Of a DNA stretch of 49,540 nt, positions 1 to 49,540 are shown one piece after another; the stretch's first letter is position 1; the number at the start of each line of letters is the position of its first letter. Below the pieces are notes generated by a model, which saw only the letters and a list, made by a program, of their open reading frames with translations, ran no database searches and was not told where the DNA came from. This stretch comes from Candidatus Zambryskibacteria bacterium RIFCSPLOWO2_02_FULL_39_26. Its GTDB lineage: Bacteria; Patescibacteriota; Minisyncoccia; Phycocordibacterales; DATDWN01. A program made the translations under genes and the position numbers. The stretch spans positions 1 to 49,540 of the forward strand of contig MHWN01000015.1 in the NCBI GenBank assembly GCA_001825395.1, read 5' to 3'.

Positions 1-461
1 AAGTGGGCGAAGGCCTTGTTGGCTTCCGCCATTTTATGGGTGTCTTCGCGTTTCTTGACTGCCTTGCCTTCGTTTTTTGAAGCTAAAATAATTTCTTCTG
101 CGAGTCTATCTGCCATAGGTTTTCCTTTTGCGTTACGAGCTGACTCAATAATCCATTTCATTGAAAGGAAAGAGCGTCTTTCAGGTCTAACTTCTCTTGG
201 AATTTGATAGTTGGCACCTCCCACTCGGCGGGAGCGAACTTCGGTCAAAGGTCCGGTATTTTTTAGAGCCATATCCAAAACTTCAATCGGATTTTCTACT
301 TTTGTTTTTTCTTTAACAATATCCAGTGCAGAATAAACTATTTTTCTTGCGGTTTCTTTCTGACCGCGTTTCATTATGTAGTTTATAAATTTGCTTATCT
401 TTTCTGATTGGTAGAGATGGTCTTTTCTAACTATGTTTCTGTTAGTTACTTTTCTTCGCAT
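1..461 (-). CDS. rpsG: 30S ribosomal protein S7 (3' end of gene runs off the window)
   Basis: Reverse-strand translation from CAT at 459-461: MRRKVTNRNIVRKDHLYQSEKISKFINYIMKRGQKETARKIVYSALDIV...ENPIEVLDMALKNTGPLTEVRSRRVGGANYQIPREVRPERR, typical S7. Confidence 0.95.
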   Translation of the reverse strand, partial: MRRKVTNRNIVRKDHLYQSEKISKFINYIMKRGQKETARKIVYSALDIVKEKTKVENPIEVLDMALKNTGPLTEVRSRRVGGANYQIPREVRPERRSFLSMKWIIESARNAKGKPMADRLAEEIILASKNEGKAVKKREDTHKMAEANKAFAH

Positions 462-500
462 TTTTTAATTTAGAATAATTAGGTTAATTAGGATAATTTT

Positions 501-914
501 TTACTTCCCCTTCGGTTTCTTTGCTCCATATCGTGAACGCCCTTTCATTCTCTTCTCAACTCCGGTGGCATCCAGCACGCCTCGAACTATGGTATAGCGA
601 ACACCGACATCTTTTACTTTTCCACCTCGAAGCAAAACCACGGAGTGCTCTTGCAGACCATGTCCCATTCCCGGGATATAAGCTGTCACTTCCTGGCCGT
701 TGGTCAAGCGAACGCGAGCGATTTTTCGAATGGCGGAATTCGGTTTTTTTGGAGTTTTGGTGGTCACTTTCACGCAAACCCCTCGCTTAAATGGGGACGG
801 ATAAAAAACCGGTCGGTTGGTCAGAGTATTAAATCCGCGCGTCAAAGCAACAGTCTTTGGTTTTGGTCGCGCTTTAGATCTTTTTCTCCGGATTAACTGA
901 TTTATGGTTGACAT
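501..914 (-). CDS. rpsL: 30S ribosomal protein S12
   Basis: 137 aa; [69 protein letters not shown]. Confidence 0.98.
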
Positions 915-953
915 TGCGGGTCTACTCTAATATATAATTTGCAATATTGCAAA

Positions 954-1568
954 CTAAGCCGTTAGACCAGTTATTAGCATAAATTCCCAAGAAACAAGTG
1001 GTAAAAGAAAGCGCCAAAGAAAGAAAATGAAAAAGATTAGGATAAAGAGACCGTTTCGTTCTAGAAATTCCCGGGTATTTTGCATATTGTTCGGCAAAAT
1101 AGAAAAAAGAATTTTTGAGCCATCCAAAGGAGGAATGGGAATGAGGTTAAACGTAGCCAAAATAAGATTTATAAAAACAATCATGGCAACAATTTGAATA
1201 AAAGGTTCGCCAAATGAATAGGCAAAGCCAAATCGTATTAAAAGTCCGAAAAAAAGGGCCAGGCAAATGTTGGAAAGCGGACCGGCTACGGCAACGAGCG
1301 CTTCACCCCATTTTTGGTTTCGCAGATTGTAGGGATTAAACGGCACCGGCTTGGCCCAGCCGATAATAAATCCACCAAAAAAGTATGACATTAAAGGTAG
1401 TAAGAAAGAACCGAACCATTCCAAGTGTTTCAAGGGGTTAAGAGTCAAACGACCGGCAAATTTGGCTGTATTGTCGCCTTGTAAAAAAGCCACGTAGCCG
1501 TGAGAAACTTCGTGTACCACCACGGAGAAAATAAGGATTAAGATTGAGAAGATGAAATCAATTTGCAT
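954..1568 (-). CDS. Site-2 protease-like / M50 family zinc metallopeptidase
   Basis: VVHEVSHGYVAFLQGD (HEXXH-like) and FNLIPIPPLDGSKIL (NPXXDG-like) motifs, multiple TM segments. Confidence 0.85.
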   Translation of the reverse strand: MQIDFIFSILILIFSVVVHEVSHGYVAFLQGDNTAKFAGRLTLNPLKHLEWFGSFLLPLMSYFFGGFIIGWAKPVPFNPYNLRNQKWGEALVAVAGPLSNICLALFFGLLIRFGFAYSFGEPFIQIVAMIVFINLILATFNLIPIPPLDGSKILFSILPNNMQNTREFLERNGLFILIFFIFFLWRFLLPLVSWEFMLITGLTA

Positions 1569-1695
1569 ATGTACCCACTAATAATACAGTAACCTGCGAA
1601 TCATAACGAATAAATGCATTCATTCGCAAGATTTGTACATTCGTGTGATTGGTGGGTTGCAATCATATTAACATCATGTTAGCATAACCGAACGT

Positions 1696-1938
1696 ATGGC
1701 AAAGGTATGCGTAATAACTAAAAAATCGTCTCAAATGGGCGGCGGTTACTCCAACCGTACTCGCGCAACCCAGTTCAACTCAACTGGAATGGTCCGAAAA
1801 TATCCAAATTTTCAGAAAAAGAAAATCTACATTCCTGAACTTAAAAAATCCATCACTTTGACTTTGTCTGCCCGCGCTATCAAAACTATTCAAAAAAACG
1901 GCGCTTACGCGACTTTGAAAAAAGCGGGAGTAATTTAA
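1696..1938 (+). CDS. rpmB: 50S ribosomal protein L28
   Basis: 80 aa, MAKVCVITKKSSQMGGGYSNRTRATQFNSTGMVRKYPNFQKKKIYIPEL...LTLSARAIKTIQKNGAYATLKKAGVI. Confidence 0.85.
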   Translation: MAKVCVITKKSSQMGGGYSNRTRATQFNSTGMVRKYPNFQKKKIYIPELKKSITLTLSARAIKTIQKNGAYATLKKAGVI

Positions 1939-1988
1939 CTTTGACATCCAAATAGGCAGGAGTAGCATTAAAGACAGAGGAGGCCCTT

Positions 1989-2180
1989 ATGAAACTGCGA
2001 CTGATTCGCAACATTGTCCAGAATGTCCGCTGGATATTCTCCTTCGGCTTTTGGAGAGGAGCATATTATGGGGAACTCCGACCAGTTTGGTCTCTCATTC
2101 TCCTGGTTTTGTTCACAGCTTGCGCGGATATCCTGCGAATGATATTCCGACCTGGCTACCCAAATAAGACGGCTCGCTAG
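1989..2180 (+). CDS. small putative membrane protein (63 aa)
   Basis: Strong SD (AGAGGAGG) 5-6 nt before ATG, hydrophobic segment WSLILLVLFTACADILRMIF; hairpin with T-rich tail at the stop codon. Confidence 0.5.
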   Translation: MKLRLIRNIVQNVRWIFSFGFWRGAYYGELRPVWSLILLVLFTACADILRMIFRPGYPNKTAR

Positions 2181-2188
2181 CCGTCTTA
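2169..2188 (+). terminator. Rho-independent terminator overlapping the stop codon of the 63-aa ORF
   Basis: AAGACGGCTCGCTAGCCGTCTTATTCTTT inverted repeat followed by T-rich tract. Confidence 0.6.
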
Positions 2189-3094
2189 TTCTTTACAACC
2201 AACTTCAGTCGGTTTGGGATTTTTATTTTTTAAAACAAAATTTTTTCTATCTGATTTAAAAACAATATCGCCGTTGTTACAAGTATCATATGTCAGAACT
2301 TTAAGCCGGTTTAAAGTATCCAAAGTTTCCTTGTGCGGATGGCCGTATGAATTATCTTTACCAGACGAAATAATCGCCCACAGCGGTTTAACCGCTGTAA
2401 CATATTTTTCGCTAGTGCTTGTTCGCGAACCATGATGACCGACTTTTAAAATCGTGCTCTTCAATGCCTCACCCTCCAAACCGGCGAGGTACTCCTCCAT
2501 TCTGGCTGTGGAATCGCCTTGAAGCAAAACACTAGTCTCGCCATAGACAAGGCGCATGACGATAGAACCGTCGTTTGGAGAAAGTCCAGAAATATCCCGG
2601 TCTGGAAAAAGAATTTCTAAATACGCTCCACCGCCAAGATCTATCCTCTCACCACGACTGACAATAATTTTTTGAATATTTTTTATCGCTATTTTATCCT
2701 CCAAAACTTTATAGGCTGGATTGGGATTTGTCGTCCCCGGTTCCAAAACTAAATCGGTATTGTACTTATCCAAAAAAGGAATAAATCCCTCATAATGATC
2801 CCGGTCCGGATTTGTCACAATTAAAATATCAACATGCCGGTCATACCACGGCAAAACATGAGAAATTTCTTTCATCAGATTGTTATTCGGTCCACCGTCA
2901 ACCAAGACTTGGGTACCGGTCGGAGATTCAATAAACAGAGCGTCGCCTTGGCCGACATCCAGCATGACAAACGTCAGTATGCCCTGCCTGTCTTCACGGG
3001 AAATTACCAGTGCCAGAATTACAATAGAAATGACAAGGAGAAGTAAAACATACCAGCGCAAATAGGCACGAATGTGGGAGAAAAATTTGTGCAT
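2186..3094 (-). CDS. ComEC C-terminal-like metallo-beta-lactamase-fold hydrolase
   Basis: N-terminal TM, FVMLDVGQGDALFIESPTGTQVLVDGG, TNPDRDHYEGF, LKVGHHGSRTSTS motifs. Confidence 0.9.
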   Translation of the reverse strand: MHKFFSHIRAYLRWYVLLLLVISIVILALVISREDRQGILTFVMLDVGQGDALFIESPTGTQVLVDGGPNNNLMKEISHVLPWYDRHVDILIVTNPDRDHYEGFIPFLDKYNTDLVLEPGTTNPNPAYKVLEDKIAIKNIQKIIVSRGERIDLGGGAYLEILFPDRDISGLSPNDGSIVMRLVYGETSVLLQGDSTARMEEYLAGLEGEALKSTILKVGHHGSRTSTSEKYVTAVKPLWAIISSGKDNSYGHPHKETLDTLNRLKVLTYDTCNNGDIVFKSDRKNFVLKNKNPKPTEVGCKE

Positions 3095-3203
3095 ATGATA
3101 GTATTATAATACGAATATTACAAATGTAATCGAATGTACGAATAGGACTCGATAGAATTTGATTTTATTTGTAAATTCGATCTTATCCATATAATTCGTT
3201 ATT

Positions 3204-3794
3204 ATGAAATTTGAAGAAAAAAAATTTAATATTCCGAAGCTCAAAGGAATTTCCGCCAAAACTATTGAGGAACATCTGAAACTTTATTCAGGCTATGTGA
3301 AACACACGAACTTTATCGAAGAAAAAATCGCAGAACTTATGCAAGATTCTGAAAAAAACTCCTACGCACTCGGAGAGGTACAACGAAGATTTGGTTTTGA
3401 GTACAACGGCATGCGAAACCACGAAATTTATTTTGAATCCCTATCTGGTGGGTCGAGTGAGATTTCCAAAGACAGCGAACTTTATAAATCTATGACTTAT
3501 TTATGGGGATCTTTTGAAAATTGGCTCAATCAGTTTAAAACCATCGCCTTAACTCGCGGAATCGGCTGGGCAATGCTTTATTTTGACCGAAAAGAACAAA
3601 AACTATTGAACACATGGGTGGATGAACAACACTTAGGTCAGCTACAAGACTGCACCTTGGTTTTAGGACTTGATATGTGGGAACACTCCTATGTCGCCGA
3701 CTACCAACCAAGCGGCAAGAAACAATACATTGAGGACTTTTTCACCAACCTAAACTGGTTAAAGATTGAAGAAAATTTAGATAATGCTAAATAG
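3204..3794 (+). CDS. conserved hypothetical protein (Fe-superoxide dismutase-like fold possible)
   Basis: 196 aa; N-term FNIPKLKGISAKTIEEHLKLYSGYVKHTNFI, later LGLDMWEHSYVADYQPSGKKQYIEDFFTNLNW, resembling the SOD signature DxWEHAYY...KRxxYixxFxxxxNW. Confidence 0.7.
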   Translation: MKFEEKKFNIPKLKGISAKTIEEHLKLYSGYVKHTNFIEEKIAELMQDSEKNSYALGEVQRRFGFEYNGMRNHEIYFESLSGGSSEISKDSELYKSMTYLWGSFENWLNQFKTIALTRGIGWAMLYFDRKEQKLLNTWVDEQHLGQLQDCTLVLGLDMWEHSYVADYQPSGKKQYIEDFFTNLNWLKIEENLDNAK

Positions 3795-5259
3795 CAGCTA
3801 ATTTTTTCTTTTTTAGGAAGTGTAAACCAGAAAGAATAACCAAATAGACCCCCACCAAAACTATTGGAGAAAAAGCTGGAAGATTTATTGCACTAAATGG
3901 AATACTTGCGCCCAGATGAACAACCGTAAGTTGGTACCAGAGAAAAATGTAGGCAAAAAGTGCTGGGATAAAAGAGAGATAGAGTGACAGTAGTCCCGTG
4001 AGTCCAACGAAAAATCCTAGAAGCATTGTAAGTGGTATCGTTCCGAGAATCAAAACATTAACCGGTAGTGAAACGAGTGATAAAATTCCCATATTGTAGA
4101 TAAGGAAAGGAAGAACAGTGAGTTGAGTGGCAATAGTACTGCCGATTATTTCTCGCAAACCAAACTTCTCTGTCACTCGCGACAAGTATGGTGTAACGTA
4201 TGGAGTAACAAAAATAAGTCCGGTGGTTGCAAGAACAGAGAGTTGAAAAGATGGATCAAAAACCAAAAGAAGCGGGTTAGGAGCAAGCATCAGTATTATG
4301 GTAACACCCAAAACTCGGCTAGCCTTGTAATCGCGATTCATTTTCTTGGCAAAAAGTGCCACCAAAACCATGATAGCCGCCCGAGTAGCCGAAGCTCCTC
4401 CTCCAGAAAGAATAGTGAAAAGAATTATTCCGACTGCTCCAGCACCAAAAGAAAAATTTTTTGGCAGAAATTTTAGGAAATCCATAATACTTTCCGCCAC
4501 GATAGCAATGTTATAGCCAGAAAGCACTACAATATGTGAAACTCCTGTTTTTTGAAACTCCGTGAGTAAGTTTTTTCCCAAACTTTGTTTTGTGCCAAGA
4601 AGTAATCCGGCCATTAAAGAAGATTCCGGTTGCGGTAAGGCATTATTTAGCGACCTTGTGAATGCTTTTTTGATTTTGAATAACAAATCTTTCACAACAT
4701 TTCCATTTCCTTTAGAAACAAGTTCCACTTTAGCAAATGAACCGGTGTACCAAATACCTCTGACTCGCAAATAACCTTGGTAGTCAAAAACTCTGCCGTC
4801 ATCCGACTCGATCTTGTCGGGGACTTTGAGAATAACCTCCACTTTTACCTTGTCACCGTAGTTAAACTCTGGATAAATCGGGACTGTAATCAGAATTTTT
4901 TCTTGGATTGATGTTTCTCCGACTTTTTCGAGTTTAACCGTCAGTTTTGTATTGTTTTCCCGAACATCCGGCTCTGCGGCCACAATTCCAACTGCAGAAA
5001 TTTTTTTATTTGCAAAACTGTCCAGCTTTGAACTTTGATTCAAATCCGAAAAATACATTCGTCCCATCCCACCGATGATTCCGAGTAATAAAAGTGTCCC
5101 GATTATTAGAATTTTTCTGTCTTTTTCCTCAACAAAGTATCGATAAACAAAAACGACTGAGGTCAAAATAATTAATGCCACAAAAATCCAAATATTGAGA
5201 GGGACAAAAGACCCGATGGTAATTCCTAAAACAAAACCGATGACGATAGAAAATAGCAT
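3787..5259 (-). CDS. ComEC/Rec2-family competence protein (membrane channel part)
   Basis: LLLGTKQSLGKNLLTEFQKTGVSHIVVLSGYNIAIVAESIMDFLKFLPK...GASATRAAIMVLVALFAKKMNRDYKASRVLGVTIILMLAPNPLLLVFDPSFQLSVLATTGLI. Confidence 0.92.
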   Translation of the reverse strand: MLFSIVIGFVLGITIGSFVPLNIWIFVALIILTSVVFVYRYFVEEKDRKILIIGTLLLLGIIGGMGRMYFSDLNQSSKLDSFANKKISAVGIVAAEPDVRENNTKLTVKLEKVGETSIQEKILITVPIYPEFNYGDKVKVEVILKVPDKIESDDGRVFDYQGYLRVRGIWYTGSFAKVELVSKGNGNVVKDLLFKIKKAFTRSLNNALPQPESSLMAGLLLGTKQSLGKNLLTEFQKTGVSHIVVLSGYNIAIVAESIMDFLKFLPKNFSFGAGAVGIILFTILSGGGASATRAAIMVLVALFAKKMNRDYKASRVLGVTIILMLAPNPLLLVFDPSFQLSVLATTGLIFVTPYVTPYLSRVTEKFGLREIIGSTIATQLTVLPFLIYNMGILSLVSLPVNVLILGTIPLTMLLGFFVGLTGLLSLYLSFIPALFAYIFLWYQLTVVHLGASIPFSAINLPAFSPIVLVGVYLVILSGLHFLKKKKLAAI

Positions 5260-5345
5260 GATATTAGAATTTTAAATTTAAAATTTTAAGTTCTAAATCA
5301 ATATTCAATGTCTTAATTTTAAAATTTATAAATTAAAACTTAAAA

Positions 5346-6023
5346 TTACGCCGTAAACTGGCGTATAATTTCTTCCTCATCTGCCGGTGAAGTGGATTTT
5401 TTGTACAAAGCGCTTGAAACGCCGTGCACTCGAGTCTTACACTCCTCCCAAGTTTTATGAACTTTTATTATATCATTCACCATACTTACATATGAATAGG
5501 CTTTGGTTTTGCTTTTTTTGGTTTTATTAATTTCCTTTTTGGAAATCTTTCCGAGATTTATTCCATAGCGCTCTAAAGAACCGTTGTATAAAACTGGAGG
5601 GTTTTTGTCGGCAAATCCCGTCGCGATAACATCACAGCGTTCGTTGGCCGGAGTTCCAGAATGACCTTTAATAAGTTTCCAATCTATTATTTTGTGTTCT
5701 GTGGCAAAAATCAATTTTTCCCACAAATCTTTATTCAAAACATCTTCCTTTTTGCTAGTTTCCCATTTATTTTTTTTCCAACCGATTACCCAACGAGTTA
5801 TACCCGAGACAACGTAGGCAGAATCTGTGTAAATAGTTATTTCCACTTCATTTTTTACTGATTCAAGCGCAGAAATAACGGCCATAAGTTCCATGCGGTT
5901 ATTAGTTGTATTGTCTTTCGCCCCACCAAATTCTTTGACCTTGTCATCATTTAAAATTATTGCTCCCCAACCGCCAGGACCGGGGTTCCCTCGAGCTGCG
6001 CCATCAGTAAATATCGTGATCAT
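5346..6023 (-). CDS. rnhA: Ribonuclease HI with C-terminal viroplasmin/hybrid-binding-like extension
   Basis: ITIFTDGAARGNPGPGGWGAII, TTNNRMELMAVISALE, YTDSAYVVSGI, KGHSGTPANERCDVIA; C-term YVSMVNDIIKVHKTWEECKTRVHGVSSALYKKSTSPADEEEIIRQF. Confidence 0.92.
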   Translation of the reverse strand: MITIFTDGAARGNPGPGGWGAIILNDDKVKEFGGAKDNTTNNRMELMAVISALESVKNEVEITIYTDSAYVVSGITRWVIGWKKNKWETSKKEDVLNKDLWEKLIFATEHKIIDWKLIKGHSGTPANERCDVIATGFADKNPPVLYNGSLERYGINLGKISKKEINKTKKSKTKAYSYVSMVNDIIKVHKTWEECKTRVHGVSSALYKKSTSPADEEEIIRQFTA

Positions 6024-6060
6024 TAAATAAGTATAACAAAAATATATAAATAATTTTTGT

Positions 6061-6260
6061 AAACGAAAACGGCGTCTCGTGAGAGAACGCCGTGGAAGTT
6101 GTTGGGGGTTGGTTTACGGCTAGTCCTTTACAGGAATCCCCCGGGTGCGCCCACCCTTAGCCTACTGATGCCGAGCCTTCCTACTCGACCCGTGGTACCT
6201 AATGCATAATCTTCACCTCATGTGATACTTCTTGCGAGTACCCAGCTTTTGTTTTTGCCA
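6061..6260 (-). ncRNA. putative structured ncRNA of unknown class ending in an intrinsic terminator
   Basis: Noncoding gap; minus-strand hairpins GGGTG-GGCG-CACCC (6143-6156), TCCT-GTAA-AGGA (6124-6135, GNRA loop), GGCTA/TAGCC (6118-6122/6158-6162); 3' hairpin ACGGCGT...ACGCCGT (6069-6093) followed by TTTTCGTTT. Confidence 0.5.
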
Positions 6261-6280
6261 CCGCTAGAATGGAAATTTAC

Positions 6281-7351
6281 CTTTGAATCCGAACACCATA
6301 TAATTTAATTTGTATGGAAAATTTTAAACATTTTGGTTTCTTTGAAAGAAAGAGAATTGAGCGATTTTTGACAAAGAAAAAGAGCTTGCGGTTCATCGCC
6401 AGCAAACTCGGTCGAGGTCTCTCGTCAGTGTCGGACGAAATCAGGTTGAACAGCACTCACGGAAAATACAATGCCGAGAAAGCAGAAGCCAAAGCTCGGC
6501 TAAGGAGACAGAATTCAAAACTCCAATGTATGAAGATTGCACTTGATCCGGTGCTGAAAAATTTTGTCACAGAAAATATCCTGGATGATCAATCACCGGA
6601 AGGAATATCAGGCAGACTGAAAGAGGTCAGAAGTGACCTGCAATATGCTTCAACCAAAGCCATATACAAATTTGTCTGGAGTCAGCACGGCAGACAAATT
6701 GAAAAACATTTGTATTCAAGATCGGTTCACAAGAGGGGTGGGCCGAAGCGTGACACACCCGTCTCGATTGACGGTCGAACAATGATTGACCACAGACCAA
6801 AAAATGTCGAGTCACGAGAGGAATTCGGTCACTACGAGGGTGATTTCATTGAGTCAGGCAAAGATGGTGCTGGGTCACTTCTGGTGCTTGTGGAGAGAAA
6901 AACTAGATATCCTTTTTTGAAGTATCTGGAAGACCGAACAACAAAAAGTGTGAACGAAGCAGTCAAGGAAATGCTTGGAAGCAGTCCGATCGAAAGTTTG
7001 ACCATCGACAATGATATTTCATTCCAAAAACACAAAGAGCTTTCAAAATTGGTTGAAGCAGAGATATATTTCTGTCATCCGCAATCACCTCATGAAAAAG
7101 GTACGATTGAAAATCGAAACAAAGCCATCCGGAGGTATGTCAAAAAAAGATGTGACTTGTCCAAACTACCAAAAGAAACTTTTCCTTTCGTGGAGGAAAA
7201 ACTACGAAACAAATACATGAAGTGTTTGAGTTTCCAGACACCCAAAGAAGAGTTTGGAAAAGAAGTTGCAAAAATTGAGATGAAAAAATCCGCTGGTAGC
7301 GGTATGATTGGTGAGAATATTATTTTATCAGAAGGTGTTCGGATTGAGGGG
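6281..7351 (+). mobile_element. IS30-family insertion sequence
   Basis: IS30-type transposase; matching inverted ends AATCCGAACACC (6286-6297) and GGTGTTCGGATT (7334-7345). Confidence 0.8.
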
Positions 7352-7360
7352 TTTTTGTAA
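6314..7360 (+). CDS. IS30 family transposase
   Basis: N-term HTH (LTKKKSLRFIASKLGRGLSSVSDEIRLN), DDE region: GHYEGDFIESGKDGAGSLLVLVERKTRYPFL, LTIDNDISFQKHKEL, YFCHPQSPHEKGTIENRNKAIRRYVKK. Confidence 0.95.
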   Translation: MENFKHFGFFERKRIERFLTKKKSLRFIASKLGRGLSSVSDEIRLNSTHGKYNAEKAEAKARLRRQNSKLQCMKIALDPVLKNFVTENILDDQSPEGISGRLKEVRSDLQYASTKAIYKFVWSQHGRQIEKHLYSRSVHKRGGPKRDTPVSIDGRTMIDHRPKNVESREEFGHYEGDFIESGKDGAGSLLVLVERKTRYPFLKYLEDRTTKSVNEAVKEMLGSSPIESLTIDNDISFQKHKELSKLVEAEIYFCHPQSPHEKGTIENRNKAIRRYVKKRCDLSKLPKETFPFVEEKLRNKYMKCLSFQTPKEEFGKEVAKIEMKKSAGSGMIGENIILSEGVRIEGFL

Positions 7361-7464
7361 GAACCGTCTTCTTTAATTATATACCTTTTTATATTACTTG
7401 TCAAGTATGGCTATTATGGCTTAAATAAGCTATATTATCCCCTGTTACCTTAACTACAAATCAG

Positions 7465-8046
7465 ATGACAATGCTAGATTACAGTGAAATAACAGAGCGA
7501 AAATATATCGTTTTTAATGGCGAGCCGTGGGAAGTGCTAACTTCACATGTTTTTCGTAAACAACAGCGCAAACCTGTAAACGCGACAAAAATCCGAAACC
7601 TAATTACAGGCAAAGTGACCGAGCAGTCTTTTCACGTGTCAGAAAAAGTGGAGGAAGCGGAAATTGATTCAAAAGATGTAAAATTTCTTTTTTCAAACCG
7701 AGGACAGTTTACTTTCTGTGACTCAAAAGACCCTAGTCAAAGATTTTCATTGTCAGAAGAAATCATCGGCGACCGTGGCAAATTCTTGAAATCAAATTCA
7801 ATTGTTCAAGTTTTGTCTTTTGGAGAAAGAACGATCGGTGTAAAAATGCCAATCAAAATGGAACTAAAAGTTATTGAAGCTCACCCAGCTGTTAAAGGCA
7901 ACACTGCTCAAGGCGGAACAAAAACAGTAAAACTAGAAACTGGAGTAGAAATCCAAGCTCCAATGTTTATCAAAGAAGGAGATGTTGTCCGGGTCAATAC
8001 AGAAACCGGAGACTACTCCGAACGAGTGGGTGGAAGTAATTTTTAA
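7465..8046 (+). CDS. efp: Elongation factor P
   Basis: DYSEITERKYIVFNGEPWEVL...FRKQQRKPVNATKIRNLITGKVTEQSFHVSEKVEEAEI...GGTKTVKLETGVEIQAPMFIKEGDVVRVNTETGDYSERV. Confidence 0.95.
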   Translation: MTMLDYSEITERKYIVFNGEPWEVLTSHVFRKQQRKPVNATKIRNLITGKVTEQSFHVSEKVEEAEIDSKDVKFLFSNRGQFTFCDSKDPSQRFSLSEEIIGDRGKFLKSNSIVQVLSFGERTIGVKMPIKMELKVIEAHPAVKGNTAQGGTKTVKLETGVEIQAPMFIKEGDVVRVNTETGDYSERVGGSNF

Positions 8047-8373
8047 AAATCACTCGTAATCCAGTTTCCAAAGCACGGATAAATTTCTTCTGAAATTTTC
8101 CTCTCGCTCAGCAATCAAGCAATTAATCTCCTAGATACGTAGCCTTTTCGCAAACTCGCTTCGCTCAAACAGTGCTTCAGGCTTACTCTATCTTCGTTGT
8201 TAATTGCTAATTGCCTCCGCAGTCTCTGGAAACTGGATTACTCGTTTCAACGTAAAATCTCGTTGAGTTGTATTTTTTATAGTGTCTGCGGAGTGCATGA
8301 AGCATGAGCAGAAAGAAAATTTTGAGCACAAAATTATTCTGGTACTATAAAAAATATAACGAGAAAGAGATTT
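8047..8373 (-). ncRNA. structured element copy A (homologous to 43279-43577)
   Basis: 43-nt block 8305-8347 is 41/43 identical to the reverse complement of 43307-43349; stems 8271-8283/8344-8356 (13 bp), 8057-8070/8227-8240 (14 bp), 8119-8126/8200-8207, 8081-8087/8092-8098. Confidence 0.7.
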
Positions 8374-8375
8374 AT

Positions 8376-8582
8376 CTATCTAGATACGAAAGGAAGTAAT
8401 CCCATAAAGCGAGCACGTTTTATCGCCATTGCGAGATTCCTCTGGTGCTTTGCTGTTACACCTGTTCTCTTGCGAGAAATAATTCGAGCATGAGGATTTA
8501 GAAACTTCTTCAGTAAATCCACATCTTTGTAGTCTATATACTTGATATTGTTTTCAGTGAAGTAACATTTCTTTGTATTCAT
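8376..8582 (-). CDS. rpsR: 30S ribosomal protein S18
   Basis: [51 protein letters not shown]. Confidence 0.97.
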
Positions 8583-8618
8583 ATTTGTTTAGAAATTAGA
8601 AATTGAAAATTAGAAATT

Positions 8619-9053
8619 TTAGAACGGTATATCTTCAGGGTTAATTTCTTCTTCCGGATACTCAATAGTATCTATAGCTTTCTTATTATCTTCTTCTGCT
8701 GGAGGAGTGTAGCTACTTGCTCCTTCCCTTCTTGGCCCAAATTGAATTCTATCTGCCACAATTTCTGTTCTGTATTTTTTTACTCCGGAAGCATCGTCCC
8801 AACTTCGGGTTTGCATTCTGCCCTCTACTAGGATTGAACTGCCCTTTTTCATATATTGCCCGACAATTTCCGCTTGCCGACCAAAAACTACAATATTGTG
8901 ATAATCAACATTTTCTTGTTTAATTCCGTTTTTATCCTTCCAAACTCGATTTGTAGCCACAGAGAAACTGGCCACTTTGACCCCAGACGGAATGGCTCGG
9001 ATTTCCGGATCCCTTGTAAGATTTCCTATAATCATCGCTTTGTTTAGATACAT
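8619..9053 (-). CDS. ssb: Single-stranded DNA-binding protein
   Basis: MYLNKAMIIGNLTRDPEIRAIPSGVKVASFSVATNRVWKDKNG...DYHNIVVFGRQAEIVGQYMKKGSSILVEGRMQTRSWDD; acidic tail ending DIPF. Confidence 0.97.
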   Translation of the reverse strand: MYLNKAMIIGNLTRDPEIRAIPSGVKVASFSVATNRVWKDKNGIKQENVDYHNIVVFGRQAEIVGQYMKKGSSILVEGRMQTRSWDDASGVKKYRTEIVADRIQFGPRREGASSYTPPAEEDNKKAIDTIEYPEEEINPEDIPF

Positions 9054-9095
9054 ATAAGTTAGTTAAAAGTTTATAAAGTCGTAAAGTCCATAAAG

Positions 9096-9587
9096 CTAAA
9101 CGATGACCAAATCATCTATACTTTTATCAATATCTTCAGCTATAACTCCTTTTGGAATTTCGTCAGGAATTTCTTCGCTTTCTTCTTTTCTGACTCTTCC
9201 TTCTTTTTGCATCTTCATTTTACCTAAAAGAAGAGTGTTTTCTCGCACCGTTTTTATAATTAAATATCTCAAGACATTAAAATCGTTATCAAGGGCTTTT
9301 TTTATTTTGGCTATGTTACTTTTTTCCATCTCAAATTTTATCCATCCAAAATACCCGCTCCCCGCTTTGTGACGAATGGTTTGGATAACTTTGACCATTG
9401 GGTATGCAAGATCAATAAGAATCGGTTCCTCAAAAGAGATGAGCTCTCCACCAGTTTTTGATATGAGATTTTTTAGAGACGAACCTTTGGCGGAAATTTC
9501 CTCCGCCGCAAGAGCTGGTAGGAGCAAATAAGACAGCTCATACACTGTCGTTGCTCCAACTTCACCTCTTGTGTCTACATTTTCCAT
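9096..9587 (-). CDS. rpsF: 30S ribosomal protein S6 (ORF extends to 9626; start at 9587 preferred)
   Basis: YELSYLLLPAL...KTGGELISFEEPILIDLAYPMVK...GYFGWIKFEMEKSNIAKIKKALDNDFNVLRYLIIKTV; rpsF-ssb-rpsR order. Confidence 0.85.
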   Translation of the reverse strand: MENVDTRGEVGATTVYELSYLLLPALAAEEISAKGSSLKNLISKTGGELISFEEPILIDLAYPMVKVIQTIRHKAGSGYFGWIKFEMEKSNIAKIKKALDNDFNVLRYLIIKTVRENTLLLGKMKMQKEGRVRKEESEEIPDEIPKGVIAEDIDKSIDDLVIV

Positions 9588-9609
9588 AAAGCAAAGACTA
9601 GCATAATAC

Positions 9610-10422
9610 CTACTCCTGTGCAACAAGATTAAATTGCCTAATTGTATTGGCCATTAAAGCTTGTTTTACTTTATCCAATGATTCATTTTTGACCTCGGCA
9701 ATGCGCTTCACCACCTCGGGCATATAAAGGGAGGAATTACGTTTTCCTCTGTGCGGAACCGGGGCTACGAAAGGAGCGTCGGTTTCGGCCATTATCATGT
9801 TAAGCGGAGTAAGTTTTATAAGCTCGTCATAGTCATGAGTAAAAGTGATAACCCCAGTAAAAGATACGGTAAATCCTATTGCTAAAAATCTTTCCAGAAT
9901 TTCTTTGTTTCCGGCAAAAAAATGTGCGTTACCACGCAATTTTCCGCCGACAATTTTTGCATGATGTTCCAAAATATTTAGCGAGTCAAGATAGGCATCT
10001 TGTGTTCCTTTGCTTGGACGAATATGAAGCATCAGTGGTAAATTTTTCGAAATAGCCAAATCAATGTGATATTCAAAAACAGTTTTTTGAATAAGTTTCA
10101 TTGAGTTAATATTTTCAGTAAGACGGAAGTAATCTAAACCACACTCACCTATGGCCACCACTTTTTTGTGTTGTGCTAAACCTTTCAACCTCTCGTCAAA
10201 AACAGAATCAGCATTTAAATCTTCTGGATGCTGTCCAATGCAAGCAAAAAGATTCTCGTGCTTTTCTACAAGCTCTATTGCTTTTTGTGACGAGTCAAAA
10301 TTCGTACCGATAACAATAGTACCGATTTTGGCTTTTTTCATTCTTTCTATTTCTTCTTCCCTGTCTTTGTCGTAATCAGGAAAATAGAGGTGGGAATGAA
10401 TGTCAAAATATTCGTACTTCAT
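9610..10422 (-). CDS. tatD: TatD family hydrolase
   Basis: YFDIHSHLYFPDYDKDREEEIERM, AIGECGLDYFR, LPLMLHIRPSK, MAETDAPFVAPVPHRGKRNSS. Confidence 0.95.
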   Translation of the reverse strand: MKYEYFDIHSHLYFPDYDKDREEEIERMKKAKIGTIVIGTNFDSSQKAIELVEKHENLFACIGQHPEDLNADSVFDERLKGLAQHKKVVAIGECGLDYFRLTENINSMKLIQKTVFEYHIDLAISKNLPLMLHIRPSKGTQDAYLDSLNILEHHAKIVGGKLRGNAHFFAGNKEILERFLAIGFTVSFTGVITFTHDYDELIKLTPLNMIMAETDAPFVAPVPHRGKRNSSLYMPEVVKRIAEVKNESLDKVKQALMANTIRQFNLVAQE

Positions 10423-10424
10423 AT

Positions 10425-11861
10425 TTAATCTTTTCGTAAGAACAGCGGTTTTTCTGGAGATTTATTTGATTTGATTAGCTCTTTTATTTTTGTGGAAGTA
10501 TCAGGCATTATCGGATTTAGCATCCTTGCCAGAGAATAAAGACGAACGACAAGTTCTGATATTATTTTTTGCCCTTCTTCTTTATTTGTTTTTACAAGCT
10601 TAAACGGCTCAGTTTTCTGTATAAGTGAGTCCATCTCTCCAATCTTTACCCAAATATAGTCAGTCCCTTTTCCAATTTCAAAATTTTCAAGGTAAGAAAA
10701 GTAATCTGACATATCTTCCCATTCCGAGATTGAAACTGGTTTTTCCAAATTCCCTTCTGCCATTTTCATCACTCTTGAAACTAAATTCCCCAAACCATTG
10801 GCAAGATTTGCGTTATAAGCTTTTTTGAATTTTTCCAAACTGACATCACTATCTTCAAATGTTGAAAGTTCTCGCGCAACATAATATCTCAATGCATCGA
10901 TGCCATATTCTGCCACCAAATCTTTTGGGTTGGTTGCGTTACCAAGAGACTTTGACATTTTCTGTCCTTCATTTGTGATAAATCCGTCAATTACGATCGT
11001 ATTGCTTTGCGGAAGACCCACGGACATGAGCATAGCCTGCCACATAGCAGATTGTTGACGGAGATTGTCCTTGCCACAATATTGGACCGGTGTTCCGTTT
11101 TTCCAAAATTTTTCAAAATTTACCAGATTTTCTGGCCAGCCCAAAGTGGAGATGTAACTAACTAAAGCATCAAACCAAACATACATGACATGATCTGGAT
11201 CTCCTGGCACTGGAACTCCCCACGACATTTTGGACTTTAAGCGAGAGATACTAAAATCCTGTAGACCTCTTTTTACAAAAGCTTTTATCTCGTTAAAACG
11301 AAAATCTGGTACAACGAATTTTGGATTTTTTTCATAAAACTCTAAAAGTAGTTTTTCGAATTTACTGAACTTGAAAAAGTAATTCTCTTCCTCCCTTATT
11401 TCCAGCTCTATGTTTGGGTGAAGTTCACACTTGCCATCTATTATTTCTGAATCTTGCTTTTCCAACTCACAACCAACACAGTATTTTATTTTATAATTTT
11501 TTTTGTAAATATCTCCTGCCTTAGCACATCTTTGCCAAAATTCTTGTGCAGATTTTATGTGATGTGTATCTGTAGTGCGGATAAAATGTATTGTAGGAAG
11601 AAGACCTAGAGACTCCTTAAGATTTTTAAATTTTAAGGAGTTTTTATTAACAAAATCTTGAACTGCCTTGCCTGCCGTTTTAGCATTATCAAAAATTTTC
11701 TGACCATGCTCATCAGTTCCAGTATTGAAAAATACTTCAAAACCTTGAAGCTCTTTGGCTCGAGCGATGATATCAGCTCGAATAATCTCCATAGCAAAAC
11801 CGATATGTGGGTCGGAATTTACATATGGAAGAGTAGTCGTAATATAAAATGATTTAGACAT
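10425..11861 (-). CDS. metG: Methionyl-tRNA synthetase
   Basis: TTTLPYVNSDPHIGFAMEIIRADIIAR (HIGH-type), GQKMSKSLGNATNPKDLVAEYGIDALRYY (KMSKS). Confidence 0.97.
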   Translation of the reverse strand: MSKSFYITTTLPYVNSDPHIGFAMEIIRADIIARAKELQGFEVFFNTGTDEHGQKIFDNAKTAGKAVQDFVNKNSLKFKNLKESLGLLPTIHFIRTTDTHHIKSAQEFWQRCAKAGDIYKKNYKIKYCVGCELEKQDSEIIDGKCELHPNIELEIREEENYFFKFSKFEKLLLEFYEKNPKFVVPDFRFNEIKAFVKRGLQDFSISRLKSKMSWGVPVPGDPDHVMYVWFDALVSYISTLGWPENLVNFEKFWKNGTPVQYCGKDNLRQQSAMWQAMLMSVGLPQSNTIVIDGFITNEGQKMSKSLGNATNPKDLVAEYGIDALRYYVARELSTFEDSDVSLEKFKKAYNANLANGLGNLVSRVMKMAEGNLEKPVSISEWEDMSDYFSYLENFEIGKGTDYIWVKIGEMDSLIQKTEPFKLVKTNKEEGQKIISELVVRLYSLARMLNPIMPDTSTKIKELIKSNKSPEKPLFLRKD

Positions 11862-11935
11862 AATAGTGCGACACTAATGGAATTTTATGTATTTTATTCG
11901 TATATTCGTGCTCATTCGTGTATTGGTGTCGTGTT

Positions 11936-13012
11936 TTACTTGTTCAACATCCTCTCTGTTCTCTCAATTTTGTCTTTCTCAAAATCACTCATAAATTCTG
12001 TAATGACTGCTGAAATAGGTACAGCCAAAACAAGTCCGACAAAACCGGCCAATTGCCACCCGGCGGCCAGAGCTATGATTGAAACCACTGGAGAAACCCC
12101 GACCACTTTTTTCACGACCAAAGGATAAATCAGCTGATTTTCAAATTGATGAACAATAATGTAGAGACCTGCCACAATAAGAGCTGTGGTTATATTGCCG
12201 GTGGCGAAAGCTATTATGATAGCTGGAATTGAGGCCAAAATAGGCCCAAAAAGAGGGATTATTTCAAAGGCCGCCGCCAGAGCGGCCAAAAGCAAGGCGT
12301 TCGGCACATTAATGATAAGTAATCCGAGATAGACAAGCATACCGATGATAATAGAAAGAACAAGCTGGCCTTGCATCCACAGACCTATCTTTTTTTGAGA
12401 CCTTTTCCATAGAGCGGTAATATATTTTTCGTGTTTTATGGGAGATATTGATTTTAGAAATTTTCCAACACCATCCTCATCGACAGCCAGATAAAACGAA
12501 AGAATGATTGTTAGGAAAAAATTCAATATGCCGCCGAATACTGCGGCCACCGCGCTAAAGGTGTTGGAGGTAATACCTCCAATGATATTGTTGATCTGGA
12601 GAATTATTGAATCCAAGTTCAGACGATCCGTTATGCCGGCCACAAAAGGCTGGGATGATAAAAAATTATTATTGGATATGATATTGGTTACATTGCTGGT
12701 ATTAAAGTATGAAGGAAGATTTCTCAAAAAATCGGTGGATTCGGAAAGTAACGGCAAAAGAAGGAAAAAAAGTATGCCGATGACACAAATAGCAATGACA
12801 ATATATATTAAAATGACAGAAAAAAGACGAGGAAGGCCGCGACGGACAAACCATTGGGCTCCGGGCTCAACAGCCGAGGCCACCACAATGGACAAAAGCA
12901 GAACAAGAACTAAATCCTTCAAGACGAAAAGCACGATAAAAAGAAGAACTACAACTATAGCTTTTACGATTGTACCCACGCTAATACTTACTGTTTTTTC
13001 CCCAAGTTCCAT
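11936..13012 (-). CDS. AI-2E family transporter (PerM-like)
   Basis: Multi-TM; LLLAALAAAFEIIPLFGPILASIPAIIIAF...IIVHQFENQLIYPLVVKKVVGVSPVVSIIALAAGWQLAGFVGLVLAVPI. Confidence 0.92.
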   Translation of the reverse strand: MELGEKTVSISVGTIVKAIVVVLLFIVLFVLKDLVLVLLLSIVVASAVEPGAQWFVRRGLPRLFSVILIYIVIAICVIGILFFLLLPLLSESTDFLRNLPSYFNTSNVTNIISNNNFLSSQPFVAGITDRLNLDSIILQINNIIGGITSNTFSAVAAVFGGILNFFLTIILSFYLAVDEDGVGKFLKSISPIKHEKYITALWKRSQKKIGLWMQGQLVLSIIIGMLVYLGLLIINVPNALLLAALAAAFEIIPLFGPILASIPAIIIAFATGNITTALIVAGLYIIVHQFENQLIYPLVVKKVVGVSPVVSIIALAAGWQLAGFVGLVLAVPISAVITEFMSDFEKDKIERTERMLNK

Positions 13013-13049
13013 AACGCCATAATAGCACTAGTTTGCTGTGATGTAAAAG

Positions 13050-14318
13050 TTAAAAATGAAAGATTTTTCCAAGTGATTGCAAATCTTTTATATTACCAAC
13101 AATCGCCATGTTTAAACCTTTATCAATAAAAATTTCTTTTGCAAGATCTTGAATTTCTTTTGCCGTAACTTCTTGGATGTTTTTTATTAATCCATCAGGA
13201 TTTTTTATATCTTCTCCTAGAATATCCTGAAAAGCATAATACAGACCTAATGAATCCGATGATTCCAATCCTAAATAAATATGACCGGCTAAATAATCTT
13301 TTGCTTTTTGTAATTCTTCCGTTGAAATATCTTCATTTTTGATTTTATTTAATTCAGATAAAATGGCAGTGACTACCTCTTCAATTCGTTTTATGTTTAT
13401 CCCGGCAGAAATATACAAATAACCGTGGTCGGTAAATTTATCAGAATCCGTATTTACATAATAACAGGAACCCATTTGCTCTCTTAATTTTCGAAACATC
13501 CTGCTGCTCATTCCACCTCCTAACAATGAGTTGAGAACTTTGAGAATGATGTGTCTCTTGTCCTTTGCTCCAAATGTTCGAACACCAATGATCAAGTGGG
13601 TTTGATCCGTTTCTTTGTGTCTCAATTTTATTGACGGTTTGATCTGGTTTTCCACCACTTTTATTTTGTCTGTTTTTCCATCCGTAGAAATATTATGAAA
13701 TAGTTTTTTAATTTGATTTATTATTTTGCTTTCATCAATGTTTCCTGAAACTATAACTGTGGTGGCAGAAGCTACATAATGTTTGGCTCGGTATTTAAGA
13801 AAATCCTTTTGTGTAATTCTGGCAATATTTTCTTTCGGACCTAGAATATCCCAACCAGCAGGCTGATCGCCATAAAGCAACTCCAGAAAAACATAATAAA
13901 CTTTAACATGAGGCATATCCTCGTACATATTTATTTCCTCAATAATAACCCCTCGCTCTTTTTCAATTTCTTTAGAATCAAAAATCGGATTGTTATACAT
14001 ATCTGAAACTACATCCAAAATTATATCTGTGTGTTTCAAATGAGCTTTAGCGTAGTAACCGGTATATTCCTGGCCAGTAAAAGCATTGTTTTGAGCGCCG
14101 ATGTTATCGAGCTCAAGGGCGATATCAATTGGTCTTGGACGGTTAGTTGTGCCCTTAAAACACATGTGTTCCAAAAAATGTGAAAGTCCGTTGATGTCTT
14201 TCGTTTCATATTTTGAACCGGTTTTGACAGTAACAAGACATGTAACTGAGGGGTTGTCCTTCATTGGAACAGTAATAACAGTCAAACCATTTTTTAAAAC
14301 AGTCTTTTTAAAAAGCAT
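13050..14318 (-). CDS. M16 family zinc peptidase (processing-peptidase type)
   Basis: VTVKTGSKYETKDINGLSHFLEHMCFKGTTNRP (HxxEH), E distal, LLGGGMSSRMFRKLREQMGSCYYV. Confidence 0.95.
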   Translation of the reverse strand: MLFKKTVLKNGLTVITVPMKDNPSVTCLVTVKTGSKYETKDINGLSHFLEHMCFKGTTNRPRPIDIALELDNIGAQNNAFTGQEYTGYYAKAHLKHTDIILDVVSDMYNNPIFDSKEIEKERGVIIEEINMYEDMPHVKVYYVFLELLYGDQPAGWDILGPKENIARITQKDFLKYRAKHYVASATTVIVSGNIDESKIINQIKKLFHNISTDGKTDKIKVVENQIKPSIKLRHKETDQTHLIIGVRTFGAKDKRHIILKVLNSLLGGGMSSRMFRKLREQMGSCYYVNTDSDKFTDHGYLYISAGINIKRIEEVVTAILSELNKIKNEDISTEELQKAKDYLAGHIYLGLESSDSLGLYYAFQDILGEDIKNPDGLIKNIQEVTAKEIQDLAKEIFIDKGLNMAIVGNIKDLQSLGKIFHF

Positions 14319-15700
14319 TATATTTGGGATTTTACAAGAGAAATAATTTCTTCAACTGACATCCTTTTTTGCTCACCTGTATCACGATCACGCAAAGTTA
14401 CGCCAGCATCTTTCTCTATGGTTTCAAAGTCCACGGTCACGCACCATGGAGTTCCGATTTCATCTTGTCTTCTGTATCTTTTTCCAATATTGCCGTTGTC
14501 GTCAAAAACAACCGCTCCAAATTCTTTTTTCAAAGTTTTGTAAATCTCTTTTGCTTTTTCCACTAATTCAGGCTTGTTTTTTAGGAGTGGAAAAACTGCA
14601 ACCTTGACCGGCGCCATATTTGGTTTGAAACGAAGAACAACTCGTTTTTCATCGCTCATTTTATCTTCATCATATGCATCGAGAAGAACCATGAGCATGG
14701 TACGATCAACTCCAACTGAAGTTTCGATAATATGTGGAATAAATCTCTCTTTTGTTTCCTCATCAAAATAAGACATATCTACACCTGAAAATTTTTGATG
14801 TTGAGTCAAATCATAATCACCTCGATAGTGAATACCTTCAAGTTCGTTCCATCCAAAGGGATACTCATACTGAATGTCCCATGCCTCTTTAGCGTAAAAA
14901 ACTAAATTTTCGTGTTGTTTCCATCTTAATTTTTCTTTTTTTATCCCAAGTCTTTCATAATATTTCATACGCTCCTTCTTCCATTCCTCATACAAAACTC
15001 GCGCTTCTTTTGGATGCACAAAATATTGCATCTCCATCTGTTCAAATTCTCTTTTGCGAAAAAGAAACTGTCGCGGACTTATCTCGTTTCTAAATACCTT
15101 GCCAACTTGATAAATACCAAAGGGTACAGAGTACATCCCCGTAGAAAGAATGTTTTTATAGTTTATATAAATACCTTGGGCTGTTTCACCGCGCAAATAT
15201 ACTTGTTCATCCCCTTCTTCAAACATACCAAGTGACGATGTGGCCAAAAGACTTCTCGTTGATACTTTGCTAAATTTTTTTTTACCACATACTGGACATT
15301 TTACTTTTCCTCGATTTTCATCAAAAATCTGATTAATTTTTACTTCTGTCATTTTTTCATCAGCAACCACACCTACCGACTCCAAAAGATGATCCGCTCT
15401 TTGTTTACTATGACATTCGTTGCAAATAACAAGCGGGTCAGAAAAACCTGATACATGTCCACTTGCTTGCCATACGCTTCCTGCTGTAAATATACTGGAA
15501 TCCAGACGAGCCATGTTGTCTCTCTCATTCATTGCTTTCGTCCACTCGCTAATAACATTTCTCTGAAGTTCAACCCCATATGGTCCAAAATCATAAGTGC
15601 CAGCAAAACCGCCGTATATTTCTGAACCTTGAAAAACAAAACCACGCCTTTTGCAAAGCGAGACAATTTTTTCCATAAGGTCACTTTTGTTTTCTGCCAT
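14318..15700 (-). CDS. glyS: Glycyl-tRNA synthetase
   Basis: KIVSLCKRRGFVFQGSEIYGGFAGTYDFGPYGVELQRNV, LRGETAQGIYINYKNIL, FRNEISPRQFLFRKREFEQMEMQYFV, IIETSVGVDRTML. Confidence 0.97.
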   Translation of the reverse strand: MAENKSDLMEKIVSLCKRRGFVFQGSEIYGGFAGTYDFGPYGVELQRNVISEWTKAMNERDNMARLDSSIFTAGSVWQASGHVSGFSDPLVICNECHSKQRADHLLESVGVVADEKMTEVKINQIFDENRGKVKCPVCGKKKFSKVSTRSLLATSSLGMFEEGDEQVYLRGETAQGIYINYKNILSTGMYSVPFGIYQVGKVFRNEISPRQFLFRKREFEQMEMQYFVHPKEARVLYEEWKKERMKYYERLGIKKEKLRWKQHENLVFYAKEAWDIQYEYPFGWNELEGIHYRGDYDLTQHQKFSGVDMSYFDEETKERFIPHIIETSVGVDRTMLMVLLDAYDEDKMSDEKRVVLRFKPNMAPVKVAVFPLLKNKPELVEKAKEIYKTLKKEFGAVVFDDNGNIGKRYRRQDEIGTPWCVTVDFETIEKDAGVTLRDRDTGEQKRMSVEEIISLVKSQI

Positions 15701-15736
15701 AGAATTTATATTAACCTATATGCTAACTACTGGCTA

Positions 15737-17665
15737 CTATTTCACCACAATATTATTTCCGGCTTTGTAATCAGGATCCGAGTACTGGGTAGTAACGGGA
15801 GGAATTGTTGCCCAAATTTGCCCTTCAGTGTAAGTATCAGTGGCGGTTGCGTTTATTTGAGAAAGCAAAGTCGGAGCTGAACCGATTTGATTTATGCTTG
15901 GAATAATTCCGACTTTAAATGAGACGGTTTTTGGAGACAGAGTAAATCCCACACCGGCAGATACATTCCCAATATTCCAAGAAACAGTCCGGGTGTCTTG
16001 GTTATAGTTTATTCTCTCTGAAACCGGTTGTGTTTCACCCTTCCAAATCACTCCGGTCGGCAATACCGCAGAAACTGCGACGCCGCTCAAATCGTTTGTG
16101 GTATTGGTTATTGTCCAAGTTATGGTGTAGGTTGATTCAATGTCAGCTCTAGGAGGAATCGGTCCGATATTGTTAAAGGGTCCGACGCTTCTGAAAGACT
16201 GGGAGTTAAGTTCCAGTGTTGAATTTATTTTTATAGTTACATCTTCGCTGGAAGATATGGTTGCGGAGTCAAGCCCTGACCGATCCCCAGTCATAACTAT
16301 GTGCAAATCAATATGAGGATTTTTTATTGATCTAACTAAAACTGGGTTGGTAAGTGAAACCAGAGTTAAAGAAACACTACCGCTCCCGCCCGGCGTTATT
16401 TGAAGAAGATTCTCCGTAGTGTTTTTGTCCCACAAAACAACATTATCAACTGACCTATAAAAACCGCTATCACCGACTAAGACCTTGGATCTGTCCAGAA
16501 TATTCCCGGATAAAGTGGCCTCTATTTTGGCATTTAATATTTTGTCCGGCAAGGTATTTTGCCAATTAATGGTCACTGGGGAAAATTGCCCCACCGATTT
16601 CACATTGCCTCCGCCGACGATAGTCTGCAAATCAAAGAAGGACTTGCGAATGCCGACTGTTTCAGTTTCTTCCACTAAAATCGTGTCTATGTCTGATTTG
16701 ATTTGCGGATTCTGACTGCCGACAGAAATAATAAAAGACCTGTCTTCCATATTTTGGCCTATAATGACTCCGGTGACGGAAAGCGTTTTCTTGTCGCCAT
16801 TGCGCAAGTCCCCGATGTTCCAAACAGAGTTATCGCTTAACGGCTTTATGTTGGAGCTTTTGTAGGTAAAACCGTAGGGATATTCCACTTTTACCAAAGT
16901 ATTTTTTATTGGAACGCTTGAATTTGAGGTTATATTAATTGATAGGGTCATTTGTTGTCCGGAATTTACTTCTTTCGGATATGACACGTCCAAAAGTATC
17001 GGGGATGATCCAATCAAGACATCGTAGGTTTTCTCTTTTGAAAAAATGGCATTTGATCCTTTTACTTTATACTCTATTTTGAAAGTAAAAGTTTTTACAA
17101 TATCCTTTTCACCAAAAAGCAGCGCGCGGATGGTGTAATCTTTGCTTTTTCCCTGGGCAATGGTGTCCAGACTGATTCTGTCACGAGTAATAATTCTATT
17201 TTCCTCACCGATAATCTCCGAGCCTTCCGGATATTCAATGAACAGGACAACATTTTCCAAATCAGTATTATTTCCGTTCAGAATGGAAAGTCCGATGTCA
17301 AGCTCCTCCCCTGAAGATACGGAACTTTGCGCTGTAATTTTAATATCCAAATTATCGGAAGAAATCATGTTTACCCCTCCGAAAAAAATAAATATTGCCA
17401 CTCCGAGCGACACAACAAAAAAAACCAGAGAACCTATGAGAAACTTGTTAAAGAAAGAATTATTTTTTCTTGACATCATTTCCGGTGAAAATTGAAAGGA
17501 CTTGGCCTGACCCCAACTTGTCGGGGCTTCCATGTCCAAGTTTTGCATTGAGGTTCGTTTTTCTTTCGGAATAATTTTCTCATTTCTGGAATAAAGAGTC
17601 TTTTTCAGCCGTTCTATACTGCTTTCTTCTTTGTCTGGCATGGATAAATTATAACATAAATCCAA
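15737..17665 (-). CDS. Large predicted membrane-anchored protein with repeated Ig-like/DUF11-like domains
   Basis: N-terminal cytoplasmic region, single TM (IGSLVFFVVSLGVAIFIFFGG), then repeats such as NTLVKVEYPYGFTYKSS and SGVAVSAVLPTGVIWKGE. Confidence 0.75.
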   Translation of the reverse strand: MDLCYNLSMPDKEESSIERLKKTLYSRNEKIIPKEKRTSMQNLDMEAPTSWGQAKSFQFSPEMMSRKNNSFFNKFLIGSLVFFVVSLGVAIFIFFGGVNMISSDNLDIKITAQSSVSSGEELDIGLSILNGNNTDLENVVLFIEYPEGSEIIGEENRIITRDRISLDTIAQGKSKDYTIRALLFGEKDIVKTFTFKIEYKVKGSNAIFSKEKTYDVLIGSSPILLDVSYPKEVNSGQQMTLSINITSNSSVPIKNTLVKVEYPYGFTYKSSNIKPLSDNSVWNIGDLRNGDKKTLSVTGVIIGQNMEDRSFIISVGSQNPQIKSDIDTILVEETETVGIRKSFFDLQTIVGGGNVKSVGQFSPVTINWQNTLPDKILNAKIEATLSGNILDRSKVLVGDSGFYRSVDNVVLWDKNTTENLLQITPGGSGSVSLTLVSLTNPVLVRSIKNPHIDLHIVMTGDRSGLDSATISSSEDVTIKINSTLELNSQSFRSVGPFNNIGPIPPRADIESTYTITWTITNTTNDLSGVAVSAVLPTGVIWKGETQPVSERINYNQDTRTVSWNIGNVSAGVGFTLSPKTVSFKVGIIPSINQIGSAPTLLSQINATATDTYTEGQIWATIPPVTTQYSDPDYKAGNNIVVK

Positions 17666-17674
17666 CGGAATGAT

Positions 17675-18259
17675 CTATAAATGGCTTTCTTTGATGGCTT
17701 TGTTTATTAGACCTACTATGACTGTTTTCTTCTCACCGGCTAATTCAACAAGCTCTTGGCGCCAATCACTGATATTTTTTATAAAAATATGAATTTCCTC
17801 GCTTTTAGCCACATAACCAAGTTCGTAAAGGATTCGAAGAACGAGCAAGGCTTCAAAATCTGCCAGATTTTTCTCCGGCAAATTTTGTAAAAATTCAAAA
17901 CCGCTGTCCACTGTTTCAAAAACTTCCGGATGAGTCAATTCTCCCGAAATCATTTTCATAAGTAAATCCGAAATTTGAGCCAAAATTCTTCGATGAGCTT
18001 CAGGGTAATTAAAAAAGTATGAACCCAAATCACCGACATTGGTAATTCTCCAGCCGTTTTTTCCTTTAACGCAAGAAACGGAAATATGTTGATACTCCTG
18101 AAGACTGCCTTTCAACTTTGAGGCTTGCAGTCTAGCCGAACGAGCCGAGGCCATGATAAGACCAAACTCCTTCGTTAAAATGTGTAAAAGAATATCGGCT
18201 TCGCCAAAAACTTGCCGTTTTAATATAATTCCTTCGGTGGTGTAAATGTGATAACTCAT
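17675..18259 (-). CDS. recO: DNA repair protein RecO
   Basis: YTTEGIILKRQVFGEADILLHILTKEFGLIMASARSARLQASKLKGSLQEYQHISVS. Confidence 0.9.
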   Translation of the reverse strand: MSYHIYTTEGIILKRQVFGEADILLHILTKEFGLIMASARSARLQASKLKGSLQEYQHISVSCVKGKNGWRITNVGDLGSYFFNYPEAHRRILAQISDLLMKMISGELTHPEVFETVDSGFEFLQNLPEKNLADFEALLVLRILYELGYVAKSEEIHIFIKNISDWRQELVELAGEKKTVIVGLINKAIKESHL

Positions 18260-21200
18260 TATTTCAGAATTGAAACAGAAATTTTTTGCCCTTCTATGTC
18301 TATGTTATGCTTTTGTTTATCTTCTGAAAACATAATGCTAGCTACTTGAGTTGGTGTCTGAATCATTTCAAGATAGGAATTGATTATTGTTTTAATGTCC
18401 TCGCTCGTACTTACAACTAATTTTATTTTTTCGCCTGGATTTAGATTTTCAGTTTTTCTGGCATCTTGAATACCACGAATGATATCGCGCGCCATTCCCT
18501 CTTTTTTCAACTCTTCAGTTAGATTGGTATCAAGCCAAACTTCTTCTTTTATAGTTTCATTGAACTCAATTTCTTTAACATTTAGCTCATCTTTCAAAAT
18601 CTCCAAGTATTCGTTTCCAAACTTTTTACTTTTAACTTTTAACTTCCCGAGTGGCTGTCTGACTTTTATCCCTGCCTTTTGTCGAAGCTCAAGGGCCCTT
18701 GACACAATATCCCGAACTATTCTCATATTCTCAAGAATATTGGAATGAATTTTGCCTGTTTCCGGCCAGTTGCATAAATGTATGCTCTCTGGAGCGGGAT
18801 TATCTCTCACTTTCTGATAAACGATCTCAGCAAAAAAGGGTGTAAACGGAGCCATGTATTTTGCCAATTCCAGAAGCACAAATCTTGTCGTTTGCAATGC
18901 TTCTTTTTTTTCATTCAGATCATCCAACTTAAATCTTTCCCTTGATCGCCTCAAATACCAAGTTGAAAAATCGTTAATAAAATCTCTCAATGCTCTGGAA
19001 GCTTCAAATGGCTTGTATTTGTCCAGTGACTTGGTGCCAAGACTTAAAAGTTCGTTCAAGCGGGAAATTATCCACTTGTCTAAAATATTTTTGCTTTTGT
19101 CGCTCGGAGCAACAAATTCGTCCTTGTATAACTCATAAAAAGCCAGAATATTTTCAGCGAGGTTAAAAACTTTTTTTACGACATCATCAACTGTTTTTTC
19201 GTCAAAGTTTTTGGAATCTCCGGGCTGATTAACGCTATACATCCAAAAACGCAGGGCGTCTGCCCCATACTTATCCATCATTTCCCAAGGATCCACCACG
19301 TTTCCTATAGATTTGGACATTTTCTTCCCCTCCGCATCCAGAACATGGCCGAGACAAATAACATTCTTGTATGACTTGCCCTTGCCCATAAGAACACCAA
19401 TTGCGTGCAGAGTATAAAACCACCCGCGAGTTTGATCTATGGCTTCAGAAATAAAATCAGCCGGATATGGCACTTTTTTCCACAACTTTTCAAATGATTT
19501 TCCGCGTCCGTCCGCGTCTAGTCTGCGCTTGTCTGCATATTGAGCAAAAGGCATGGCTCCGGAATCAAACCAAACATCCAAAACTTCTTTGACTCGAGTA
19601 AGTGGTTCGCCTTTTTCATTTTCTAACTCAACTGTGTCAATAAATGGACGATGCAAATCTAGCTCAAAATTTTCGTTGTGAGGCATTGGACTAAATGACA
19701 GTTCTTTTACTTCTCCAGTATTTAACATTTGTTCTTCAATAAAATCATTGTCACCCGACCAAGAAGATATTTTTTTCAGAAACCATAATGGATTACCGTG
19801 GGAAATGATAAGAAAATTCTTCTCTTTGTATTTGCTTTCTATTTCATAAATAAAATCGCCAATTCTTTTCCTAACAAAAGTTACGTCCTTTTCGTTATAC
19901 TCGTGAAGCCTTTCATCCTGAATAACCGCTTCCCGACTTAAGCCGAGCTCTGTTCGAACAATTTCAGCCGTTTCTTTTGTTCGTAAAAATGGTGATGAGA
20001 ATATCAGATCTATTTTTTTTGATTTTAATTTTTCTCCTCCCAATATAGCTTCACTTTTCCCTTTATCCGTTAAATGATTGTTTGGGTCACCTTTCGGATC
20101 AAGTATGTGCTTGGCATTATCTATTGCTTCCCCGTGGCGCATGACAAAATACTTGTTTCCGGATTTCTTAGTAAGTTTCTTAAGCTCATCTAGGCTTCCG
20201 ACCACAGTTTTGTTACCGTTCTTGTTTGTCCAAATAGGTAGTGGGGTCCCCCAATACCTTTCACGAGAAATAGCCCAATCTTTTATTTCTCGAAGCCATT
20301 CGCCAAACCTGCCCTCTTTTATGTACTCTGGTTCCCAGTTTATTTTTTTGTTTTCCTCGACTAACTCATGACGCAATCTTGACATGGCAATATACCAGGA
20401 GTCACGGGCATAGTAGATAAGCGGCGTGTGACACCTCCAGCAAAACGGATATGCATGCTCGTATTTTTCTTTTTTGAACAGGAGTCCTCGCTTGGCTAGG
20501 TCTTTAATAATATCCACTGCTAAATCTTCGTCCCTGACAAACCTTCCTGAAAGAAAACCTGTCCCGGAAATAAATTTTCCCGCCTCATTAACCAAGTGAG
20601 ACTTCGGCAAACCAATTTTCGTACCAAGCTCAAAATCATCTGGACCATACATAACAGCTGTGTGAACTATTCCTGTACCATCTTCAGTATTCACAAAGTC
20701 CGCTTTGTAAACTTTATATGCTTTTTCGAAAGCAGATGGATTTTTATCTTTAAACTTATCTTTTAGAAAAGGGTAAAGTGGTTCATATTCAAGACCAACA
20801 AGATTTTTCCCTTTCATTTCTTTAACAATAGAATATTCGTCACTTGGAAAAACGGCAGATAGTCTTTCTTTTGCAAGAATAAATCTCACCAAATCTCCAG
20901 TACCCATATCTTTTTTCTCAATTTCGACATACAAAATATCTGGATTTACAGCTAAAGCCAGGTTGCCCGGCAAAGTCCAAGGTGTTGTCGTCCAGGCTAA
21001 AATTGATGTGTTTTTTCTGCCAGCAATTCTAAATTCAACTGTGACAGAAAGGTCTTTTACATTTTCATATCCTTGAGCCAACTCGTGAGAAGATAGAGCT
21101 GTACCGCAACGAGGACACCACGGCAAAACTTTATAGTCTTTATATAAAAGTTTTTTCTCGTTTACAGTACTTAAAATGTTCCAGACAGACTCAATGTATG

Positions 21201-21699
21201 AATTCTCATAAGTTATGTAAGGATTTTTCTGATCAATCCAGTAACCCATTCTGTCAGTAAATTTCTCCCACAAATCAACATATTGCCAAACGTTTTCCTT
21301 GCATTTTTTGTTGAATGCTTCAATGCCGTAACTTTCTATTTCCTTTTTCGATTTCAGACCGAGCTCTTTTTCCACTTGAAGCTCAACCGGCAGTCCGTGA
21401 GTATCCCACCCACCCTTTCTGCGCACGTGAAAACCCTGCATCGTTTTGTAACGAGGGATAACATCTTTAAAAGCCCGGGCTTCCAAGTGATGAATTCCAG
21501 GTTTGCCATTTGCCGTCGGTGGACCTTCATAGAAAACGAACTCACCTTTTGGAGCTTTCTTATCAAGAGTTTTTTGGAAAATTTGATTCTTATTCCAAAA
21601 TTCCAGTATTTCTTCCTCTGTCGTAGCTAGCGCCTTATTTGATTTATTGCTTCCGCTTTGCTTTGGCGAAAAGGATTTATCTTCTCCTTTCTTATTCAT
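18259..21699 (-). CDS. ileS: Isoleucyl-tRNA synthetase with internal histidine-phosphatase domain insertion
   Basis: FYEGPPTANGKPGIHHLEARAFKDVIPRYKTMQG; GKKMSKSIGNVVDPWEMMDKYGADALRFWMY; internal YFVMRHGEAIDNAKHIL...FLIISHGNPLWFL. Confidence 0.95.
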   Translation of the reverse strand: MNKKGEDKSFSPKQSGSNKSNKALATTEEEILEFWNKNQIFQKTLDKKAPKGEFVFYEGPPTANGKPGIHHLEARAFKDVIPRYKTMQGFHVRRKGGWDTHGLPVELQVEKELGLKSKKEIESYGIEAFNKKCKENVWQYVDLWEKFTDRMGYWIDQKNPYITYENSYIESVWNILSTVNEKKLLYKDYKVLPWCPRCGTALSSHELAQGYENVKDLSVTVEFRIAGRKNTSILAWTTTPWTLPGNLALAVNPDILYVEIEKKDMGTGDLVRFILAKERLSAVFPSDEYSIVKEMKGKNLVGLEYEPLYPFLKDKFKDKNPSAFEKAYKVYKADFVNTEDGTGIVHTAVMYGPDDFELGTKIGLPKSHLVNEAGKFISGTGFLSGRFVRDEDLAVDIIKDLAKRGLLFKKEKYEHAYPFCWRCHTPLIYYARDSWYIAMSRLRHELVEENKKINWEPEYIKEGRFGEWLREIKDWAISRERYWGTPLPIWTNKNGNKTVVGSLDELKKLTKKSGNKYFVMRHGEAIDNAKHILDPKGDPNNHLTDKGKSEAILGGEKLKSKKIDLIFSSPFLRTKETAEIVRTELGLSREAVIQDERLHEYNEKDVTFVRKRIGDFIYEIESKYKEKNFLIISHGNPLWFLKKISSWSGDNDFIEEQMLNTGEVKELSFSPMPHNENFELDLHRPFIDTVELENEKGEPLTRVKEVLDVWFDSGAMPFAQYADKRRLDADGRGKSFEKLWKKVPYPADFISEAIDQTRGWFYTLHAIGVLMGKGKSYKNVICLGHVLDAEGKKMSKSIGNVVDPWEMMDKYGADALRFWMYSVNQPGDSKNFDEKTVDDVVKKVFNLAENILAFYELYKDEFVAPSDKSKNILDKWIISRLNELLSLGTKSLDKYKPFEASRALRDFINDFSTWYLRRSRERFKLDDLNEKKEALQTTRFVLLELAKYMAPFTPFFAEIVYQKVRDNPAPESIHLCNWPETGKIHSNILENMRIVRDIVSRALELRQKAGIKVRQPLGKLKVKSKKFGNEYLEILKDELNVKEIEFNETIKEEVWLDTNLTEELKKEGMARDIIRGIQDARKTENLNPGEKIKLVVSTSEDIKTIINSYLEMIQTPTQVASIMFSEDKQKHNIDIEGQKISVSILK

Positions 21700-21796
21700 A
21701 AAGACATATTATCATTTCCAGTCACTTTTTCCAAAAAACACAGAATGCCCAATACCGTCCATGCTCATACATACTTATATATACTTATATATCTTT

Positions 21797-21836
21797 CATA
21801 CATTATAATGATGCTATAGCACTATTATAATGTATG
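21797..21836. repeat. near-palindromic repeat, copy 1 (flanks PaaX-like gene)
   Basis: CATACATTATAATGATGCTATAGCACTATTATAATGTATG; 36/40 identical to its own reverse complement; 39 nt identical to 22489-22527. Confidence 0.95.
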
Positions 21837-21861
21837 GATGGAAATAAATTTATCCCCAACT

Positions 21862-22428
21862 TTATTGTATATTAAAGTTATTCCTAAATTTTTTGTCATT
21901 TTCTATTGAATCCGCAATAATGTACAAAAGATCCTTCCCAACTCTGAAATCGACTTTTAACAAATTCACTAAGTCTTCGCAGGGATGGGGATAAATCCAA
22001 ACACTATCCTGCAATCTTAGGAAACCGATATTCATCAAAGTTAACCTAATCTTATTTCTTAAAGATTTTCTGCTTTCTGGTATATCAAATACCAACATCC
22101 TCCATTTTTTATCCCATTTTCTCGGCTTATCTATTTTCCAATCAGTCATTTCCAAAAACTCTAGTTTTGCTTCCCCTTTTTTTGTTAATTCTAAAAAACC
22201 ACTTCTGTTACTTAGTAATCCCTTATTTATCAGACGATTTTTAGAGGCATAAATTATCTCCTTTTGTCTTTTTCCAGGAATTATCCCAAGTGATTTTAGA
22301 TATCTAATAGAATTTGGAGCCAAAATAGCCAAACTTAAAAGGCCAGCGGTTTTTACAGATGTTAGAATAGCCTTTTGGATATTTTCTTTTCGTTTCCTTT
22401 TTCTTAATGAGTTTTCAATAATTCCCAT
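21862..22428 (-). CDS. PaaX-like / Cas2-fold HTH protein
   Basis: 188 aa; HTH-like region (IIYASKNRLINKGLLSNRSGFLELTKKGEAKLEFLEM), then KKWRMLVFDIPESRKSLRNKIRLTLMNIGFLRLQDSVWIYPHPCEDLVNLLKVDFRVGKDLLYIIADSIEND, Cas2/PaaX-C-like. Confidence 0.8.
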   Translation of the reverse strand: MGIIENSLRKRKRKENIQKAILTSVKTAGLLSLAILAPNSIRYLKSLGIIPGKRQKEIIYASKNRLINKGLLSNRSGFLELTKKGEAKLEFLEMTDWKIDKPRKWDKKWRMLVFDIPESRKSLRNKIRLTLMNIGFLRLQDSVWIYPHPCEDLVNLLKVDFRVGKDLLYIIADSIENDKKFRNNFNIQ

Positions 22429-22488
22429 ATAATTAAATTTGCTTTATCGCTAGATATATTAATTGATATATCAATATTATAATATACA

Positions 22489-22527
22489 ATACATTATAAT
22501 GATGCTATAGCACTATTATAATGTATG
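22489..22527. repeat. near-palindromic repeat, copy 2
   Basis: ATACATTATAATGATGCTATAGCACTATTATAATGTATG, identical to 21798-21836. Confidence 0.95.
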
Positions 22528-22545
22528 CGGCAATATAAAATTTTA

Positions 22546-24204
22546 TCACATTCTTTCAGGAACTTTAATACCAAGTAAGTTAAGTCCGGTTGTCATTGTT
22601 TGAAGAAAGGCGTTAGTTAAAACTAACTTATAAGGAGAAGTTTTGTCAGTCTTGTCAATTATTTTGTGAGTGGCGTAAAATGAATTGAATTCCCCAGCCA
22701 GGTCAATAAGATGGGTGGCGATATGATGAGGTGCATATTCCCTTCCAGCTTTTTCTACAACATTTGGAAATCTTTCAAGTAACTTCTCTAAATTCGTCGT
22801 CTGCCATCCACTTGGACATCGGATGTCCAAGTGGATGGCAGAAGGCACCTTTGACACTTTAGCCTTCTCCAAGACTGAGCTTGCTCGAACAGCACTGTAT
22901 TGCAGGTATGGACCGGAATCCCCTTCAAACGAAATGGATTTATCAAAATCAAAAATAATATCTCCGCCAATGGCCTGCCTTAGTATTGAGTACTTAATCG
23001 CCCCAATTGCTACAACCTCCACCGTCCCCTCAATGTCAAGGGGCATCCTTGATACTTCTTCTCTACTATTCATTTTCTCCAAAACCTTCTCTTTGACTTG
23101 ATTAATAAGTGATTCAGCTGAAATAATCGTTCCAGTTCTGGATGACATCTTGCCGGTTGGCAGTTTAAGCATTCCGTGAGATAGGTGATGCAATTTGCCT
23201 TTAAGTTCTGGGAACACCTCTCCAATTGCCACTTCCACTACATCAAAAAAGGAGTCTTGTTCGTTTCCTGTTATTGTAACGGATTTATCATAACTCCATT
23301 TTTCTTTTTTAATTTTTGCCAGGCCCAGCTCTTTTGCTTCGTATGTTGGAAGTTTTTCCTTGGTCAAAAATACTCTAGTATGGGTTTTTGGTTCAAAATT
23401 TTCACCCTTGAAAACAACAGCACCGTCGCTTTCTTCAAAAACCGTTCCTATATTTTTTAAAACCAGCTCCTTGCCAACATCCCCCGATTCGCTTTCATAA
23501 AAATGGTAATCAAAATGACTGTCTAATTTTTCATAAACAGACCCAAAAAATTCCAATGAGGTTTTCCTCCCGTTTTCATATGATTTATTTATTTCTGCAT
23601 CAGATTTATCATAAATTTTTTTATTTATTTCCAGTATTTCGGCAATTACTTTTTCATCACTCTCACCCGCCTTATGGCCATATGCATATGCCTGTTTTAG
23701 ATCAATCCCTTTTTGTATAGCCCAGACAGCTTCAGCAATATGTAGCCCAACATCACCGTGATACGAGCATGTCTTAACTTCTGCTCCATTTGCCTTGACT
23801 ATTCTTGCCACAGATTCCCCAATGGTATTGTTCATTAAGTGACCGATATGAAATTCTTTGAAAGGGTTCGGTTGGGTATGTTCAACAAAAATTTTCTGAT
23901 CTTTTAAGATGTTTATTTTTTCTAGAGGTTTTGGCTCAAAATATTCTTTATCAAAAAAGAAATTGATAAATCCTGGTGGAACTGCCTCAATTCTCAAACT
24001 TGGAAGCTCGGCTTCCAAGTGACTGACGATTTCTTTTGCTAAATCAAGAGGTTCCTTGGAAAGCTCCTTGGCATAAGCCATAGCCACATTAGTCGTCAAA
24101 TCCCCCATTTCAAAATGTGCCGGATAATCCAAAATAACCTTTGGATTTTTTATTCCCAAATTTAGTAAAATATTCTTAATTTTCTTCTCTAATACATCTT
24201 TCAT
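22546..24204 (-). CDS. argS: Arginyl-tRNA synthetase
   Basis: FVEHTQPNPFKEFHIGHLMNNTIGESVARIVKANGAEVKTCSYHGDVGLHIAEAVW; GMLKLPTGKMSSRTGTIISAE; DSGPYLQYSAVRASSVL. Confidence 0.97.
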   Translation of the reverse strand: MKDVLEKKIKNILLNLGIKNPKVILDYPAHFEMGDLTTNVAMAYAKELSKEPLDLAKEIVSHLEAELPSLRIEAVPPGFINFFFDKEYFEPKPLEKINILKDQKIFVEHTQPNPFKEFHIGHLMNNTIGESVARIVKANGAEVKTCSYHGDVGLHIAEAVWAIQKGIDLKQAYAYGHKAGESDEKVIAEILEINKKIYDKSDAEINKSYENGRKTSLEFFGSVYEKLDSHFDYHFYESESGDVGKELVLKNIGTVFEESDGAVVFKGENFEPKTHTRVFLTKEKLPTYEAKELGLAKIKKEKWSYDKSVTITGNEQDSFFDVVEVAIGEVFPELKGKLHHLSHGMLKLPTGKMSSRTGTIISAESLINQVKEKVLEKMNSREEVSRMPLDIEGTVEVVAIGAIKYSILRQAIGGDIIFDFDKSISFEGDSGPYLQYSAVRASSVLEKAKVSKVPSAIHLDIRCPSGWQTTNLEKLLERFPNVVEKAGREYAPHHIATHLIDLAGEFNSFYATHKIIDKTDKTSPYKLVLTNAFLQTMTTGLNLLGIKVPERM

Positions 24205-24293
24205 TCGTATCATGCGCTCAAATTCGTAATATTCGTATAATAGCATTGACCTCACTCTTTTTAAAGAGTAGTATCGCACCAGAGGAGTTTGGA

Positions 24294-24794
24294 ATGCATA
24301 AAATCACGATGATCGTCGCCAAGGATTTGAATGGGGTGATCGGCAAACAAGGCAAAGTACCATGGCATCTTCGGGCCGACATGTTGCACTTCAAGTCAAC
24401 CACTGAAGGCAAGATTGTTATAATGGGAAGGAAAACCTACGATTCTCTTCCGGCAAAATTTAAACCTTTGCCGAATCGGTGGAATGTCATCTTGACCAGA
24501 AATCAGAATTTTCCCGCACCAAAGTGCACGATTCTGACTTCTCCGGAAGAAGTGCTTCAACTTTCTCAACTCCAAGAAGTTTTCGTCATTGGCGGGGAAA
24601 AAATCTACAAACTTTTCATGCCGTTTGCCAGCCGCCTCATCGTCACGGAAGTAAACGTGGAAGTCATTGACGGTGATGCTTTCTTTCCTCCAATGGACCA
24701 AACTTGGAGTGGCCGTATCATCAAGGGAGTTGAGACTGATGAAAAAAACCCGTTCTCATTCTGGATTGTTGAGTACACCAGAACTCGAGTTTGA
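24294..24794 (+). CDS. folA: Dihydrofolate reductase
   Basis: ITMIVAKDLNGVIGKQGKVPWHLRADMLHFKSTTEGKIVIMGRKTYDSLP...FVIGGEKIYKLFMPFASRLIVTEV; SD GAGGAG upstream of ATG 24294. Confidence 0.95.
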   Translation: MHKITMIVAKDLNGVIGKQGKVPWHLRADMLHFKSTTEGKIVIMGRKTYDSLPAKFKPLPNRWNVILTRNQNFPAPKCTILTSPEEVLQLSQLQEVFVIGGEKIYKLFMPFASRLIVTEVNVEVIDGDAFFPPMDQTWSGRIIKGVETDEKNPFSFWIVEYTRTRV

Positions 24795-24804
24795 AACCCA
24801 CTGA

Positions 24805-24836
24805 CCGCGCCCTCGAAAGGCGCGGTTCTTCTTTTG
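24805..24836 (+). terminator. intrinsic terminator after folA
   Basis: ACCGCGCC-ctcgaaa-GGCGCGGT followed by TCTTCTTTT. Confidence 0.85.
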
Positions 24837-24896
24837 TTTGACTCTGTAAGGAAAAATGCTAGTATCATTCAATGGTTCTTATAACCAAATTTAGCA

Positions 24897-25340
24897 ATGA
24901 AAAAAATAGTTGTAAATAAAAGATTTGCAAAAGGAAAGGGTGAGTATGAAAAAGTTATTAATACGATTGAATCTAAAGGTAAGTGTCCTTTCTGCCAAGA
25001 TAACTTTAAATATCATAAAAAGCCGATCCTTAAAAAAATCGGAGCATGGTTTATTACGGAAAACAATTGGTCTTATAAAAACTCAAAATATCACTTTTTG
25101 ATAATAAACATTAAACACAAAGAGTTATTTGAAGAACTAACAAAGAAAGACTGGGAATCAGTCAGAATACTAACAAATTGGGTGATAAAAAAATATAAAA
25201 TAAAAGGTGGTGCTATCGCACTAAGATTTGGTAATACTAACTACACCGGAGCAACGGTTTGTCATATTCACGCTCACATCATCTATCCTGAAGTTAATAA
25301 AAAAAATCAATCCAAGACAGTAAATTTTCCTGTTGGATAA
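24897..25340 (+). CDS. HIT-family protein
   Basis: CPFCQDNF...YHFLIINIKHKELFEELTKKDWESVRILTNW...GATVCHIHAHIIYPEV (HxHxH). Confidence 0.8.
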   Translation: MKKIVVNKRFAKGKGEYEKVINTIESKGKCPFCQDNFKYHKKPILKKIGAWFITENNWSYKNSKYHFLIINIKHKELFEELTKKDWESVRILTNWVIKKYKIKGGAIALRFGNTNYTGATVCHIHAHIIYPEVNKKNQSKTVNFPVG

Positions 25341-25343
25341 AAG

Positions 25344-25371
25344 TGAAGGGGCCCCTTGAAGGAGCCCCAGA
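25344..25371 (-). terminator. intrinsic terminator downstream of thyA (possibly bidirectional)
   Basis: GGGGCcccttgaaggaGCCCC hairpin between convergent genes. Confidence 0.5.
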
Positions 25372-25375
25372 TGAA

Positions 25376-26197
25376 CTAGATACCGACATCCCCCGAAATG
25401 TGAGGATGCGGGTTGTAACCGGTGAGCGTGAAGTCAGAGAACGTGAATCCGAAGATATCACACACGTCGGGATTGAGAACGATCTTCGGCAAGGAACGCG
25501 GCTCGCGCGTCAGCTGAAGCTTCACCTGCTCCACGTGATTCAAGTATATGTGTACGTCTTCGAGAGTATGAATGAACTCTCCCGGATGCAACCCAGTGAC
25601 TTGAGCCAGCATGAACAGAAGAAGTGAGTAGCACACCATGTTGAATGGCACGCCGAGAAACATGTCACAACTTCTCTGGTTGAGATGAAGCGAAAGTTCT
25701 CCGTCAATCACAAAGCACTTGAAATCACCGTGGCATGGTGCTACCGCGACAGAATCTACATCTTCCGGATTCCACGCAATCACTTTGTGCCTGCGAGAGT
25801 CCGGATGTGATTTGAGCCCATCCACTAGACGCTGAATCTGGTTGATTTCAGTGCCGTTGCGAGCGAGCCACCGAACCCACTGCGGACCATAGATTCGACC
25901 GAGATCTCCCTCGTGAAGTCCGTAGAGAGAAGAGACTTCAGCCTTCCCCCACTCGTCCCAGATGGTGATGTTGTGTTCATGCAAAAAGTCCCACCGAGAA
26001 CTCCCGCTCAAGAACCACAGAAGTTCTCCAACAATCAGACGAAGTGGGAGTTTTTTTGTGGTAATCATCGGAAACTCTTCGGCCGGACGAAAGCGCATCT
26101 CCCGGCAAAAGATAGCGAGGTTGCCAATCCCTTGTAGATCAGTTTTCCTCTTACCGTTGGTAAGGACATCGTCCAACAAATCAAGATACTGTCTCAT
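25376..26197 (-). CDS. thyA: Thymidylate synthase
   Basis: MRQYLDLLDDVLTNGKRKTDLQGIGNLAIF...LGRIYGPQWVRW, VAPCHGDFKCFVIDGELSLHLNQRSCDMFLGVPFNMVCYSLLLFMLAQVTGLHPGEFIHTLEDVHIYLNH. Confidence 0.97.
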   Translation of the reverse strand: MRQYLDLLDDVLTNGKRKTDLQGIGNLAIFCREMRFRPAEEFPMITTKKLPLRLIVGELLWFLSGSSRWDFLHEHNITIWDEWGKAEVSSLYGLHEGDLGRIYGPQWVRWLARNGTEINQIQRLVDGLKSHPDSRRHKVIAWNPEDVDSVAVAPCHGDFKCFVIDGELSLHLNQRSCDMFLGVPFNMVCYSLLLFMLAQVTGLHPGEFIHTLEDVHIYLNHVEQVKLQLTREPRSLPKIVLNPDVCDIFGFTFSDFTLTGYNPHPHISGDVGI

Positions 26198-26264
26198 TCA
26201 CACTCTCCTCTAATACTTTTATTAACACAACTGATACTTTATTGCAAATTAAAAATAATTTGAA

Positions 26265-27101
26265 TTAAATCCTATTACGTATTGGAACATGAATAATTTC
26301 CACATTGGCAGATTTAAGTATCAATTCCCCATCTAGATTAGAAGAACCTTCTCCGTAATAACATTTTTTAATTCCTGAAAAAGCAATCAGTCTAGCACAA
26401 ACCGAGCAAGGAAAATGGGTCACATAAAGATGAGATCCCTTTAATTTAAATCCTATTTTAGAAGCTTCGGCAATGATTTTTTGTTCGGCATGAATAGTAT
26501 TACTAAGATCTGGTCTCTCACCGACATTCAAAAAATCCCTAACAGCTCCTTTCTGATAAGGAGAGTGATCATTAGGTAAGGCTTGATTATAAGCATTGAC
26601 TAGTTCTTTGCCACTCATGACCACAACGGCACCAACTTGTCTCCAAATATCTGAACTGTTTTTTGACTGCTGGTAGGCCCTTTTCATCATTTTTTGATCA
26701 AAAGATTTTTTAGAAACATGACTTTTAATTGAATTTGTATTCAAAACCGATTTTTTATCCCAACGCAAAAAAACTGATGACCATTTGATATCGTTTTTCA
26801 ATAAATATTTCTCATGAAGTTTACGAGAAACTTCATCGTTTATTAAAATAAGAGGTCGTTTTTTAAGTCTGTGTATGTTGGTTTCGGAAACAATATCAAC
26901 GTCAGAAAATCCAATACTTTCCAACAAACCTTTAGCAATTTCTGGCTTCAAAGAAGCTATATCTGTTTTAAATTCTGATAGTTTGTTAAAAAAAGAGTTA
27001 CAAATTAAATGGATTGTGGCTATATTTTTTTTATTGGACTTAAAAAAGTCTATGTATCCTCTATGAATAACTGGTAGGTGTAGTATTAAATCTCTTTTCA
27101 C
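26265..27101 (-). CDS. Cytidine/deoxycytidylate deaminase-family protein with N-terminal extension
   Basis: DIWRQVGAVVVMSGKELVNAYNQALP...NTIHAEQKIIAEASKIGFKLKGSHLYVTHFPCSVCARLIAFSGIKKCYYGEG (HAE, PCxxC). Confidence 0.85.
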   Translation of the reverse strand: MKRDLILHLPVIHRGYIDFFKSNKKNIATIHLICNSFFNKLSEFKTDIASLKPEIAKGLLESIGFSDVDIVSETNIHRLKKRPLILINDEVSRKLHEKYLLKNDIKWSSVFLRWDKKSVLNTNSIKSHVSKKSFDQKMMKRAYQQSKNSSDIWRQVGAVVVMSGKELVNAYNQALPNDHSPYQKGAVRDFLNVGERPDLSNTIHAEQKIIAEASKIGFKLKGSHLYVTHFPCSVCARLIAFSGIKKCYYGEGSSNLDGELILKSANVEIIHVPIRNRI

Positions 27102-27102
27102 A

Positions 27103-27642
27103 TTATTTTTTTGCTCTTAATTTGGCAACTTCTCCTGCTAGATGACTTTTAAGAACATTCTGAATAATATCGGTTGATGATGTTTTTTCTGCTTGTCTTG
27201 GTAAAACCACCAATTCTCCACAATATTTTTTAATCACCCTTAACTGACCTTTTGTATAACTATTGCCACTAACTGCAACGAATAAATCTATTGGAATTTC
27301 CTTGATAAGTCGGTACTGCCAAGCACCTTTTCTATCTATATCATCAACTAATGTAACATAGTCAACGCAATCCTGATAAGACAACATTTCCATTCTCTCT
27401 CCCTCTGGAATAATCGGTCGATTTGGACCTTTATAGGATTTTATTCCTCTATCACTATCTGTTCCAACAAGTAAAATATCTCCACGCTTACTAGCCTCAT
27501 TAAGATAACGTAAATGACCTATGTGAAGCATATCCCAAGATCCTATAGTACAAACAATTGTGTGACCGAGAGTTTTATGAGCTAGAATTTTTTTCTTTAA
27601 ATCTTTATAGTTTTTATGAATTTTATTTTTAACATCTGGCAT
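27103..27642 (-). CDS. Cytidylyltransferase-like nucleotidyltransferase (RfaE2-like)
   Basis: TIVCTIGSWDMLHIGHLRYLNEASKRGDILLVGTDSDRGIKSYKGPNRPIIPEGERMEMLSYQDCVDYV. Confidence 0.85.
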   Translation of the reverse strand: MPDVKNKIHKNYKDLKKKILAHKTLGHTIVCTIGSWDMLHIGHLRYLNEASKRGDILLVGTDSDRGIKSYKGPNRPIIPEGERMEMLSYQDCVDYVTLVDDIDRKGAWQYRLIKEIPIDLFVAVSGNSYTKGQLRVIKKYCGELVVLPRQAEKTSSTDIIQNVLKSHLAGEVAKLRAKK

Positions 27643-27656
27643 GGAAATAGTGTCCT

Positions 27657-28079
27657 CTATTTAACATCAATCCCCATACTTCGAGCTGAGCCAGCGACGA
27701 TTTTCATCGCAGCGTCCACGTCATTTGCGTTTAGATCTGGAAGTTTTCTTTCGGCGATTTCTTTTAGTTGAGTCTTGGAAAGTGTTCCTGCTTTTGAAAC
27801 AGTGTTTTTTCCAGAACCTTTTTCAATTTTCAGAGCTTTTTTTATTAAATCTGTCGTTGGAGGAGTTTTGAGCACAAAAGTGAAAGTTCGGTCTTCAAAA
27901 ACAGAAACAACCACAGGCACGAGATCCCCTACCATCTTGGCCGATGCGTCGTTAAATTGCTTCACAAACTCCCCAATATTCACACCAGCTTGACCTAAAA
28001 TAGGACCTGCTGGAGGAGCTGGAGTGGCCTTTCCCCCTGGGAGTATAAGTTTTAGTTTTTTTGTGACTTTCTTTGCCAT
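27657..28079 (-). CDS. rplK: 50S ribosomal protein L11
   Basis: KLKLILPGGKATPAPPAGPILGQAGVNIGEFVKQFNDASAKMVGDLVPVVVSVFEDRTFTFVLKTPPTTDLIKKA. Confidence 0.98.
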   Translation of the reverse strand: MAKKVTKKLKLILPGGKATPAPPAGPILGQAGVNIGEFVKQFNDASAKMVGDLVPVVVSVFEDRTFTFVLKTPPTTDLIKKALKIEKGSGKNTVSKAGTLSKTQLKEIAERKLPDLNANDVDAAMKIVAGSARSMGIDVK

Positions 28080-28118
28080 AACCCACGAATGATGACCCTT
28101 TCGAATCTTAACGAATAA

Positions 28119-28496
28119 TTACCTAGTTAACCTGATTATTCGTACAGGTTTTAGATATTTTTGATGAAAATTGACTATTGGCCCTAACTTATACTTACTA
28201 GCATCAAGATAACGTTTCATTTGGGAAAAATCATCCTTTGCAAGAATAGGTTTAGCTTTCAAGTCAACTAGAAGCTGGTTATTTATAGCAAAATCTACAA
28301 TATTTGTAAACTTGTTATCTAAAAGCTTAATTGGTAGAGCTTTTTCTCTTTCAAAAATAATCTTAGATTCTTTAAGTAATTTTTCGAATAAATCTCCATA
28401 TTGCTTCTCTCTTCCAAATCTTCCTATTTCATTATGAACTTTATATAACAAGCCTGAAACTGTGTACGACAATTCTGGATATATAATCTCTGTCAT
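28119..28496 (-). CDS. GxxExxY family protein (PD-(D/E)XK-like)
   Basis: YPELSYTVSGLLYKVHNEIGRFGREKQYGDLFEKLLKESKI...ERE...VDFAINNQLLVDLKAKPILAKDDFSQMKRYLDASKYKLGPIVNF. Confidence 0.88.
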   Translation of the reverse strand: MTEIIYPELSYTVSGLLYKVHNEIGRFGREKQYGDLFEKLLKESKIIFEREKALPIKLLDNKFTNIVDFAINNQLLVDLKAKPILAKDDFSQMKRYLDASKYKLGPIVNFHQKYLKPVRIIRLTR

Positions 28497-28544
28497 AATT
28501 ATTTATTATTTGAAAGATTAGTATATATTCGTGCGATTTGTAGG

Positions 28545-29090
28545 TTAAATTTTCTTTACTTGCAAGAAATCCAACTCAACCGGTGTCTCCCGGCCGAACA
28601 TGGCTACGAGAACTTTGACTTTTCCACGTTCCTCGTCCACATCCCCAACCTTACCTTCCAAATCCTTAAATGGTCCGTCCACAATAATAACGGCGTCGTT
28701 TAGAGACAAATCAATCTTGTGCTTAACATTACTTGTGTTCATTCTGGCGAATAATTCATCAATTTCTTTTTTGTCTATCGGCACGGGATAAATTCCAGAG
28801 CCAACGAAACCGGTAACCCGAGGGGTGTTTCGGACAACGAACCATGAGTCCTCGGTCACGATCATATCCACTAAAATGTAGCCCGGATAGATTTTCTCCT
28901 CCTCTTCTACTCGTTTTCCGCCCTTTATTTTTATTTTCTTTTCGGTTGGAACTATTACACTGAAAATTTTGTCTTCCATGCCAAGAGATTCAATGCGCTG
29001 TTTTAGATTTCGCATCACGGCGTTTTCATATCCGGCGTAAGTGTGGATGACATACCAATTTCGGCCGGTTTGTAGTTGTTGTTTAGACAT
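28545..29090 (-). CDS. nusG: Transcription termination/antitermination protein NusG
   Basis: RNWYVIHTYAGYENAVMRNLKQRIESLGMEDKIFSVIVPTEKKIKIKGGKR...YPGYILVDMIVTEDSWFVVRNTPRVTGFVGSG. Confidence 0.97.
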   Translation of the reverse strand: MSKQQLQTGRNWYVIHTYAGYENAVMRNLKQRIESLGMEDKIFSVIVPTEKKIKIKGGKRVEEEEKIYPGYILVDMIVTEDSWFVVRNTPRVTGFVGSGIYPVPIDKKEIDELFARMNTSNVKHKIDLSLNDAVIIVDGPFKDLEGKVGDVDEERGKVKVLVAMFGRETPVELDFLQVKKI

Positions 29091-29177
29091 TGATGTTAGG
29101 TTAAAGTCGTAAAGTCTGTAAAGTCATAAAGTAAATGCATTTGCTTTATAGACTTTTGCCTTTATGGACTTGATGGA

Positions 29178-29357
29178 CTAAATTACAAACTTCTCAATAA
29201 TCAGCTTGAAAATGTAATCAAAAAATCCCAGGAAAAATGAAACGAAAATAGAAATCAAGACCACCACAATTGTAAAAACAATCGTCTGTTTTCTTGTCGG
29301 CCAGCTGACATGTTTTAACTCCGCTTGGGTATCTTTTATGTATGTAATGATAGACAT
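29178..29357 (-). CDS. secE: Preprotein translocase subunit SecE (59 aa, below ORF-track cutoff)
   Basis: Manual translation MSIITYIKDTQAELKHVSWPTRKQTIVFTIVVVLISIFVSFFLGFFDYIFKLIIEKFVI; upstream of nusG. Confidence 0.92.
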   Translation of the reverse strand: MSIITYIKDTQAELKHVSWPTRKQTIVFTIVVVLISIFVSFFLGFFDYIFKLIIEKFVI

Positions 29358-29447
29358 ATGCGAATTTTAGCGAATAAGATCGAGTAACGCGAATGGATTG
29401 ATGTATTTATTCGTACATTCGATCCTATTCGGAATATTCGTGTTATT

Positions 29448-29465
29448 AAAAAACCCCTGCTGGGG
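29448..29465 (-). terminator. intrinsic terminator upstream of secE
   Basis: Minus strand CCCC-AGCA-GGGG-TTTTTT. Confidence 0.75.
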
Positions 29466-29790
29466 ACTTGTTATTATTCTACTCCTTCCTATAAAATAAG
29501 TCAAATCTTTTTTACATGACGAAACCCCTCCCTGTAAGCAGTGAACTGCTTGGGGTGTAAGTGAAAAAGAAAAAAGGGTCGAAGGGAAAGTTACGAAACT
29601 GCCTGACGGAGACCACCAACGGAGCATGAGCTGCCCACCGCGGACCAGCACACGTCCGACACGCTGGCCGCCCGAGAACCAGCACACGTCCGACACATCC
29701 TCTTTTCCTGTGAAAAAACGATTTGGTGGACTCTCGCCCACCGCCACTGTCTAACTATATGATAGAACATTTACCAATATATATGTCAAT
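29466..29790 (-). other. GC-rich transcribed-looking noncoding locus or decayed ORF
   Basis: Minus-strand TTGACA-like (29784-29789) and TATCAT (29759-29764) boxes, terminator at 29448-29465; direct repeat ACCAGCACACGTCCGACAC x2; strongly GC-rich relative to neighbours. Confidence 0.35.
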
Positions 29791-29845
29791 GATTATTGAA
29801 ATTAAAATCTTGAATCTTAAAAATATGGCTTAAAATAAGGTGTTT

Positions 29846-31582
29846 TTAGAATATATCTACAATCCGCAAGCGAAGTTCAGGATAGTTTCGAAATTCGGAT
29901 TTTTCGAGGGTGGCGACTAGGTTTATTTTACTTCCCTCTTTGACCGAAACTGGAAACTTGTCGCCATTTGAGAAAAAAGCAATAGCGGTTACATCTGAAT
30001 TTTTGGAATTTTTGAATTTTAACTCTAAATGGTTTTTTTCTTTACCAAAAAGTTTAAGCCCAGTGACTTTTATATTTTCAAAAAGAAAAAGTGGTTTTGG
30101 ATTTCCGAGTCCAAATGGTGCAAACTTCTCAATATGTTTCCAAATTTCCCAATTAACATCCTCTAATGAAAGCTTTTTATCCACCCAAGTGTCAAGGATG
30201 CCCCTTGACACTTGGGAGAGCTCTAGAAAAGCTTCGTTGAGTCTGCCCTCTAATAAATGAATTTTCTCTTGGGCAACGGAAAAGCCTCCGGCACCTTTGT
30301 GTCCGCCGAAATCGAGGAAAACATCCTTGGCTTTTTCCATAAGAGCAAAAACATCCGTTTCTCCACCCGCCCGACAAGAACCTTTTATTATAGAACTGCC
30401 GTTGCTACCCTCTCTACCCCAGAAAAAGACAGGTCGGTTATGCTCATCGCTGAAACTGCCCGCTACAAGACCCAAAAGCGACGGTTTCCATTCAGGATTG
30501 CCGAAAACCAGCACATGCTGCATTCCCGAATCAGAATTTTCGATCCTTTTTTTGATTTCCCTAACCATACTTCCAACGACTCCTTTTCTCTCATCATTTA
30601 TTTTATTCAAATGTTCTGAAAGAGTCCCGGCCTCCACCTCATCTGTGGTTGATAGAAGTGAGAATGCATCATGCGGGATACCCATTCGTGAAGCAGCATT
30701 GATGCGGGGAGTAATCATAAACGTAACGTCGTCCTCCGTAACAGTTGTTTGGTTAATTTTTAGCAGTGAAAAAAGTTTTTGCAGTCCGGCGCGCGGAGAT
30801 TTTTGCAAAACTTTCATACCGTAATATGCAAAAACCCTATTCTCACCCAAAAGCGGGACCATGTCGGAGAGTGTGGCCAGACCAACCATGTCTAGTAACC
30901 ATTTCTCCCACCCAGGAGAAATGGTTATAATTTTTAATTTATAATTTTTAATTTTTAAAATAAGTGCTTGGATAACTTTAAAAATAACCCCTGATCCACA
31001 AAGCATTTTGTCCGGATAAGAACAAGCCTCTTGCTTTGGATTTATTATAGCCACCGCTTTTGGTAATTTTTCAAGTGGGCTGTGATGGTCGGTGATAATA
31101 ACGTCTACTTTGTGTTTATTGGCAAAATCAACTTCTTCCACGTCGGTGATCCCACAATCAATGGTGATGATGAGCTTCACTCCTTGCTCTACTAGGCCCG
31201 CGATAGCTTCATGGTTTAAGCCGAAACCTTCCTCATTACGAAGCGGAATATAGTTTAGAAACTTTGAAAAACCGATTTTTTTAAAAAAATCGGAAAGTAT
31301 GACTGCTCCCGGAATGCCGTCTGCATCATAGTCGCTGTAAATTCCTATTTTTTCATCACTTTTTATGGCCTTAAGAATTCTTTCTACAGCTTTGTCCATA
31401 CCCTTCAGTAAATATGGGTCGTGTAAATGTTTGTCGTAGTCAGGATTGAGAAATCTCTCTGCGGAATCTAAGTCAGTTATTTCCCTGGCATATAAAAGAG
31501 ACCGAACTAGTGGATCATATTCCGCAAACATTTCGTCAATTTCTTTTGGTATTGGATCTCTAATGGCATATTTTTTGGGCAT
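29846..31582 (-). CDS. recJ: Single-stranded-DNA-specific exonuclease RecJ
   Basis: IGIYSDYDADGIPGAVILSDFF, LIITIDCGITDVEEVDFANKHKVDVIITDHHSP, RINAASRMG, FGGHKGAGGFSV. Confidence 0.95.
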   Translation of the reverse strand: MPKKYAIRDPIPKEIDEMFAEYDPLVRSLLYAREITDLDSAERFLNPDYDKHLHDPYLLKGMDKAVERILKAIKSDEKIGIYSDYDADGIPGAVILSDFFKKIGFSKFLNYIPLRNEEGFGLNHEAIAGLVEQGVKLIITIDCGITDVEEVDFANKHKVDVIITDHHSPLEKLPKAVAIINPKQEACSYPDKMLCGSGVIFKVIQALILKIKNYKLKIITISPGWEKWLLDMVGLATLSDMVPLLGENRVFAYYGMKVLQKSPRAGLQKLFSLLKINQTTVTEDDVTFMITPRINAASRMGIPHDAFSLLSTTDEVEAGTLSEHLNKINDERKGVVGSMVREIKKRIENSDSGMQHVLVFGNPEWKPSLLGLVAGSFSDEHNRPVFFWGREGSNGSSIIKGSCRAGGETDVFALMEKAKDVFLDFGGHKGAGGFSVAQEKIHLLEGRLNEAFLELSQVSRGILDTWVDKKLSLEDVNWEIWKHIEKFAPFGLGNPKPLFLFENIKVTGLKLFGKEKNHLELKFKNSKNSDVTAIAFFSNGDKFPVSVKEGSKINLVATLEKSEFRNYPELRLRIVDIF

Positions 31583-31636
31583 TTTAAGATTTTATCACAC
31601 TTTATACTTTTAACTTTCTACTTTATACTATATGTT

Positions 31637-31996
31637 ATGAAAGATTGTATTTTCTGCAAGATTGTTTCTGGAGAAATTCCCACTCATAAGGTTTATGAGG
31701 ACGAAAATTTCCTAGCTTTTTTGGATATTAATCCACAATCACCCGGACATACTCAAGTTATTCCGAAAAAACACTGCCGTTGGGTTTGGGATGTGCCGGA
31801 GGTTGGAGAGTACTTTGAAGTGGTGAGAAAAATAGCCAAGGCGGAGCAAAAAGCATTTGGCACTGATTGGATTTTATCTAGAATAATCGGTGATGAAATC
31901 CCTCACGCTCACATTTGGGTTTTTCCAAACGACAAAGTAAGTGGCGATAAAAAAGATTTCGCTGGTAATGCAGAGAAAATAAGAGGCTTTTTATAA
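31637..31996 (+). CDS. HIT-family hydrolase
   Basis: CIFCKIVSGEIPTHKVYEDENFLAFLDINPQSPGHTQVIPKKHCRWVWDVPE...IGDEIPHAHIWVFP. Confidence 0.95.
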   Translation: MKDCIFCKIVSGEIPTHKVYEDENFLAFLDINPQSPGHTQVIPKKHCRWVWDVPEVGEYFEVVRKIAKAEQKAFGTDWILSRIIGDEIPHAHIWVFPNDKVSGDKKDFAGNAEKIRGFL

Positions 31997-32112
31997 ATCT
32001 CGTTGACTGATGTTTTAAAGAGAGACTAGTGAGCGCGACGGCGCGAACTCAAGCAAAACTCTAGCAAGAATTTATGCGTGTCTCTTTGAAAAATATGAGG
32101 AAAAAGAGATTT
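31995..32112 (-). ncRNA. structured element copy C (core arm only)
   Basis: AAATCTCGTTGA...AAAGAGATTT boundaries shared with copy A core (8255-8373); same length (118 vs 119 nt) and same stem layout with diverged sequence. Confidence 0.55.
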
Positions 32113-32116
32113 ATTT

Positions 32117-33265
32117 TTATTTATCTAGTGCCCCCAGCCCAGGAAGGGTTTCATTAACTAGATAATCCAGCATGGCTCCTCCGCCAGTGGAAATGAAACT
32201 GAATTTGTGATTTAGTTTCTTCATATTGATTGAAGCAATGGTATCACCTCCGCCAATAATACTAACTGTCATAGCTCCCGCCTCCGATGTTTTATTTGCT
32301 ATAATTTCAGCCAGCTTTTCCGACATGTCTCTAAATCCTTTTTTGTATTTGCCTAGTGGTCCGTTCCAAACCACCGTTTTGGATTTGAATATTAGCTCCT
32401 TTAACTGATCCAATGTCTTTGGACCAATATCGGCAATATATTCATCCGGTAAAACCGCGTCTGGTGTTTTATACTCCGAGGTACCGTCTGGTTTTCTAAC
32501 AGTCACATCAATAGGCAAAACAATCTTTGGATTGTTTAAAACATCTTTAATGCCAAGATCGGTTTCCGACAAAAGTGAAACTCCAATCTCAAAGCCTTTC
32601 TCTTTAAAGAAATCATTGGCTATGGCTCCGGCCACAAAAACCAAATCTGCCTTTTCCAGATATTTTTTTATAAGAGGAAACTTAGTGTCAAATTTTGCTC
32701 CTCCCAAAATAAAAACGAACGGGTGTTTGGGATTAAAAACTTTGGAAAGATGTTCTATTTCCTGCCGTAAAAGTAATCCACCAAAATGTGGTAGAAATTT
32801 CGGAACGCTGACAATAGAAGCATATCTGCGATGACATTCGGCGAAAGCATCGTTTACATAAATATCGGCCATCTGCGATAACTTTTTGGCAAATTCTCTG
32901 TCATTTTCTTTTTCTCCAGGATTTATACGCAAGTTTTCAAACATCAAAACTCCTTTGTCTTTCATATTTAAAAGTTTGGCTATGGCTCCGGCCACAAAAA
33001 AGGTTTTAGAAAATTCCACCGGGAAAAGGCCGTTTAGATAGCGCCACATTGGAACCAAAGTTTCGGACTCTTTACCAGCGCAGTGGGAAATAATAATAAT
33101 TTGAGCTTCTTTCTCTCGCAAAAAATCAACTGTCTCAATTACTCTATCCAATTTAAAAGTGTCCAGAACTTTTCCTTCTCCGACAGGAGCATTCAAATCC
33201 AAGCGAAGTAAAACTTTTTTGCCTTTCAGGTCTTTCGTGCTTAATTCGTCAATATATTTAAGCAT
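32117..33265 (-). CDS. pgk: Phosphoglycerate kinase
   Basis: KGKKVLLRLDLNAPV, SHCAGK, MFENLRINPGEKEND, VFILGGAKFDTKFPLI, VVWNGPLGKYKKGF, SIIGGGDTIASI, ISTGGGAMLDYL. Confidence 0.97.
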   Translation of the reverse strand: MLKYIDELSTKDLKGKKVLLRLDLNAPVGEGKVLDTFKLDRVIETVDFLREKEAQIIIISHCAGKESETLVPMWRYLNGLFPVEFSKTFFVAGAIAKLLNMKDKGVLMFENLRINPGEKENDREFAKKLSQMADIYVNDAFAECHRRYASIVSVPKFLPHFGGLLLRQEIEHLSKVFNPKHPFVFILGGAKFDTKFPLIKKYLEKADLVFVAGAIANDFFKEKGFEIGVSLLSETDLGIKDVLNNPKIVLPIDVTVRKPDGTSEYKTPDAVLPDEYIADIGPKTLDQLKELIFKSKTVVWNGPLGKYKKGFRDMSEKLAEIIANKTSEAGAMTVSIIGGGDTIASINMKKLNHKFSFISTGGGAMLDYLVNETLPGLGALDK

Positions 33266-33286
33266 TTATTATTTAGAAATTATAAA

Positions 33287-34057
33287 TTATATTTCCTCAA
33301 TAAGTTTAATCATTTCAATAAAATCTTGAGCTCTCAAACTCTCTCGACCGACCAGAAGTCCTGAAACATTGCCGTCGCGAACAAGTGAGTCGGCGTTGAC
33401 TCTGTCCGCATCGCCTCCATAAAGCACTCTGACATCCGCACTGAAAACCCCATACAGATCTTTCAAAACTTTTTTTATAAAAATGGACATTTCGTGAAGA
33501 TCTCTCGGGTTCATTGATTCTTTGGCGCCAACAGCCCAAATCGGCTCGTAAGCTATTACCAAGCGATCAGCGGATTTTTTGGATACATCTTTAAGAGCGG
33601 AGGTAATTTGATTTTTTATAAAGCCGAAATACTCACCGCTTTGATCCCGGACAGCCTCACCCACACAAACAATGGCCGTCATACCGCCGAAAATGACAGA
33701 TTTAATTTTTTTATTTATCAGTTCATCCGTCTCGCCTTCGCCAGTTGACGGATTTCGCCTCTCTGAATGGCCGAGAATTACGAAACGGACCCCAAACTGA
33801 TATAGCTGACTATAGCTGACTTCCCCTGTGTATGAACCGAGGGCCAAAGAATTTGCGTCTTGAGCTCCGAGAAAAAAACCTCCTCCAACTTTCCCAGAAA
33901 GTGGTGAAAGATAAACAAACGGCGGACACAAAACCACTTGAGTTTTCTTAATCCGCGCTATCGCCCTCTTGACGCTACTTGCCAAATCTCTGGCTTCCTC
34001 TAAACTTTGCGGATTCATTTTCCAATTCCCCACCACCAACTTTTTCATCTTTTTCAT
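33287..34057 (-). CDS. tpiA: Triosephosphate isomerase (ORF open to 34159; start near 34057/34048 preferred)
   Basis: KKLVVGNWKMNPQSLEEA, FVILGHSERRN, VIAYEPIWAVG, VLYGGDADRVNADSLVRDGNVSGLLVGRESL. Confidence 0.97.
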   Translation of the reverse strand: MKKMKKLVVGNWKMNPQSLEEARDLASSVKRAIARIKKTQVVLCPPFVYLSPLSGKVGGGFFLGAQDANSLALGSYTGEVSYSQLYQFGVRFVILGHSERRNPSTGEGETDELINKKIKSVIFGGMTAIVCVGEAVRDQSGEYFGFIKNQITSALKDVSKKSADRLVIAYEPIWAVGAKESMNPRDLHEMSIFIKKVLKDLYGVFSADVRVLYGGDADRVNADSLVRDGNVSGLLVGRESLRAQDFIEMIKLIEEI

Positions 34058-34196
34058 AAGTTTAATTGTATCACAAGAATACGAAGTGGTAATTTTTATA
34101 CGAAAAAGTGACCTCCGAAAATGGATCGAGCAAGGACTCCCCTTGCTCACTTTGCTCAATTACCAGCGTTTATTATATACAAATTATTTTTATATA

Positions 34197-34228
34197 ACAA
34201 AAAACCCGCCGAGGAAATCTCGAGCGGA
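34197..34228 (-). terminator. intrinsic terminator downstream of pilus operon
   Basis: Minus strand CCGCTCGAG-attt-CCTCGGCGGG followed by TTTTTT. Confidence 0.65.
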
Positions 34229-34328
34229 TCGAGGACTGAGGTCTAAGAAGTGGAGTTCCACTTTCTCGTCCTCACATTTCGGCAGAGTCTTCAGCTTGGG
34301 AACGAGGAGTTCGCCAGATTTGGGAGTT

Positions 34329-35819
34329 CTACTTTACTTCTTCCCAAGAGATGACTTGGTACTGATCGGTCGTTAGTGGAAAACTCGGTGGCGGACCGTA
34401 TAGCAAGTTGGCGTCATAGATTATATCTCGCGTGGCATATCCGGTTCCGTCCGTATAGGCGAAACCATATCTAATGTTACTTGCAATCATTCCATACAAG
34501 GTGATTGAGCTTCTTAAATAACCTGTCCCGCAATTTGATGAGTAGTAGTGCCTGCCAGTCCGTCCGTTTTGAGCCACTAAAGCGGCGTCCACTCGCAAAA
34601 CGTTGGCGCTGGAAAGTCCGGCATTGAAATTACCTTGAGCGATTAGGGCAATGACGTCCTGTCCGTCATAATTGGTATAAAGTAAATTGTTGTTCACTAT
34701 AATATTCGGCCGAGTAGACGGATTATCCGGGAATCTTCCGGCGGCTAAAGTAACTCGGGCGATATTTATTTGGCCTTCCACCCAAACATTGTCTTCAACA
34801 AAAATCAGTCCGTTGACAGGCATTGGGTAATTTCCGACAAAGGTGGTGTTGCCACTGCCCGATGTTTTTATAGTCCATGTTCCCCAACCGCTTTGAGAGG
34901 AACTGCAGCCGCTCGGCGGACTGATTAGATTATTTACTTTATAAACATCAAAAGTGTCGTCTGTTTTGAAAACAATTTTATAGCCCTGCTTACCGGAAGA
35001 AGAAATGTATTTTCCGTCAGATTGAGCATCAGCTTTTATTTGAGCGAGATCGGTTGTCAGCCCGACAAAATCCACCGCCGGAGTTGGAAAAATTCGTCCA
35101 GCTTCAAAAATGTCCGTGCGATTGGCCACCGGAGATGGTGGAGCCTCCAATGGTCGGAATGTGTTATTTGTCCCGCTTCCCGGAGGAGCATTGACGTGAG
35201 TATGAACACCAAACTCGTTATTGCCGGTGTGATCGGGATCGTCGTATTGGTCTTTGGCGCTTGTAATAATGTTGTGAGCTAAACCGTCAAAGCGAATTCC
35301 ACCGTTGGAATGGATCGGACCGAAAACTTCCGTGCCACTACCGAAGCGCATGTTATCATTCGCCACCACGGCGTACTTGGCAAGCGACGGAATGGCCAGC
35401 TGGACCAGAAGGGCCCGAGAAACCGTCGGATCAATCAAAACTTTTCCGGTTGATTTTATTTTAACTAAAGTAGAACCAACGGCCGGAGGAATGATATCCA
35501 ACGTGTAAGTGCCAATTTTCACTCCATCCTTGTCAAAAAAATCGTGGATGTACGAACCGGGAAAACCGGTACCATCTTGAAAGTCGGTGGAAGCGTGAGC
35601 CAGATGCCATCTATAATAGTCAATGCCAGCTTCGGCAATCTGCAGGGCCTGTTCCCGATAAAGCCCGATACGGGAAGCTTTTATGTTAGTGCTAGCCCAA
35701 CTAATGAGAGCCCCAATCATTATTATGGAGATAACACCAAAGAAAAAAGCTTGGAGCAATATGGACCCGGAATTTAATTTTTTATTTGATAATTTCATGG
35801 TCTTTAATTCAAAATTCAA
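34329..35819 (-). CDS. Type IV pilus-associated PilX-like protein
   Basis: GSILLQAFFFGVISIIMIGALISWASTNIKASRIGLYREQALQIAEAGIDYYRWHL prepilin-like N-terminus. Confidence 0.75.
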   Translation of the reverse strand: MNFELKTMKLSNKKLNSGSILLQAFFFGVISIIMIGALISWASTNIKASRIGLYREQALQIAEAGIDYYRWHLAHASTDFQDGTGFPGSYIHDFFDKDGVKIGTYTLDIIPPAVGSTLVKIKSTGKVLIDPTVSRALLVQLAIPSLAKYAVVANDNMRFGSGTEVFGPIHSNGGIRFDGLAHNIITSAKDQYDDPDHTGNNEFGVHTHVNAPPGSGTNNTFRPLEAPPSPVANRTDIFEAGRIFPTPAVDFVGLTTDLAQIKADAQSDGKYISSSGKQGYKIVFKTDDTFDVYKVNNLISPPSGCSSSQSGWGTWTIKTSGSGNTTFVGNYPMPVNGLIFVEDNVWVEGQINIARVTLAAGRFPDNPSTRPNIIVNNNLLYTNYDGQDVIALIAQGNFNAGLSSANVLRVDAALVAQNGRTGRHYYSSNCGTGYLRSSITLYGMIASNIRYGFAYTDGTGYATRDIIYDANLLYGPPPSFPLTTDQYQVISWEEVK

Positions 35820-35914
35820 AAATTAAAGTGTAAAATGACAATTTAAAATTAAAAATTTGAATTTAAAAATTTTACATTTTTAATTGTCATTTTGATATTT
35901 ACATTTTACATTTG

Positions 35915-36571
35915 CTATAAGTTGTCTTTAAGATTGCGCAAATTAACTTGGGAAGTGACTATAATCGGCGCGGGAGAATGCACTGGATCCGTGTCAATTA
36001 TAACAGTAATTTTTATCAAACGAACGGAAGATGTGTCCACCGGTAGCGAGAGCGGAGGCGAAGCGCCAGTGTAAGTGGCCCCGTAATATTGGAACAAGGG
36101 CAGAGTGGAACTTGAGACAAATCCGGAAATCAAAATGGTTAATTCTTCATTGGCATCAACATAAGCAAGCGGACTGCCGCTCGGAGCAAGGACTCCTCTT
36201 TTTATGGTAGAGCCGCTTAAAAAATATCTGACTCTGTCTTTCACTCCATCACTGTCCACATCGCTGTAAAAGGTAATGGCCGTGGAACTTGCCAGAGCGA
36301 TGGGATAGGCCCCCAAAGCGCTCGGGGAGGCCTTCCGAAGTTCGGCTACCATAATTTTTACCACATGACGAGCATCAAGTTGGGCGTTTAGACTGCCTTG
36401 CAGAAAAAAATTCAAGGAAAAAACGTCTCTTTGAAAAGTGGCGGCGGAAACTACGATAAGACTTAGGATAAAAACACTTATAATGACTTCAATGATTGTG
36501 AACCCGTCCGTAAAATTTGATTTTTTTGACATATTTAGTTTGGCATAAAGATTACTTCCTGCGACTGCCAA
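35915..36571 (-). CDS. Prepilin-type N-terminal methylation domain protein
   Basis: FTDGFTIIEVIISVFILSLIVVSAATFQRDV. Confidence 0.85.
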   Translation of the reverse strand: MAVAGSNLYAKLNMSKKSNFTDGFTIIEVIISVFILSLIVVSAATFQRDVFSLNFFLQGSLNAQLDARHVVKIMVAELRKASPSALGAYPIALASSTAITFYSDVDSDGVKDRVRYFLSGSTIKRGVLAPSGSPLAYVDANEELTILISGFVSSSTLPLFQYYGATYTGASPPLSLPVDTSSVRLIKITVIIDTDPVHSPAPIIVTSQVNLRNLKDNL

Positions 36572-38346
36572 TTTGAATTTAGGTCAACAGAAATATCCTG
36601 GCTGGCATAACCGGTTTTGGCAAGATTCATATTGTATGTTCCGGAAGAAAGTCCGCTAAACGATACTTGGCCGGGCGGAGTGCACTCTCTTGTAAAAGTC
36701 ATGGAAATATCGGAAATGTTTGGCGAAGTGCTGGTTGCGACGCTGTCTAAAAATATTTTGTATCTTATGTATTGTTTTGAGTTATTGATTGAACTGATGT
36801 TTTGATCTGCCGTTGTGTAGTATGTATTATCTGTGCCGTCCGGACCGGCAAAGTTCCAGGTTCCGCCATTATTGTTTGTGGCAAGCTGAACTCTGACATT
36901 TGGCACTCCCCCCGCCGGCGGCTGGTCTATCGGATTCCAGCTGACTTCTTGAAAATTGCTGGGAGATCCGGCATTAAAAGATGAGGAGATTAAAAAGCCG
37001 CTACTTATGTATTCGCCAAATATTTGTTTCAGTTTAATGTCTCCGGCCGGATTATTTGTTTCAATATTTCCATCGGAAGAAAGATACATTGTCGGGTCGG
37101 TTGAAGTGGCTTGACCCGAGCCGCCGGACCAATCAGTCTGACCCAAAAAGCCCTGACCGGTGATGGAGGTGGCGCTAAAACCGGCCTTGGTAAGAATAAC
37201 GGTTACTCCGGAAAGTGGCAGACCGGTGGCGCTGTCTTTGACAGTAACAAGCAGAGTTTGAGGATTTTTAGGAGCGACGACAAGTTGCAAATTTTGTGAA
37301 CTGTTTGGGATAACGCCAACTGGTAAAATAGGATTTATACCGACAAGCTCGTAAACTCCGTCAATCAAAGTGATTAAATATGAATCCCATTCAATATCAC
37401 TGACATTCAAACTGCCGCCAGCGTCGGTTATTTTATTTTGATTATATTTTATAACTGTCGGGTTGGTGCCGATTATTTTACTGCCAAGAAGATTGAAGTC
37501 CACCGAGCCGACCGAACTGCAAGTTTCAGTCACGGAAGTTACATTGAAAGCGCTTAGCCTGTCAATAACAAAGCTTAGCTGGGTGACTTGCTGAAGGACG
37601 ACAGTGGCGTGAGGATTTGTGGGATTTGGATTACTTGGAGATTCGGTATAGGTTTTGTCCGTTGAATAGCCAGATTTAGTAACCGTTATCTCGTAAGCAT
37701 TGACTCCCGGAGGGGCATCGACTATTTGAAGCATCCCACTGTTATTGGTCACGTCATCTATAACAACAGTGGGACTGGTTTGATTGTTCTCAATATGAAT
37801 ATTGGCCCCGGATACAGGATTGCCGTTGGCATCAAAAACTCTGACGAACAGAGCGCCATTGGCTGAAGCAGTTTCCAAATTTTTCGGAGCGACATTTGTG
37901 GTAACAACCATCGGCACAAAAGTTTTACAGTTGTTGCAGTTGATTTCAATTTCCACCACTTTGTAATCAGCCGGGGAAAGATCATTCGGCGTGCCGCCAA
38001 TACTACCGTCAAAAGGGTCGTCAATATTTCTGACTGTTGTAGTCACTTCGTACGAGTAATTGTCCCGAACAAGAGTTTGGGTGTGAAGCAAGACCCCAGA
38101 CGGGATACTGCCCGCCACGCCGACATTTGAGTAAGTCAAATTGCGCACTATCTCAAACTGTTCGTTTATAAGAGAAACGGCCTCTATTTTAGCTCGACTG
38201 GCCCCTACTACATTAAAGACGCTTATATAAGAATCGTAAACAGCTATGATGATAGTCAGAAAAACGGCCATTCCCACGATAAGCTCAACGAACGAGAAAC
38301 CTTGAGAACTTTTTTTTATGTTTTTATTATTCAATCCATTTATCAT
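36535..38346 (-). CDS. Large prepilin-like protein with carboxypeptidase-regulatory-like repeats
   Basis: SSQGFSFVELIVGMAVFLTIIIAVYDSYISVF; ANGNPVSGANIHIENNQTSP...GMLQIVDAPPGVNAYEITVTKSGYSTDKTY; second ATGLPLSGVTVILTKAG. Confidence 0.82.
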   Translation of the reverse strand: MINGLNNKNIKKSSQGFSFVELIVGMAVFLTIIIAVYDSYISVFNVVGASRAKIEAVSLINEQFEIVRNLTYSNVGVAGSIPSGVLLHTQTLVRDNYSYEVTTTVRNIDDPFDGSIGGTPNDLSPADYKVVEIEINCNNCKTFVPMVVTTNVAPKNLETASANGALFVRVFDANGNPVSGANIHIENNQTSPTVVIDDVTNNSGMLQIVDAPPGVNAYEITVTKSGYSTDKTYTESPSNPNPTNPHATVVLQQVTQLSFVIDRLSAFNVTSVTETCSSVGSVDFNLLGSKIIGTNPTVIKYNQNKITDAGGSLNVSDIEWDSYLITLIDGVYELVGINPILPVGVIPNSSQNLQLVVAPKNPQTLLVTVKDSATGLPLSGVTVILTKAGFSATSITGQGFLGQTDWSGGSGQATSTDPTMYLSSDGNIETNNPAGDIKLKQIFGEYISSGFLISSSFNAGSPSNFQEVSWNPIDQPPAGGVPNVRVQLATNNNGGTWNFAGPDGTDNTYYTTADQNISSINNSKQYIRYKIFLDSVATSTSPNISDISMTFTRECTPPGQVSFSGLSSGTYNMNLAKTGYASQDISVDLNSNWQSQEVIFMPN

Positions 38347-38480
38347 AAATTTCTAACTGACAAAACAAGGTTAATTTTAATTTATAAATTTTAAGTTTTA
38401 AATGAATGTTTAAATGTTCGAATTTTTAATTTGATTTAAAATTTATAAATTAAAATTTAAAATTTTTATTGATTGATTTT

Positions 38481-39692
38481 CTATAAGGCGTCTGCCAAAC
38501 TATAAGTTGGGCCGAGCATAGACAGTGCAAACACTCCCACCGCCACTCCGATAAGTATCATGAGCACCGGTTCTATAATGGAAGAAAGATCTTTGGTTTT
38601 TTGGTCCACTTCATCTTCATAAAAAGTGGCAACCGACAGAAGCATTTCCCCTATTTTCCCCGTTTCCTCTCCAACCGAAACCATTTCGGCCACAAAAAGC
38701 GGGTAGAGTTTGCTGTTTTCAGAAAAAACTACAGAAATTTGTTCTCCTTTTTGTATTGTATTTTGTGTCTTTTCCAGAACGGCCTTGTAGTAAGAATTTT
38801 GCAAAACGTCTCTTGTCACACCCATGGCCACAACGATATCCACCCCCGAGGAAAGCAGAGACGACAGCGTTCTGGCTGTTCTAGCTGAATTTATTTGCTT
38901 TACAATCTCACTTATAACGGGCGTGTGGAGGATTATGGTGTCGGCCAGACGCTTGCCACGAGCGGTACGAAAACCAAAAAATATGAGAAGGGCCGAGATC
39001 AAAGCGCCGACCATAACCAGAGCAAAATATGACTTGAGAAAATTACTGATGGCGATGATAACCCGAGTGGATAGCGGAAGTTTGATGCCAAGTCCGACGA
39101 AAGTTTCGGTCAATGTCGGCACCATATAAACCATCATCAAAACCCCTATGACAATCATCAGGGAAATAATGATGGTCGGGTACATTAGGGCTCCTTTGAT
39201 TTTTTTGTTTAGCTGGTACGACTTTTCCATTTGCTGGCCTACATTTTGCAAAGCTGAAGAAAGATTGCCGGATTCCTCTCCGGCTCGAACCATAGAAATG
39301 AAAAGTGTAGAAAAAACGGCCGGATAATTTTTCATTGAATCGCTCAAGGTATTTCCTTTGCTCAAGGAGTCAATAAGACCAGTCAAGACTTTTTTGAGTT
39401 GGCCTTTGGACTGCCGCTCTAAAATGGAAAGGCCTCGAGTGACCGGGAGTCCGGCATCAATCATTTTAGAAAGATTTTTGGCAAAAATTATTTTATCGTG
39501 CATTTTTATGCCCCCCACAAATGGCATAAATTGGTCTATGGAAAAACCTTCCTTTTCTTTGACTTCTTCGGCATATATAACGGTGGAACCGTCCTGCTTC
39601 AAAGCATGATACAAGGCAAATTTATCCTTGGCCTCCGTCGTGCCTTTCACCGTTTTGCCCTCCTTGTTTAAAATTTTGTAGTGAAAAAGCAT
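38481..39692 (-). CDS. pilC: Type II secretion F family protein / PilC
   Basis: FAKNLSKMIDAGLPVTRGLSILERQSKGQLKKVLTGLIDSLSKGNTLSDSMKNYPAVFSTLFISMVRAGEESGNLSSAL. Confidence 0.93.
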   Translation of the reverse strand: MLFHYKILNKEGKTVKGTTEAKDKFALYHALKQDGSTVIYAEEVKEKEGFSIDQFMPFVGGIKMHDKIIFAKNLSKMIDAGLPVTRGLSILERQSKGQLKKVLTGLIDSLSKGNTLSDSMKNYPAVFSTLFISMVRAGEESGNLSSALQNVGQQMEKSYQLNKKIKGALMYPTIIISLMIVIGVLMMVYMVPTLTETFVGLGIKLPLSTRVIIAISNFLKSYFALVMVGALISALLIFFGFRTARGKRLADTIILHTPVISEIVKQINSARTARTLSSLLSSGVDIVVAMGVTRDVLQNSYYKAVLEKTQNTIQKGEQISVVFSENSKLYPLFVAEMVSVGEETGKIGEMLLSVATFYEDEVDQKTKDLSSIIEPVLMILIGVAVGVFALSMLGPTYSLADAL

Positions 39693-39994
39693 AATACCCA
39701 CGAATGGGTGCCCACGAATTTTAACGAATAAATTCATTCGCAAGATTCGTATTTATTCATCTCTTGGTAATTCGTGGACTATTCGTGGGTTAATTGTACC
39801 AAAACTAGACTTTATTTACATGCATATTGTGTACAAGAAAATTTTTGTACGAAAAAAGCGGCCTAATGTGCACACATATTATTGCGGTTTCCCTTAAACT
39901 AGGAATAGTTTAAGTAAGGACTCCCCTTGCTTATTAAATGCTTATTAAAAAATAACCCTTAAAATAAAGGTATAATAGGAATTATAGACAACCT

Positions 39995-40117
39995 CAAACT
40001 TCCAAATTTGAGACAAGGTCGCGTATAAAATTTAAAAATAATTCGAGCCTTAGTTAGTGCTAAGGTGAGAAATGTTTTTAAATTTTAGACGATGAGATTG
40101 GCCAAATTTGGAAGTTT
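39995..40117. other. nested perfect inverted repeat element at the 3' end of pilB
   Basis: AAACTTCCAAATTTG (39996-40010)/CAAATTTGGAAGTTT (40103-40117); TAAAATTTAAAAA (40026-40038)/TTTTTAAATTTTA (40075-40087); CCTTAG (40048-40053)/CTAAGG (40060-40065). Confidence 0.85.
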
Positions 40118-41870
40118 ACTCAGATATTACACGTAACACTTCCTCGATCGTGGTATAGCCCTGTACGCACTGGAATATCCCATCCTCAACCATCGTCAGC
40201 ATACCCTCTTGCTCGGCAATTTTTTGTATTTCATCTGCAGTTCCAGATTTCAGAATTGATTCTTTTATTGCCGGTGTTACTTTCAAAACTTCGTGAATAC
40301 CTGACCTGCCGACAAAGCCTTCATCGGGAGAGACTCCTTTTTTCAATCTATAAAACGGAACTTTTTCCCAAGCGTCCCCTTTTCCAATTATTTTTTCTTC
40401 TTTCAATGCTTCCAAAACTTTATCAAGATTGATTGATTTGCCCAAAGTGGCTATTTCGGCTTTTGTCAGAAAATATTTTTCTTTTTGGTCAGTCAATTTT
40501 CTGACAAGTCTTTGTCCTAAAATAACATCAACGGTAGAAACAATAAGAAACGGTTCCACTTTCATATCAATAAGTCGAGGAATAGCACCAGCGGCCGAGT
40601 TGGTGTGAAGAGTTGAGAGAACCAGGTGTCCGGTCAGAGCGGCGTTTACGGCAAGCGAGGCTGTTTCGTTGTCGCGGATCTCGCCGACCATGATAATGTC
40701 CGGGTCCTGGCGAACAAGAGTGCGGAGACCGTTGGCAAAGGTGAAGCCGATTTCCGGCCGGACTTGAGTTTGGTTCACTCTTTTCATTTGATACTCTATC
40801 GGATCTTCAATGGTGGAAATGTTTACGTTCGGTGTGTTTACAATATCAAGAATGGTGTAGAGAGTGGTAGTTTTTCCAGAGCCTGTCGGGCCGGTGGCCA
40901 GTATCATGCCGGTTGTAACCTTGACTGCTTTGTGAATTCGCTCTAACCCCTCGCCATGAAAAGAGAGGTGCTCTAGGGTGAAGCCGGAGACATTTTCCCG
41001 AAGAAGGCGCATAACCACTTTTTCTCCATAATATGTCGGAAGAGTGGAGACGCGAAAAGAAACTTTCTCTCCGTCGGAATCAATTTTAAATCGCCCGTCT
41101 TGGGGAAGTCGTTTTTCGTCAAGTTTTAAGCTAGACAGCACTTTTATACGAGCCACAACACTTGGCGCCATATTTTTCGGCAAGACCATGGCGTCGTGCA
41201 GTAACCCGTCTATGCGGTAACGGATTAAAAGCTCGGTTTCTTGAGGTTCAATATGAATGTCGGAAGCATTTTGGAGAATGGCGTGTTTCAATAAGGTATC
41301 AACAATACGGATCATTGGAATTTCCTCCGCCAGTTTTTTTAAATCTTTCTCATCCAGTTCAACCCCCGAGCCGTCTCCGGGAATATTTTTTATATGACTG
41401 ACGTCTTCGGCAATCAAATCGCCAAACTCGGCCTTTAAAGATTTTTGGTACTGCAATATGGCGCTTTTCATTGACTCCACGTCGGTCAAGCGGGGTAAAA
41501 TTTTTAATCCGACTTTCTTTTTTATGAAATCCAAAGCGGTCAAGTCTTCGGTATCAAGCATGGCCACCTCCAAAGCCGTGTCGGTTTTTTTGAAAGCTAC
41601 TACATTGTGGTTGCGGGCGATTGGTTCCGGGATAAGGGATAAAACATCAAAGGGAAGTTTTTCGGTTTTAAGGTCAACGAAAGGAATGCCGAGAATGTAG
41701 GCTTGCATTCGACGAAGATCGTCTTCTGTCAGTTTGCCTTGTTTTACTAAAATCTTGCCAATGCTTTCTTTTTTGGCTGTAGCCTCTTTTTCGGCGCTCA
41801 AAACATCGGCTTTGGATACTAAACCTGAATCAAGTATAAAATCTTTTAATTGTTTTTCTTCAATATTCAT
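40116..41870 (-). CDS. pilB: GspE/PilB family type IV pilus assembly ATPase
   Basis: DIHIEPQETELLIRYRIDGLLHD; ILATGPTGSGKTTTLYTILD; ISTIEDPIEYQ; VRQDPDIIMVGEIRDNETASLAVNAALTGHLVLSTLHTN. Confidence 0.96.
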   Translation of the reverse strand: MNIEEKQLKDFILDSGLVSKADVLSAEKEATAKKESIGKILVKQGKLTEDDLRRMQAYILGIPFVDLKTEKLPFDVLSLIPEPIARNHNVVAFKKTDTALEVAMLDTEDLTALDFIKKKVGLKILPRLTDVESMKSAILQYQKSLKAEFGDLIAEDVSHIKNIPGDGSGVELDEKDLKKLAEEIPMIRIVDTLLKHAILQNASDIHIEPQETELLIRYRIDGLLHDAMVLPKNMAPSVVARIKVLSSLKLDEKRLPQDGRFKIDSDGEKVSFRVSTLPTYYGEKVVMRLLRENVSGFTLEHLSFHGEGLERIHKAVKVTTGMILATGPTGSGKTTTLYTILDIVNTPNVNISTIEDPIEYQMKRVNQTQVRPEIGFTFANGLRTLVRQDPDIIMVGEIRDNETASLAVNAALTGHLVLSTLHTNSAAGAIPRLIDMKVEPFLIVSTVDVILGQRLVRKLTDQKEKYFLTKAEIATLGKSINLDKVLEALKEEKIIGKGDAWEKVPFYRLKKGVSPDEGFVGRSGIHEVLKVTPAIKESILKSGTADEIQKIAEQEGMLTMVEDGIFQCVQGYTTIEEVLRVISE

Positions 41871-42013
41871 AGAATCCCCCGCGAATAATCCAAATTCTTA
41901 CGAATCATAACGAATAATTCATTCGCAAGATTTGTATGTGTTCATTCGTGGGTTAATTATATCAAAATATAATCCTACTGGCACTGTGATATGCACACTG
42001 CTGTAATACAAAG

Positions 42014-42042
42014 TTGACAAGATAGTTGGGGTTTGATAGCAT
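42014..42042 (+). promoter_or_regulatory. sigma-70-type promoter upstream of nusA
   Basis: TTGACA (42014-42019), 17-nt spacer, TAGCAT (42037-42042). Confidence 0.65.
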
Positions 42043-42089
42043 GGCCGTATCGAAGTTCGCCGTCCGGCGAACCGTTTTAATAAAAAAAT

Positions 42090-43247
42090 ATGACGACAGA
42101 TCTAAAAGTAATTAATTCAGTCCTATCTCAACTTGAAGAAGAGCGTGGCATACCTCGAGAGAAAATTCTTGAAGCCATTGAACTTGCATTAGCAACCGCT
42201 TATAAAAAAGAGTACGGCAAAAAAGGTCAGATAATCCGAGCAAAATTTGATATAAACACGGGAAAAACTGAAATGTTTCAGGTTAAAATCGTGGTTGATG
42301 AATCTACTGTGGCATTGAATGAGGAAGAGCTATTAACATCTGAAGCACAAACTATATCAGAAGAGGTTAAAAAAGATTTGTACAATCCGGAACATCACAT
42401 AATGCTTGGCGATGGCCGGCGCATCAAAAAAGATGTGAGGCTTGGCGAAGAAATGATTTTTCCTTTGGAACATCGGGAGGATTACAGTCGCATTGCCGCC
42501 CAAACAGCCAAGCAGGTCATTATGCAAAAAATCCGCGAGGCAGAAAAAGTTTCCGTGCTAGCTGAATACGGCAAGCGTGAAGGTGAGATCGTCTCTGGAA
42601 CCGTCCAAAGAGTTGAACGAGGAAATATTTTTATTGATATGGGCCGGGCTACCGGTCTTTTGCCTTACGAAGAGCAGATTCCCGGGGAACGGTTTGGCCA
42701 GGGAGAGAGAGTCAGAGCTTATCTTTATCGAGTGGAAGAATCCGGTAAGGGAATTTTCTTGCGTCTCTCAAGGTCGCACCCGAAATTTCTAGAAAAACTT
42801 TTTGAAACGGAAGCTCCGGAAATCGCCAACGGCACAGTTGTCATTAAATCCGTGGCCAGAGAAGCCGGAAGTCGGACAAAAATCGCTGTGACTTCCAGAG
42901 ACTCGCACATTGACCCTGTCGGCTCAATGGTTGGCCAGCGCGGAGTCCGCGTTTCCACCGTCATGTCGGAACTTGGCGGAGAAAAAATAGATATCATAGA
43001 GTGGTCTGAAGACCAAAAGAAATTTATAGAAGACGCCTTGTCTCCTGCCAAAGTTTTGGAGGTTGAAATAAACGAGGAGGAAAAACGGGCAAGCGTTACA
43101 GTTTCCGAAGACCAGCAATCGCTTGCCATCGGCAAAGGCGGACAAAATGTCCGTCTGGCGGCAAAATTAACCGGTTGGAAAATAGACATTCAATCTACCA
43201 ATCCAAGGGGTGAAATGAGGGAAGTTGAGGAAGATGAGGGGGAGTAA
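42090..43247 (+). CDS. nusA: Transcription termination/antitermination factor NusA
   Basis: LEEERGIPREKILEAIELALATAYKKEYG; GTVQRVERGNIFIDMGRATGLLPYEEQIPGERF; DPVGSMVGQRGVRVSTVMSELGGEKIDIIEWSED; ASVTVSEDQQSLAIGKGGQNVRLAAKLTGWKIDI. Confidence 0.97.
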   Translation: MTTDLKVINSVLSQLEEERGIPREKILEAIELALATAYKKEYGKKGQIIRAKFDINTGKTEMFQVKIVVDESTVALNEEELLTSEAQTISEEVKKDLYNPEHHIMLGDGRRIKKDVRLGEEMIFPLEHREDYSRIAAQTAKQVIMQKIREAEKVSVLAEYGKREGEIVSGTVQRVERGNIFIDMGRATGLLPYEEQIPGERFGQGERVRAYLYRVEESGKGIFLRLSRSHPKFLEKLFETEAPEIANGTVVIKSVAREAGSRTKIAVTSRDSHIDPVGSMVGQRGVRVSTVMSELGGEKIDIIEWSEDQKKFIEDALSPAKVLEVEINEEEKRASVTVSEDQQSLAIGKGGQNVRLAAKLTGWKIDIQSTNPRGEMREVEEDEGE

Positions 43248-43278
43248 ACCTTATAAACTTGATGGGTTCTGTTTTATT

Positions 43279-43577
43279 AAAATCTCTTACTCATCATTAT
43301 TTTTTCTAGTACCAGAATAATTTTCTGCTAAAAATTTTCTTTCTGCTCACCTTTTCACAGGTTCCGCAGATACTAGGAAAAATACTGATTCGACGAGATT
43401 TTAATTCGCAATCTCGTTGAACCAAGCCTTTTGGAAGACCCCACAGACCTAAAGCATGGTTCCGTCAACGTCCCGAACGAAGTGAGGGCTCATTGACGGA
43501 TTTAGGTTGAGGACAAAGTTAAATTTTCACTGGAAAATTTAACGGTCTGGAAAAAGACTTGGTGAATAAGAGATTTT
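43279..43577 (+). ncRNA. structured element copy B between nusA and hppA
   Basis: Closing stem AAAATCTCTTA/TAAGAGATTTT; P2 43298-43311/43371-43384; CGACGAGATT/AATCTCGTTG; CCAAG...AGACC/GGTCT...CTTGG; ACCTAAA...TCCGTCAA/TTGACGGATTTAGGT; GTTAAATTTTC-actg-GAAAATTTAAC; U-rich 3' end. Confidence 0.75.
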
Positions 43578-43641
43578 TCTGAAATTGTAAAAAATGAAGA
43601 AATTAGCTATAGTAAGATTTATTAAATATTAATCAATAAAG

Positions 43642-45648
43642 ATGACAGAAAATCAAATATTGCTAGGAGCTATTATTTCAAGCATCGTTTCTATACTTTA
43701 CGGAACGTTTCTAATATACAAAATTCTGAAAAAACCGGCCGGTAGCGGAAAAATGCTCCAAATCGCCGAGGCTATTCAACAAGGTGCAAAAGCTTATCTC
43801 TCTCGCCAATACAAAACTGTCGGCCTTGTGGCCATTGTTGTAGTTGTAATAATGTATTTTGCAAATTTCGGGTGGAACACTATCTTAGCCTTCATTTTGG
43901 GCGCAATTTTTTCGGCCATTTGCGGTTTTGTCGGAATGAATATCTCCGTCAGAGCCAATGTCAGAACGACAGAAGCAGCCAAAAAAGGACTGGGCGAGGC
44001 TTTATCTCTGGCTTTTGAGGGTGGCTCTGTAACCGGTCTCTTTGTTGTCGGTTTGGGGTTGTTATCCGTTTCCGGTTTTTATTTTCTGACAAAAGATTTG
44101 GGGGCATTGATCGGTCTGGCTTTCGGAGCATCGCTTATTTCAGTTTTCGCCAGACTTGGCGGTGGCATTTTCACCAAGGGAGCCGATGTTGGAACAGACA
44201 TGGTCGGAAAAATTGAAGCCGGCATACCGGAAGATGACCCGAGAAACCCCGGGGTTATCGCTGACAATGTCGGAGATAGCGTTAGCGACTGCGCCGGTAT
44301 GGCCGCGGATCTTTTTGAAACTTACGCCGTTTCGGCTATTGCCGTCATCCTGCTTGGAAGCGCTATTTTTGGAGTAACTTCAAACGCTGTGGTCTATCCT
44401 CTTATGATAGGCGCTGTTTCTATTTTTTCTACAATCATCGGTACTTGGTTCGTCAAACTTGGGAGATCTGGAAGTATAATGGGGGCCTTGTACAAAAGTC
44501 TCTTGGTTACAGCCGGACTATCAGCCATTGCTTTCTATCCTGTTACAAAAACTTTAATGGTAGGCAATGGGCAATATAGTGTGGGCAATTTATATCTGGC
44601 TTCTCTTATCGGTCTCGTAGTAACCGGCCTTATCGTTCTCATAACGGAATATTACACATCCAAAGATTATTCACCGGTCAAAAATATCGCCTCGGCCAGC
44701 ACCACCGGTCACGGCACAAACATAATCGCCGGCCTGGGCATCGGCATGCAATCTACAGCTCTGCCGGTGTTGGTTATTGTTTTGGCAATTTTGTTTTCAT
44801 ATGAGTTGGCCGGACTTTACGGCATTGCCCTGGCCGTCATTAGCATGCTTTCTCTTACCGGTTCTATTGTGGCGGTGGACGCTTTTGGTCCCATCACCGA
44901 CAACGCCGGCGGAATCGCTGAAATGGCCGGCCTGCCAAAAAATGTGCGCGATGTTACCGACCCGCTGGATGCTGTCGGCAACACCACCAAAGCGGTAACA
45001 AAAGGTTACGCTATCGCTTCCGCTGGTTTGGCGGCTATGGTTTTGTTTGCCGCTTATACGCAAGAGTTAGAAGTTTTTGGTATCTCAACGGTATTTGATC
45101 TTTCAAACAGCAAGGTCTTGGTTGGCTTGCTTATCGGAGGACTATTACCATATCTTTTCGCCGGTTTGGCTATGGGAGCCGTGGGTCGCGCCGCCAAGGC
45201 AGTGGTGGAGGAAGTTCGCAGACAATTCAGAGAAATAAAAGGCATCATGGAGGGTCTGGCTCTGCCGGATTATTCCAGAGCGGTTGATATTGTCACCAAA
45301 GCGGCTATAAAAGAAATGATTGTGCCGGCTCTTATCCCGGTTTTAGTGCCGGTTATAGTCGGACTGACGCTTGGGGCGGCCGCTCTTGGCGGACTTCTTG
45401 TCGGCTCTATCGTTACCGGACTTTTTGTCGGCATTTCAATGACAACGGGCGGAGCGGCTTGGGACAATGCCAAGAAATATATTGAGGAAGGCAACTTGGG
45501 TGGCAAAGGCTCGGACGCCCACAAAGCAGCGGTAACCGGAGACACGGTCGGCGATCCGTATAAAGACACCGCCGGTCCTGCCATAAACCCCATGATAAAA
45601 ATCATAAACATAGTGGCCTTGCTTCTTGTAAAATTTCTCAAACCATAA
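43642..45648 (+). CDS. hppA: Membrane-bound pyrophosphatase (V-type, predicted K+-independent H+ pump)
   Basis: [89 protein letters not shown] (Lys at the K+-dependence position); [22 protein letters not shown]. Confidence 0.97.
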
Positions 45649-45691
45649 ATAAAGTGTATAATACTGGTATTAACATCATATAAAACTAAAG

Positions 45692-46234
45692 ATGAAAAAA
45701 TTAATAAATATATTTGTGATTGTGGCCCTTCTTTCTCTGGGAGGAGTAGCTTTCGCTCAAAGCGGTAGAGCCAACGTGGGCGCAGTCAGCACTACTTCAA
45801 GATCAGCTCAAGCAATCAAAAACTTTTTAAAAAATCGAGCCGAACACAAATGGACTAAAATGATAGAAAGATTTGATAAAGCTTTGGAAAAAGAAGAAAA
45901 TGTAATGAACAGACTGGCTTCCAGAATTGCCAAAATTAAAGCCAGCGGAGGACAGACGGCAAATGCAGAAAAATTTTTGACAGAAGCTCAAACGCATTTG
46001 AATTTGGCAAAAACTTCGCTTGAAAACTTGAGAACTCTTGTGGCTAGTGCTATAACAGAGGAGGAGGCCGGTGGAACTATTTCCGAACTCAAAGACAATA
46101 TGATTGCCATGAGAAAAGCCGCCGGAGAAACTAAAACGCATATAATAGAAACTCACAAAGCTCTGCAAAAAATCGTCGGCAGTCTCCGGGGAATTTCACA
46201 GTTACGCAACGCATCGTCAACACCATCAATTTAA
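45692..46234 (+). CDS. Predicted secreted helical protein of unknown function
   Basis: Signal peptide MKKLINIFVIVALLSLGGVAFAQS, then Lys/Glu/Ala-rich helical region. Confidence 0.75.
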   Translation: MKKLINIFVIVALLSLGGVAFAQSGRANVGAVSTTSRSAQAIKNFLKNRAEHKWTKMIERFDKALEKEENVMNRLASRIAKIKASGGQTANAEKFLTEAQTHLNLAKTSLENLRTLVASAITEEEAGGTISELKDNMIAMRKAAGETKTHIIETHKALQKIVGSLRGISQLRNASSTPSI

Positions 46235-46246
46235 AATATTAAAAAT

Positions 46247-46531
46247 ATGGAAACAAACAACACACCACAAAATAATATACCCCAAGTTCCCCACAAATCC
46301 GGCATCGGCTCAATTATTGGAACCATTATCATAATCGCCATCATCATCTTGGGCGGGTTGTATTTCTGGGGCAAACGAGTTGAGGAAGCCAAGCTGAAGC
46401 AAGATTTAGTATCTGATGGAACGCCACAGACTTCACAAACCACCCAGCAATCGGATGATTTGAATACAATTGAAGCGGAATTAAACAGTACAACCGAGCT
46501 AGACACTCTTGGATCAGAGTTAGATAGCTAA
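46247..46531 (+). CDS. Small single-TM hypothetical protein
   Basis: 94 aa; IGSIIGTIIIIAIIILGGLYFWGKRVEE TM segment, acidic/Thr-rich tail. Confidence 0.7.
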   Translation: METNNTPQNNIPQVPHKSGIGSIIGTIIIIAIIILGGLYFWGKRVEEAKLKQDLVSDGTPQTSQTTQQSDDLNTIEAELNSTTELDTLGSELDS

Positions 46532-46603
46532 AACTTCCAGATTTAGGCACTCCTTTGTCGCAGTTCAAAAAATAAACCTCACCTTATATTTATAAGATTC
46601 GGC

Positions 46604-47638
46604 TTATTTTTCTTCTGCTTCGCGGATTACATCCAAATCTGAAAGTTTTATAATCACATTTTGTAATTTATGAGCATTACCGTGTTTTAACATACCAAAA
46701 TAAGATCGAACGGACTCTGGTTTTAAATTGTTACTTAAATTCTTCAACATTCTCCTCTTAGTCGTTGTCCTCAAAACTCTGTGATGTGGAAAATTAACCC
46801 ATCCAAGAAAATCCACTCCAGAGGCGAGGGTTTTGATACTGATTTTATTTGGATGCAAATTGAGTTTCAGGTGATTCTCCAGAAATACTTTGATATATCG
46901 CAGTAAATTATTTAGTGTGGTTTTGTTTTGATCTAGGATTACAAAATCGTCAGCGTAACGAATGTAATATTTGACTTTCAGTCTGTGCTTTACATATTGG
47001 TCAAACTCATTCATGTAGATATTCACTAGAAGTTGAGAGGTGAGGTTGCCTAGTGGTAGCCCAATACACATATCAGTCATGACTGATATGTGTATTGGGG
47101 TGTGGAAGCTGTCTATTACTCTGTCGAGTAACCAGAGGGTGTCTTGGTCTAGCCTATTGTACTTGAGTATTTCTTTGAGAGTCTGGTGGTCGATGCTGGC
47201 AAAGAACTTCCTGACATCACACTTTAGTACCCAGCACTGTTTAGTGTTGTTTTGGGAGACTTTACAACTAAACTCTCTAAACCTATCCATTGCTCGGTGA
47301 GTTCCCTTCCATTTACGACAAGAGTAGGAGTCGTGGATGAACTTCTGGTCAAAGTATGGATACAAAACTCTATAGATCGCGTGGTGAAGCAATCTATCCC
47401 TAACACTGGCTTTGCTGATGTTGCGAGGTTTGGGGTCGGAAATGTTGAAGTGGGTATATCCGCCGTGGGTGTAGGATTTATCTAGTAAATCGGAATGTAA
47501 TTTATAAATATTTTCTGACAAATGTAGAGAAAACTCCAAAACATCTAGTTTTTGTTTTTTGCCTTTAATAAATTCATCCCAAGCTAAGAATAAATTTTCC
47601 ATAGATGATATTTCTTTGAAGAAGTCTTGTTTATTCAT
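46604..47638 (-). CDS. DGR-type reverse transcriptase
   Basis: LDKSYTHGGYTHFNISDPKPRNISKASVRDRLLHHAIYRVLYPYFDQKFIHDSYSCRKWKGTHRA; VLKCDVRKFFASIDHQTL; GLPLGNLTSQLLVNIYMNEFDQYVKH; YYIRYADDFVIL. Confidence 0.96.
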   Translation of the reverse strand: MNKQDFFKEISSMENLFLAWDEFIKGKKQKLDVLEFSLHLSENIYKLHSDLLDKSYTHGGYTHFNISDPKPRNISKASVRDRLLHHAIYRVLYPYFDQKFIHDSYSCRKWKGTHRAMDRFREFSCKVSQNNTKQCWVLKCDVRKFFASIDHQTLKEILKYNRLDQDTLWLLDRVIDSFHTPIHISVMTDMCIGLPLGNLTSQLLVNIYMNEFDQYVKHRLKVKYYIRYADDFVILDQNKTTLNNLLRYIKVFLENHLKLNLHPNKISIKTLASGVDFLGWVNFPHHRVLRTTTKRRMLKNLSNNLKPESVRSYFGMLKHGNAHKLQNVIIKLSDLDVIREAEEK

Positions 47639-47685
47639 GATAGAATATTCCTATTACACATAATTAGAACACAAAATGACAAATA

Positions 47686-48069
47686 ATGTTGCCCCCCCCC
47701 CGAGAAGCACCGAAGGTATTGTTAAAGGAGAAAGAAGTTTATAGATTTTGGATTAAACTTCACAGAGATTTTCCGAAAGTTGAGAGATTGGGCATTGGAA
47801 AAAAGATTGAGCAGAGTTTTTTAGACTTATTGGAACTGACTTTTACTTCAGTATATCTAGCTCCAGAGCAAAAAGTAGTGGTTTTAGGTAGAGCTATAGC
47901 AAAACTTGATAATCTAAAATTTTTTATGCAACTTGCTTGGGAAGCCCGACTCATACACACAGAAAACTATGCTATCATTTCAACAAACTTGGAAGAAATC
48001 GGTATGATGCTTTGGGGGTGGAGAAAGGGCTTGCAAGAAAAACTGCAACAAAAAACTCCCACAAAATAG
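47686..48069 (+). CDS. avd: DGR accessory protein, Avd-like four-helix bundle
   Basis: YRFWIKLHRDFPKVERLGIGKKIEQSFLDLLELTFTSVYLAPEQKVVVLGRAIAKLDNLKFFMQLAWEARLIHTENYAIISTNLEEIGMMLWGWRKGLQEK; adjacent to DGR RT and TR. Confidence 0.85.
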   Translation: MLPPPREAPKVLLKEKEVYRFWIKLHRDFPKVERLGIGKKIEQSFLDLLELTFTSVYLAPEQKVVVLGRAIAKLDNLKFFMQLAWEARLIHTENYAIISTNLEEIGMMLWGWRKGLQEKLQQKTPTK

Positions 48070-48078
48070 CTGTGGGAG
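48050..48078 (-). terminator. intrinsic terminator for TR transcript, overlapping avd stop codon
   Basis: Minus strand CTCCCACA-gctattt-TGTGGGAG followed by TTTTTTG. Confidence 0.7.
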
Positions 48079-48092
48079 AAAAACAATAGTTT

Positions 48093-48199
48093 CGGGAGAA
48101 CACCTGGTTGCCATCGTTCCACTCGTTCTCGTCCGTGGTCGGATTGGCGTTGAAGTTCCAACCACCATCGTTCCAGTAGACGTTCACGTTGCGAAGAAC
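48093..48199 (-). repeat. DGR template repeat (TR)
   Basis: 107-nt ungapped match to 48565-48671; 17 mismatches, all at TR minus-strand A. Confidence 0.97.
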
Positions 48200-48468
48200 G
48201 GATGTTTCGTACAAAAAACCATCCAGGACACCGTTCGCTAAAATATAACGAGCTGAATTTTATTCGGGACATATAAGTCCGCCAGTTTCTTGTACCAAGT
48301 TTTGTTATTTTTTGAAAAATATATAACCCACTCTTGTGTAAGACTTATCCAACACAACTCTCGAGATATACATCCTAAAACCATGACACGAAAGCCGTAA
48401 CCGTCGCGTAACACATAGCTTCAAATATATTATATCAAAAATTTTTGAAATATTTTTATATAAAAAAT

Positions 48469-48514
48469 GTGACCCTCTACTTTCTGCAGGATTGCAGAGA
48501 AAGCAAAGGGTCAC
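48469..48514 (-). terminator. intrinsic terminator / hairpin downstream of the VR
   Basis: GTGACCCT...AGGGTCAC with inner CTTTCTGC/GCAGAGAAAG; minus-strand U-run 48462-48467. Confidence 0.75.
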
Positions 48515-48551
48515 AGTGTCAGAGAGTCAAGGGGTCAGAAGGTCAAAGTAT

Positions 48552-49196
48552 CTAGGCGACCTTGCGGGAGAACACCTGGCCGCCACCGATCCACTCGCCC
48601 TCGCCCGTGGTCGGAAAGGCGTAGAAGTACCAACCACCATCGAACCAGAAGACGTACACGCGGCGAAGAACATCATCCTTGTCACAAACATAGAAGATGT
48701 TCGCCCAACCGTTGTTGAGCAGGACACCCGCTTCGCCGTTTGGTTGGAGAGAGGTCAGGTGGAAAATCTCCGCGAGAGAGGTTTCCGCCTTGCTGTCTCC
48801 ACCCAAGAAAGCGATGATGACCGCGTCCTTGGCGCGTTGGATGAGCTTGCCGTAGCCGATCCGCGATGGAGCAACATTCGTCTCGGTCTTGCCGAGAAAC
48901 CAGTTGCTGAAGTTCGAGCCGAAACCCGAAATCTTCACAGCGACTTCTGGCGAGGTGTTCTGAATGAACTTTTCCGAGGCGACGAAGTTCGTCACACCCG
49001 GGAAAGCCACCTCGCCGAGATTCTGGAGAAGCGACACCACGACCTTCCCATATCCACGAAGGATGGGAAGAATCTGGGCGACCATGTCTCCAGAAGAGAG
49101 GGACTTGATGTCGGCGTTGTTCCCGCCGTTCCTCTCCCACGCGTACTTCAGTTCCGCCGCTTGCACAACGTCGAGGCCGAACGTGTCATTTGACAT
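48552..49196 (-). CDS. DGR target protein with C-terminal variable region
   Basis: 214 aa; C-terminal VLRRVYVFWFDGGWYFYAFPTTGEGEWIGGGQVFSRKVA encoded by VR; SD AAAAGGAAC upstream of ATG. Confidence 0.92.
   Translation of the reverse strand: MSNDTFGLDVVQAAELKYAWERNGGNNADIKSLSSGDMVAQILPILRGYGKVVVSLLQNLGEVAFPGVTNFVASEKFIQNTSPEVAVKISGFGSNFSNWFLGKTETNVAPSRIGYGKLIQRAKDAVIIAFLGGDSKAETSLAEIFHLTSLQPNGEAGVLLNNGWANIFYVCDKDDVLRRVYVFWFDGGWYFYAFPTTGEGEWIGGGQVFSRKVA
48565..48671 (-). repeat. DGR variable repeat (VR)
   Basis: Pairs with TR at 48093-48199, adenine-specific differences, in the 3' end of the target gene. Confidence 0.97.
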
Positions 49197-49335
49197 GACT
49201 TGTTCCTTTTCTTTGCAACATGTTCTTTCGAACTCGTTGCCTTACAACTACTCAGCTGGAGGGCGAACCGTCTCGGTTAACCACAGCAGAGACCCTTCAA
49301 CTTTGTTCAAGGTAAAAAGTCTCTGCTGTGACTAA
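49197..49335 (-). promoter_or_regulatory. structured 5' leader of the DGR target gene
   Basis: CACAGCAGAGAC (49282-49293)/GTCTCTGCTGTG (49319-49330); AACCG-aga-CGGTT; GCAAC-ga-GTTC-GAAA-GAAC-at-GTTGC (49215-49240). Confidence 0.6.
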
Positions 49336-49440
49336 CCTATTTGACTCTTTATACTTCAAAGAACTTTACTAGTGTATTATACCACCTTTGATACCATTCT
49401 GTCAATATCATTTCCAGAAACTTTTAGGACTTGCGAAAAA

Positions 49441-49540
49441 ATGGCTAATAATATAGACTCTAATGGGATGACTAGGCACTACAAAGATATAAAACTTAAT
49501 TCCCTTCCAGAAAGAGAGCTCGAGATAATCGGCTCTATTA
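49441..49540 (+). CDS. 5' end of a CDS running off the window (possibly trigger-factor-like)
   Basis: ATG at 49441: MANNIDSNGMTRHYKDIKLNSLPERELEIIGSI, open to the window end. Confidence 0.4.
   Translation, partial: MANNIDSNGMTRHYKDIKLNSLPERELEIIGSI

Follow-up and report, generated by a model that had tools for sequence, protein, structure and literature searches.

Results

The window, as we call the whole stretch of 49,540 nucleotides analysed here, contains a noncoding gap (43248-43641) flanked by nusA and by the membrane H+-pyrophosphatase gene hppA. An earlier note on this DNA had read positions 43279-43577 as one structured RNA of ~300 nt, closed by a stem spanning ~290 nt. The strong folding of this noncoding gap was confirmed (299 nt, -105.3 kcal/mol, z -9.5, with 0 of 200 shuffled sequences equally low), and the individual stems of that description were all recovered in place. 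Since the segment folds far better than its shuffled versions, the observation is valid as a statement about folding. The single RNA was rejected: the segment consists of two adjacent elements in opposite orientation, one of type 1 on the minus strand (B1) and one of type 3 on the plus strand (B2, Table 1).

Both elements carry the terminal boxes AAATCTCGTYGA...GAGATTT. Because these equal ends stand in opposite orientation, they pair across the gap, and what had been taken for a closing stem is this pairing between the termini of the two elements. Likewise, the hairpin CGACGAGATT/AATCTCGTTG is formed by the common ends where the two elements meet. The suggestion that the AAATCTC/GAGATTT boxes might act as a switch was rejected as well: in the types of this genome the boxes make up the stem that closes each element, and their pairing over the gap results only from the chance proximity of two elements. 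Single type-1 copies lie elsewhere in the same genome at C1:7772-7893, C14:5460-5580 and C25:8733-8854, and the ends AAATCTCGTYGA and GAGAAAGAGATTT are common to several of these single elements. Full-length single relatives of B2 with identical ends lie at C6:752-918 and C17:10617-10786. Each type is thus found alone elsewhere in the genome, and the unit is therefore ~118-198 nt long, not 300.

The elements have a common core, a three-way junction made of a variable stem P1, a hairpin P2 and a near-invariant hairpin P3 (AAATTTTCAGCAGAAAATT). The core of B1 matches our covariance model with 57.4 bits (E 1.4e-12); its fold has a z score of -5.8, and its folding strand is the minus strand, on which the folds are the more stable ones. 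B2 has a larger 5' domain than B1 and a P3-like hairpin (TTTTCACTGGAAAA), and its core matches the model weakly (10.3 bits, E 1.1).

Table 1. Structured elements and further features of the window
Feature	Position	Strand	Remarks
Element A1	8047-8243 (approximate boundaries)	-	Covariance model 39.3 bits at 8065-8163 (minus)
Element A2, type 1	8255-8373	+	119 nt; covariance model 44.8 bits; fold z -7.7
Element C, type 2	31995-32112	+	118 nt; covariance model 40.0 bits
Element B1, type 1	43280-43401	-	122 nt; three-way-junction core 43303-43379
Element B2, type 3	43409-43577	+	~168 nt; ends as in B1
AT-rich repeats	1574-1637; 39715-39760; 41878-41945		With CGAATCATAACGAATAA...TTCATTCGCAAGATTTGTA
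54-nt repeat, two copies	21798-21851; 22489-22542		87% identical; nearly palindromic (ATACATTATAATGATGCTATAGCACTATTATAATGTAT)
ORF flanked by the 54-nt repeat copies	21862-22428
Diversity-generating retroelement	46604-48671
Reverse transcriptase	46604-47638	-	PF00078
bAvd-like ORF	47686-48069		Just under the Pfam cut-off
Template/variable repeat pair	48090-48199 / 48562-48671		110 bp

The relative of the gap that had been placed at 8047-8373 does exist as the plus-strand element A2, though not as part of one ~300-nt unit: this copy is built like the gap pair, with the minus-strand element A1 followed by the type-1 element A2. In A1 the P2 arm carries a long insertion, and P1 is formed by AATCCAGTTTCC/GGAAACTGGATT. 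When the type-1 sequence of this copy (8258-8373) was compared with its own genome, 11 matches were obtained, including 43280-43398 on the minus strand. Element C, taken before for the core alone, is indeed related but is a complete type-2 element; it lies between a HIT-domain gene and pgk, which are convergent, and has relatives in the same genome at C7:25488-25605 (92%) and C25:37269-37387 (77%).

The window also holds repeats of other kinds. The AT-rich stretches with CGAATCATAACGAATAA...TTCATTCGCAAGATTTGTA are possibly another dispersed element or a common upstream sequence. In the diversity-generating retroelement, template and variable repeat differ by 18 mismatches, all at template adenines of the minus strand.

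To describe the core we used a covariance model (R1) of 63 sequences with 12 pairs, comprising hairpins P2 and P3. The P3-closing pair, formed by the base before AAATTTTCAGCAGAAAATT and the base after the following AT, is C-G in 31 of these sequences, A-U in 12, G-C in 11, U-A in 8 and U-G in one, and it is unpaired in none. Over all 63 sequences 95.8% of the cells are paired, compared to 81.2% after shuffling and 33-64% when the sequences are slid. In a structure-blind mutual-information scan (MI-APC) of 39 gapless class-A sequences, the top ten column pairs were all Watson-Crick pairs of the fold, belonging to P1, P2 and the P3-closing stem. The sequence of P1 differs at nearly every locus with its pairing kept (Watson-Crick fraction 0.75-0.76 versus 0.36-0.37 in shuffled controls). 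These results confirm that paired positions covary between the copies. The P2 hairpin, which has an RNA/GA internal loop, is modular: it occurs either as a single hairpin or is replaced by longer multi-hairpin domains with GCAAGACCTT...AAGGTGTNCAG...CTGTAAG, a motif present in this genus and at two other loci. Between the elements at C17:10617 and C26:6402, P2 is exchanged while P1 and P3 are identical.

In the P1 stems of class A, isolated G:U pairs outnumber A:C pairs on the sense strand by 40 to 8 (p 3e-6), and we therefore take this strand, as RNA or single-stranded DNA, to be the one that probably folds. The excess is absent from the arms of class B, the tRNA-linked subclass described below (9 versus 13), and from a permissive count of P1 over all elements (307 versus 323). 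Since this looser count shows no excess, the evidence for the folding strand is good but not conclusive.

The covariance model found many further homologues in related genomes, in support of the earlier proposal of a structured family. The window's own genome contains 22-23 core matches in 608 kb, and 17 elements of several types could be delimited by common ends. Within the same genus, family and order 47 of 61 genomes were positive, with up to 58 copies each; the remaining 14 had no element at E<=0.01. The densest genomes carry about one element per 15 kb. In a phylum-wide sample, 24 of 290 genomes were positive at E<=1e-5, and these belong to the same order and to scattered other families. 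A search for the exact P3 with its closing bases, using one genome per species, returned at least 120 contig stretches; among the 80 matches listed, the organism was from Paceibacteria/Parcubacteria lineages wherever the title names it (Nomura-, Taylor-, Kaiser-, Zambryski-, Uhrbacteria and others). The family is likely confined to Paceibacteria. IMG/VR does not contain the 21-nt P3 motif, and viral carriers were therefore rejected.

The family does not belong to a named RNA class. A search of the whole window with Rfam 15 gave no match at the gathering score, and at E<=10 the segment 43279-43577 gave chance-level matches only, none of them credible; weak matches such as SECIS_5 were rejected as being at chance level and outside the core. 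For seven element loci the only Rfam matches above gathering were to tRNA. These repeats are undescribed in the papers covered by our literature search. They probably form a new family of dispersed structured repeats.

We compared orthologous sites with those of G002, a congener so diverged (~70-80% identity in the flanks) that insertion and deletion are indistinguishable at single sites. The elements at C25:10201 and C7:25511 have no counterpart at the orthologous sites in G002, and the element at C14:5483 is inverted in place. The gap orthologous to that of element C contains a type-3-like element instead, and the position of A1 is occupied by a different element. A2 is kept, with a P2 hairpin that is changed and still paired. 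Presence and absence, inversion in place, replacement of one type by another and the many copies together describe a dispersed, apparently mobile repeat rather than a gene-specific cis-regulator. Turnover, copy number and the existence of types that share their ends fit a mobile element.

The orientation of class A relative to the neighbouring genes is not consistently sense: in codirectional gaps of the window's own genome, as delimited with a simple ORF caller, copies are antisense in 10 cases and sense in 2. With orientation this inconsistent, a sense function in 3'UTRs was rejected for class A. By eye, no clear bias relative to the replication strand was apparent on the 680-kb contig of genome G042.

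Class B has a longer P4 stem (GGGGTCGCGG...CCGTGACC) and follows tRNA genes closely on their 3' side, in the same orientation. Of the 46 elements on contig C7 of G042 (680 kb), about one third have a tRNA or tmRNA gene at most 250 nt upstream, always on the strand of the element, while the chance for a random position is 0.8%. The tmRNA gene likewise has an element behind it. Over the named contigs, the arrangement with an upstream tRNA on the same strand was counted in 32 pairs (~3 expected), and the other three arrangements in 5, 7 and 0 pairs (~3 expected each). The class-B core stands between two copies of this upstream tRNA's 3' end, one before it as reverse complement and one after it in direct orientation; the direct copy in several cases comprises exactly the last 19 nt. 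These duplications often begin 19 nt from the tRNA end, in the T loop, and often end with the tRNA. The tRNA concerned is matched better than 95% of other tRNAs by 16 of 29 direct copies and by 14 of 32 reverse-complement arms. Since the arm is a reverse complement of the T loop, we can reject the idea that P1 of class B arose by insertion into the loop of an existing hairpin. An apparent intrinsic terminator, as judged by eye, often stands between tRNA and element. In several genomes the same arrangement is found at the 3' end of rplK (named from its C-terminal codons), once in tandem.

Two single loci deserve description. At L172:14-180, two units in tandem each combine a core with the end of an rplK-like gene and the reverse complement of that end. 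At L313:6922-7001 (C16 of the window's own genome), a class-B core is enclosed by an incomplete second copy of the beginning of tRNA-Ser, and an apparently intact tRNA-Ser gene follows closely downstream; this element is absent in G002.

No copy carries a gene. In the 608 kb of the genome, which is 93% complete, we found neither an ORF-bearing or autonomous version with both ends within 3 kb nor an autonomous relative with common terminal inverted repeats, as MITEs of a DDE transposon would have. Copy number correlates weakly with the number of reverse transcriptases (Spearman 0.32, p 0.012), and some high-copy genomes have no reverse transcriptase; a dependence on this enzyme is thus not convincing. 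In the comparison with G002, the sites of the window's own genome are too diverged to give exact junctions, and no clear target-site duplication emerged for class A. Inspection by eye showed flanking direct repeats of 8 bp at a few of the named loci.

Discussion

We favour, with moderate confidence, the interpretation that the two neighbouring elements of the nusA-hppA gap are members of a family of short mobile elements, non-autonomous and dispersed through Paceibacteria, and that recognition of these elements would depend on their conserved fold and not on long sequence. The main rival, distinctly less probable in our judgement, is a host noncoding RNA or 3'-trailer that has been duplicated and retained for a cellular function of the RNA, such as protein binding or the protection and processing of tRNA and mRNA 3' ends. 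Such a function could account for the strong covariation, for the excess of G:U pairs on one strand of class A, for the position behind tRNA and tmRNA genes, strictly on their strand, and for the element after rplK in several genomes. It is harder to reconcile with the many tRNA-linked copies that appear by eye to lie beyond the intrinsic terminator of the tRNA, with the prevalence of antisense class-A copies in codirectional gaps, with positions that are unstable between species and with the relatives in which the element is missing.

Among mobile elements, the duplications of tRNA 3' ends starting from the T loop, which often end with the tRNA, and the element behind tmRNA would suit an origin of class B as remains of tRNA-integrating elements that a tyrosine recombinase had moved, the 19-nt duplication being the att site. 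We consider this improbable, given that many different tRNAs and the rplK 3' end serve as sites, unlike one integrase paired with a single site, and that the core is also preceded by the site in inverted form. Slightly less probable still are REP/REPIN-type palindromes moved by an IS200-like (RAYT, Y1) transposase. The elements are indeed short, dispersed extragenic palindromes, and Y1 genes occur in 40 of the 61 related genomes. However, copy number is not correlated with Y1 transposases across these 61 genomes (Spearman 0.20, p 0.12), an element was found near only 1 of 30 Y1 loci, and Y1 genes are missing from genomes that carry 31, 27 and 17 copies. Mobilisation by RAYT/Y1 is therefore disfavoured.

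If the family is a mobile element recognised by its fold, its movement might proceed as follows. One of its strands, either RNA or, during replication, single-stranded DNA, would fold, and an enzyme provided in trans would recognise it by P3 and the junction. The element would then be joined beside hairpin-forming DNA, for example terminators or the T-arms of tRNA genes. In class B, this joining, or an accompanying template switch, may copy the neighbouring T-arm both back and forward, and the copied flanks would become the closing stem. The specific version of this idea, in which a new class of RNA- or single-strand-templated elements has its closing stem remade at each site and E. coli rtT is a distant example, is tentative, and we regard it as rather improbable. 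The stem would be remade by copying the adjacent T-arm of a tRNA, or the adjacent end of a gene, in both inverted and direct form; if true, insertion would in effect be targeted by structure and make use of the 3' ends of tRNAs.

Paceibacteria are ultra-small bacteria whose genomes are regarded as streamlined, yet most of the relatives tested carry these repeats. If mobile, the family would represent a minimal element that spreads by its fold rather than by its sequence; if functional, it would be an RNA of the whole class that accompanies many tRNA genes.

Several known systems invite comparison. MITEs and Rickettsia-type palindromic elements are ~120 nt long, have imperfect terminal inverted repeats and no ORF, and come in several subfamilies with common ends. 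The elements described here are also ~120 nt long, with imperfect terminal inverted repeats, without ORF and organised in subfamilies that share their ends. They differ from those in that the interior fold is kept by covariation across genera, whereas the sequence of P1 varies freely. The R'/R'' core boxes of integron attC sites were not seen in the elements by eye. With REP, REPIN and BIME sequences they have in common that they are short extragenic structured repeats, present in many copies, either singly or as inverted pairs. REP is a tagged single hairpin (cf. PMC3733652), whereas our elements form a three-way junction with an invariant A/T hairpin; also unlike REP/RAYT, they have no link to Y1 genes.

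The closest parallel to class B is provided by RtT (Rfam RF00391) from the E. coli tyrT/tyrV locus, where tandem units follow a tRNA and its last 19 nt recur. In E. coli rtT we found 19-nt repeats of tRNA-Tyr at offsets of 159, 337 and 515 nt after the tRNA (178-nt spacing). Among the elements described here, only class B repeats the preceding tRNA's 3' end in this way, with exactly 19 nt in several copies. At E<=1 the RF00391 model gave no match in any of the 41 related genomes searched, while it detected the E. coli control. The E. coli unit that we read has no AAATTTTCAGCAGAAAATT hairpin and, as far as seen here, is not dispersed over many loci. The E. coli unit, like class B, has a reverse-complement arm (GGGGAAGGAT) before the core, GAGAA follows this arm here and in some class-B copies, and the E. 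coli sequence folds as a multibranch structure closed by the arm and the copy. In the tRNA layout of class B, the puzzling repeats at the tRNA-Tyr genes of E. coli have a parallel that can be tested.
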